This document shows, piece by piece, positions 1 through 45,038 of a DNA stretch of 45,038 nt; the stretch's first letter is position 1; the number at the start of each line of letters is the position of its first letter. This stretch comes from Verrucomicrobiaceae bacterium. GTDB taxonomy: Bacteria > Verrucomicrobiota > Verrucomicrobiia > Verrucomicrobiales > Verrucomicrobiaceae. The stretch covers positions 1 through 45,038 of the forward strand of contig JAEUHM010000013.1 of NCBI GenBank assembly GCA_016795485.1, given 5' to 3'. Position numbers and translations under genes: made by a program. Under the pieces are notes generated by a model. The model did not search any database. It saw only the letters and a program-made list of their open reading frames with translations, and had not been told where the DNA came from.

Positions 1-1
1 G

Positions 2-2131
2 ATCCAGAAGCAGGGAGATCTTATTGCTCAGTTGTTGGCAGAGCAGAAGCGTTTGCGTGAGGCGGTTGGTGGCACTGCGGAGGAGATCATGAAAACGGCC
101 GAGGAGAACGTAGCCAAGGCCAACAATCAGAGCGTGGAGGACGTCCGGAAGGGTGTGCAGAAGGCGTTGGCTGAGGCTAAGGCAGAGGTGGCTGCAGCGG
201 GACAGGACAAGGGAAAACTGATCGCCGCACTGGGCAAGCTTATTGACGCAGAGACTGCTGTGGGGCACGAGAACGAATCTATCGTTGCAATGCAGCAGCT
301 TCAGACTCTGCTGGACCGAGAAACCTATCCTGCGGAATGGGCAGTTAATACCCACAAGCTCCTTTTTCTTCTGAAGAAAAGAAGCCCGTTTGACGATGAA
401 CCAATCAAATTACGGACAGAAGCCGTTAGGTGGGCCAGGACGTCTCCAAAACTTGGTGAAGACCACCCAGCGACCCTGGATTTGATGCGGGGCCTTAGTT
501 CTTATCTCTCCGCTGAAGACGAAACGGCGATGCTTCAGACCATCGCCCGCAAACACGAGAAGCTGGCCGGACCTGATGCAGAAGAAACTTTGCTGGCACT
601 CAGAAACTTGGCGGTCTCGCTTGGTGATCGAGCGGCGAGTGAAAAAAGTGATGCTCTGGCTGCCGAAGCAGACCAGCTTTTCAAGAAAGTCATTGGCGCA
701 TACCGCAAGCAGTACGGGCCGGACTCTATCCAGGTAGCGAACATGTCCGTGCGCCAGAGCGAGTTCTTGACGAGTCTTGGAGAACACGCAGAGGCAGAAA
801 AGTCATTGGTGAGTCTGGTCGCACTGATCGAGGAAAAGAAGGGCGCAATGGAGGGAACACTTATCGTTCCTCTCGGTGCCTTAGTCGAGATCAAGCGAGG
901 ACAGAAGGACATCCCGGGTGCCGTTGCAGTGTCGCGACGAATCGTAATGATTAACGAGAAGTTGGAAGGCGCTGAATCAGATAATACCTTAGCGTCGAAG
1001 TCGAACCTGGCCGTCGTGATGATGGACTCAGATGATGCAGGATTGTTGGGAGAAGCAGAAAAGCTCTTGCGCGGCGTGCTGGAAACCCGGATACGGGTTT
1101 TTGGAGCGAGCCAGTCGGTTACGTGGATAACCTTTCGGAATCTCGCTAATTGCCTACAGCGTAGAGGCAAGGCAAAGGAGTGCATCGATATGCACCTGAT
1201 GCGCCTCGAAGCGATCGGCAAAACGCTGGGTGCTGAGAGCGTTGAGTTCGCCTCAAGACTGAGTCAGATCGGCCACGAGTTTAGCACGAGTAAAGACGAG
1301 GAGTTTAGACGCGCTGGACTGCCATTGTTGCAAAAGTCACTCGCTATTCGCGATCTTAATCTGTCCGTGGACAGCGTTGAGATTGTGGAAGACCTCTTCG
1401 CTATCGGCAGCAGTCACCTTTATCTAAAGGAATACATGCAAGCTGAGCCCATTTTCCGCAGGGAGATTGATCTCCGTGAGAAGTATCACCCCAGGCTTAA
1501 GGGTCAGCTTTCTTTTGCCTATTTCGGACTGTTCCGCATCATGAAGAAGTTTGATCGAAATGAAGAGGCAGCGATTTTTGCCCGCAAGGCGCTAGAGCAC
1601 TCGCCAGACGACAAATTGTATCAAGAGGTTGTTGAAGGTCTCAAACCGCCCGCACCAATTGAAAAAGAAGCAGCGCCCGCAATGACCACCTACGCGGACT
1701 TTCGAAAAGAAATCAGTGATCGAGCCAAAGCAGGAAAGCTAACCACGACTAAAGTCAATTTGCCGGTGAAAGCAGGCCGAGTCCATTATATTGAAGGCGA
1801 GTGGAGCGGCGACAAGATGGTAAGAGCAAGTGAGTGGAATGCTGCTGATGATACCAACGGTACGTTTACCTTCTATTACTTCAATCAGCATGGCGTATTG
1901 ATGTCCATCTTCCGTATCCGTGAAGGCACGGATGTGCCTGTGGATGGCGTCAAGAAAGCCACTGACACCTTCAACTTCTTTAGTGGCAAGCTTGTGGGCT
2001 GGAAACGTACCCAGGACGATGCGGAGAAGGTGGAAGATCCGGCCAGTGATGGATTCCTCGAGATAGGCGCAGAAATCCTGGAGGCCGCGGAGAAAGCAAC
2101 GGCTGAAATCATCGAAGCTGGTCCTCCATAG
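2..2131 (+). CDS. Coiled-coil / tetratricopeptide repeat protein, 5' truncated
   Basis: The reading frame is open to the left edge, so the true start lies outside the window; a TTG at 32 is only an internal candidate. The visible part is 709 residues. The first ~75 residues are rich in Ala, Glu, Lys and Gln and look like a coiled coil. Residues ~80-540 contain helical pairs typical of TPR proteins of the kinesin-light-chain type, with recurring Y/F..A, L..A and alternating AE..F/L patterns. After a Pro-rich linker (~545) there is a separate C-terminal domain with aromatic and charged beta-like segments. TPR proteins are protein-binding scaffolds; no enzymatic motif is visible. The next gene starts 18 bases downstream on the same strand, so the two are probably cotranscribed. 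The partner is unknown. The frame is certain, the TPR call likely, the function open. Confidence 0.85.
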   Translation: MQKQGDLIAQLLAEQKRLREAVGGTAEEIMKTAEENVAKANNQSVEDVRKGVQKALAEAKAEVAAAGQDKGKLIAALGKLIDAETAVGHENESIVAMQQLQTLLDRETYPAEWAVNTHKLLFLLKKRSPFDDEPIKLRTEAVRWARTSPKLGEDHPATLDLMRGLSSYLSAEDETAMLQTIARKHEKLAGPDAEETLLALRNLAVSLGDRAASEKSDALAAEADQLFKKVIGAYRKQYGPDSIQVANMSVRQSEFLTSLGEHAEAEKSLVSLVALIEEKKGAMEGTLIVPLGALVEIKRGQKDIPGAVAVSRRIVMINEKLEGAESDNTLASKSNLAVVMMDSDDAGLLGEAEKLLRGVLETRIRVFGASQSVTWITFRNLANCLQRRGKAKECIDMHLMRLEAIGKTLGAESVEFASRLSQIGHEFSTSKDEEFRRAGLPLLQKSLAIRDLNLSVDSVEIVEDLFAIGSSHLYLKEYMQAEPIFRREIDLREKYHPRLKGQLSFAYFGLFRIMKKFDRNEEAAIFARKALEHSPDDKLYQEVVEGLKPPAPIEKEAAPAMTTYADFRKEISDRAKAGKLTTTKVNLPVKAGRVHYIEGEWSGDKMVRASEWNAADDTNGTFTFYYFNQHGVLMSIFRIREGTDVPVDGVKKATDTFNFFSGKLVGWKRTQDDAEKVEDPASDGFLEIGAEILEAAEKATAEIIEAGPP

Positions 2132-2149
2132 CCTTGAGAAGCCCTAACC

Positions 2150-3877
2150 ATGATCCGCATTCTTCGCACGCACTTTGGACGCATCCTGGGAATTGGGGGT
2201 GTCGTGGCGTTCGCGTTAGGAGTCTTTGGCTTTCGCTCCTGCTTTCCGGAGTTGAGCTTGGACACGATCATTTACCGTACCGTGCAGCTCTTCTACTGGG
2301 GCTATTCCCCTTGGGATGCGGGTAAGGAACTGCCTCTGCCTTGGACGCTAGCCGTGGCTCGTTGGCTGGCTCCCGCAGTGCTTTTGGGTGCTTTGTTCAG
2401 CGTGGCTATCAGCGTGTTCGAACAAAAGTGGCAAGCTTGGTGCATTCAACGAATGCGTGGCCATACCATCGTTTGTGGTGCAGGAGAGAAGGGTGGCGTG
2501 CTGGTGGCAGATTTGCAGAATCACGGCCATGCGGTGGTGGTCATCGATCCCTCAGAATCAATCTCCAAGGAGGGTCGTTTGGTGGTAACAGGTGATGCAA
2601 CAGAGCGCGGAGTATTGACGCGTGCCGGCATCGCGCAAGCCAGTCGTCTGGTGGCTCTTACCGGTGATGATCATGACAACCTCGCTATTGCTGTAGCTGC
2701 CGCACAAGCAGCAGGCGCGGATACAGGGCTTTCCATCTTCCTCCACAGCGGTGATGCATCACTTTGCGATCTCTACCAACGCAATCGAGCTCTTACTGCC
2801 TCTCTAGGTGGCGTGCCGGTGCGTGTATTCAATCACTACCGCAACGTAGCTCGGCGGACCCTACAGGATTTTCCGCTCAATCCACAGACGGGGCAAGCGC
2901 ATCTGATTTTACCGGGACTGTCCCGCGTCACGCTGGCACTCGCGGTGGAGTACGCCCTTGTGGGTCATTTCCCTGAAGAGAAGCGCACTCACATTCACCT
3001 CGCAGGTCCAAATGCGGAGGCAGATTTAGCCAAACTACGCATGAAGTATCCTAACATGGATCAGTGCGTCTATTTGCACACGCTTCCAGTGCGGGAGGGG
3101 CAGCGATTTTCTTCAGTCGTGGCAGAAAAGGTGAGATCCCTGGCTACAGACGACTGTTTTGCCATCTGTCCAGGCACAGAAGATGACAACGAGGCCTTCG
3201 GTCATGCGCTTGAACTCTATGAAATGCTCAGTACGCACCTTAACGTACAGTTTCTGCTGGACACTCTCCCCGGTGCTGCTGTCCGCCGTTTGGTGGAAGC
3301 CAGCAGTGAACTCAAGAAGCGCATATCCTTTCTTCCTACTGGCCAGCCTGCTAGCGGATACGAGGCTGTGATCGGCGACTCGCTGGATCGCACCGCTCGT
3401 ATCATCCATGACAATTGGCTGGCAGAGACACGGAAGCAAATCGCCGCCGCGCGTGCTGCGGGTAATGAGGACCTGGCAAAGAAACACGAGATGAAAGGGA
3501 CTTATCGGCAGTGGGGTGAACTCACGGAAGAGCAGAAGGGCGCAAATCGCTCCCAAGCTGACCACATTGCCTTCAAACTCCGTGCTGTGGGCCTTGATCC
3601 GGCATCTGCGACTTCCGAGGCATGGGCTAGATTGAATACTGAAGAGGTAGAAGCACTCGCACGTGTGGAGCATGCCCGCTGGGCTGCGTATCTCTGGATG
3701 ACCGGCTGGACTTACGCCCCAGAACGAAACGATCTGAAGAAGCAGCACCCCAATCTCGTCCCATACGACGATCTGGATGAGCCCACCAAGGACTACGACC
3801 GTGAGGCTGTGCGGAACCTTTGTGAATACCTCCCTCGACAAATAAACACGAACAAACACACCCACAACCGAACATGA
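2150..3877 (+). CDS. Two-TM protein with TrkA-N nucleotide-binding domain and C-terminal RyR domain
   Basis: This 575-residue protein has two predicted membrane helices (about 12-30 and 66-90) flanking a short segment that could be a pore-like or re-entrant loop. A Rossmann TrkA-N (RCK-type) domain follows, with G110-x-G-x-x-G115, an acidic residue after the second strand (D133) and the TGDAT strand at ~147. Residues ~503-555 match the RyR domain in its prokaryotic form: a His-Ala-Arg-Trp-Ala start, GWTYAPERND, the KKQHPNLVPY core and a terminal KDYDRE. TrkA-N domains bind NAD(H) or other nucleotides in potassium channels and transporters. RyR domains were first defined in ryanodine receptors. 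I infer a ligand-gated membrane protein or channel; transport is not shown. Its stop codon overlaps the next ATG (ATGA), which indicates translational coupling. Confidence 0.85.
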   Translation: MIRILRTHFGRILGIGGVVAFALGVFGFRSCFPELSLDTIIYRTVQLFYWGYSPWDAGKELPLPWTLAVARWLAPAVLLGALFSVAISVFEQKWQAWCIQRMRGHTIVCGAGEKGGVLVADLQNHGHAVVVIDPSESISKEGRLVVTGDATERGVLTRAGIAQASRLVALTGDDHDNLAIAVAAAQAAGADTGLSIFLHSGDASLCDLYQRNRALTASLGGVPVRVFNHYRNVARRTLQDFPLNPQTGQAHLILPGLSRVTLALAVEYALVGHFPEEKRTHIHLAGPNAEADLAKLRMKYPNMDQCVYLHTLPVREGQRFSSVVAEKVRSLATDDCFAICPGTEDDNEAFGHALELYEMLSTHLNVQFLLDTLPGAAVRRLVEASSELKKRISFLPTGQPASGYEAVIGDSLDRTARIIHDNWLAETRKQIAAARAAGNEDLAKKHEMKGTYRQWGELTEEQKGANRSQADHIAFKLRAVGLDPASATSEAWARLNTEEVEALARVEHARWAAYLWMTGWTYAPERNDLKKQHPNLVPYDDLDEPTKDYDREAVRNLCEYLPRQINTNKHTHNRT

Positions 3878-4317
3878 ACATACGCCAAATCACCTGTGCA
3901 CTCCTGTGCATATTCACCACAATCGTTTTTGCTCAGAACGGAAACATTGATGTCGCCCCTAAAGATCGCTTCTCCGCTGAGGGCGCGAGTTGGAACATCA
4001 ATGGCGAGACTGGCAACGTGAGAATCCAACTCCGCAAGCTTACCTTCAATCACGGTGGCAACACGGGAACGATCAAACTGGTGTTGTTTGCCAGCAGAAC
4101 ACCCTTCAAACCGGGTGCTAGTGGCTGGCCGATTGCAGAGAGCCGATTGGGTCAACTGAACGAAAGGCAGTTCTACAGTAATTTGTCCAAGAACGCCAAC
4201 CTTGTCCGCCCGCCCGTAGGCACCTACTACGTCACATTGATGGTGCAGGAGTTTTACAATGGCCAATGGAAGATTCAGCGCTCCATGAATGGCACTAAAA
4301 CCACCACTTTTCGTTAA
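3874..4317 (+). CDS. Small secreted protein of unknown function
   Basis: The 147-residue product starts with a clear signal peptide: a basic start, a hydrophobic stretch and cleavage probably after VFA near residue 20. The mature ~127 residues are rich in Asn, Thr and Gly, with alternating beta-strand patterns and no cysteines, which suggests a small beta-sandwich. The ATG sits inside the stop of the RyR/TrkA-N gene (ATGA at 3874-3877), so the two proteins are likely made together and may work on the two sides of the membrane. I recognise no family. The start is well supported by the overlap and the signal peptide. Confidence 0.8.
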   Translation: MNIRQITCALLCIFTTIVFAQNGNIDVAPKDRFSAEGASWNINGETGNVRIQLRKLTFNHGGNTGTIKLVLFASRTPFKPGASGWPIAESRLGQLNERQFYSNLSKNANLVRPPVGTYYVTLMVQEFYNGQWKIQRSMNGTKTTTFR

Positions 4318-4338
4318 CCGGGTTTCATCACACTCCGC

Positions 4339-5196
4339 ATGAAAACATACATCCAGACCCTGATTGCTCTCTTCGCCTCAGCATTGCTCTTACCTGCCGA
4401 GGACAATCACTACAAAGTGCTCAACCAATGGGGAGAAGAGAGTGCACCATGGAAAGACGGCGGTTCTTGGGTCATGGGCAGCCGTTCTGAACAGAACATC
4501 GTAGCCCTGGAGGTAAAGAGTGATGACGGCGGGGAAACGCTGATCGGAACTGTCACTTATGAGGGGGAAGGCCCCATCGGCTTTAAAGGAGAAAGCGGAG
4601 AACCCCACACCTACTACGTGAAAAATGAGTTTGGTGGAGCATGGCATGAAGGTGGAGCCTGGTACATTGGTGATCGGGACAATCAGGAAGTCGTGGCGCT
4701 GAGTCTGAAAAGTGAAGATGGCGGGAGAACTTTAGAAGGCACGATGACCTACAGCGGAGAAGGTGCCATCCGTGTCCGTGCGGCATTGTTTAATGCCTAT
4801 GAAGTAGAGAACCGCTGGGGAGATGCTGCCGAGCCTTGGCGGGCAGGCGGACACTGGACCCTTGGAGGCAGGTTGGAACAAAAGGCGGTCCAGTTCAGCA
4901 TCAAAAGTGATGACGATGGACAAACTCTCACTGGCACCATGACGTATGCCGGTGAAGGCTCAGTAGATTTCCGCGCAAAGCGGGTCAAGCAGAACACTTA
5001 TAAAGTGGAGAACCACTGGGGAGATGCTGCCGAGCCTTGGCACGAAGCGGGCACCTGGAAACTAGGCGGACGTGACGACCAAAACGTCGTCGGTCTTGAA
5101 GTAAAGAGCGAAAACGAGGGCAAAGACTTCAGTGGCACGGTCACATACAAAGGAGAAGGCCCAATTGACTTCCGCGCTCGCATATTTGTTCCTTAA
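4339..5196 (+). CDS. Secreted four-repeat lectin of the OAA / Myxococcus hemagglutinin family
   Basis: This is a 285-residue protein with a signal peptide (cleavage probably after LLLPA) and four tandem repeats of about 62-70 residues starting near residues 25, 94, 157 and 223. Each repeat follows the pattern N-x-W-G, A/E-PW, GG-x-W, GxR-x-x-Q-x-V, KS-x-x-GG-x-TL, GT-x-TY and GEG-x-I-x-F. This is the hallmark of the Oscillatoria agardhii agglutinin family, whose members bind branched high-mannose glycans. OAA has two repeats; the Myxococcus hemagglutinin MBHA has four, like this one. Repeat 2 is degenerate: it has F in place of W in the WG motif and lacks the PW. The signal peptide is notable because OAA itself was found in cell extracts. 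It lies 21 bases after the previous gene. Family assignment is strong; the natural ligand is unknown. Confidence 0.92.
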   Translation: MKTYIQTLIALFASALLLPAEDNHYKVLNQWGEESAPWKDGGSWVMGSRSEQNIVALEVKSDDGGETLIGTVTYEGEGPIGFKGESGEPHTYYVKNEFGGAWHEGGAWYIGDRDNQEVVALSLKSEDGGRTLEGTMTYSGEGAIRVRAALFNAYEVENRWGDAAEPWRAGGHWTLGGRLEQKAVQFSIKSDDDGQTLTGTMTYAGEGSVDFRAKRVKQNTYKVENHWGDAAEPWHEAGTWKLGGRDDQNVVGLEVKSENEGKDFSGTVTYKGEGPIDFRARIFVP

Positions 5197-5214
5197 CCTG
5201 CCATTCTCCAACTT

Positions 5215-5559
5215 ATGAATGACTTCAATCCTGCATCGTACGTCCTTTGGGGCGTTGCCATCCTTCTGGTGTTGTTTATTGGACGTTTCGTCATGCGCCG
5301 TGTCGCCATGATGGACAAAGTATTGCGCCAGTGCCCAAACTGTGGTGGCGATGAGACGTATGGCATTCGCAAAGCAAAGAATAGCACTGTTTACGACTAC
5401 AACTGTCGTCTTTGCGAACACCAGTGGACCTGGGATCAAACTACGCCGTATCCACCCGTTACAGTGCGCCCCGAACTCATCGCTGCGGGCAAAGCTAAGC
5501 TTGCTGAACAGCAGCGAGACAGGCATGGCTCTCACGGTGGCCCCGGCAACTTCGGTTGA
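5215..5559 (+). CDS. Membrane-anchored zinc-ribbon protein
   Basis: The product has 114 residues. One transmembrane helix (about 8-26) is followed by a basic stretch and a treble-clef or zinc-ribbon motif with Cys40-x-x-Cys43 and Cys64-x-x-Cys67, which could hold one Zn(II). The C-terminal tail is rich in Gln, His and Gly. With the short N-terminus outside, the ribbon should face the cytoplasm. Zinc ribbons of this size often mediate nucleic acid or protein contacts, but nothing here fixes the role. The gene is 18 bases downstream of the lectin gene, in the same series. Confidence 0.75.
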   Translation: MNDFNPASYVLWGVAILLVLFIGRFVMRRVAMMDKVLRQCPNCGGDETYGIRKAKNSTVYDYNCRLCEHQWTWDQTTPYPPVTVRPELIAAGKAKLAEQQRDRHGSHGGPGNFG

Positions 5560-5607
5560 GCCCATTACTTCTGTCCAAAATATAGAACCACCACCTACTC
5601 GCTTCTT

Positions 5608-6492
5608 ATGAAACTTCTCTCCGGTGTGATATTGTTCACCGCTCTCTTCACGCCACTGGCCCAGGCCGAATCCTCAGATCGACTCACGACTCTCGTCAAA
5701 GAAGTGGAGGCGTTGGAGAACGAGAGTGCGGCTTGGCCACATTTTGTCCTTTCAAAGTCTGATGAGGAAGGCGGCTATGTGCAGGAGCGCCACACTTGGC
5801 AGCATCCAGAACACCGACTCACTGCAAAGACGAGGGTCTTCGACTATGACGACCATGGAGAACTCACCATCGAGACCGTCATGAAAGAAGGGAAGCTGTT
5901 GTATGTCTTGAAGCGGAGAACCAACACGCCCTTTACCGAGAATGCCAAGACCTCAGTGACCGAGGAGCGGTTCTACTTTGACAACAAGAAGCTCATAGGA
6001 GCCTTTGCCAAATCCGCCTCACTTCCCCCAGATCAAAAGCCTGACATCTCAGGCGTCAAGAATGAGGAACTGCCTCTGGAACAAGTGAAAAACTCAGGGT
6101 CTCTATTTTTGACCCACGTACGCCTAGCTCTCTCCAATACAACACGGATACCTGGCTTGATGGACAGTCTCAAAAAGGAGGATGAAAGCCCCGTCTTAGT
6201 CGATGATGAAGACGAACCCACTGGGCAACCCAAGGTCACGCAAGTGGTGGGCACGTTCAAGGGCATTGAGGAAGGCGACTACTATCACTGGAATATGACC
6301 ACGGAGAAGGGTGAGGACTTGAGCCTCTATATCTGGGAAGCTGGCCCAGATATAGATTCGCTGCTCAAAGAAGCCGACCAGCACGTAGACAAGAAATGCC
6401 GCGTCTACTGGACGAAGCAATCCCGCAACATCCCCGAAGCCGATGGCAACACCGAGGTAGAAGAACTAGTGCGTTACGAGTGGATTAAGTAG
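5608..6492 (+). CDS. Secreted protein of unknown function
   Basis: The 294-residue product has a standard signal peptide ending at LAQA (residue ~20). The mature part is rich in Glu, Asp and Lys, has no cysteine pairs, and shows beta-type segments such as the HTW..HPEHRLTAKTRVFDYDD stretch. No enzyme motif or known family was recognised. It is the last gene of the plus-strand series and ends 4 bases before the stop of the minus-strand series, so the two transcription units converge here with no obvious terminator hairpin between them. Confidence 0.75.
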   Translation: MKLLSGVILFTALFTPLAQAESSDRLTTLVKEVEALENESAAWPHFVLSKSDEEGGYVQERHTWQHPEHRLTAKTRVFDYDDHGELTIETVMKEGKLLYVLKRRTNTPFTENAKTSVTEERFYFDNKKLIGAFAKSASLPPDQKPDISGVKNEELPLEQVKNSGSLFLTHVRLALSNTTRIPGLMDSLKKEDESPVLVDDEDEPTGQPKVTQVVGTFKGIEEGDYYHWNMTTEKGEDLSLYIWEAGPDIDSLLKEADQHVDKKCRVYWTKQSRNIPEADGNTEVEELVRYEWIK

Positions 6493-6496
6493 AGAT

Positions 6497-7153
6497 CTAC
6501 TTTGCAGATAGCGACTTCACTTCGAAGCTGCCTGCCTTGAAGGTGCCAGAGAAGGTGAACTTAGTCCCATCTTCATCGCCCCTAGGCACTTGGGTAAACC
6601 CAGAGCCAGTGAGAGTTCCATTTTTGCCGAAAGTGGGCTTTTCCACTGTCAGAACGCCAGCAAACTTCGGGTTCTCCTTTTCCTTGGCCGCAGCGGCTGC
6701 AATCAGACTCTTTCTCACGTCTCCCAGCCAAGTGGCCTTGCCATCGGTAATGCGGAATGCCTCTGCGTTCTGAGTTTCCCAATTGCCCTGCTGCATTTGC
6801 ACCACTTGAGTGGAGTCCTTGGACCATGCTGCCTCGTGCGTGTTGTTGTTGTAGCTTTGATTAGGACCCAAGTGCCAGACGGCACTCCATGCGATGACTT
6901 TGTCCGCCTTCAAGTCTACCAAACAGGTCGTCTCATCGTCTTTGTATCCGAAGGCATAAAGTCCATTAGGGGACTTGGAACCTTCGATGATCTCGCAGAC
7001 TTTGGATGCCGGTTCAGTGGGCAGGGCACGGGTGCGAATGGCTTGATATTTGGCTTCTTGCTCGCGCAAAGCTTCATCCACCGTTTGGGCGGATGCAGTA
7101 ACCAAAAGTAGCAGCAAGAGCGCTGAGGAGAGAATCGATTTGGTGGTATTCAT
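6497..7153 (-). CDS. Secreted protein of unknown function
   Basis: The 218-residue product has a signal peptide with a poly-Leu core, cut probably after TASA. The middle (residues ~50-145) has the look of a beta-propeller-like or LpqB-like unit: phrases such as SPNGLYAFGY, a WS-containing strand and AAWSKDSTQVV recall the S-P-D-G-K motif of one or two blades. The C-terminus is a short beta domain rich in Gly and Thr. It is the last gene of the minus-strand series, 24 bases after the L,D-transpeptidase gene. The function is unknown; a periplasmic location is likely. Confidence 0.7.
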   Translation of the reverse strand: MNTTKSILSSALLLLLLVTASAQTVDEALREQEAKYQAIRTRALPTEPASKVCEIIEGSKSPNGLYAFGYKDDETTCLVDLKADKVIAWSAVWHLGPNQSYNNNTHEAAWSKDSTQVVQMQQGNWETQNAEAFRITDGKATWLGDVRKSLIAAAAAKEKENPKFAGVLTVEKPTFGKNGTLTGSGFTQVPRGDEDGTKFTFSGTFKAGSFEVKSLSAK

Positions 7154-7177
7154 AATGCAGTTGTGATTGGTGTGAGA

Positions 7178-8182
7178 TTAGTTGGTGAGGATGGAGAAAT
7201 CTTTGCTGGCTTTCCTGACGGCGGCCTCGTCGGTGACCACGATGGTGGCACCAGGGCTGAGTTGGTCGTACACTTTTGCGGCAAACTCCGGTGGAACAAC
7301 CACCCGGGCTGCAAGTTCATCAAAGTCCGTCTTCTTCGGATTATCAGAGGCACTCGCCACGGCCAACCATTTCCGGGCTTTGCGGAAGGGCGCCAGAATG
7401 CTCCACTTTTCACTGCTGCCCTCCAACATGGAGAACACGTGGCCGCCCAGTGGATCGCTGCCGACAATCTCAATCGCTGCCGTGCCGATGGGCGTGCCGT
7501 TACGATAGACATAAATGGCTTTGTCAGCGCTGCTCACTAGGATCGTCACCGGCCCGTCAGCACTCCGCTCGGGACGCCAATCATAACCACCCGCTGGGAG
7601 TGGCTTGATCATGTCGTTCGTGAAGTCCTTTGGTGCGAGAAGAACCCCAGGGTTGGATGCAAAGTGTGGTTCAGTAGCTTTTGTGCCGCCAATGACCACG
7701 GTGCCTCCTTGAGCTGTCAGGTTAAAGAGCAACTTGGAGAAATCATAGGGCATTCGGATGCACCCGTGACTCGCCGGGTAGCCTGGGAGGTTCCCGGAGT
7801 GCATGCAGATGCCAGTCCAAGTCAACCGCTGCATGTGGGGCATGGGCGCATTGGCGTAACTGGAAGAATAGTGAGACTTTTTCTTCTGAAGGATTGTGAA
7901 TACTCCAGAAGGAGTGCTGTGACCTTTGGCACCAGTGCTCACGGAACTTCGTCCCACAAGGATGCCATTGCGATACACATGCATCACTTGATTCGGAATC
8001 GACACCAGCACCATCACCGGGCCTGTGGGTGAGACAACAGGTGCCCACCAGTATTCTCCCGGATTGATCGGACCGGAGGGTCTTCCTGTGGGTGTTCCTT
8101 GGGTGTGCGAGGAGGGTTTCTCCATGGCACTACCCGTGAGGAAGGACGCCAGAAAGAGGACGAGGACTAGGACAAGTCGCAT
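7178..8182 (-). CDS. L,D-transpeptidase (YkuD family) with a degenerate second copy
   Basis: L,D-transpeptidases cross-link peptidoglycan stem peptides through diaminopimelate or attach proteins to the wall in the periplasm. The 334-residue protein has a signal peptide (1-19). A YkuD domain at ~54-168 has the expected motif: H128-x-G130, then S138-H139-G140-C141-x-R143, where C141 is the catalytic cysteine. Residues ~185-334 repeat the start of the same fold (the P-V-x-x-x-V and I/M-x-V-Y-R-N-G strands recur) but lack the SHGCxR motif, so the second half should be non-catalytic. It sits 10 bases after a small secreted-protein gene. The enzyme call is firm; the role of the second half is open. 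Confidence 0.9.
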   Translation of the reverse strand: MRLVLVLVLFLASFLTGSAMEKPSSHTQGTPTGRPSGPINPGEYWWAPVVSPTGPVMVLVSIPNQVMHVYRNGILVGRSSVSTGAKGHSTPSGVFTILQKKKSHYSSSYANAPMPHMQRLTWTGICMHSGNLPGYPASHGCIRMPYDFSKLLFNLTAQGGTVVIGGTKATEPHFASNPGVLLAPKDFTNDMIKPLPAGGYDWRPERSADGPVTILVSSADKAIYVYRNGTPIGTAAIEIVGSDPLGGHVFSMLEGSSEKWSILAPFRKARKWLAVASASDNPKKTDFDELAARVVVPPEFAAKVYDQLSPGATIVVTDEAAVRKASKDFSILTN

Positions 8183-8192
8183 GACAATTGCT

Positions 8193-8585
8193 TTATTGGG
8201 GGATGGTCTTCACCAGTTCGTATTCACCAACGTATCTCGACTCTCCATCTTCATCACGCATGAAGATTTGCAGCTTGCCGTCTTTGCTGACCACGTAGAA
8301 CTGCATGATCGCATGCGCCCAACTGCCGCGGCAAGCGGTTAGAGCCTCGGTGGGGATTTTTTGCTTCTTGTAGTCTGCCTTGTCCACCGTGTGGTAGTTA
8401 CCGGTCACATGGTCGTTTATGAGTTGGCGTTTGCCATCTACGTCCAAGAATAGCTTCCCTCTGGGGATACCGTTGTCGTCATCCTTGAGGTCAAAGTGCC
8501 AGGCAACTTTGGGGTCGGCAGCGAGGAGGCTGATAGGCACGGCGAGCGCGACAGCGAGAAGCATGAGAAGATTGCGTGTGGTCAT
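8193..8585 (-). CDS. Small secreted protein of unknown function
   Basis: I place the start at the ATG at 8585 because it gives a 130-residue protein with a clean signal peptide (cleavage after LLAA). A longer frame to 8804 would run 188 bases into the caspase gene and add a segment with no signal. The mature part is ~108 residues with alternating strands (KVAWHFDL, GKLFLDVDGK, MQFYVVSKDGKLQIF). No family was recognised. It lies 31 bases after the caspase-like gene and 10 before the L,D-transpeptidase gene, and is probably cotranscribed with both. Confidence 0.7.
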   Translation of the reverse strand: MTTRNLLMLLAVALAVPISLLAADPKVAWHFDLKDDDNGIPRGKLFLDVDGKRQLINDHVTGNYHTVDKADYKKQKIPTEALTACRGSWAHAIMQFYVVSKDGKLQIFMRDEDGESRYVGEYELVKTIPQ

Positions 8586-8616
8586 GGTGTTGTGTTTGGT
8601 CTGATGTGTCCTTGGT

Positions 8617-9711
8617 TCAGTTTGGCTTGATGCGTGAGGGGGAAATCCATTCGTCATAGCGAGAGTTGCGTCCGTCATAGCGGCACTCGTGCATGTTTTG
8701 GAAGCGCTCCAGCACTGTGCCAGGCACCCATCTACCTTCTCCATTTTTGATGAGCACTCTGGTGCCTGGTTTGTAGATGGCGTATTCGAGCGCTTTGACA
8801 TCATCCCAAGTCATCCATGAGTATTTAGCATACCGACTTTTGTCGGTGAAGTGGACTCGTATCTGATCCCCTTTCGTGTCAACAATCTCGGCTTTATACC
8901 AACTGTTTCCGTCACGTGCGAGCAGTCGTTTCCCAATGTTCTTGTTAGCTGGTCGCCTCACTTTTGACAGGGCCAGATCCCAGGGGAATGAGCCAGTGGT
9001 GACGTGCAGGGGCTTGCCTTCTGCAACAAAGGCCATGTAGTATTCTGCAAAGATGCACAACTCCTGGAAGCTGATACTGCGATCCTCATCGAAGTCCATG
9101 GCTACATCACCGGACCAAGCGCGCCGCAATAAATCCGTGAAGCGCCAGCCGCTGTAGCCCACGTTGCATGAGCCAGTGGTGCTGAGTGCTCCGTAGGAGA
9201 TGTCTATGGTTCCACTTTCACCACGCGATTTGGCCAGATCCACCATGCCGCCGGAGAAACAGCAGTCAGAGAAGAGCATGACCTGCTTACCTTTGAACTT
9301 TGACTCGATACTCTTCACGAACCAATCAATGCTGATCGACCCATCAAACGCAGAATAAGTATGTGTGCCGGTTTTTGGATCGTAGCCACCGTGACTGCTG
9401 TAATAGAAAATCAGCATCTCATCCTCCTGGCTCAGACCAAGAAAGTAAGGCACTACTTTGGTGATGGTGTTTTTGGTTGCCCTTGAGTCCTTGAGATAGA
9501 GCATGTTGTCCAAAGGCACGCCCAAGCTTAAGAACTGCCCGACGAGCGGATCATCCAAACGATCCGAAGTGGAGAAAGATGTGTTGCCCGGTGTTTCACC
9601 CGCAAAGGCGGCGAGACTGATGACGATGACTCGTGTTTTGGCAGGACTCCAATCCACAGCGCTAGCTGACTGGCCGATCAACAAACAGAGGACAAGTGCA
9701 GCGTACTTCAT
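8617..9711 (-). CDS. Secreted caspase-fold peptidase (C14-like) with EF-hand-like loop and two Tudor-like domains
   Basis: The 364-residue protein has a signal peptide (1-18). Residues ~25-235 form a caspase/metacaspase-type domain: the catalytic His is H107 in the YYSSHGG motif, and the Cys is C151 in SDCCFSGG, matching the D-x-C-x-S-G motif of clan CD peptidases. An EF-hand-like 12-residue loop (D206, D208, D210, S212, E217) lies in the p10 part; bacterial and plant metacaspases often need calcium. The C-terminus has two similar modules of ~50 residues (258-308 and 313-363), each with a G-x-R/K-V/L start, a W-x-x/P-x/G-x-V/I strand and a D-x-x-x-Y-D-E-W-I/V ending in the second. They resemble Tudor-knot or agenet domains. 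The gene overlaps the upstream one by four bases (ATGA at 9708-9711, minus strand). Substrate unknown. Confidence 0.87.
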   Translation of the reverse strand: MKYAALVLCLLIGQSASAVDWSPAKTRVIVISLAAFAGETPGNTSFSTSDRLDDPLVGQFLSLGVPLDNMLYLKDSRATKNTITKVVPYFLGLSQEDEMLIFYYSSHGGYDPKTGTHTYSAFDGSISIDWFVKSIESKFKGKQVMLFSDCCFSGGMVDLAKSRGESGTIDISYGALSTTGSCNVGYSGWRFTDLLRRAWSGDVAMDFDEDRSISFQELCIFAEYYMAFVAEGKPLHVTTGSFPWDLALSKVRRPANKNIGKRLLARDGNSWYKAEIVDTKGDQIRVHFTDKSRYAKYSWMTWDDVKALEYAIYKPGTRVLIKNGEGRWVPGTVLERFQNMHECRYDGRNSRYDEWISPSRIKPN

Positions 9712-10235
9712 TGTGCCTGATACTTGTATGAAGCGAGAGACTGAAAAGTCGGCAGTTTGATCGAGCGTTTTACGCGGATTATGGCCTCTAATGGGGTCAT
9801 CACGAGCTCGGCAAGCCCCCGATTGGGAGAACGAATCGCATCACGAACTGCACCACAGACTGCGCCACGCTCGGTGTTGTCGCCACGGCTGGCATAAGAT
9901 GCCCACTTCACGTTATTGTTCAAATCGGTGAGCCGCAGAGCAGCAGATCTATAATGCGGATACTCTTTACTCGTAAACTGAGCACACGAAAACCTTTGTC
10001 CCTCTGTGACGTCTGCGTGCAGCAGAAGACTGGCAACTGTCCTCTCTTGGACCGGCACATATCCTTGTCGGCGAATCAGTTTCGCCACTTCTGTTGCCGC
10101 ATCACTGTGATTGCACACGATCAGGACGTGATTGACAGCGTTGCTTGGTGAGATACGGGCGGCACAACTTGCTGTCAGCAGTGATGTGCTAAACATAAGT
10201 ATGCGCCAACAGGCACCTGGGGAGAGAGAAAACAT
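9708..10235 (-). CDS. Secreted protein of unknown function upstream of the caspase gene
   Basis: The frame is open from a TTG at 10319, but the first ATG (10235) gives a 175-residue protein with a plausible hydrophobic N-terminus, and an ATG at 10196 is also possible. A Ser-Cys-Ala-Ala segment at the end of the hydrophobic stretch could be a weak lipobox, so the protein may be a lipoprotein. The domain that follows begins with a strand ending in VCNHSD and helix AATEVAKLIRRQG, like a Rossmann-type or caspase-like fold edge, but no catalytic pair is visible. Its stop overlaps the start of the caspase-like gene, so production is coupled and the two proteins may act together. Confidence 0.65.
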   Translation of the reverse strand: MFSLSPGACWRILMFSTSLLTASCAARISPSNAVNHVLIVCNHSDAATEVAKLIRRQGYVPVQERTVASLLLHADVTEGQRFSCAQFTSKEYPHYRSAALRLTDLNNNVKWASYASRGDNTERGAVCGAVRDAIRSPNRGLAELVMTPLEAIIRVKRSIKLPTFQSLASYKYQAQ

Positions 10236-10339
10236 TGGGAGAGTGAATCTGCTCGACAAGCAGATAAATGTCAGGCTATGAAGTCTGACGGAGAAAGGCA
10301 AGCAACATATTCTCCGCAATCACGAGCTGATTTGACGCA

Positions 10340-10753
10340 ATGTATTCCCCAATCCACCTTGTATTTTATCTGCTGACTTTGTTATTGCCCGCAGATGTAA
10401 CGGAGTTCACTGTCACCGCAAAACATGGTGACCAGAAGCTACAGGCCACGTGGACGAAGACTGACAAAGGTTGGCGTGGCAAAACCGAGAGTGGCGATGA
10501 TATGGGGTTGTGGTCTGTACCATCGCCATTGACAGTGCTTACCATCAATCCAGACGGCACATCATCCAACACCAGCTTCAAAGGATTGCTTGTGACTAAA
10601 GATGTCGGCGGTGACAAGCCAAAAAGCTTTATCATGGCGGGTGATCCTGTCGAAGTCGTGCGGAAGGACGGCTCTATATCCTTCAAGGTGCCAGATTATG
10701 ACCACGCGCTTGTAGCAACATTCACCACCAAGAAATCAGGGCCAAATCCTTGA
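10340..10753 (+). CDS. Small secreted protein of unknown function
   Basis: The 137-residue product has an N-terminal hydrophobic stretch (residues 5-18), probably cleaved, then a beta-rich domain with W-x-K-x-x-x-G-W and several Thr/Lys strands. There are no cysteines. It is transcribed away from the caspase-containing series; the gap is about 100 bases and could hold promoters for both. It converges with the cytochrome/WD40 gene, 26 bases apart. No family was recognised. Confidence 0.65.
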   Translation: MYSPIHLVFYLLTLLLPADVTEFTVTAKHGDQKLQATWTKTDKGWRGKTESGDDMGLWSVPSPLTVLTINPDGTSSNTSFKGLLVTKDVGGDKPKSFIMAGDPVEVVRKDGSISFKVPDYDHALVATFTTKKSGPNP

Positions 10754-10779
10754 CTCAAGTTACTCGGCTCATCTGCAGT

Positions 10780-13700
10780 TCACTTCTGAACCACGGCTGA
10801 TGGCTTGCGGATTTTGAGCAGGACGGGGTAGCTTGTTTCGAGGCCCTCACTTGTTTGTTCGTTTCGGGTGGAAGCCACTGCGGCGTGGATGAGACGGTCT
10901 TGTTCAGGCACCCACTTGGCGGCGGTGAGGAAGATCTCGCGGATGTCTTCTCCCTCACGTACTTGCACTCCGTTGAGGCCAATGTTGTCGACGATGACTC
11001 CGAACGGCAGATTGTGGATATCGAAGTTGAGTAGACCTTTGTCCATAAAGCGATCAACGCGGATAAACGCGGCAACGGATTGCCCAGGAGAAAGCGTGAT
11101 TTCAAGTGGAGTAGAACTGGCGCGCTTCACAGGTTGATCTTGCACACTGGGCTCAAGGTTGGCGATAAATCGTGGTTTAGGTCCGATCTTTGGCGTCCCG
11201 AACCCAGTGATAGCTTGTTCGATTTTTCTCCCTTCAACTATCGCAGTGGCGATGACTCGCATTTTGCTGAAGTCTGTAGTTTCTGGTGCTGATTCACTCA
11301 CCGATAAAGATCCAGTAGCCAGGACATGTCCCGCTTGAATAACAACTGGGCTTGAGACATGCCAACCCTGGGGCACGTCGCTAACCGTGACTGTAATAGC
11401 TCCTTCAAAGCCATCCAGACGCTCTGCCCGCAATGAAACCCCCTTATTTCCGCCCCTACCGATGGTGTCATTCATTCCGAGCAACTGCATTTTGAATGAA
11501 GGGACAGGTTTCCGAGCAATAAGGCGATACGCGAACCTATCACCACTCCAGCCGCGAGAGTCGGTCACCCGGATGACGTAGTGTCCATCGACTGGAGCCG
11601 TAAACGTTAGTTTGGAATCTCTGCCGAGCTTCCTCTGGCCGTCGTCGTCATTTGCGCACGGGATAGAGAATACAGGAAGTCCATTCGGAACGGGTTGTTC
11701 GCCCGGCGTGAGTGGTTGGACGATGTAGGCTGGTTCCTCGAGTGCGTGGCCGGTGGCCGTCGTATCGAACCATGCGATGCGCTTGCCGCCGTTATTGTAA
11801 AAGAGAAAGCCAGCGTCTGGGCCACGGGGATTGCGGAAGATGCGCATCACGTCGCCATTGAAGTAGACGTAGTCATTCAGGTCCATTTCTGTCCAGAACT
11901 CCAGACGGATGTCTGGATTGTTGGCGTCCACACTTCGGAAGTTGTTCCATGTATCACGCATCGCACGGAGCCGGACACGTTCTACAGGCTGACCGGTGGC
12001 CGTCAGGACCTCAATCTTGGTGTCAGTAGGGGCGTTGTGCACTGCCGCAGCAGTCTCGATGATCCATTGTTCGTTTTTCTTGGCGCTGAACTTGAAGTGG
12101 TCTGCATCCGAGGTGGCGGTTGTGTTGTAAAGACGGCCATTCATGACGCCAGGGACAGTGAATGATGGTGCGGTGGCTAGATCGTCATTGGGTTCCGCCT
12201 CGATGGCTTCTGTCATCGTGCTGATTGGAATGGTCAGCGGGTATCGCGAGCGCAAGGTTTTGATTTCACTCGGAACATTTCCATCGGTGACCTGCATCGT
12301 GCTGCTTGGCAGATTGACGCCGATCAAGTTCACCGTCGTTGTTTTTCCAGCAGGCACCGCCAATGGCCACCACCCCGTGATGTAGGGGAGTAGACCGACT
12401 GTGAGACGGTAGTGGTGACTTGGCGAGCCATCCAATGTTGTCTCACTCACTCTCGCTGTGTAGATGCCGCTCTTGGGTGCTTTGAATGCGATGAAAGGAT
12501 CGGTGCCGCTGTCGAGTCCGCGACTGAATGCGAGGCGTGATCCTGACGCATCGAAGACTTCAAGCTGAATCGTTTCTGCTTTAGAGCCGATAGAGCGCGC
12601 CGCGACGTCTAGGACAATCGTTTCACCAGCTTTCGCGTCGAATGGGTAGTTGTCACGTTGTCCCACGTCCCGCAGCACTCCAAAAAAGTTGGTGCCTGAT
12701 TGAATAGGCGCTTCAGGTGGCGCGTTCGACTGAGGAATGTTGTCCCCAAGAAGTGGCAGACCCGCAATTGAGTACACTCCGCGTGGAAGCTCAGCGGGAG
12801 TGTCTATTTGAATGACCATCGTTGGTCCGCCGCTAACGATTTTCGCCGTGATGCGAGCGTCACTGGTTTTGATCGCCTTCAAACTCTGTAAGTTCTTGCC
12901 AGCGAGGGTGAGACGAGTGGATCTGCAGATTTGAAAGCCACGCGGAGAGATATTGGTGACCTCGGCGGCAGCTTTTGCCTTTGGTTTTGCCATTGGTTTC
13001 GGCGGGGAAGAGATGAGTTGTTCTGCTATTGCTTTGCCCAAGGTATGAAGGGCGCTACTTCCGTCCTGACGGGCAGTGGCGAGACGATCACTCGCGATCC
13101 AGGCGATCGCTCCGGCCCAGTCTGGCTGTTTCTCGAAGATTGACTTTTCGCTGAAAGTGCTGGCGTCCCAGAGCTTGATCGTCTTGTCCGAAGCAGAAGA
13201 GGCCAGCAGTTTACCATCCTTAGAAAAGGAGAGTGCTAGGACGGCTCCTTCGTGGGCGAACTGGGTCGCTTGAATTGGGTTTGAGCCCTCTGTGGCTGTG
13301 GGACTAACTTCCCAAATGCGGATGCGATTGTCAGCACCTCCGGCGATCACTTTTTTGCCGTCCGGTGTGAAAGCCACTGCAAATTGTTCCTTGGTTGGTT
13401 GCGAGAAGGTGTCAAGACGACTGCCCTTGGTTGTGTCCCAAAGTTTGATCGTGCGGTCTGCACTGGCGCTGGCGAGAACTTTACTATCGGGGCGAAAGCT
13501 AAGGCCATTTACGCTACCGTTGTGCCCCTTCAGTGTGGTCACTTCCTTTCCAGAGGCGGTGTCCCAGAGTTTAATCAGCTGATCATATCCGCCAGTGGCG
13601 AGGCGCGTTCCATCCGCAGACAGCGCCACGGCATGAAGGGCATCCCGATGGCCAGTAAACTCACGAACGATCGTTTTGTCTGCGACATGGAGCTGATATG

Positions 13701-14316
13701 CCGTACCGGTGATGCCCGCCTCTCCAGCTGCTACGTAAAGCTGTGCTCCGTCTTGGCTGAAGACCAGAGACGAGGCCTTTCCAGCAATGCCAGTGATCAT
13801 TCCCTTGGACTGACGCAGTTTGAGGTCCACCAACTCCACGCTGCCGTAACGGCCGATAGCGGCGACTGCGCTATCAGGGGAGGTGGCGATAGAATAAATC
13901 GGCTTCGTGTTAGACTTAGCGGTTACTTTTGGCAACAGCAGTGCTTTGGGTGTCGAATCGGAAGGCCCTTTGGCACCTTCTGTGATCCATTGTTTGACCA
14001 GCGCGGTCTGCTGAGGCGAGAGGTGGGCGCGCTTGCCTGGCGGCATAAACTGGTTTTTGCCAATTTTACCGCTTTTGCCTTCGAGAAACTTCACCAAGAG
14101 GGACTCATCTGCCTTGCCCGGCTCGAAGGACTGGCCCGCATCACCACCTTTTTGCAAGGCGGCAAAGTTTTCTAACGAGAGACCACCATCGGCATCGCCT
14201 GAGCCATGGCAGTCTGTGCAGTGCTCGTCCCACAGAGGCTGGATTTGCTTCTGGTAGTCGACAGCGCCTGAGAGGGTGCTGGCTGAGAATGCGATGAGAG
14301 GCAGGAGGATGCGCAT
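10780..14316 (-). CDS. Secreted cytochrome c / WD40-repeat / PPC-domain protein
   Basis: The ATG at 14316 is chosen because it directly precedes a good signal peptide; a TTG at 14334 is the only longer option. The product has 1178 residues. Residues ~20-105 are a planctomycete-type cytochrome c domain with heme motif C33-x-x-C36-H37 and a likely distal Met91 in an MPPG motif. Residues ~130-440 contain about six WD40 blades (GH...LASASADRTIKLWD-type repeats), which should form a beta-propeller. Residues ~450-800 look like IPT and pre-peptidase C-terminal (PPC) beta-sandwich domains, and further beta domains follow. Such proteins are common and often multiplied in Planctomycetes and Verrucomicrobia; the redox partner is generally unknown. 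A terminator-like hairpin separates it from the giant lectin gene upstream. Confidence 0.88.
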   Translation of the reverse strand: MRILLPLIAFSASTLSGAVDYQKQIQPLWDEHCTDCHGSGDADGGLSLENFAALQKGGDAGQSFEPGKADESLLVKFLEGKSGKIGKNQFMPPGKRAHLSPQQTALVKQWITEGAKGPSDSTPKALLLPKVTAKSNTKPIYSIATSPDSAVAAIGRYGSVELVDLKLRQSKGMITGIAGKASSLVFSQDGAQLYVAAGEAGITGTAYQLHVADKTIVREFTGHRDALHAVALSADGTRLATGGYDQLIKLWDTASGKEVTTLKGHNGSVNGLSFRPDSKVLASASADRTIKLWDTTKGSRLDTFSQPTKEQFAVAFTPDGKKVIAGGADNRIRIWEVSPTATEGSNPIQATQFAHEGAVLALSFSKDGKLLASSASDKTIKLWDASTFSEKSIFEKQPDWAGAIAWIASDRLATARQDGSSALHTLGKAIAEQLISSPPKPMAKPKAKAAAEVTNISPRGFQICRSTRLTLAGKNLQSLKAIKTSDARITAKIVSGGPTMVIQIDTPAELPRGVYSIAGLPLLGDNIPQSNAPPEAPIQSGTNFFGVLRDVGQRDNYPFDAKAGETIVLDVAARSIGSKAETIQLEVFDASGSRLAFSRGLDSGTDPFIAFKAPKSGIYTARVSETTLDGSPSHHYRLTVGLLPYITGWWPLAVPAGKTTTVNLIGVNLPSSTMQVTDGNVPSEIKTLRSRYPLTIPISTMTEAIEAEPNDDLATAPSFTVPGVMNGRLYNTTATSDADHFKFSAKKNEQWIIETAAAVHNAPTDTKIEVLTATGQPVERVRLRAMRDTWNNFRSVDANNPDIRLEFWTEMDLNDYVYFNGDVMRIFRNPRGPDAGFLFYNNGGKRIAWFDTTATGHALEEPAYIVQPLTPGEQPVPNGLPVFSIPCANDDDGQRKLGRDSKLTFTAPVDGHYVIRVTDSRGWSGDRFAYRLIARKPVPSFKMQLLGMNDTIGRGGNKGVSLRAERLDGFEGAITVTVSDVPQGWHVSSPVVIQAGHVLATGSLSVSESAPETTDFSKMRVIATAIVEGRKIEQAITGFGTPKIGPKPRFIANLEPSVQDQPVKRASSTPLEITLSPGQSVAAFIRVDRFMDKGLLNFDIHNLPFGVIVDNIGLNGVQVREGEDIREIFLTAAKWVPEQDRLIHAAVASTRNEQTSEGLETSYPVLLKIRKPSAVVQK

Positions 14317-14407
14317 ACGAAAAGATACGCTCAACGATACACTTCCGCCCAGCGGTTATTGCGCCCCAGAGCATGGGATTTTCGGCCATGAGGGCCCAAA
14401 ACGCAAA

Positions 14408-14435
14408 CAGGCCGCCCAGTTCACTAGACGGCCTG
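14408..14435 (-). terminator. Rho-independent-type terminator of the giant lectin gene
   Basis: A perfect 7-bp inverted repeat (CAGGCCG at 14408-14414 and its complement at 14429-14435) lies 22 bases beyond the stop of the minus-strand gene ending at 14457. On the minus strand the stem is followed by TTTGCGTTTT, a T-rich tail. It should end transcription before the cytochrome/WD40 gene. The 14-base loop is larger than usual. Confidence 0.55.
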
Positions 14436-14456
14436 TGGGTGACAACAACCCGCCCA

Positions 14457-17400
14457 TCAAGGCAGGCGAATGATAACAATCGATTCCGTTTTATCGCTAA
14501 AGTAGAGGCGTGCAACCAAAGCGCCGTTGCCGTTGTAGCTGCGGGCTTGGCCGGGGCTGCCGGGGACAATACCGAGGAGCGTGAAAGCGGAGACACGCTT
14601 GCCGGTTACTGCGTCTCCTTCACGGAGGACAAGCTGCGATTTTCCAGCACTGTTCACAGCCCAGAGGCCGGTGTCGTTTGCCGTTGTGACGCCTCCAGGA
14701 CCAGGGCTTGTTTTGCCGATTTTGCTGGCGAGTGCAGCCGTGAATACTGGCCCGCTGGCCCCTCCTGGAAGCGCAAGGGAACTGAATGTCTGAAAGACAC
14801 CTCCATTGCAACCCGGAGCCTCTTCTCCGGTGCGGGCGAGGACGACAGGAGTGCCGCCAGACACCGCACACGCAATTGCTGTCGAGCGAGCTGTATTCGC
14901 TGCGGTGATGGCTCCAGACCAAGCGATCATCCCAGAGTCGCTGGCTACTGGATCGGCAAATGAAGTCCAGCTCATGCCGGTGTCACCAGCGAGGTCGCCT
15001 TTGCGCGCAGGCATTTCCCACTTTCCAGCAATGTTCGCCACAATACCTGTATTGTTGGCAGAGGTGATGCCGCTGCCTTTGGGCATGGAGAATGTCTGAT
15101 GGAATGCCATACAACCTTTAGCCGTCATCACGGGGACACCTTGTGCCTTGGAAGTAAAGCCGGACATGAGCTGGAAGCCAGATTGCGCCACTGCGTTGAA
15201 TCGCGGGCTATCGCTTAACTCGTCGAGCTGATAGGTGATGACTGTTTTGTCGGTACAGACGACACGCACGGCTGTGTAGCCGCGCGCTGTGTGGTGACGA
15301 CCATGCCCAGGGCTGCCTGCTACGGCACCTAGCATTTGAAAGCTGCCAACGCGTTTGTTGGTGCCACCAGCACAGGTGACGGACTGACCTTCACGAAGTA
15401 GCTGACTGATGCCCTCCCCAGCAGACCAGCGGTAGGTGGCCACATCGCTGTCTTTTGTGGCGCTGCCTCCAAGGATCGCGGTGAACAGAATCTCATCTTC
15501 CACCAGTGACAGGGACTGGAAGGTCTTGAACACAGTGCCGGGAGCTGCGGTGTCGCCCGCCCGTGCCACTAGGGTGAGTTTGCCACCGACGTTCGTCCAG
15601 ATACCGGTGTTCGTGGTAGTGGCGAGCGCGGATGATCCGTCTGGGGCCTTTATGCGGGCGACAAACGCGATGTAGGGCTTCACTCCAGAGCCGAGATTGA
15701 GGCAGGGATCATAAAGTTTAGCGAACAGATCGTTTGATGTGCCAGGCGCTTGGTCGCCTTCCGAGACAACAAGCTCAGGTGGGCTCCCGGCAAAGATTCC
15801 TGCCACCGTTGAGGTTCCTGAAGTGTAGTTTCCAATGAATGCCAAATGCTCTTGATCGTTAATGGCTGGGACACCGAACTTTGTAAAAGAGGTTCCACTT
15901 GGCGCCCCCATGGCTGAGGCGCTGTTATTTGAGGAGGCGATGCTCACGATCTGAGCTTCCCCCGGCACGGGGTTTGGTGTCTTTACGGCGACATCAATGG
16001 AGGTGGTGGTGACGTTTTTACGGGCATCATATGCTGAGATGGTCACAGTAGTTATACCAGAGACCGCGATACTACCAGCTGGCGGCTGTTGGATGATGCG
16101 AGTTACAGCGACATTGTCTGAGAACGATGCGCTGCTCATGTAGTCTGGGATCAAGTCGCCATTGGTTAGCGTGAGCGGGCTGAATCCGCCTCCGGGTGAC
16201 TTGATTGTCGGTGGTGTGCGGTCAACAACAGTCAAATGGAAGCCGAGCACCGAGGTTTCTCCACTAGAGGTCGTGAGCGTCAGGGTGATGTCGTGCACTC
16301 CGGCTGGCAATTTCGTCCCAGGAGCTGGACTTTGACTGACAATGGTGCCATTGCCCGCACTGTGTGTGGCTTGGGCTCTGTAGTCTGGGACTGTTCCATA
16401 GGCGGTAGTGTCCGTGTCCACAGAGATTGGGTTGAAGTTGCCATTGAAGTCAAATGCTCCTGGATCGCCGCCAAGGTGCGTCACCACGATGGTGCCCGCA
16501 TTGCTCACTGAGCGGCGCTTCAAGCTGAACTCCAACCCACTTATTGCCGTGGTAGAGAAGTCGATGTCGATCCACTTTCCCGCCTGTGTCGTGCCTTCTG
16601 GAGGTGCGCCATTCTCGACGGCCATGTTGCCATTCGAGAACTCGGGCGGGTGGGAATAAGTGAAGAAACTTGCGTTCCAAGGCACAGTGATTTTCACACC
16701 TGCGGCAGTCCAATAACTGAAGTTTAGCACTTGTTCGTTAAGTTCTGCATCTTCCAAACGAAAATGGATGCCCTGAATGGCGCGTGGATTGCCCGTGCCC
16801 ACATCGTAAAAGCGGAACTGTACCAGTGAAGGCTCGCTGCCGGACGATGCGCCTTCTACCCACCAAGAATCTTCTCCAAGCACATGGATCATGCCATTTC
16901 TTGAGAGGCCTGCGGTGGTGAGATGCACGTCGAAGTTCCGATTGCTTGCATCACTGAACACCACGGAAGGATTCGTCGTGTTTGGAATCACCGTTGCGTC
17001 CAGAACTCCCATCGTGGCATCTGAGCCAGCCGGTCCCCAACGCAAAAGTGTAGTGCGGAACGAAACGATGTTACCTCTCACGTTCAGCCCCGTGGAGTAT
17101 CGCACTTTGGCTCTAAAATAGTACACAGTGCTGGGGTCGAGACTGTTTGCTGATGTCCTTAGCGTGGTGGTGCCTGTGCCTGACCCCACTGATGTGCCGC
17201 CTGTCGTACTGCAGGATGCTAGTGTGGCATCGGTGCCGTAGTCGAATAACAGCGTTCCTGTCCGTGTGCTCAGGGGGATCTGCGCTCCTAGAGATGCGGA
17301 GGTCGGGCGGATATCGTTCGCCGCAAGAGTCGTGACCCCCGTATCTAATCCAGGCCAGCCGAACTGCCCGTCCTCAAGATCCACGCCGTTGGCAATGCCA

Positions 17401-18824
17401 TCATTGTCCGAATCGGCATTTTGAGGGCTTTCGATGCGTCCGTTGCCGTTTGGATCCAAGGTGGCTGAGGGAAACCCTGCCTCTGCGAGGTCCGTGGTGA
17501 CGTTGCCATTGGAGTCGAGGTCCAGGTAATTGGGGTTCGTATCAAGATCGGAGTTAGTGGGCACTGGGTCGCCGTTGTCACCCACCGTGGTGCTGCCGTC
17601 AGCGATGGACATGATCCCATCTTTATCGGCATCGGTAAGACCCGTGTCGGCCGTGCTTAGAAATCCATCTCCATTGGTGTCAGCTGCCTTAACCGCTGCT
17701 GCGGCGCTCTCGAAAAGGTCGGTCAGACCATCATTGTCGCTGTCTAGGTCGCGAACATTTGGCACTCCGTCACTGTCGGCATTGGGTAGCGTTGCCAGGA
17801 CACTTGCGATGATGCCCGTCAGGCCAATGATGCCATCGGCACGCCCATCTCCGTTGACGTCCGTGATTAGACATTCTCGCACATCGTTTATCCCGTCATT
17901 GTCGCTGTCGAGATCGAGCGAGTTAATGACTCCATCTCCGTCTGGATCTCCGGTTCCCTCTAGCGTGTCTAGCAGTCCATCACCATCGTCGTCCACGTCG
18001 ATTTCATTGGAGTAGCCGTCATTGTCCGGGTCCGCAATGGTCGGCGGTAATCCGATGGTCAGCGTTTTGATCTTCACTTTCTGAAGGTTAGTCGCCCCGC
18101 CTGTGGATGCTGTGAACCCGACGAATGCGGACGTGGCACCCGCGAGGAAGTCGGATGAAAAGGTCGTTGTGGCACTTATTCGCCGAATGCCGTCCCAATA
18201 GACTCTCAGCGTGCGTGTGGAAGCCACGTAGTCCAGCACCATCGTGTGATAGGCACCATCCTCGATATTTGTCGTGCCGAAGCTGTAGTAGCTTGCTGCC
18301 AGATTTGGCCACGGTGTTAGAGTGGTGGCATCTCCACGATTTAGTGAAAGGTGGTCTGCATTGACTGGGTCGGAGTAACCGATCTCAGTGTTGTACCACG
18401 TATCCATTTTCAAGACCATCGATGGAGTGATTCCGAGCGCTCCAAGACCTCCTCCAGGTGCCCCTTGTGCAGTGGTCCCCGTGGTTTGGATGACCAATGC
18501 CATCCCATCAGCACCACCATTGTTGCTTCCAAGATAGACGTCATACTCAAGCCGGAAATCTCCACTGATCGGGAACGCATTTTTGTACCAGACGACTCCA
18601 AGCTGGCTGCCAGCATCGGGTGTGAGAATCAGCTCGGATCCGCTTCGGGATGCATTGCCGCGCAACACCCAGTTGGCGTAGTTGTTGGTTTGGGGCTGAT
18701 CAATGATTGTCTGTGCGGCCGCTGTCCCGAGTGCAGCACACACGAGAACGGCCAATTTGGCCATTCGGCGCACAAACGCTTGAGGCGATGTGGGCAGGCT
18801 GTCTTTGAGCTTTCGTGGTGTCAT
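14457..18824 (-). CDS. Giant secreted protein: L-type lectin domain, thrombospondin type 3 repeats, HYR-like and NxxG repeats
   Basis: The ATG at 18824 gives 1455 residues with a signal peptide (cleavage probably after GTAAA, near residue 38); the GTG/ATG frame further up adds only a non-signal segment. Residues ~40-270 resemble a bacterial legume-lectin-like (L-type) domain with GG-A-D-G-M-A-L-V-I-Q and a late Y-W-D-G strand. Residues ~275-490 carry Asp-rich calcium-binding thrombospondin type 3 repeats (DPDNDGYSN, DSDNDGI types). Middle beta domains follow, including HYR-like segments (~840-970). The last ~450 residues contain at least three repeats around N-D/N-T-G-I/L-W/V...R-x-G-D. This is a long adhesive or stalk-like surface protein. 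No PEP-CTERM or LPXTG sorting signal is visible at the C-terminus, so how it is held at the surface is unclear. Confidence 0.85.
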   Translation of the reverse strand: MTPRKLKDSLPTSPQAFVRRMAKLAVLVCAALGTAAAQTIIDQPQTNNYANWVLRGNASRSGSELILTPDAGSQLGVVWYKNAFPISGDFRLEYDVYLGSNNGGADGMALVIQTTGTTAQGAPGGGLGALGITPSMVLKMDTWYNTEIGYSDPVNADHLSLNRGDATTLTPWPNLAASYYSFGTTNIEDGAYHTMVLDYVASTRTLRVYWDGIRRISATTTFSSDFLAGATSAFVGFTASTGGATNLQKVKIKTLTIGLPPTIADPDNDGYSNEIDVDDDGDGLLDTLEGTGDPDGDGVINSLDLDSDNDGINDVRECLITDVNGDGRADGIIGLTGIIASVLATLPNADSDGVPNVRDLDSDNDGLTDLFESAAAAVKAADTNGDGFLSTADTGLTDADKDGIMSIADGSTTVGDNGDPVPTNSDLDTNPNYLDLDSNGNVTTDLAEAGFPSATLDPNGNGRIESPQNADSDNDGIANGVDLEDGQFGWPGLDTGVTTLAANDIRPTSASLGAQIPLSTRTGTLLFDYGTDATLASCSTTGGTSVGSGTGTTTLRTSANSLDPSTVYYFRAKVRYSTGLNVRGNIVSFRTTLLRWGPAGSDATMGVLDATVIPNTTNPSVVFSDASNRNFDVHLTTAGLSRNGMIHVLGEDSWWVEGASSGSEPSLVQFRFYDVGTGNPRAIQGIHFRLEDAELNEQVLNFSYWTAAGVKITVPWNASFFTYSHPPEFSNGNMAVENGAPPEGTTQAGKWIDIDFSTTAISGLEFSLKRRSVSNAGTIVVTHLGGDPGAFDFNGNFNPISVDTDTTAYGTVPDYRAQATHSAGNGTIVSQSPAPGTKLPAGVHDITLTLTTSSGETSVLGFHLTVVDRTPPTIKSPGGGFSPLTLTNGDLIPDYMSSASFSDNVAVTRIIQQPPAGSIAVSGITTVTISAYDARKNVTTTSIDVAVKTPNPVPGEAQIVSIASSNNSASAMGAPSGTSFTKFGVPAINDQEHLAFIGNYTSGTSTVAGIFAGSPPELVVSEGDQAPGTSNDLFAKLYDPCLNLGSGVKPYIAFVARIKAPDGSSALATTTNTGIWTNVGGKLTLVARAGDTAAPGTVFKTFQSLSLVEDEILFTAILGGSATKDSDVATYRWSAGEGISQLLREGQSVTCAGGTNKRVGSFQMLGAVAGSPGHGRHHTARGYTAVRVVCTDKTVITYQLDELSDSPRFNAVAQSGFQLMSGFTSKAQGVPVMTAKGCMAFHQTFSMPKGSGITSANNTGIVANIAGKWEMPARKGDLAGDTGMSWTSFADPVASDSGMIAWSGAITAANTARSTAIACAVSGGTPVVLARTGEEAPGCNGGVFQTFSSLALPGGASGPVFTAALASKIGKTSPGPGGVTTANDTGLWAVNSAGKSQLVLREGDAVTGKRVSAFTLLGIVPGSPGQARSYNGNGALVARLYFSDKTESIVIIRLP

Positions 18825-18992
18825 GTTCTGATTGGTTGATGAGTCTTGGAAGCGGGAGAGAGGGGGAGAAATTGAGTCGCGTTTTCCGCTACACAAATGT
18901 GGCATAAACAACAAAAAATGCTATTAAATATGGTAATTACATAGAATAGACGCAAAAACCGGCGCGCTGTTCATTTCACAAGTCGTTTTTTT
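18825..18992. promoter_or_regulatory. Upstream region of the giant lectin gene
   Basis: This AT-richer stretch probably holds the promoter for the minus-strand lectin gene. No convincing -35/-10 pair or Shine-Dalgarno could be chosen by eye. It borders the structured segment at 18993-19185. Confidence 0.3.
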
Positions 18993-19185
18993 GCAGAGTC
19001 GGCCGGGAACTCCAGAAAGCAGGGCCGGCATACTCCCAGGTCCCAATCACACAGGAGACCCTGGTCTTCTAAGGGCTTGGTGGCCTAAGGAATAGATTCA
19101 AGGCCCGAGCAAAGATGTCACCCCCAAAGCTCACTGAGCCTATGTGGCGCACGCCGCATGATCCTCTCCCACGGGGGTATTCTGC
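18993..19185 (+). ncRNA. Candidate structured RNA, ~193 nt, unassigned
   Basis: This intergenic segment can fold into a closed multi-stem structure. A closing stem pairs GCAGAGT (18993-18999) with ATTCTGC (19179-19185). Inside are stems at 19002-19006/19025-19029, 19036-19040/19060-19064, 19075-19085/19102-19110 (6 bp, a 2-base bulge, 3 bp), 19120-19125/19173-19178 (6 bp, stacked on the closing stem) and 19142-19149/19152-19159 (8 bp less loop). Several pairs need G-U wobbles that exist only on the plus strand, which favours plus-strand transcription. The size resembles 6S RNA, but I cannot confirm any family. No T-rich terminator follows. Nothing codes here. It may instead be a repeat with palindromic character. 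Confidence 0.4.
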
Positions 19186-19197
19186 GCGGATCGGTGG

Positions 19198-20364
19198 TTA
19201 AAGCCAGCCGAGAGCATTGCACGCCCACATGATGCCTGCGGTCAGGATCACATTGAGCAGCGCTACCTCAAACATCACGAACCAGCCCAGCTTCATGAGC
19301 TGATCGTAGCGGAAGCGCGGCAACGACCATCGGATCACGATGAAGAAGAGAATAAATCCGATCACCTTGCCAAAAAACGTGCCGATGTGCAGAAGACCCA
19401 GCCACAGAGGAGTCGCTCCCGGCTTGTAATCGAGTCCGAGGGCAGGTGCAAAAGGAATGCTCCAACCACCCAAGAACAACGTAACGGCCAACCCTGAGCC
19501 GATGATCATCGCTGCGTATTCACCCAGGAAGAACAAAGCGAACTTCATTGAGGAGTATTCCGTGTGGTAACCTGCCACGAGCTCGGTCTCGCACTCTGGG
19601 AGGTCGAAAGGAAGACGGTTGGTTTCGGCAAACATGGCCACAGTGAAGATCACGAAGGAAATGGCCATCGGGATCGTGAGAAGCAGCTTCCCGATCGAAA
19701 TCTTGCCCCACAGTGGGAGTAGTAGCCAGCCGTTCTGGTCTTGATACTGCGCCATCTCGCTCAAGTTAAGATTCCCGTAAATCATGAGCACCGGAACGAT
19801 AGCTAGCCCGAGCGACAGCTCATAGCTGATCATTTGTGAACTGCTCCGAACGCCGCCAAGGAAAGGATACTTGGAATTGGACGACCACCCGGCAAGCACG
19901 ATGCCGTAGACGCCAAGAGAGGCGATGGCAAAAGTGTAGAGCGGACCCACACTGAGATCAGCAATGACAGCCTTGATCGGCTGCTCTAGGCCAAAAAAAC
20001 TAAAGTTCAACTCGCTGCCAAAAGGCAGAACCGCACAGGTGAGCAGTGCGGGGACCATCGTGAGGGCTGGAGCGATCCAATAGTAAAACTTTTTTACGTG
20101 AGCTGGGGTGAAGTCCTCTTTGAGCAGGAACTTGATCCCGTCAGCCATGGGCTGGAGCAGGCCCCCCATGCCAAAAATATGCCAGTCTTTCTTGGCACCG
20201 AACAATGTGGCTGGAATGCCCACACGGTTGGGGCCTACCCGGTCTTGGATGATGGCACTCAGACGGCGCTCAGCCACCACGGAATAGGCGACCATGGGCA
20301 GGATCACCATGAAAGTGAGGAGGATGATCTTTGCGACCGAGGCGATCAGGAAAGTGAGGTCCAT
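19198..20364 (-). CDS. nuoH: NADH-quinone oxidoreductase subunit H
   Basis: NuoH is the membrane subunit of respiratory complex I that joins the peripheral arm to the membrane arm and forms much of the quinone-binding chamber. The 388-residue protein has eight or nine hydrophobic helices and the family's signature segments: ERRLSAIIQDRVGPNRVG (32-49), GGLLQPMADGIKF soon after, and AETNRLPFDLPE with the following E-x-E-L-V-A-G-Y-H-x-E-Y stretch. The length is slightly above the usual 320-350. No other nuo gene is present in the window: the upstream neighbour, 131 bases away on the same strand, is ilvN. It is therefore a solitary nuoH or an extra copy separate from a main nuo operon. Confidence 0.96.
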   Translation of the reverse strand: MDLTFLIASVAKIILLTFMVILPMVAYSVVAERRLSAIIQDRVGPNRVGIPATLFGAKKDWHIFGMGGLLQPMADGIKFLLKEDFTPAHVKKFYYWIAPALTMVPALLTCAVLPFGSELNFSFFGLEQPIKAVIADLSVGPLYTFAIASLGVYGIVLAGWSSNSKYPFLGGVRSSSQMISYELSLGLAIVPVLMIYGNLNLSEMAQYQDQNGWLLLPLWGKISIGKLLLTIPMAISFVIFTVAMFAETNRLPFDLPECETELVAGYHTEYSSMKFALFFLGEYAAMIIGSGLAVTLFLGGWSIPFAPALGLDYKPGATPLWLGLLHIGTFFGKVIGFILFFIVIRWSLPRFRYDQLMKLGWFVMFEVALLNVILTAGIMWACNALGWL

Positions 20365-20495
20365 GGACGTGGGGATGCGGCTTTGGCTCGACTATCCCGC
20401 CCGCAAGAACAGCAGCAACCGCTATTTGTGAAAAATTTCACAAAGTCGGTCGGCGCGATGCCGATGGCGCCCTGCTCCTGACGGAATAGGCGATT

Positions 20496-21044
20496 TCAGG
20501 TCTCGGTATTGCCCCTTGCCATGACAACCTTGCCGGTCCGCACGGTTTCGACGATCTCGAACTTGCTCAACATTCGCAGGGCGGCATCGATCTTGTCGGT
20601 ATTTCCAGCGATCATCGCGATGATGCTGTCTTCGTGCATGTCCACGGTCTTTCCTGCGTAATGCTCGATGATTTGAAGCGCCTCCGTTCGGTCTGTGGGA
20701 CCTACGGAGATCTTGATCAGGATCATCTCGCGCACTACGGCATCTCTGTCCTTGTGCTCGGTGCAGTGAAGAACGTCGATGAGTTTATTTACCTGAAGGA
20801 TGATTTGTTCAAGGCCTTGGGGATCGCCGCTGATTCCAATGGTCATGCGGCTGAAGCGGGCGTCACGGCCTTGGCTGACGACGAGTGAGTCGATGTTGTA
20901 GCCACGGCGGGAGAAAACAGCGCAAATGCGGCCGAGCACGCCTGGCTTATTGCTCACCATGACAGACAGCGTGTGGGTATTCACGATGTCCGCTTTTGGG
21001 GCGGGTTTCACGTCAGTGGAGGGTGGAGGAGTTCGATTGGACAT
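20496..21044 (-). CDS. ilvN: Acetolactate synthase small (regulatory) subunit
   Basis: The small subunit activates the catalytic subunit and confers feedback inhibition by valine in branched-chain amino acid synthesis. The 182-residue protein has an ACT domain at ~24-95 beginning HTLSVMVSNKPGVLGRI, with the family's RRGYNIDSL motif, and a second ACT-like C-terminal domain with VDMHEDSIIAMIAGN. The length fits the 160-185 residue type. The N-terminal ~20 residues are a Pro/Lys-rich extension. It follows ilvB by 41 bases on the same strand. The symbol ilvH would be equally valid. Confidence 0.95.
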   Translation of the reverse strand: MSNRTPPPSTDVKPAPKADIVNTHTLSVMVSNKPGVLGRICAVFSRRGYNIDSLVVSQGRDARFSRMTIGISGDPQGLEQIILQVNKLIDVLHCTEHKDRDAVVREMILIKISVGPTDRTEALQIIEHYAGKTVDMHEDSIIAMIAGNTDKIDAALRMLSKFEIVETVRTGKVVMARGNTET

Positions 21045-21085
21045 TTGAAGACAAGGTTATGAGTTGGACAACTGGCAGTCGGGGA

Positions 21086-22813
21086 TCACGTGGATCCAGC
21101 AGGCTTCTCCAGTTTGTGTTTCGGCGGCTCGACCATCATGTCCTCAAGGGCGGCTCCCGCTGGGATCATGGGGAACACGTTCTCTGTCTTGATGCACTCG
21201 GCTTCGATCAGGCATGGGCCGTCGTTGTAATCCAGAGCCTGCTGAAGGATTCTCTCGATGTCTGCCGGACGGCGGATATGCCAACCTTTAATACCGTAGG
21301 ACTCGGCGAGCTTCACAAAGTCAGGATTACCGACGAGATCCACGCCGCTCTCACGATTGTCGAAGAACAGTTCTTGCCATTGACGGACCATCCCAAGGTA
21401 ACTGTTGTTGAGAACGAGGATCTTGATGGGCAGTTTAAGGATGGCGGCAGTGGCCAATTCAAACAAAGTCATCTGGAAACCACCGTCACCAGAGATGCTC
21501 ACCACCGTTTTGTCAGGGCAGCCGAGTTGGGCACCGATGGCGGCCGGGAAGCCAAACCCCATCGTGCCAGCACCACCGGAACTGGCCCAGAGATAGCTCT
21601 CATCGCACTTATAGAACTGAGCAGCCCACATCTGATGCTGACCCACGTCAGTGGTAACGATCGCTTTGCCTTGAGTGAGCTGATAAAGCTTGTCGATCAC
21701 TTGCTGCATCCGAAGTCCACCTTGTATCTTGTAGTTAAGTGGGAACTTCTTCTTGTAGCCGTCCAGAGTGGCAAGCCACTCCTTTGTATCGAGGCGCTCC
21801 ACATGAGGAAGCAGCATCTTAAGCGCGGTCTTAGCGTCTCCAATGATAGAAACGTCTGGCTTGATCATTTTGCCATGCTCGGACGGATCAATGTCGATGT
21901 GAATGATCTTGGCGTTCTTGCCGAACATCGCTGGCTTGCCGATGATGCGATCATCGAATCGGCTGCCAATGTTGAAGATCAGGTCGCACTCCACCATAGC
22001 CTTATTGGCGTAAGCAGTGCCGTGCATGCCTAGCATACCGAGCGCAAGTGGGTGAGTTTCAGGAAAGACACCCTTCCCAAGCAAAGTGGAGGTCACGGGG
22101 CAACCGATACGCTCGGCGAGTTCACGCAGTTCTTTGTCAGCGCGCGAAATCATTGCACCCTGGCCAGCGAGAATAACTGGACGCTTGGCCGCTGCGATCA
22201 GGCGCGCTGCCTCGGCGATTTTGTCTTTGTCGATGTCGAATGCAACCTCAGGGTGGTAACCAGGAAGATCCATAGGATCATCCATGGAGCCAGTGAAGGG
22301 TGCTTGGCTGATGTCTTTGGGGATGTCGATCAGTACAGGACCGGGACGGCCTGTCGTGGCGATGTGGTATGCCTCCCGGCCGATCCGAGGGAGATCGTTA
22401 GTGTTCTTCACCAGGAAATTGTGCTTCACCACAGGCGCTGTGATGTTCCAAATGTCGGCTTCCTGGAAGGCGTCTTTACCAAGCATCCATGAAACGGTCT
22501 GTCCGCAAAGCACCACCATTGGCACACTGTCCATCATCGCGGTCATGAGACCAGTCACCGTGTTGCCTGCACCTGGCCCAGAGGTCACAAGAACACAAGC
22601 AGGCTTGCCAGTGGCGCGCGCATAGCCGTCAGCCATGTGAACGGCTCCTTGCTCGTGGCGCACGAGCACAAACTTCATGTTGGTTTGCACTGTCTCCAGG
22701 GCATCGAACATTGGGAGAGCAGCGCCCCCCGAGTAGCCAAACACATACTCAATGCCGAGTGCATCAAGGGTCTTAATGAGCGCCTGTGCGCCGTCCATTT
22801 TTTCGTTCGCCAT
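21086..22813 (-). CDS. ilvB: Acetolactate synthase large (catalytic) subunit
   Basis: The enzyme joins two pyruvates, or pyruvate and 2-oxobutyrate, using thiamine diphosphate (TPP), FAD and Mg2+: the first common step to valine, leucine and isoleucine. I place the start at the ATG at 22813 (575 residues); the longer frame to 22867 adds 18 residues unlike the family N-terminus. The product has the G-Y-x-G-G segment, catalytic Glu54 in [15 protein letters not shown], a central FAD-binding domain, and the TPP motif GDGGFQ...NN near residue 450. The C-terminal segment [10 protein letters not shown] is typical. The upstream leader contains repeated motifs and a hairpin. Confidence 0.97.
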
Positions 22814-22980
22814 AAGTTCTAGGGTAAAAATTGCTGATTGTGGCCTAAAGTGCCGATGATTGATCAAATGGCAAGGTCAAAAGCCGCTGATTTGACCATA
22901 AAAATGACTTTTTGGGATCGATGAGCTCTCAAAAATTGGAGTTTTTGATCGAAATGCGGCAGTTTGCGTTGATTGATCGA
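22814..22980 (-). promoter_or_regulatory. ilvB leader with hairpin and TGATTGATC repeats
   Basis: A 7-bp inverted repeat (GGTCAAA at 22875-22881, TTTGACC at 22891-22897) lies about 60 bases upstream of the ilvB ATG. Two identical 9-base copies of TGATTGATC occur at 22857-22865 and 22970-22978, with a further TTGATCG near 22945. They could be operator sites for a branched-chain regulator such as an Lrp-type protein, or form an attenuator. I see no leader peptide rich in Val/Leu/Ile and no T-box motif, so the mechanism is unknown. Confidence 0.35.
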
Positions 22981-23261
22981 CTAAAAATTTGATGGTTCTT
23001 TCCCCAATACGATGTTGGAGCTAGGCAAAACTTGTCGTGGGTCATTTTCATTCCTTTCGGCTCACGGCGGCCTCGCGAAAGCAATCCAGCAACGAAAACG
23101 AAAGCTAGATCGATCATGCACACATGTCCAAGCGAACAATCAGTTCCCGCCTCCTAACAACAATAAGCAAACACGCTGCAGGCCTTATAAATCAAGCAAT
23201 CCAACTTATTCACACTTGTTAATAATCGGCGATTTGCGAATAAGATTTTTGTGTCAGCAGC
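22981..23261. other. AT-rich intergenic region without a supported gene
   Basis: This stretch separates the divergent ilvB and small-gene units. Short open frames exist on both strands but have no start context, family or composition to support them. It contains one sequence matching a DnaA box (TTATTCACA, 23206-23214), which may be chance. Confidence 0.5.
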
Positions 23262-23303
23262 TTGACGATTAGCCCGAAAGGAAATTAAATCGCGGTTATA
23301 ACC
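23262..23303 (+). promoter_or_regulatory. Sigma-70-like promoter with palindrome at the expected transcription start
   Basis: TTGACG (23262-23267) is separated by 17 bases from TTAAAT (23285-23290), a good -35 and fair -10 box. The perfect 10-bp palindrome GGTTATAACC (23294-23303) falls where transcription should begin and could be an operator. It would drive the two small plus-strand genes at 23354 and 23589. Confidence 0.45.
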
Positions 23304-23353
23304 TTATTTAAATCGCCTTGGCTCGCCCCTCAAACACCTTTGAATCACACACG

Positions 23354-23542
23354 ATGACGATCGCCGTCTCGCCGCAGATCAAAGTGTACCTCGAAGACCT
23401 CACCAAACTTGGAACTTTTGGTTGCAGCCCTCAGGAGGCACTACGCCAAGTCGTCAATAATGCCATCCAGGCAATGGTGAAGGACGGCACGCTAGCCAAA
23501 CGCGAGTTCGACATCAAAAACGGCCAAGTTCAGATTCTTTAG
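23354..23542 (+). CDS. Small protein of unknown function, possibly helical DNA-binding
   Basis: The ATG at 23354 gives 62 residues; a TTG at 23318 would add 12. The sequence begins with a short strand (TIAVSPQIKVYL) followed by two likely helices (SPQEALRQVVNNAIQAMVKDG), an arrangement resembling ribbon-helix-helix or Arc-type proteins, but the match is loose. The C-terminus ends in a strand. A sigma-70-like promoter lies 60-90 bases upstream. It is followed by another small gene 46 bases later. Confidence 0.55.
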   Translation: MTIAVSPQIKVYLEDLTKLGTFGCSPQEALRQVVNNAIQAMVKDGTLAKREFDIKNGQVQIL

Positions 23543-23588
23543 CCGCCCTTCTTCACTCTGCATCTCTCATCCACTCCCAAACCACATC

Positions 23589-23795
23589 ATGTCCATCTTT
23601 GTCACCTTTCCAAACCCCATAGCAGCTCCCCAGATGCTCTTTCCACCCATAGATGTGGCATTTAACTCTGGGACATTTAAGCGCTGGCGGGAAGATGTGG
23701 AACTGGAGACACTGGTGAACGAAATGATCCAATTTGACCCTGAGTACGCCGAGCAACTGGCACTAAATGGGATGGATCGCCTTGGCTGGGCGTGA
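23589..23795 (+). CDS. Small hypothetical protein
   Basis: The 68-residue frame follows the previous small gene by 46 bases. The product has a hydrophobic, Pro-rich N-terminal part, a FKRWREDVELETLVNEMIQFDPEYAEQL helix-like acidic C-terminal part, and no signal peptide of normal shape. No family was recognised. It converges with the NHL gene, with 14 bases between stops. The composition is protein-like, but the gene remains unproven. Confidence 0.5.
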   Translation: MSIFVTFPNPIAAPQMLFPPIDVAFNSGTFKRWREDVELETLVNEMIQFDPEYAEQLALNGMDRLGWA

Positions 23796-23809
23796 CTTTG
23801 GACCTGCGG

Positions 23810-26800
23810 CTAAGGTGTAACGGTGAGTGTCATGATGCCGCTGTCCACGGTGGAGCCGGGAGCATGAATGGATGATACCACGCATCGGTAAGCGCCAGCA
23901 TCCATCGCAGACAGATTCTTGATCACCAAAACTCTCCCGGAGGAACCACTGATGCGTCCCGGCACGTCTGTCACGGGATTGGCTCCGTTGAACCAAGCAT
24001 AAGATAGGCCGCTTCCAGCAGTAACTGCGCTGATCGTGGCCGTGGAGCCGGCGGCCTTCGTAATGGCTTTGGGTGTGGAGTCCACCAATCCGAGTTGCAC
24101 GGTGTTGCTGATCACTGTGTCGCGTCCATTCTTTAGTTTCACAAGATAGCTGCCCGCATCCGTCAGTTTCACGTTAGACAGAGTCAGTGTGCCGGATGTC
24201 TTTCCAGGCAAAGCGGTGGATCCCTTGTACCACTGAAAGGTAGGGATGATCTCTCCCATGCTGGTCGAAGAAAAAGTCGCCGTGCCACCTGTTGGAAGTA
24301 GTAACGACGATGGCTGAGAGCCGAACTCGGGAATCTCACCGATGACAGCGACCAATCCATCTTGCTTGCGTCCAGTCATCGAAAGCTGCCCACGGCCAAC
24401 GAAGTCAACAACCGGCCTGGGCCTATCTTCTTCAATGAAATTGAGTGACGCATACAGTCTGCCGTCAGTGGCATAGATAATGTCTGCTTGATCCGATGCA
24501 GGCATGGCCGCGAGACTTCCAAACACGGGTAAATCCCACTCTGGGGCGAGAGTCATGGCATCTAGGCGCACTACGCGATAGCCAGAAACGCCTGGGAACG
24601 AACGATCCAGCACTTCGAGTTGTCCGGCTGGGTCTGCTATCAGCCAAGCGATGCCATTCGTCGCGTGGAAGGTTACCGACGTGCCACGCCCGTTGGCTGC
24701 AAGTATCCCTGATTCGACGATGCCCGTGATGGGGTTCAACTCGCGCAATACAGCGGTGAGGGGTGAGGTCTGGTGACCAGTGACCCAAGGATTGTTGTCC
24801 GTATCCAAAGCGATACTGAAATACTCGCCATCGGAATCAACGACGTGTGCCCATTGGAAGGCCCCGTTAGCATTGTATTTGACCACGATAGGGCAGGAAG
24901 CTGCTGTATTTGTCAGCACTTCCAAGTCCGCGGTGTCTGCAGATCTCATGACGCGACCGCCCGGCCCGATGCGACCGCAGGCGTAGACAGAACCATCAGC
25001 GGCACACACGAGCCCGTAGATGCGCGAGTCTCCACGGTCTGCTGCCGTGCCATAAAGCTCGCGCATCCATTCCACATCACCATCAGGGTCGATTCTCCCG
25101 ACCAGACCACTCCGGCGGCTTCTGGACGCTGAACCCAATTTCACAGGGTCCACGCCAGATTGAACTTTCCGACTTGGAAAGGAAACGTTCCCTGAAAAGT
25201 CGCCACCGATTCTTAGTTGCTTGTTAGTGTCAATGACAACAGCAAACACATCCGTGACTGCGGTCGTCGTGGTTGGTACTACTCGTCGACCCAGATCCAT
25301 TCCCCATACTTTTGTGCCAGTGGAGCTGTGTTTCGTGACGTGGCCAAAAGTGTCTTGCAAGACTCCCCGGTCCATTCCACCAAAAACACCTCCATCGGCA
25401 TCAGCCGCTAGGTCATGAGCGCCATCACCCTTGCTGGAGATCACCACTGAGGAGGCGGGCAGCCCTGTTATCGGAGAGAGTCTCTTCAATGCATGGCCGC
25501 CAGCGAGCCCGCTTGCCCACAAAGCTGTCTTGGACGTCGTTTGAAGCAAATCCAACCCTTGAACGGCATCCGGAGACGTGGTGCCGAATCGGCTGGTCCA
25601 TAGCCAAGTTTGCTGACCCTTTATCACCAGCGGTGCAGCGTGAGAAACAAGAGCCTCGCCACCAGGAACCGCTACGATGACGCTGTAAGCACCCTGATCT
25701 TCTGGTTGTACGTTTGAGATGGTTAGTGTCGACGCCGTTTCCCCAGGAATGTCCACACCGTCTTTCCGCCATTGATAAGACAGCGGCAGGGTGTTCGCGG
25801 GTCGAGTTGCGGTGACTTTGAAGGTAGCTAGACCATTCAGAGCGATTGTTTGGCCAATCGGATGAGCTGTGATCGTTGGCCCAGGGATAGTTTGGTTGAT
25901 CGAACGAATGCACTTGTTCCCAGTATCGGTAACGAAAAAGATCTCGGATGAGCCGATTTGCCCGCGGCAGATGCCCTTGGGTGTGTTGAACAGAGCCTGC
26001 CGTCCCGATGTCGCGTTCTTGAAGCCTGCAGTGTTCTGTTTTCCTGCAATCGTAGAGACGGCACCTGCGGTAGTAACCTTGCGAATGACGTGATTGCCCG
26101 AGTCGCATACGATTAAGTTGCCTGTTGAATCAAGAACCAATCCCCAGGGTGAGTTGAATCGCGCTTGACTGGTGCTGCTCAACAACTTGTCACGGAAACC
26201 TGAAATGCCTATTTCTCCCGCGAGAGTAGTGACGACACCTGCTGAGGTGATTCTTCGGATGACGTGGTTCCCTGTGTCCGCCACGTAAATGACTTCGGCG
26301 CTTGTGACCGCAAGTGCAGATGGGAAATTGAATCGCGCTGTGGCACCAGTACCGTCTTTGCTACCGGAGACACCAGCTTGGCCCGCAAGCGTAGTGACTT
26401 CACCGGTTTGGACATTAAGTTTGCGTATAGTGTGATTGTTCGTGTCGCAGATGAAGGCCACAACCGGATTGCTCGGGCTTATTGCGATCCCGCGTAATGA
26501 GTCGAACTCCGCTGGATTATCTGCGTTGCCTGCAAATCCCGTGCCTGCGATGATGGTCACAGGAGGATTGGCGTCGTCCGACAGAATCTTTCGCACTTGA
26601 TGGTGAAGGGTGTCGGCAACAAAGATGGAACCCGCAGCGCCAACAACGACGCCTTGAGGTGCCGAGAATCCTGTCGCCAAAGTAGACACTGTTCCGTCTC
26701 CGACGAGGTTCACCATGCGCACTCCCGTGCTGGAAGTATCGACGACGAACAGTCGGCCTGCTGTGTTGACAGAAATCCCCACCGGAGCGGAAAAACGTGC

Positions 26801-26938
26801 AACACTTGGGTTGATGGTGCCATCAGTGATGCTGCCACTTTGGGAGGGATTGCCAGCCACAAGGCCAACCTCATAGACTTGTGCGGTCAGGGCTAAAGGC
26901 AGCGCCAAACAGGCAACTATTAAGCGAAATGGATTCAT
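23810..26938 (-). CDS. Secreted NHL-repeat / Ig-like domain protein
   Basis: The 1042-residue product has a signal peptide (cleavage after LALTA). Residues ~20-350 contain six or so NHL repeats, each with F-x-x-P-x-G-I/V and I/V-x-V-A/C-D-T/S-x-N/H-H-x-I/V-R-K/R, expected to form a beta-propeller. An Ig-like domain (~350-440) with the W-x-K-D-G and D-x-G-x-Y motifs follows, then a ~380-residue region with WTSRFG and further propeller-like strands. Two more Ig-like domains end the protein (~865-1042). NHL propellers bind proteins or glycans in extracellular proteins. It is the last gene of the series with two glycosyltransferases, 68 bases after the GT2 gene, so it may be a glycosylated or exported surface partner. 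Confidence 0.87.
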   Translation of the reverse strand: MNPFRLIVACLALPLALTAQVYEVGLVAGNPSQSGSITDGTINPSVARFSAPVGISVNTAGRLFVVDTSSTGVRMVNLVGDGTVSTLATGFSAPQGVVVGAAGSIFVADTLHHQVRKILSDDANPPVTIIAGTGFAGNADNPAEFDSLRGIAISPSNPVVAFICDTNNHTIRKLNVQTGEVTTLAGQAGVSGSKDGTGATARFNFPSALAVTSAEVIYVADTGNHVIRRITSAGVVTTLAGEIGISGFRDKLLSSTSQARFNSPWGLVLDSTGNLIVCDSGNHVIRKVTTAGAVSTIAGKQNTAGFKNATSGRQALFNTPKGICRGQIGSSEIFFVTDTGNKCIRSINQTIPGPTITAHPIGQTIALNGLATFKVTATRPANTLPLSYQWRKDGVDIPGETASTLTISNVQPEDQGAYSVIVAVPGGEALVSHAAPLVIKGQQTWLWTSRFGTTSPDAVQGLDLLQTTSKTALWASGLAGGHALKRLSPITGLPASSVVISSKGDGAHDLAADADGGVFGGMDRGVLQDTFGHVTKHSSTGTKVWGMDLGRRVVPTTTTAVTDVFAVVIDTNKQLRIGGDFSGNVSFPSRKVQSGVDPVKLGSASRSRRSGLVGRIDPDGDVEWMRELYGTAADRGDSRIYGLVCAADGSVYACGRIGPGGRVMRSADTADLEVLTNTAASCPIVVKYNANGAFQWAHVVDSDGEYFSIALDTDNNPWVTGHQTSPLTAVLRELNPITGIVESGILAANGRGTSVTFHATNGIAWLIADPAGQLEVLDRSFPGVSGYRVVRLDAMTLAPEWDLPVFGSLAAMPASDQADIIYATDGRLYASLNFIEEDRPRPVVDFVGRGQLSMTGRKQDGLVAVIGEIPEFGSQPSSLLLPTGGTATFSSTSMGEIIPTFQWYKGSTALPGKTSGTLTLSNVKLTDAGSYLVKLKNGRDTVISNTVQLGLVDSTPKAITKAAGSTATISAVTAGSGLSYAWFNGANPVTDVPGRISGSSGRVLVIKNLSAMDAGAYRCVVSSIHAPGSTVDSGIMTLTVTP

Positions 26939-27006
26939 TTTGGGGTGAATCGGTAGTGTGCCAGATCACCCAAGTCGTTCAAACTAGAAAAAGACCAGCG
27001 CGAGAC

Positions 27007-28263
27007 CTACTCTCGCTGCCAGAGATCACTGCTGATCGCTCCCAATCGAATGCCAAGCTTAATCCAGGAAGACTCGGCACAGGCCTTCTTCAGCCTGTCG
27101 AGCTTCTCCATCGGGTTTTTGCCATCTTGACGCTGAAGTTTGCTCGTGGTGCCCAACAAACGGCCCAACGCGATCCACTTGGATCCTTGCAAGGCATGTC
27201 TTACCCGCGACAACTCGCTCAAAGCAGTCCGCTCCTCTGTGAGACGCAGTTTGTCCGCACGGAGGGCATCCAATTTGGTGTTAAGAATGGTCGCTGCCAG
27301 AGGGGTGGTGCCATCGTAAGCTCCCGCAAGATCATGGCTGGGTGATGTGTCAAACTCTTGGCCCTGCAAACTTGCTGAGAGTGCCGCAAGCTCGCTTTCT
27401 GAGCTCTGTGCTACGATCTGAGCAAGGGCCACCTGGAACATGCCCGCGTGAAAACTTGAGATGTTTGACCACAGAGCAGCACTGTACTCCCCGAATCGTG
27501 CTCGCATGGCAGCGTCACTTGCTAGTTCTTTAGAGTGGTGGCGATAGAGGTCCAGATGCATCCGAATCATCTCTCGCATGAGTGGCTCGGGACGCGTGGT
27601 GATGGTGTTGCTGCCATGGACGCGGTACTGCATCAACATTTCAGGAGCCAATGCGATCTTGTCCCGCCAAGCTGCTCCGGCCAAAAAGAAGTAATCGTGA
27701 TTGAAGCGATACGGTCTGAAGGGATTGGCCAGCAAATAGTCGGCAGTGGCAAAGACATTGCTCGTGGTAGCTATGAAGTTGGCCATTCCCAGCATTTCTG
27801 CCACGCTCGCATGGGGGAGTTCTTGAACGGTCTGGGAGCCGTAGAACCAGCGGGCTCTTTGCGCGTCCTTCGCCATCACTTTGCCTTCGGAATCGATGAC
27901 CTCAAGACGTCCACTGATGACTTCTTTGCCTGGATTGGCCTTCGCGATTTGCTCGCAGACCTCAAGTCTCCTGGGTAGGAAGCGATCATCCGAGTTCAAG
28001 ATGTTGATCCACTGACAGTCCTTAGCCGCCAAGGCCACAAGCTCATTGATCGTGTTGTGAGCGCCTCGGTTTTCTCGGCCAAAAGACTCCACACCGCGAG
28101 ACTCGTAGCGCTTCACGACTTCGAGGGAGTGGTCTTTGGAGCCATCGTCAATCACCAGCACGCGGTCTGGCTTCCGCGTTTGATTGAGCACGGACTCAAT
28201 CGCCTCGCCCACGTAGTGGGCATGGTTGTAAACGGGAATGATGACCGCGATGCGTCCGTTCAT
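27007..28263 (-). CDS. GT2-family glycosyltransferase
   Basis: GT2 enzymes transfer a sugar from a nucleotide donor to an acceptor with inversion. The 418-residue protein opens with the GT-A fold: strand IAVIIPVYNHAHYV, then IDDGS (38-42) for the donor and N-S-D-D (90-93) for the metal/diphosphate site. The catalytic domain covers ~1-240; the last ~170 residues are helical, rich in Ala, Leu and Lys, and contain two related K-W-I-x-L-G-R/I-x-L-G-x segments (~357 and ~400). Its start lies 4 bases after the stop of the GT4 gene. The sugar and acceptor cannot be told from the sequence. Confidence 0.9.
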   Translation of the reverse strand: MNGRIAVIIPVYNHAHYVGEAIESVLNQTRKPDRVLVIDDGSKDHSLEVVKRYESRGVESFGRENRGAHNTINELVALAAKDCQWINILNSDDRFLPRRLEVCEQIAKANPGKEVISGRLEVIDSEGKVMAKDAQRARWFYGSQTVQELPHASVAEMLGMANFIATTSNVFATADYLLANPFRPYRFNHDYFFLAGAAWRDKIALAPEMLMQYRVHGSNTITTRPEPLMREMIRMHLDLYRHHSKELASDAAMRARFGEYSAALWSNISSFHAGMFQVALAQIVAQSSESELAALSASLQGQEFDTSPSHDLAGAYDGTTPLAATILNTKLDALRADKLRLTEERTALSELSRVRHALQGSKWIALGRLLGTTSKLQRQDGKNPMEKLDRLKKACAESSWIKLGIRLGAISSDLWQRE

Positions 28264-28267
28264 GCTG

Positions 28268-30151
28268 TCAAAGTTTCTTGAGTCGGGAAAGCCAGGCAGA
28301 TTCGACCTTGGCGCGGTCCACCTTGTCCGCAGCTTTCTTGCGCTTCAAGCGGAATGGTCCCAGCTTCAACTCCGAGCGGACGAATGGCAGTCGGAGCTTC
28401 AGTAGATCCTCAGCGGGCTTCTTCAGCATGATCATCAGCTTGTCATCCGACACACTCAGCGCATCAAAGTCATTCAGAATACGGCTCAGGACGCCCCGAG
28501 ATAGAGAAGGTTCTTCTTCGATGGCTGCGGCTACACGCAACTCTGGCTGTAGACGTTTCAGTAACCAGACGGTAAGCACTGAGCGGCTATCCACGGCGTG
28601 AACCACGCGGGTATTTCGTTTGGGCAGAACATCACTGAGGTAAACAGCGGCACGTGCGGCCTGATAAAATGCTACTCCGTCTACCGCATCTCCCAGGTCC
28701 GACCTGACACTTTCTAGTTTAGCACGTGCTTGGGTTCTTCGAAGCCAGATGCTCTCGATCACGCTCGCGTCTGGCAGCAACTCCATGCGCTGTAGTGTTT
28801 TCAGGTGCGGCTTAGAGCCGTTTGAGCATGAACGTAAGGCCAACCAACGCACTCCTTGCTCTGTTGACGGTGTCGATGAATGAAGCTCGGCGCCATCCCA
28901 CTGATCATGAAGGTAAACGATGTTTGAGGCATCACGAAAAGCCGCTTCTGGTGAGCCAATCTCCTCAAACTGCCTACCCAGAACGCCTGCCGTGACGGCA
29001 AATGTGAAGATGTCTTCTGCACGCTTTCGTCCGACAGCGCCCATTTGATGGCGAAGTTCTGCGCTGGAGACGATTTTAGCCATCGCTTCGGCTAGCGCGG
29101 GTTCATCAGCAGGTTCTACGAGGAAACCGGACTCACCTTCAGCCACCATTTCAGGAATGCCGGCCACCGTAGTGCTGACGACGGGCAAATAGCAGGCCAT
29201 AGCCTCAGTGATGACCGTAGGAAGGATGTCTGAAGCTCCTACGGAGTCAAAAATGCTCGGCAGAACGAAGAAATCAGCTTCTGCGAGTTCACGCTTTACC
29301 TCTTCCTGAGACTTAACACCCAAAAGCGTGATCATGTCGGCGACATTCTCTTCCATGATCTTCTTTTCGAGATCGCCGCGCATAGGACCCTCACCCACAA
29401 CACGAACTTGCAACTTGATGCCACGTCTTTTCAGCAGACCACAAGCCCCAATCAGGTGCTGGAAGCCCTTGAACTCAATCAGCCTGCCAACGGAAATAGC
29501 GCGCACCACTTCGTTGTGTTTATGTTGCACAGGATGAAAATCATGGACCTCTATCCCATTGTAGATGCGCATCATTTTATCCGCACTCTCTGGGCAGGTC
29601 TCGCAAAGGAGTCCCTTGGAGTAGTCGCTGACTGCAATCACGAACGAAGCCTCCCTGGCCATCTCCGCTAGCAAATCGTTGCTGCCAAGGTCAAACATGA
29701 AGTCCTGGGCGTGTGCGGTGAAGCTGAAACTAAAACCCAACTTCTTCAAAAACAAAGCTGAGTGCGTGGCCCGATTCGCAAAGTGAACGTGTACGTGCTC
29801 GACCCCGAGCTTTTTGAATAGCCCGGCAAAATACCAGGCATTTTTGGCCCGCGTCCTGGCCTTATAGCTGGTGCCGTAACGTTCATCGTGGTCTTTGATA
29901 AGCGTTCCCAATTGTTGCTCGAACTCAGGGCAGGCGGCGAGAGCGTCCCGCAGTTCGGGTGGTGGCGGATAGTGAATCTCCGCTTTCATGCGGTCGAGCC
30001 GCTCGTGTCGGAATGAGTTTGGAGGCGGATTCAGCGAGGCAATCTCCAAAGCAAAACCCCGCTCTTCGAGCGCCAGCATCTCCGAGTCACAGAATGTCTG
30101 TGAGACGACAGGGTAGCGGGAGAATAGGTAAGCGACTCGCGGTTTACGCAT
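28268..30151 (-). CDS. GT4-family glycosyltransferase with a long C-terminal extension
   Basis: I use the ATG at 30151 (627 residues); a TTG 45 bases upstream would add a segment unlike the family. Residues ~1-410 form a GT-B fold: N-terminal Rossmann start VAYLFSRYPVVSQTF, His in the HVHFANRAT segment, SVGRLIEFKGF donor-domain start at ~220, and the retaining E-x7-E region T-E-A-M-A-C-Y-L-P-V-V-S followed by IPEMV and G-E-S-G-F-L. The last ~220 residues are a separate domain I do not recognise; a tail of this length is unusual for GT4 enzymes. It lies next to the ABC-2 permease and GT2 genes on the same strand. Confidence 0.9.
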   Translation of the reverse strand: MRKPRVAYLFSRYPVVSQTFCDSEMLALEERGFALEIASLNPPPNSFRHERLDRMKAEIHYPPPPELRDALAACPEFEQQLGTLIKDHDERYGTSYKARTRAKNAWYFAGLFKKLGVEHVHVHFANRATHSALFLKKLGFSFSFTAHAQDFMFDLGSNDLLAEMAREASFVIAVSDYSKGLLCETCPESADKMMRIYNGIEVHDFHPVQHKHNEVVRAISVGRLIEFKGFQHLIGACGLLKRRGIKLQVRVVGEGPMRGDLEKKIMEENVADMITLLGVKSQEEVKRELAEADFFVLPSIFDSVGASDILPTVITEAMACYLPVVSTTVAGIPEMVAEGESGFLVEPADEPALAEAMAKIVSSAELRHQMGAVGRKRAEDIFTFAVTAGVLGRQFEEIGSPEAAFRDASNIVYLHDQWDGAELHSSTPSTEQGVRWLALRSCSNGSKPHLKTLQRMELLPDASVIESIWLRRTQARAKLESVRSDLGDAVDGVAFYQAARAAVYLSDVLPKRNTRVVHAVDSRSVLTVWLLKRLQPELRVAAAIEEEPSLSRGVLSRILNDFDALSVSDDKLMIMLKKPAEDLLKLRLPFVRSELKLGPFRLKRKKAADKVDRAKVESAWLSRLKKL

Positions 30152-30217
30152 GAAAGGAACGACCCCGCATCCTGGAGAAAAGCCGCCCTTGGGCAAATGG
30201 GAATGTCATCTGTCTGC

Positions 30218-31018
30218 CTACTGCGTGGCAAACTTAGTCAGCAGGCCTCTGCGGCGCGTGGCTGCCAAGGTGCTTGAAAAGATCCACGCCGAGGCGGCAA
30301 GGAAGATCACATTCAGCACGGATGCCCAAAAGAAGTGATGCATGTTGAATGTACCCGTCTTCATCACCTCTCTCATACCCTCAAAAACGTGCGTTGGAGG
30401 CATTGCGAGCGCGAAATACTGAATCCACTCAGGCTTGATAGAGCCGATTGGATAGAAAACAGCGACGAAGGGTTGAATGAAGAATGGCACTGCCCAAGCA
30501 AGCGACTCAGCGGCTTGGCCCCAGCGCAAAATGAGGGCGGTGGAGATCATTCCGAGAGACCATCCGCAGAGCAGGAGATTGAGGAAAAATGGCAGCAATG
30601 CCCAGCCCATCGTGAACACGTTGAACTGATAGAGCATGAAAGCCACGAGCAACATCATGCTGACCGTGACAAGGATGCGCATGATGCCCACGCCAAAGGT
30701 GGCCACGACGTATTCGGAGGTGCGCACCGGAGCAACGAACACATTGAGCAAGTTCCGCGTCCACACGTCCTCAAGAAACGAAACCGCAACCCCTTGCTGG
30801 GCGCGGAACAGTACGTCCCACAACACGATGCCTCCGAGGAGATAGGCGATCGGGTATGGCAGGCTGTGGCCCGCATTCTCCTGGATGAACAGGGTCAAAT
30901 AGCCCCACACGAGCAGATCGACCATTGGCCAGAACACCAACTCCACAAGTCGCATCGGGGTGCGGGTGTAGAGGAACAGATAGCGCCACACGAGCGCGCT
31001 GACGATTCGGAAGTTCAT
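30218..31018 (-). CDS. ABC-2 type exporter membrane subunit
   Basis: The 266-residue protein has six predicted membrane helices and a short amphipathic start, as in ABC-2 transport permeases. A typical element is an early charged segment (RTPMRLVELVFWP) and the late FYPIGSIKPEWIQYFALAMPPTHVFEGMRE segment. Together with the ATPase encoded 6 bases upstream it should form an exporter. The 266-residue size and the WP-V-x-D-L-L-V-W-G segment resemble glycan or drug exporters of this class. The adjacent glycosyltransferase genes favour a glycan or glycosylated substrate, but this is an inference. Confidence 0.88.
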   Translation of the reverse strand: MNFRIVSALVWRYLFLYTRTPMRLVELVFWPMVDLLVWGYLTLFIQENAGHSLPYPIAYLLGGIVLWDVLFRAQQGVAVSFLEDVWTRNLLNVFVAPVRTSEYVVATFGVGIMRILVTVSMMLLVAFMLYQFNVFTMGWALLPFFLNLLLCGWSLGMISTALILRWGQAAESLAWAVPFFIQPFVAVFYPIGSIKPEWIQYFALAMPPTHVFEGMREVMKTGTFNMHHFFWASVLNVIFLAASAWIFSSTLAATRRRGLLTKFATQ

Positions 31019-31024
31019 GCGTGG

Positions 31025-31774
31025 TTACTCTTCAACCTCCCCGCTGCGGGCGATTTTGATGAACACATCTTCCAAGGAAGCTTGTTCTGATCGATTCACG
31101 ATCTCCTCGGGCGTGCCTTCTGCAACGACACGTCCTTTGTGGAGGAAAATGACGCGATCACAGACCTCCTCGATATCCCGCATGTTGTGCGAGGTGTAGA
31201 GAATCGCGATGTTGTGCTCCTTTTGCATCCGGCGCACGAACTTGCGCACTTTGTCGGCAATATCCGGGTCCAAGCTAGCCGTTGGCTCGTCCAGGAGAAG
31301 GAGATCTGGCTTGTTGAGCAGCGCTTTGCACAGGTTCACTCGCGTGCTCTCGCCAGCAGAGAGTTGTCCTGTAACGCGATCATGCAGATATCCGATCTCA
31401 AGGAGATCGAGCAGTTCCGCAATGCGCTTTTTCGGCTCTGGGACGCCGTAGATTCGGGCGAAGACGCGGAGGTTTTGCCACACTCGCAGGTTTCCGGGCA
31501 GGCTTGTGTAGGCGCTGGAGAAGTTCATCCGGCTGAGCACTTCCACACGGTGCTGCTGGAGTTCTTTGCCAAAAACTTGAATCGTCCCCGCTGTAGGAGT
31601 GGTGAGGCCTAGCAGCATATTCATGGCTGTAGTCTTCCCAGCACCGTTGGCACCCAGCAAGCCGAGGATCTCTCCGCGGTGGAGATTAAAACTGAAGCCG
31701 TCCAGCGCTTTGACCCCGTCGAACTCGCGGGTCAGATTTTGCGCTGTCAGCACGATGGGGGGATCGTCTGGCAT
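31025..31774 (-). CDS. ABC transporter ATP-binding protein
   Basis: The ATG at 31774 gives 249 residues; the frame to 31807 adds 11 non-conserved residues. The nucleotide-binding domain has Walker A G41-A-N-G-A-G-K-T48, signature LSAGE (an LSGGQ variant), Walker B LLLLDEP with the catalytic Glu, and the switch His in TSHNM. The C-terminal ~30 residues resemble those of DrrA/NatA-type ATPases. It pairs with the ABC-2 permease that starts 6 bases after its stop. Confidence 0.93.
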   Translation of the reverse strand: MPDDPPIVLTAQNLTREFDGVKALDGFSFNLHRGEILGLLGANGAGKTTAMNMLLGLTTPTAGTIQVFGKELQQHRVEVLSRMNFSSAYTSLPGNLRVWQNLRVFARIYGVPEPKKRIAELLDLLEIGYLHDRVTGQLSAGESTRVNLCKALLNKPDLLLLDEPTASLDPDIADKVRKFVRRMQKEHNIAILYTSHNMRDIEEVCDRVIFLHKGRVVAEGTPEEIVNRSEQASLEDVFIKIARSGEVEE

Positions 31775-31844
31775 GTAGCGGGGACTTGAAGGGGAGCGCG
31801 GAATCAAGCCTGAGCCACAGATAGAGCAAGCAACAAGTGCCAGC

Positions 31845-33920
31845 TTAGTCGAACCGCTCAGGATCTTTCATTTCCCATGACCAGAGCCGCTTGACCCTGC
31901 CGTCTTTGAGCGATGCATGGTGGCGGAGTTGTCCCAGGGGAGTGAGCCAGCGAGTGATGCTCTTGAAAAAAGCTGCAGCATCGGAGGCTTCACTGCCCGC
32001 AGTGACCAATTGCTTCAAAAGCGGGACATTGAGTCGCCACATCGAGCAGCCTGATTCAATCGCTGGCTGACGACTCCGCATCCTGCCTGCCAAGGATTCT
32101 GCAAGAGTTGATGCGGTGCTTAGCATGAAAACTTCGTCACCGACAGCCACGCAAGGTTGTATCTCTGGCCATGGTGTTGGCACTGGGAGAAGATACACAT
32201 CCAGTCCGCTCATTACTTCTTTGGTTATTTTAGGTGGTTCGGCACCTAACAGCATGGGAAGGGCAGTCTGAAGGGCTTGAATGGCGGGCTCCATCTCTAA
32301 CCAAGCTCGGCTTAGAGCGCGCCGGTCTGTCACAGTCGCTAGCCGAGCCAAGGAGGGCACTGGCAGGCTCTCTTTGCCCGATTCGGTATCTGCTTTGATT
32401 ACCCAAGCACGTTGTGGACCGAAACCTGTGCGCGCCAGTTTCATGGCACTTTCGTAAAACTGCTGGATGGGCGGGAACACCTGCTCTTCAAGCCATGGTT
32501 TGATATTGGCTGGCTGGGAGCTCGCTTGTTTATCGATGTAACTCAGTGCGGATTGCCGCAGCAAGGCCGCCCACGTCTCCAGATATTCCGAGAAGCGCTG
32601 TTGATCGTTGGCAGGAAGATTTCCAGCATAGCCAAACAACACATCAGGCTCATCCAAAGCTGCAGCCAAGGGCAATTCGCTGTGCTGACCTACTGCGTCT
32701 TCGACGATCCCGCCGTGCACTTCAACGTGTAGGCCCTGCTTCCACCATCCGAGCATCGCGGCATGGGCATAGGAATGCTGAAGGAAACGCCGCTCGCTAG
32801 CAAGCAGGGCTTTAAGCTGAGGTTCTAGCCCTTTGTGCAGGCCGCTGAGCGGACTGTCTTTGGTTGCCGAGGCGAGCACGGAGTCCAGGAGCGGGGTGAG
32901 CCATTCTCCTTGGTGAGTGGCCTCCAAGATCATTGCATCCGCCCAGCCGATGAACGTCAGCGGCTTGGCTGCTTGCGGAGTAAGCAGATCCCACTCGGTG
33001 TTGCCGACCAGGGACTGCTCTGGGTCCGTGGCATATTGAAATTGCGGTCTCGTCGAACCGATCACCACCAGCGCGTGCCCAGCAGTATAGCCGTAGGCCA
33101 AGGAAAGTGATTTGGCGCTCAACTTCTCGATCACCGGAGCGAGTTTTTTGCTTTCGGGCAGCTTCCATGCCTGAAGAGCTGCGGCGAGCTTCCCCTCGTG
33201 CAGCGAGAAGCGTCCCCCGTCCGGCAAAGTCACTTCCAGTTTGGGCCCCAGTGCCTCTGCTAGCTTTCTCATTCCAGAGGTAAGGATGCCGTCTAGCCCG
33301 GTCTCGGCATCGGGAGCTCGAAAACCGATGGTGATTTCAGGCACGGAAAGATCCTGAACTTTTAGTAGCAGAGTTTCGAGCTGATCGGTGGTTTTGGGTG
33401 CTGCTTCGTCAGTGGGCAGCCAAAGGCTGGCCAGTTTTTGGTAAAGCTCCAGATTGTTCTCCCTGGCCAGCTCGCTCAATACCGCTAGTAGTTCCACCGT
33501 GCCTGGTCCTGCGGCAATGAAAGCATCATCTGACCAAAAAGCGGGCACTGCGGGTCCCGATTCGCCTTTCCCATCCTTTGTTGGGGCGGGAGTCTTGTCA
33601 TCGAGGTAGGCGGTGACTTCGTTAAAAAAAGTTGTCTGGGAGAGTTGCTCCAGATGACGCTTCATGTTGAGCGTCCCAAAATAGAGCTGGGTCGTGGGCG
33701 GCAGCTTGGCGATAAAGCCTAGCTTGTCGGCCTGGGAAGACATTTTTTGCGGCCCTGCGGGCTTGAGTCCCTCGGATGCGACCGTGGGTATCACCTGGGC
33801 CGTGGCTTGCCCGGAGTCTCCGCTGGGCTTGATTTTGTCACAGCCAACCAAGCCGAAGGCTGCGAGGAGGATCAGCCAATTAGTCCAGTTGGAGCGCTTG
33901 CGGGAGTCACGACCAGCCAT
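31845..33920 (-). CDS. Large lipoprotein of unknown function
   Basis: The 691-residue product has a basic start, a hydrophobic helix and a lipobox LVG-C27, so it should be lipid-anchored at the outer surface of the inner membrane or in the outer membrane. The rest has a mixed alpha/beta pattern with segments such as KLPPTTQLYFGTLNMKRHLE and AHALVVIGSTRP-like strands, which occur in long periplasmic lipoproteins of Verrucomicrobia and Planctomycetes, but I recognise no family. Its start is 15 bases after the stop of the upstream membrane-protein gene, so the two are likely cotranscribed; the ABC genes follow. Confidence 0.82.
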   Translation of the reverse strand: MAGRDSRKRSNWTNWLILLAAFGLVGCDKIKPSGDSGQATAQVIPTVASEGLKPAGPQKMSSQADKLGFIAKLPPTTQLYFGTLNMKRHLEQLSQTTFFNEVTAYLDDKTPAPTKDGKGESGPAVPAFWSDDAFIAAGPGTVELLAVLSELARENNLELYQKLASLWLPTDEAAPKTTDQLETLLLKVQDLSVPEITIGFRAPDAETGLDGILTSGMRKLAEALGPKLEVTLPDGGRFSLHEGKLAAALQAWKLPESKKLAPVIEKLSAKSLSLAYGYTAGHALVVIGSTRPQFQYATDPEQSLVGNTEWDLLTPQAAKPLTFIGWADAMILEATHQGEWLTPLLDSVLASATKDSPLSGLHKGLEPQLKALLASERRFLQHSYAHAAMLGWWKQGLHVEVHGGIVEDAVGQHSELPLAAALDEPDVLFGYAGNLPANDQQRFSEYLETWAALLRQSALSYIDKQASSQPANIKPWLEEQVFPPIQQFYESAMKLARTGFGPQRAWVIKADTESGKESLPVPSLARLATVTDRRALSRAWLEMEPAIQALQTALPMLLGAEPPKITKEVMSGLDVYLLPVPTPWPEIQPCVAVGDEVFMLSTASTLAESLAGRMRSRQPAIESGCSMWRLNVPLLKQLVTAGSEASDAAAFFKSITRWLTPLGQLRHHASLKDGRVKRLWSWEMKDPERFD

Positions 33921-33935
33921 GTTCGCAGCAGAGGC

Positions 33936-34802
33936 TCATTTCTTTGCCGCCGTCCGGGCGTACATGACTTTGTCCATGGTTTCCTCCACCGAGGCATCGG
34001 TCAGCAGCGGCTCAATGTCCTGGTGGGTGGCCGCATTGGCGACTTGGGAGAGTTGAATGAGCCCTGCAAAGTCCTTCTTATCAATCGCGCCCTGTACCGT
34101 GGGGTCATTGCCGAGATCGAGGATCTTTTGGTGGCTGAAAATCTGTTTCACCTTGCCGTTCTCCAGCATTTGGGTCCACAGCTTGGTATCTGGCCAAGCG
34201 AGCAGAAGTTTGGCCAGATTGGCAGTGGAGCGCATGCCCCACGGGTCCACTTTGGCGGCAATACTACCCAACACGCTGCGATCCATCGCCGATCGCGCTT
34301 GGTTGACCGCTTCACCGAAGTAGCTTTGAATCTTCTGGCCTTCACGGGCTACTTTGGACGCCGTTTCCACACCGTAGGCATTCCCCACCACTCGGAGCGC
34401 CATGGAAGAAGACCACAGCAGGAAAGCAGATGGGATGGTGCTCAAAACGGCTCCCTTCCAGCCAGCAAAAGTTCCAAAGAACCGCAGAAGCCCCACGGCA
34501 GAGAGCAGCATCAGCGCCACCCGAGCGGCTCCGTAGGCCAGGACACCAGCTCCCCCAGCGAACATGAGGAGCCGGTCATTGGTAAGGCTCGTTCCAGATG
34601 ACCCAAAAACTTCCGTGCGGTGGCTGAAGACATACCAAGCTGCTGCCACGCCACATCCCATAGCTACCATGCCCAGCAATTGCTTGATGGCACCGTTCGC
34701 AAATGCCAGTGCCGCAAGGAATGCAACGAACGAGGCAACCCCGCCAGTGACCCAAAGGTTGGTGGGGATCGCCTGGAAGACTTTTTCCAGATCGTTCAGC
34801 AT
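33936..34802 (-). CDS. Membrane protein of unknown function with helical cytoplasmic tail
   Basis: The 288-residue product has three or four predicted membrane helices within the first ~145 residues (about 16-34, 39-60, 72-100 and 112-135), then a ~150-residue soluble, helix-rich tail. No family was recognised. A perfect TATAAT lies 6 bases upstream of the ATG, which predicts transcription from at or near the start codon, i.e. a leaderless or nearly leaderless mRNA. The gene heads the minus-strand series with the large lipoprotein, ABC exporter and glycosyltransferases. Confidence 0.78.
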   Translation of the reverse strand: MLNDLEKVFQAIPTNLWVTGGVASFVAFLAALAFANGAIKQLLGMVAMGCGVAAAWYVFSHRTEVFGSSGTSLTNDRLLMFAGGAGVLAYGAARVALMLLSAVGLLRFFGTFAGWKGAVLSTIPSAFLLWSSSMALRVVGNAYGVETASKVAREGQKIQSYFGEAVNQARSAMDRSVLGSIAAKVDPWGMRSTANLAKLLLAWPDTKLWTQMLENGKVKQIFSHQKILDLGNDPTVQGAIDKKDFAGLIQLSQVANAATHQDIEPLLTDASVEETMDKVMYARTAAKK

Positions 34803-34846
34803 GTGCAGATTATACTAAATATAAGCTAATCCTAAATATCAGCTTT
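34803..34846. promoter_or_regulatory. Divergent AT-rich promoter with TATAAT and 13-bp direct repeats
   Basis: On the minus strand a perfect TATAAT (34809-34814) lies 6 bases before the ATG at 34802. Two near-identical 13-mers, CTAAATATAAGCT (34815-34827) and CTAAATATCAGCT (34832-34844), are spaced 17 bases apart, overlapping where the -35 region of the minus-strand promoter would be. They may be a regulator binding site. The -35 is poor, which fits an activator-dependent promoter. Confidence 0.45.
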
Positions 34847-34946
34847 GCCAACTGCTCATTTTGGCTTCTCTGGCTACTGGCAAAGCCCCGGACTCCGAGT
34901 TACATCCCCGGCGGCCTTTCCCGCTCGTGTCCCATCCCATTCCCTC

Positions 34947-36713
34947 ATGTCCGCCTGGTTCGTTATAGTCCTCCTCGTCGTTGGGGTGGTGGTCTTCTCG
35001 CTTGAGAAGCTCTCGGTGGACATCGTGACGCTCCTCCTCCTTCTGGCGCTGATTTTTGCCGGGATTTTGACCCCGGAACAGGCCTTTGCGGGCTTTTCTA
35101 ACGACATCATCATCATGCTGGCGTCGATTTTCGTCATCAGCACGGCCCTGCGGGACACGGGGGTGCTGGATTTGACCTGTGGACTGCTCATGAAGGGCAT
35201 GGGCACCAGTTTGAGGTCGGTTCTGGCGGCCCTGATGAGCGGCGTCAGCATCATTTCGGCTTTCATGAACAACACCACGGTGACTTCCATGTTCGTGGGT
35301 CCAGTGGTGGCTATGTCCAGGCAACTCCGGCTGCCAGCCTCTCTTTTGCTCATGCCGCTGGCGTTTGCCTCGATCATGGGTGGCACTTGCACGTTGATCG
35401 GCACGTCCACAAATGTGGCGGTCAGCGGCTACATGGAGAAAGCGGGTCTTGGAACCATCGGGATGTTCGACATCACGCCGATTGGGCTCATTTTGGTAGC
35501 GGTTGGCACTATCTACATGCTCATCGTGGGGATACGGCTTCTGCCGAAGCGCCGCGGAGACGAGAAGGACAGCCTTTCGATCCGGAAGTATCTGGCCGAA
35601 GTCGTGATTTTGAAGGATTCGCCTCTGATTGGCCAGGAGATCCACCGGTCTGATTTTTCGGTGCTCGGTTTCCAAGTGCTCAAGGTGGGCCGCCGGGGCA
35701 CCGACCTCTACGCAACTCCCCATGAGCGGCTGGAAGAGGGGGATACCGTCCTGGTGGCGGGAAAAGTCGAGGACTTGATCAAAATCAAAACCATTGAGGG
35801 TCTCGATATCCAAGAGGACCTCAATCTCCGGGCCATGGGTGTCGCGGCGGAAGACACTCAGATCGTCGAGGTGGTGCTAACACCTCGCTCCACCCTCGTA
35901 GGCACCAGTTTGCGCCGCAGTCAGTTCCGGCAGCGCACCGGCCTGAGCGTTTTGGCCATTCACCGGGGTGCAGATGCCCTGATGAGGCAGTTGGGCGATG
36001 TTATTTTGGAAGCCGGTGACGTGCTGCTGGTCCAGGGCCCCTACCAGCGCATTCGGGACTATGAGCAGGAATCGGAGATGGTGATTGTCTCGCAACACGA
36101 CCACGGTGTTAAAGGAAAGCGCCCCGGAGTGATCGTCCTCGCCGCGTTTGTAGTGGCGGTGATCGTAGGAAGTACGGGTTTGCTTCCTGTCTCGGTCGCC
36201 ATGCTTGCCGTGGCGGTCATGGCCGTTTTAATCAAGGCCATCGATCTCGAAACGGCTTACGAAAACATCGACTGGCGTTTGCTGATACTCATTGGCGGCA
36301 TGACAGCGTTCGGGCAGGCAATGACGCAGACGGGCGCTTCGGACATGCTCGCAGCCGGGATCACGGGTCTGCTCAGTCCCCTCGGTTCATACGCGCTGCT
36401 TGCCGGGTTTTGCGTGCTGACCGTTCTGCTGACGCAACCGATGTCGAATGCCGCAGCGGCACTTGTGGTTCTGCCCGTGGCGCTTCAAGCTGCGGAACTT
36501 CAACATCTGAGTCCACTCACTTTCGGCATCGCGGTGATGTTAAGCGCATCCATGTCGATGCTCACCCCGTTCGAGCCTTCATGCATCTTGGTCTATGGAC
36601 CAGGCAAATACCGCTTCCGCGACTTCCTCACGGTGGGCGGCGGTCTCACATTATTGCTCACCATTCTGATCATCCTGCTCGTGCCACTCTTCTGGCCTTT
36701 TCACGTGTCCTGA
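34947..36713 (+). CDS. SLC13/DASS-type transporter with two RCK-C domains
   Basis: I place the start at the ATG at 34947 (588 residues), because the upstream TTG frame adds a non-membrane segment. The protein has about 11 membrane helices arranged in two halves, with the family's two SNT-like motifs: M-N-N-T-T-V-T in the first half and P-M-S-N-A-A-A-A in the second, both on re-entrant loops that hold sodium and substrate in this family. Between the halves are two TrkA-C/RCK-C domains (~210-290 and ~300-385). Family members take up sulfate, dicarboxylates or other anions; which one cannot be told. It meets the large ABC gene tail to tail, 9 bases apart. Confidence 0.9.
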   Translation: MSAWFVIVLLVVGVVVFSLEKLSVDIVTLLLLLALIFAGILTPEQAFAGFSNDIIIMLASIFVISTALRDTGVLDLTCGLLMKGMGTSLRSVLAALMSGVSIISAFMNNTTVTSMFVGPVVAMSRQLRLPASLLLMPLAFASIMGGTCTLIGTSTNVAVSGYMEKAGLGTIGMFDITPIGLILVAVGTIYMLIVGIRLLPKRRGDEKDSLSIRKYLAEVVILKDSPLIGQEIHRSDFSVLGFQVLKVGRRGTDLYATPHERLEEGDTVLVAGKVEDLIKIKTIEGLDIQEDLNLRAMGVAAEDTQIVEVVLTPRSTLVGTSLRRSQFRQRTGLSVLAIHRGADALMRQLGDVILEAGDVLLVQGPYQRIRDYEQESEMVIVSQHDHGVKGKRPGVIVLAAFVVAVIVGSTGLLPVSVAMLAVAVMAVLIKAIDLETAYENIDWRLLILIGGMTAFGQAMTQTGASDMLAAGITGLLSPLGSYALLAGFCVLTVLLTQPMSNAAAALVVLPVALQAAELQHLSPLTFGIAVMLSASMSMLTPFEPSCILVYGPGKYRFRDFLTVGGGLTLLLTILIILLVPLFWPFHVS

Positions 36714-36722
36714 GCAGGCGGA

Positions 36723-39700
36723 CTACACCTTCGTCATCTGTTTCCGCAGAGCAATCTGAAGCGCGGCGACAATGACAATCACAAACACGACCACGACCCA
36801 GAAGTTGAGCCACACGGTCTTGATTTTGAATCCAACGACTTCTTTCTCTAGTCCAAAGAACACGTTAGGACTTGTCTTTCGTCGATAGTCCTCGCGCTCC
36901 ATCTCGGCCTTGGTCACGAGGTCCAAAACTTTGCGGTTCACATACAAATCTTCAGCGCTCGTACCGCGTCTCTCGCGTTGAACGTACTCAATGAGTTCCT
37001 GATCCAGCTTTCCTGTCTTGAGCGCTTTGGCGACTGCCTTGAGATGCTTTGGAACATCACCCACTTCACGCGCATGAAGTCCGGAGACCACGGCCAATGA
37101 CTGCTTGAGCAAATCGAACTGCTTGGATTCATCATCGGTGAGGGCACGCTCCTGGCCGACAGCAGCATAGTATTGAATGCGCTCCTCCATGAGGTCTTGC
37201 GTGCTCGTTAGTGGGTTCATCCGAGCTTGAGAGATGAGCATCGCCTCGTAAGTCCATCGCAAGGGCATCAGTTGGCAGATGAACGGGACTTTGAGCTTGC
37301 TCGGGGACTCTCCTCCGCCTTCCTCGGCAGGCTTGATGTAACGCTGGATGCTGTAAACAAAGTCCAGGTTCTTGTTCATCTCCTCGTACTTGATCAGCGC
37401 ACCACCGAGGATGATCTGCGGGATGAGTAGTAGTGGGATGGCATTCAGCGCGGTGCGGCTGTCGTTCACCAGACTGGAGATCAGCAAGCCCATGCAAGCA
37501 CCCGTTAGGGATGTCGCAAACATCCACCCCAGATGCACCAAGAACATGTCTCGCAGCTCAAGGATCCAGTTCCCTATCGCCAAATAGATCACGCATTGCA
37601 GAAGCGCAAAGGAAGCGAGCGCCGTGATCTTGCCGGCGATGTAGTAGAACGTCCGCAAGTTGTGATTGCGCTCGCGATTCAACATCGCCCGGTCTCGAAT
37701 GATGTCGTCCGCGCTGTTCGTCAGTCCCAGGAACATCGCCACCACCAACGACATGAACAAATACGTCGGAATGTGGAACGCTGAGGCGAACGTGTAGCTG
37801 TCTTCCTCGGAGTAACGCAGCACCATGGAGATGAGCACAGCCAAAGCAGGTGCTTCCAGGACGGTCGTGAGCAGATTGGCGCGGTTGCGGAGTTTGCTGA
37901 GGAACGCACGTCTCAACATCGTGCCGAAAAGAATCAGTTCTTCACGCAGCCGATGCTTCGGCGGCTCTGGCAGTTTCGCGTGACGTCGACTTTCCGCCAA
38001 GTTGCTGTCTTCGCGATTCACCGGAGCCGTGGTGAACGTTCCAGTGCCTCCGTCTCCAGTAGCCGCCATCGACTGCATCAGGCGATGCGTCTGGAAGCGA
38101 TCGCGCCAGAAGTTAGGTGGGAAACGTCGTGCTGGCACCAGATGTCCTTCCGCGTTCTGCTCCAGGATGATGTCACCATCAATGTCCCGCAGAGGCGTCT
38201 CCAACACATCGAAGACAAAGTCCGGCGTCACATGTGCTGGCACTTCACCTTCATCCGCTGCACTGCCCGTTTCTTCCTGATACACTCGCCAGAAGTAGGC
38301 CAGCATCTCCGTGGGCGTGCCGTAGAACGCCATGCGGCCGCCTTTGTCCAACAGCAGAGCTTTGTCGAACATCCGCAGCAGCCTCATGCTCGGCTGGTGG
38401 ATGGAGGCGAACACGATCTTGTTCCTCGCCAGTGAGCGAATGATCTCCAGCACGTGCTCCGAGTCCTTGGATGACAGGCCCGACGTTGGTTCGTCAAAGA
38501 GATACACATCCGAGATGCCGATCATGTCCAGACCCGCATTCAGACGCTTCCGCTCACCGCCGCTCAGATACTTTTGCTGCGGCGTGCCTGCTAGGCGATG
38601 ACGCATCTCACCCAGGCCGAGTTCCGCAAGTTTCGCATCCACGCGCTTGCGGCGATCTTCCACCTTCAAGTGTGGGCAACGCACCGCCACGCTGAAGTCC
38701 AGGTTCTCTTGCACCTTCAGCAGCGGATCAAAAGCATCCTCCTGCGGGATGTAGGCCACGTAAGGCGTGAGGTTGTCGCTATGATCATAGAGCGAGATGC
38801 CATTCATCAGCACCTCACCGCCCTTGCAGCGCAAGTGCCCACCCAGAGCGCGCAGCAGAGTACTCTTTCCGCAGCCGCTAGGGCCCATCACGCACACCAT
38901 CTCACCACGTCGTGCCGAGAGACTGATGCCATCCAGTGCTAAGTCACGCTCCCGCTGCTCAAACCAGTGAATCACATCACGCAACTCCACCGAGCGGATG
39001 ATGTTCCGCTCCTCTTCGATGATCCTATCCGCAAAGTGACAGCGCAAATACTGCCCCTCACCCAGCGTGATCGTTTCTCCGTCTTGAAGAAACACCCGCT
39101 GATCTTTGCTCACGGGCTGAAGACCCACGATCACTGGGCGGCCCGACTTCAGCACCTCCAAGTAGCCCGTCTTGTCCGCATAGTTGCACTCGATCCTCAG
39201 CAGCACCTCACCCTGCGTGCTCTCCGAGAGCAAAATGTCGCCTTCTTCCAGTAGCTCCGGCTTGTTAGACACCAGATACACGTTGCGGCTCCCCTCCAGA
39301 CGAAACTGCGAGCCAAACTCACGCGCTCGTCTTCTCAAATCCAGCAGCGAGATCTCCACCTCACCTTGAGCAATGATGGAGTCCTCAATGGACGCCTCCA
39401 CCGTCGTGCCCGCCGTAAGCGTGCGCCCTCCCAGGGAAGCATCCGTATCACGCAGAGCCTCCACCGTCACTCCAAGGCCGAAGCTAACACGTAAGTTCGT
39501 TCCCCGTTGCCGTTGAGGTGCGATCTCCGCATCTCCGCTCTCCGTCAGCGTCAGGTAGAGCTGCGTGCCGGAGAGAGTCTTCTTCGCGTTGAAGTAGGAG
39601 ATCAGGTCATTGTAGTCCAGAGAGACATCACCCATCACCACCCGCTCACCAGGATACAGTCGGCTGAACTCACCCGGCGGTTGCCTCCGGCTGCGGACCA

Positions 39701-40388
39701 GGATCGGGATGCTGCCCGTGTTCTTCAGCAGCACCAGATTTTGGTAACGATACGCCGTCACCACACATCCCTCCTGCAGAGAGCGCAGCAGCACATCACA
39801 CGGCTGCTCCCGTGCGATCCGCAGCACCTCCAGCGGATGCGCCCCCTTGTTGCCAAACTCCTCGCTGTCGGGACGGTCCCCACTGTTCAGCTGATACACC
39901 ACGTCTATCGCCTGTGCGGCGATCCCCAGGTTCGTCATGAACAAATAAAACTCCACCATCTGCCGGCGATTGGACGCCGCGGCATCATTGCGAGAGATCA
40001 ACAAATACAGTTGCACGCTCAGCAGGATCTTCTGCTCCATCGTCAGCGTGCGGCTCAGTTCAGTCGCTCGGTGATTGAGATCCTGCGGCTTTTGCAGCGC
40101 TTCAGAGTAAAGACGCCGCAGTTCCGTGTAGATCGCATCTGGATAGTCGTAACGCAGGTAGCCCAAGCTGCTCTCGATCTCCTCCTCCTCCACATCGCCA
40201 TCCAGCTTGCTGAACCCGGCAAACACCTCGATCAACACCGGCAGAATGCTCGTGGAAGCCGTCATCGAGCCACCCGTCCCACGTTTCCGCCGCCACCAGG
40301 CCCACCACGGACGGCGGGAAGCACCCGGCGTCAACAAACCCGGACGCTGCACGCCCGCGCTGCTGGAGACCGTAGACTCATCCTTCAT
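36723..40388 (-). CDS. ABCG-type ABC transporter with N-terminal TerB-like and beta domains
   Basis: This is a 1221-residue fusion. Residues ~45-165 resemble a TerB-like helical domain (acidic DGDVEEEEIE and a Y-P-D turn). Residues ~200-465 are beta-rich with Ser/Arg-rich blade-like repeats and possible FHA-like segments (e.g. G-E-R-V-V-M-G). Residues ~485-720 are an ATPase: Walker A GPSGCGKST (502-510), signature LSGGERKR (608-615) and Walker B VYLFDEP (628-634). The C-terminal part has six membrane helices with an ABC-2 layout. ATPase-first, membrane-last order is that of ABCG/White proteins. TerB domains bind metals in some tellurite-resistance proteins. The substrate is unknown. Confidence 0.9.
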   Translation of the reverse strand: MKDESTVSSSAGVQRPGLLTPGASRRPWWAWWRRKRGTGGSMTASTSILPVLIEVFAGFSKLDGDVEEEEIESSLGYLRYDYPDAIYTELRRLYSEALQKPQDLNHRATELSRTLTMEQKILLSVQLYLLISRNDAAASNRRQMVEFYLFMTNLGIAAQAIDVVYQLNSGDRPDSEEFGNKGAHPLEVLRIAREQPCDVLLRSLQEGCVVTAYRYQNLVLLKNTGSIPILVRSRRQPPGEFSRLYPGERVVMGDVSLDYNDLISYFNAKKTLSGTQLYLTLTESGDAEIAPQRQRGTNLRVSFGLGVTVEALRDTDASLGGRTLTAGTTVEASIEDSIIAQGEVEISLLDLRRRAREFGSQFRLEGSRNVYLVSNKPELLEEGDILLSESTQGEVLLRIECNYADKTGYLEVLKSGRPVIVGLQPVSKDQRVFLQDGETITLGEGQYLRCHFADRIIEEERNIIRSVELRDVIHWFEQRERDLALDGISLSARRGEMVCVMGPSGCGKSTLLRALGGHLRCKGGEVLMNGISLYDHSDNLTPYVAYIPQEDAFDPLLKVQENLDFSVAVRCPHLKVEDRRKRVDAKLAELGLGEMRHRLAGTPQQKYLSGGERKRLNAGLDMIGISDVYLFDEPTSGLSSKDSEHVLEIIRSLARNKIVFASIHQPSMRLLRMFDKALLLDKGGRMAFYGTPTEMLAYFWRVYQEETGSAADEGEVPAHVTPDFVFDVLETPLRDIDGDIILEQNAEGHLVPARRFPPNFWRDRFQTHRLMQSMAATGDGGTGTFTTAPVNREDSNLAESRRHAKLPEPPKHRLREELILFGTMLRRAFLSKLRNRANLLTTVLEAPALAVLISMVLRYSEEDSYTFASAFHIPTYLFMSLVVAMFLGLTNSADDIIRDRAMLNRERNHNLRTFYYIAGKITALASFALLQCVIYLAIGNWILELRDMFLVHLGWMFATSLTGACMGLLISSLVNDSRTALNAIPLLLIPQIILGGALIKYEEMNKNLDFVYSIQRYIKPAEEGGGESPSKLKVPFICQLMPLRWTYEAMLISQARMNPLTSTQDLMEERIQYYAAVGQERALTDDESKQFDLLKQSLAVVSGLHAREVGDVPKHLKAVAKALKTGKLDQELIEYVQRERRGTSAEDLYVNRKVLDLVTKAEMEREDYRRKTSPNVFFGLEKEVVGFKIKTVWLNFWVVVVFVIVIVAALQIALRKQMTKV

Positions 40389-40437
40389 CGTAACGGCCTA
40401 TCCCCTGCCGTAAGCCCCGCCTCCCTGCAAGCTAGAA

Positions 40438-40477
40438 GCGCTGCCTCATGAACCGCAAAACCAAAGTGAGGCAGCGC
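40438..40477. terminator. 11-bp inverted repeat between ABC and antitoxin genes
   Basis: GCGCTGCCTCA (40438-40448) and TGAGGCAGCGC (40467-40477) form a perfect 11-bp stem with an 18-base loop. It lies downstream of the minus-strand antitoxin gene (stop at 40552) and could end its transcription; the sequence after the stem on that strand is TTCTAG, with only a weak T tail. It could also act as a barrier for other transcripts. Confidence 0.45.
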
Positions 40478-40551
40478 GTTCAGCCTGCCCGCCCAACGCT
40501 AAGTCAATCAATGGAAGCCAGCCCTGCCACCCACCACCGTAAGAATGAGGT

Positions 40552-40788
40552 TCATCGGTCAGGAGCAATCTCCCGCAGCTTGCGGAAAACCTCGGCTGCA
40601 GGCACGCCCTTAACGCTTCCAGCGTCATAATCAGCGATCCGGTGTGAAATCTCCGCAGTCCAAGCCTCTCCAGCAGCTACAGGGCTGTCGGTCTCAACGC
40701 TCTCCATCAACGCGAGAGCAAGTCGCATCCGCTGCTCAGCGGGCAGGACAAAAGCCTGACTAGAAATGGAATCCAAAGTGGCGTTCAC
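40552..40788 (-). CDS. Putative addiction-module antitoxin, orphan
   Basis: The 78-residue product matches the addiction-module component family (Unstab_antitox type): helix with LPAEQRMRLALALMESV, then a W-x-x-E-I-x-x-R-I-x-x-Y-D segment, and the diagnostic GSVKGVPAAEVFRKLRE near the C-terminus. In other genomes such proteins usually precede a RelE/ParE toxin gene. Here no toxin frame follows on the minus strand before the large ABC gene, nor is there one upstream. It therefore looks like a solitary antitoxin, perhaps the remains of a module. Confidence 0.8.
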   Translation of the reverse strand: MNATLDSISSQAFVLPAEQRMRLALALMESVETDSPVAAGEAWTAEISHRIADYDAGSVKGVPAAEVFRKLREIAPDR

Positions 40789-41160
40789 GGCACAAAACTA
40801 CGTCTCGGACTCTTACTGTCTAGCCCACAATGTGAACTCATCGGAACTGACAGTAGGCTCCCTTTCCTGGACTGGCTCATGGAAGAAGATTGGTGGCCGG
40901 GGCTTGGTTTGTCAAGATTGGCGGAGGTGGATGGTAAGAAGATGGGTGGTAAGAACATTTTCCTGCCATTCATTTTCTTACCCATTGGCATCGGAGTTGT
41001 CCGCTCGGGTGTTTCCCATTGCAGGATTCTGGTGGATGGACAGCGTTTGGACGATGCCAAGGGTGCATGGGATCACTAAACGTGCAAAACCTGACCGCAG
41101 TTTACAGGGACAAGGCGGAAGTGAAGTCAACTCAACGCAAGGCACCGTGATCTATTTGGA
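40789..41160. other. Intergenic accessory region containing a palindromic repeat copy
   Basis: No gene is supported. The region contains copy 1 of the dispersed repeat at 40911-41018 and runs into an intron remnant at 41161. Short open frames here have no start signal or recognisable product. Confidence 0.5.
40911..41018 (+). repeat. Dispersed palindromic repeat, copy 1
   Basis: About 108 bases are shared with copy 2 at 43181-43287. The core (40932-40982) folds back on itself: GGTAAGAAGATG near the start pairs with CATTTTCTTACC at the end, with an inner TGGTAAGAACATTTTCC segment. Downstream both copies share GGAGTTGTC, CTCGGGTGTTTCCCAT. Such palindromic dispersed repeats (REP-like) may be mobilised in trans. 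Confidence 0.65.
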
Positions 41161-41234
41161 ACCGCCCGGTGCGGAGCCGCATGCCGGGTGGTGTGGGAGG
41201 GGCGGCAGGCGCAATCCTGCCGCCTCGACCCGAT
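41161..41234 (+). mobile_element. Group II intron 3' remnant (domains V and VI)
   Basis: A domain V-like hairpin occupies 41161-41192: 9-bp lower stem (ACCGCCCGG with CCGGGTGGT), upper stem TGCG/CGCA with a GAGC loop, and a 2-base bulge (TG) on the 3' side, as expected for domain V. Domain VI follows (GGCGGCAGG, loop CGCAAT, CCTGCCGCC) with an unpaired A at 41228, 7 bases before a likely 3' end at 41234. No reverse transcriptase frame is present, so this is a remnant. Identified from the pattern, not by a covariance search. Confidence 0.6.
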
Positions 41235-41264
41235 TTCGGCCTTTGTAGGGTCATTGGGTAAGTT

Positions 41265-41642
41265 CTATGGGGTCGCACCCCGGTCAAAGAGCGGTGACCA
41301 GTATGGATAAAGAGCTACGCTCAAACCATGTGCTGATAGGACTAGCAGCGACCAAGAAAACAACTTCTGATGCTTGTCCGCCTGTCCGGTAGCGAGCATG
41401 CGCCCAGTCGAGATGATCCCAACCGCAGTGAGAGCCATAGAAGCGTGGGATGAGTAACGAATGATCCGAACGAACGCTGAATCGGGATTGGCGTGAGCGA
41501 GAACGAATCCGATCATCTGAGGCCCCGAAGTGATCGTGCCCCAATAAACCTCCCACATGTTCTCTAGCACTGCCGGAAGTGCCAATAGCAGTGCCAAGTA
41601 TCCTGCCACATTGAAGATCGTTGTGCAGCGAGGTCGAGTCAT
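41265..41642 (-). CDS. Small membrane protein of unknown function
   Basis: The ATG at 41642 gives 125 residues with three or four hydrophobic helices, one starting near residue 12 (GYLALLLALPAVL) and others at ~62-78 and ~93-112; an ATG at 41681 would add 13 residues. Family unknown. It follows the ExbB/MotA-like gene by 77 bases on the same strand, and its stop is 30 bases from the end of the intron remnant. Confidence 0.55.
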   Translation of the reverse strand: MTRPRCTTIFNVAGYLALLLALPAVLENMWEVYWGTITSGPQMIGFVLAHANPDSAFVRIIRYSSHASMALTAVGIISTGRMLATGQADKHQKLFSWSLLVLSAHGLSVALYPYWSPLFDRGATP

Positions 41643-41719
41643 GTGGATGGGTTCCGTTTCTTGGCCGAACGAATAGGCCATCCAGGGCGGGGAGTGAAGC
41701 CCGAATTGAAAGAAAGGCG

Positions 41720-42109
41720 TTACCCGCCGTTGGATGAGCCGACTTGTTGTGCTCCGAGATGTTGGGGTGCTGCGCCCGCCACCTTCGGAAGAGTGAAAAA
41801 CCTGATCAGAACTCCGATGAGAACGAGGAATGCAACCGCGGAGAAGACCAATCCCCACATTGTGGTGAGCAACGAGATCGAAATGTCACCTGCCAGCGCT
41901 TCGGGATCCGCTATGCCAGTCTTCGAATGTTCCCCGAATGCGCCGACCATTCCCACTACTGTCCCGATCAGTCCGAACATTGGCGGGATAATCACTCCAG
42001 CGATCGAAATCCAGATGCCCCGAAGCCAAAACTTCCGGCGTCGGCTCACTTGCTCATCGTCCTCACCCATGGTCAGCGAGGCATGAGGCGGTTGGTAGGG
42101 TTCATTCAT
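41720..42109 (-). CDS. Small MotA/TolQ/ExbB-like membrane protein
   Basis: The ATG at 42109 gives 129 residues; a GTG at 42118 would add three. Two membrane helices carry typical proton-channel family features: a Pro-Met-Phe-G-L-I-G-T-V-x-G-M motif in the first and a T-T-M-W-G-L-x-F motif in the second. The usual family length is 200-240, so this is a short form without the cytoplasmic loop, and no ExbD/TolR-like partner was found nearby. Energy coupling by proton flow is therefore only a possibility. Confidence 0.7.
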   Translation of the reverse strand: MNEPYQPPHASLTMGEDDEQVSRRRKFWLRGIWISIAGVIIPPMFGLIGTVVGMVGAFGEHSKTGIADPEALAGDISISLLTTMWGLVFSAVAFLVLIGVLIRFFTLPKVAGAAPQHLGAQQVGSSNGG

Positions 42110-42202
42110 TTTTAGCACAACGTCACGGATCAGGCGACGGCGAGCGCAAAACTATGAAAAACACGACAGACAGCCTTCGAGCCGTTGTCTGCATCCGTTT
42201 TG

Positions 42203-42453
42203 GTGTGCCCAGCATGGGCGCAGTCCTGATGGGGTTCAAGTCCCCTGTATGAAAACCTACACATGACGAAAACATACTCATGAAAATACCAGCCGAGGTC
42301 AAGGTTCAGCGAGTGATCGCTGGGCTGAAGGATTCGCCCGCAGGGAGACAGACAGCCGAAAGGCTGCCCGCAGGGCAAGCAAAGCGCAATCAAACCCGTA
42401 CGCCGGGTGGTGTGGGAGGGGTGGCAGGCGCAATCCTGCCGCCTCGACCCGAT
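42203..42453 (+). mobile_element. Truncated group II intron remnant (5' end plus domain VI)
   Basis: The segment starts GTGTGCCCAGC (compare the group II intron start GUGYG) with a GCCCA/TGGGC stem, and contains an AGCC-GAAA-GGCT tetraloop hairpin (42354-42365) flanked by two CCCGCAGGG copies (42337-42345 and 42367-42375). From 42403 it is nearly identical to the copy at 41184: the 3' half of domain V, domain VI and branch A at 42447. The 5' half of domain V is missing and no reverse transcriptase is present. A 250-base intron is far too short to be active by itself. Confidence 0.5.
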
Positions 42454-42602
42454 TTCGCATTCTCTTCTTCGTCGATCTGCCGGAGAGCGCGAACCATGGC
42501 CAAGACATCAAAGCCGTATTTCTGCGCGACGGCAGTTTTTGCCCGGCGCACTTCCGAAATCACAGGGTCAGCGGCTACTGTCGATGCATCAAGTGTCTTC
42601 AT
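42390..42602 (-). CDS. PIN-module antitoxin with C-terminus derived from intron remnant
   Basis: This 70-residue protein overlaps the PIN toxin gene by 14 bases, an arrangement common in VapBC-like modules. Residues 1-50 (from MKTLDAST to DEEENAK) look like a small helical antitoxin. Codons 51-70 are antisense to the group II intron remnant ending at 42453, so this tail (SGRGGR...PTPPGVRV) is not original. Whether the protein still neutralises the toxin is unknown; the tail may have replaced a toxin-binding end. Confidence 0.6.
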   Translation of the reverse strand: MKTLDASTVAADPVISEVRRAKTAVAQKYGFDVLAMVRALRQIDEEENAKSGRGGRIAPATPPTPPGVRV

Positions 42603-43071
42603 CGTATTGGATTAGTTCCTCCGGGCTGCTCATCACTGGCAAATGGAACCCGGCATCTGCTACCACCGCACGCAGGCGATCCCGCGTGTAGGGATTGGCG
42701 ATATGCTTGAAGTTCCACGTCACAATGTAATTCATCTGATGCACCGACGCCACAGCAATATGAACGGCATCCGATGCCGCCTTTTCAGGAACGAGGCCAG
42801 CGTCAATCAGGGTCTGAGCCAGTGCGCCAACCTGGTCGGTGAGCTCCAGCTTGGGAAGTGGTGAGAGCAGTTCCAGACGCTGGCGGGCCATATCGGCATC
42901 TCCAAGCCTTGCCTCTTGCAGAACCTCTTGCGATGTGAACAAGTCGAACGATGAACAGCCGCCATCCCACCATGCACGAGTGCTCGCCTGCCTGGCGGCC
43001 TGAATCACATTCATTGACGGCCGGGCCACATAGTAGCTTGGGATGGTTGTCTCGATGTATGCGCTCGGCAT
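42589..43071 (-). CDS. PIN-domain ribonuclease toxin (VapC-like)
   Basis: PIN-domain toxins cut RNA using Mg2+ held by acidic residues. The 160-residue product begins AYIETTIPSYY, a start seen in one PIN subfamily where Glu replaces the usual Asp, and carries the later acidic motif of the fold in A-S-D-A-V-H-I-A-V-A. The Y-I-V-T-W-N-F-K-H-I-A-N motif near the end is also typical. The ATG at 43071 is supported by length. It is followed by the antitoxin-like gene, overlapping 14 bases. An operator-like palindrome lies ~22 bases upstream. Confidence 0.85.
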   Translation of the reverse strand: MPSAYIETTIPSYYVARPSMNVIQAARQASTRAWWDGGCSSFDLFTSQEVLQEARLGDADMARQRLELLSPLPKLELTDQVGALAQTLIDAGLVPEKAASDAVHIAVASVHQMNYIVTWNFKHIANPYTRDRLRAVVADAGFHLPVMSSPEELIQYDEDT

Positions 43072-43092
43072 GGAATTATTTCATTTGCGAAC

Positions 43093-43106
43093 AGTCTAAT
43101 TAGTCT
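43093..43106. promoter_or_regulatory. Possible operator of the PIN module
   Basis: AGTCTAATTAGTCT (43093-43106) contains the palindrome CTAATTAG flanked by a direct repeat of AGTCT, about 22 bases upstream of the toxin ATG. Toxin-antitoxin modules are usually repressed by their own proteins bound at such sites. The position fits; the evidence is only sequence symmetry. Confidence 0.35.
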
Positions 43107-43180
43107 GAGGCAATATCACTTCCGGGCGATATTCTGAGCGACTGGTTGATAGTGGAGGCTGGACTCCCGGGCTGATTTTG

Positions 43181-43287
43181 TCAAGGTTGGGGCAGGTGGA
43201 TGGTAAGAAGATGAGCAGTAAGAATATTTTCATGCCATCCATGTTCTTACCTTTGGTATTGGAGTTGTCCCCTCGGGTGTTTCCCAT
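43181..43287 (+). repeat. Dispersed palindromic repeat, copy 2
   Basis: Same repeat as 40911-41018, with diverged internal positions but conserved core (43202-43251) and conserved GGAGTTGTCC, CTCGGGTGTTTCCCAT downstream. Both copies are in the same orientation, 2.27 kb apart, and bracket the intron remnants and the ExbB-like and PIN genes. Recombination between them could delete or amplify this segment. Confidence 0.65.
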
Positions 43288-43402
43288 GGCTGGATGCTCG
43301 TGCTTTGTCGGCGATTCTACGATGCCGTGGTTTCAGGGAATCTTGGGCGCTGCCGAATGATGGAGAACCTGGAATGAAGCCTCGGGGATCACTTGCCACT
43401 TA

Positions 43403-43819
43403 TCACATTCGCGCAGAGCCCAGCAGGTGTATCCAGGTAATAAACGTCACCACTCCGACAATTACGCTCCCCCACCCGTGAAAGACAGCGTCCCCACCGG
43501 TCTTATGCCTGTCCCCGACCAACGCTATGTGTGGTGCTTGCCGTCCAACAATTTCGTTCACGATTACATTCCTGGAGACCACGGCACCGATGCCACCTAG
43601 CACCTGAGATCCGGTGAGGATGAAAACGCCACAGGCTGGCAGCCATCTGTATCTCAATAGTTTCAAATCAAACTCAGGAATTGGTTCCTGGCACAAAGAT
43701 TTGACGAGGAGAATCCCTAACCAAACCGGAACGATAATCGTTAGTAACCCTGTGAAGTTTTGGAATAGCCGATAATGCCAATCTCGAAAGAAGCACAACA
43801 ACCTGCATTTGGGTTTCAT
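43403..43819 (-). CDS. Small membrane protein of unknown function
   Basis: The 138-residue product has three likely membrane helices (about 22-40, 56-78 and 117-135) and a basic N-terminal segment with several Cys and aromatic residues. The central loop contains GGIGAVVSRNVIVNEIVG. No known family is visible. It lies in the same orientation as the next gene upstream. Confidence 0.6.
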   Translation of the reverse strand: MKPKCRLLCFFRDWHYRLFQNFTGLLTIIVPVWLGILLVKSLCQEPIPEFDLKLLRYRWLPACGVFILTGSQVLGGIGAVVSRNVIVNEIVGRQAPHIALVGDRHKTGGDAVFHGWGSVIVGVVTFITWIHLLGSARM

Positions 43820-43911
43820 TTCGGCAAAAAGGATGATGTCAGTTGCCCCAGTACTGTGGCTTTGGAGTCCAGGAATAAGGTTGGCAATAACTGAAATGTG
43901 AGTGCCGCCAG

Positions 43912-43933
43912 TTATACAGCAGCGCTGTTATAA
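43912..43933. repeat. Inverted repeat downstream of the 43945 gene
   Basis: TTATACAGC (43912-43920) and GCTGTTATAA (43924-43933) form a 9-bp stem with a 3-base loop and one bulged base. It begins 12 bases after the stop of the minus-strand gene and may be a weak terminator; there is no T run. The bulged stem beside a gene end also recalls an integron attC, but the R'/R'' core pair is missing. Confidence 0.45.
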
Positions 43934-43944
43934 GGCGTTGTTGG

Positions 43945-44598
43945 TCACCTTCCATAGTACTCGGCGACGATGATAATGGCGGCTATGATTGCGAGCCAGA
44001 TACCGGAAATGAGTATCATACTCATTCCTGATCTGCGACGTTCCTTTATTAGATGGATGATGCCCCACGGGATGCCGACATAGGGTAAGACAATAGCGAC
44101 GAGTACATGATACCAACGAAGTTCGTCCCGTGTCACTGAGTGGACTTCTTCAGGTCCTGAAACCTCCTGATTATTGAAGGGCATTTCAGTTTCGGATGGG
44201 AGTAGGCTAGCATCGGATCCCTGAGCACCGTCGACTAAAGACCCGAGTAGATATGCCAACATAGAAATTGCGAATGCACCCACCCCCAAGAGAAGGTTAA
44301 ACTGCCACCGAAGTAGGTTTCCGGCGTCTGGGTTGAAACCGGAAATAGCCCACAGGAACGCGAGAATGCCGCAAACTCGTCCAGTTGCCGCTGCGTAGCG
44401 ACCTGCCGCCTTGCCATTCGGCCTAGTGGGTTGGGGAGGAAGTTTGACAGCGGGAATAGGTAGACCGCGCTTCGATAACTCTTCCCTCGCAACATCAAGC
44501 GCTTGTGGCGTCCAATCGTTGGCGTTTGGAAACATATCCAGTAACTGGGCGTCGGTCTTTTCCGCCATCACGGATTCGAGTTTAGATGTTGGAGCCAT
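43945..44598 (-). CDS. Membrane protein of unknown function
   Basis: The ATG at 44598 gives 217 residues; the 13 residues of the longer frame to 44637 have no support. The N-terminal ~50 residues are soluble, with DAQLLDMFPNANDWTPQALDVAREELSKRG, a motif common in small proteins annotated as zinc-ribbon-less or DUF2007-like membrane proteins; residues ~72-112 and ~160-215 contain about four membrane helices. The loop between them is acidic. No precise family is given. An inverted repeat lies just after its stop. Confidence 0.7.
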   Translation of the reverse strand: MAPTSKLESVMAEKTDAQLLDMFPNANDWTPQALDVAREELSKRGLPIPAVKLPPQPTRPNGKAAGRYAAATGRVCGILAFLWAISGFNPDAGNLLRWQFNLLLGVGAFAISMLAYLLGSLVDGAQGSDASLLPSETEMPFNNQEVSGPEEVHSVTRDELRWYHVLVAIVLPYVGIPWGIIHLIKERRRSGMSMILISGIWLAIIAAIIIVAEYYGR

Positions 44599-44926
44599 GG
44601 CAATGGATCGCCTCACAAATAGAATAAAGATGGGCACGTTGTTAGCCCATTGTACTCGTCGCAGACCACGGCGTGCGGGAATACTGCACTGGGCTCCTCA
44701 CGTGAGCGCACAGGTCGAACTTCGTTCATGTTTCGTGGGTATTGGTTAATGGCTTTCATCATGAAGGGACGGCGTTGGTTTGTCGAGCAAATCTGGGTGA
44801 GGGGCTCTCATTCGTCTATTGATGCCGGTCTGCGGAACCATCCGTGCTGGCTGGATGAAACCCAAAACCAATCACCTCAACCTCTAGCAGCAATACGGCC
44901 TTTATTGTTCGCCTTTGACGTGCCGT
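44599..44926. other. Intergenic region without a supported gene
   Basis: Several open frames cross this 328-base stretch, but none has a plausible start, family or membrane pattern. It probably holds the promoter of the gene at 44598. Confidence 0.45.
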
Positions 44927-45037
44927 TCATGTATTCGCGACTATCGCCCAGCCAGTCAAAATGACTGCAAGGCCTCCAAATAACCACAGTCTATTGCGAA
45001 GCAGCAAACTGGAGATACTTCCTTCGCCATCGCCTCC
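44927..45037 (-). CDS. C-terminal end of a membrane protein, cut by the window edge
   Basis: A frame enters from the right edge on the minus strand and ends at a TGA at 44927-44929 after 36 residues. The visible part begins GGDGEGSISS and carries a likely membrane helix (LWLFGGLAVILTGWAIVA) before a short C-terminal tail. A C-terminal helix is plausible for a small inner-membrane protein. The rest lies outside the window, so no family is given. Confidence 0.4.
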   Translation of the reverse strand, partial: GGDGEGSISSLLLRNRLWLFGGLAVILTGWAIVANT

Positions 45038-45038
45038 G

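Follow-up and report, generated by a model that had tools for sequence, protein, structure and literature searches.

What does an apparently exported caspase-like peptidase do with two Tudor-like domains at its C-terminus, and is such a combination new? This question is raised by a gene in the 45,038-nucleotide stretch of a Verrucomicrobiaceae contig (JAEUHM010000013.1, assembly GCA_016795485.1) that was analyzed here and that we call the window. The gene is a 364-codon open reading frame on the minus strand, with an ATG start and no internal stop codons. The source genome (6.5 Mb in 61 contigs, 99.87% complete) holds one copy of this caspase-Tudor family; its Peptidase_C14 places, with this gene included, numbered 10 in one count and 9 in a wider run. 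The protein has the following features.

8617..9711, minus strand: caspase-like protein with a tandem Tudor-like C-terminus, 364 aa
9658..9711, minus strand: signal-peptide-like N-terminus, residues 1-18
8962..9642, minus strand: caspase/legumain-fold domain, residues about 24-250
9391..9393, minus strand: catalytic His107
9265..9267, minus strand: Asp149, acidic, two residues ahead of the catalytic Cys, probably in the S1 pocket
9259..9261, minus strand: catalytic Cys151
9061..9096, minus strand: putative EF-hand-type calcium loop, residues 206-217
8788..8937, minus strand: Tudor/Agenet-like module 1, residues 259-308
8620..8775, minus strand: Tudor-knot/chromo-like module 2, residues 313-364

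A protein database search with the window protein returned 44 homologues, itself included, each below 1e-57. We aligned 41 of these, the window protein among them, as alignment A1; P0030, P0040 and P0041 (207-243 aa) were omitted. The first-pass annotation had described the protein as caspase-like with an H107/C151 catalytic pair, and both statements held. H107 and C151 are invariant in all 41 rows, as are D149, D53, S153, G154 and W189, and Pfam Peptidase_C14 matched residues 78-165 with 30.1 bits (curated cut-off 21.4). The structure prediction that had been suggested as a check gave a caspase-type fold with two SH3-like barrels behind it (AF2 pLDDT 90.9). The caspase-haemoglobinase fold expected of peptidase family C14 was found, and structural alignments reached residue 249-250, so that they take in part of the second half of this fold. 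Peptidase_C14 was matched by 39 of the 41 rows at E <= 0.01, Agenet and Chromo_MORC2_6th by 35 each, Tudor-knot by 15, EF-hand_1 by 5 and Peptidase_C13 by 2. Since the dyad is intact in every row, an inactive pseudo-peptidase was ruled out on sequence. We conclude that the fold and the dyad are well supported, and the window protein is predicted to have proteolytic activity.

In a profile alignment, Cys151 and Asp149 fall on Cys139 and Asp137 of Arabidopsis metacaspase-4, respectively. Because Asp95 and Asp211 of TbMC2 are reported to accommodate basic substrate residues (PMC6426788), this correspondence suggests that Arg or Lys would be favored at P1, directly ahead of the cut, by an acidic S1 pocket as in metacaspases. 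The counterpart of TbMC2 Asp95 differed by method, with hhalign (global HMM alignment) placing D54 there and MAFFT placing L52; the invariant residue of this stretch is D53, which may or may not be the equivalent. Arg51 is present in 40 of the 41 rows. The window protein resembles the orthocaspases and metacaspases MaOC1, AtMC4 and TbMC2 in its His-Cys dyad, in the Asp two residues ahead of the Cys and in its caspase fold, and differs from them in carrying C-terminal tandem barrels and, within the second half of its caspase domain, an EF-type loop.

A calcium-type loop had been reported at residues 206-217, and DFDEDRSISFQE was found at exactly this position, where it fits the 12-residue D-x-D-x-D/S loop with Glu at position 12. 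The strict pattern occurs in 31 of the 41 A1 rows and in 40 when Thr is permitted at loop position 5; position 1 is Asp in every row, and position 12 is Glu in 38 rows and Asp in 2. Pfam EF-hand gave no match in the window protein at E up to 1. In the AF2 model the loop follows helix 190-200 and leads into helix 215-229. When eight bacterial caspases from other subfamilies were compared with the family by HMM-HMM alignment (probability 99.2), the loop fell on the corresponding region. In a joint alignment with the same eight proteins, L036, L038 and L064 have an EF-type loop at its position and L031 has a looser one; by eye, no EF-type loop lies under it in L037, L059, L062 or L063. Because the loop is matched in four of these eight caspases, we consider it to be part of the second half of the caspase domain rather than an added domain. 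An EF-type loop common to all C14 proteins was ruled out: a rough regular-expression scan detected the dyad in 35 of 41 loci and the loop in 3 of those 35, one of them doubtful (L052), with the caveats that six loci had no dyad, that L005 and L008 are the same gene and that a C14 gene other than the matched one was taken at L031. By its sequence, loop 206-217 may bind calcium and thereby stabilize or activate the enzyme. EF-hand motifs have been reported in seven archaeal orthocaspases (PMC6426788), the characterized orthocaspase MaOC1 is described as calcium-independent (PMC7475262), and, according to PMC5756287, orthocaspases have no p10 and are activated without calcium.

The first-pass annotation had also proposed two C-terminal Tudor-knot modules that both end in DEW, and this proposal survived in part. 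Both modules are built of strands and are barrel-like in the models, and module 2 exceeds the Pfam Tudor-knot cut-off (residues 315-362, 26.0 bits, cut-off 20.8). However, DEW (residues 353-355) ends module 2 only; module 1 has SW at residues 298-299, and its sole Pfam match is a sub-threshold one to Agenet (residues 270-290, 21.4 bits, cut-off 27). Profile matches to FMRP/FXR pairs span modules 1 and 2, and those to KAT5 and SETDB1 span module 1. Superposition of the entire barrel pair on tandems of solved structure was poor (Foldseek TM of the query 0.37-0.45, rmsd 6 Å or more; 6.9 for ZGPAT), indicating that the mutual arrangement of the two barrels matches none of those known.

We assigned the cage positions of the barrels by reference to the MRG15 cage. 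On this assignment W328, Y345 and Y352 are aromatic, and the residues at two positions that are aromatic in chromo/MBT domains, R348 in module 2 and K291 in module 1, are basic. An aromatic residue (F, W, Y or H) occupies position 328 in 41/41, position 345 in 38/40 and position 352 in 37/40 of the A1 rows. Position 348, which is Trp or Tyr after Gly in ARID4A and MBT repeats, is Lys or Arg in 30/40 rows and aromatic in 7/40, and its module 1 equivalent, position 291, is Lys in 31/41 and aromatic in 2/41. In the wider alignment A2 (21 pieces, with L014, L029, L030, L031 and L022, which is on the same contig as L010, omitted) these positions are aromatic in 15/21 and 8/21, respectively. To judge from the alignments, the aromatic cages of the window barrels look incomplete. 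With the Tudor/chromo modules of FMRP/FXR, 53BP1 and MRG proteins the barrels have in common their fold, apparently some of the cage aromatics and, in module 2, the DEW ending, whereas they differ in being bacterial, in being probably exported, in the cage that appears incomplete by alignment and in their relative placing.

The N-terminal sequence MKYAALVLCLLIGQSASA resembles a signal peptide by reading, in agreement with the first-pass annotation, and a hydrophobic 11-mer (Kyte-Doolittle threshold) precedes the domain in 38 of the 41 A1 rows; two of the three rows that fail this threshold have no residues in that region. The window protein is predicted to be exported. Of the other nine C14 places in the same genome, seven (L001-L007) were judged by reading, and all seven have signal-peptide-like starts. 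Five caspase-family genes lie within about 11 kb of this genome (G000:C18:136260-147441), and all of their starts are signal-peptide-like. The apparent start of the cyanobacterial and chloroflexal relatives L020, L023, L025, L026 and L027 is right at the caspase domain, L024 has an ambiguous start, and L021 has a twin-arginine-like leader, all of these starts having been picked by eye. As those five relatives apparently have no leader, an envelope location is not general; they also run counter to a published claim of consistent secretion for such domains.

Within a run of genes on one strand, the caspase gene comes after an orphan reading frame and ahead of a small signal-peptide-like protein, which is followed by a YkuD L,D-transpeptidase and then by a second protein with a signal-peptide-like start. 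The immediate neighbors of the caspase gene are as follows.

9708..10196, minus strand: small upstream reading frame with a 4-bp overlap with the caspase start (ATGA); sole protein database match, itself
8193..8585, minus strand: small downstream signal-peptide-like protein with operon-like spacing only; no Pfam match
7178..8182, minus strand: YkuD L,D-transpeptidase, 10 bp past the previous stop; Pfam YkuD, 79.7 bits

The upstream reading frame was dismissed as a known partner given its self-match. When 9708-10319, 8193-8585, 7178-8182 and 10340-10753 were searched by tblastn against loci L010 and up, only the window's own copy (L032) was recovered, and 6497-7153 and 5608-6492 gave no matches; a piece of the 1184-aa protein at 10780-14334 matched L014 besides L032. 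Conservation of an operon that includes the L,D-transpeptidase was thus unsupported at these loci, many of which have short flanks, so that the absence of the neighbors is weak evidence. As the neighbors were not found near relatives, the context names no substrate. Elsewhere in the window, 4339-5196 (plus strand) encodes a protein with four matches to OAA-family lectin sugar-binding domains, 2150-3877 (plus strand) encodes TrkA-N joined to a ryanodine-receptor RyR domain and adjoins a TPR protein at 32-2131, and 14457-18914 (minus strand) encodes a protein of 1485 aa in which HYR and a DUF7453 region accompany an L-type (legume) lectin domain.

Our preferred model, to which we assign a probability of roughly 0.55, takes the window protein to be a cysteine endopeptidase of the caspase family that is exported and that would use its pair of C-terminal Tudor-like barrels to bind a cell-envelope peptide, so placing the cutting domain at its substrate. 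The leader (residues 1-18) would direct export to the cell envelope, the barrel pair would serve as the recruiting module that holds the protease near its substrate once the envelope peptide is bound, the His107-Cys151 domain would cut, probably after Arg or Lys, and calcium at loop 206-217 would stabilize or activate the enzyme. The protein might instead be an exported, legumain-like enzyme, either an Asn-specific endopeptidase or a transpeptidase. The S1 pocket of legumain is mixed-charge, and Arg51 together with Asp149 could form such a pocket. However, legumains belong to family C13, and a search of the window protein at E up to 1 gave a C14 match and none to C13; across A1 the C14 matches stand against the two rows that match Peptidase_C13, and the PDB proteases matched by the sequence profile at E <= 0.01 are metacaspases and GSU0716, with no legumain among them. 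We consider the legumain-like reading unlikely.

The barrels might instead read methylated lysine or arginine, or RNA, as they do in eukaryotes, which would make the targets of the protease methylated proteins. The good barrel matches include the methyl-lysine readers MRG2 with H3K36me3, L3MBTL3 and 53BP1, and the prevalence of aromatic residues at positions 328, 345 and 352 is in favor of such a reader; methyl-lysine-like ligands have, moreover, been proposed for bacterial versions by Kaur et al. (PMC5906684). Conversely, the scarcity of aromatic residues at positions 348 and 291 and the prevalence of Lys or Arg at 348 argue against this reading, and the signal-peptide-like start speaks against chromatin or RNA targets, leaving it quite improbable in our judgment. 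In favor of a phage-triggered caspase of abortive infection, residues 73-179 match the caspase model of PADLOC weakly (22.7 bits), but the same start speaks against defense, PADLOC models had no match at E up to 0.001 in any of the seven other window reading frames scanned, and the neighbors were not found near relatives. Defense is therefore a very improbable role. Relative to each of these readings, we retain the exported, envelope-directed protease as the working model.

A variant of that model concerns a pair of cysteines. C219, in the protease half, and C343, in module 2, occur together in 29 of the 41 A1 rows; C343 occurs alone in 3 rows, neither occurs in 9, and C219 never occurs without C343. 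Besides the window protein, the 29 rows comprise the 28 nearest to it, and common ancestry therefore explains the pattern as well as a disulfide would. In a speculative extension that we regard as a long shot, the Tudor pair of the verrucomicrobial clade would be a gate derived from a methyl-lysine reader: a basic residue would have taken the place of a cage aromatic in each barrel, a C219-C343 disulfide would staple the second barrel to the protease, and ligand, calcium and redox state would jointly switch on an envelope caspase.

The first-pass annotation had presented a periplasmic caspase with such modules as an unusual domain set, and this claim was not supported. Kaur et al. (2018) describe secreted proteins of bacteria in which chromo-like domains are fused to a caspase-like peptidase, with EF-hands among the further partners of such domains (PMC5906684). 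Leaders recur at the other C14 places of this genome, as noted above, and 46 prokaryotic caspase homologues (metacaspases) with a single N-terminal helix, possibly a signal peptide, were reported in 2012 (PMC3501461); EF-hands are likewise on record in the archaeal orthocaspases mentioned above. The window protein is therefore a verrucomicrobial example of an already described secreted caspase-Tudor architecture, well preserved rather than new in kind. The phyla that Kaur et al. give for the caspase-chromo architecture are planctomycetes, cyanobacteria, bacteroidetes and chloroflexi, and the word Verrucomicrobia is absent from their main text (PMC5906684). As in the proteins described there, a caspase-like peptidase domain is joined to Tudor/chromo-like barrels in a probably secreted bacterial protein; unlike them, the clade of the window protein has Lys or Arg, not an aromatic residue, at one cage position per barrel. 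Kaur et al. propose methylated-lysine-like groups in murein or matrix peptides as ligands (PMC5906684), and the basic residue at the cage position offers a direct test of this murein-reading idea. Being compact (364 aa) and single-copy, with an invariant dyad, the protein would also suit studies of the ligands that Tudor-like barrels of bacteria bind beyond the cytoplasm and of a possible calcium dependence of exported bacterial caspases.

Matches were found in 6 of 57 near genomes, the source genome included, the sixth (G044) at E 1e-3 only. A scan of genome contigs with the single protein gave no relatives, and an alignment-led scan of these contigs gave 17 loci across several phyla. In answer to the suggested search for the same domain order, both caspase and barrel pieces were present at 15 of the 17. 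Among the 17 loci, L030 stops inside the domain, L031 is without barrels, the caspase frame of L019 is interrupted by a stop and L016 can be read only by combining two frames. In a phylum-wide search, at least 7 of 387 genomes matched at 1e-10; nearly the whole profile was matched in at least 2 (the source genome and G355), the barrels alone in at least 2 and the caspase part alone in at least 3. Such a patchy distribution is as expected of a gene that is passed sideways or often lost. DEW-type Tudor-like modules also occur in proteins that have no caspase domain: two in L034 (about 1489-1809) and three in L035 (about 1300-1815), both signal-peptide-like proteins from related genomes in which the modules precede a C-terminal region of unassigned kind.
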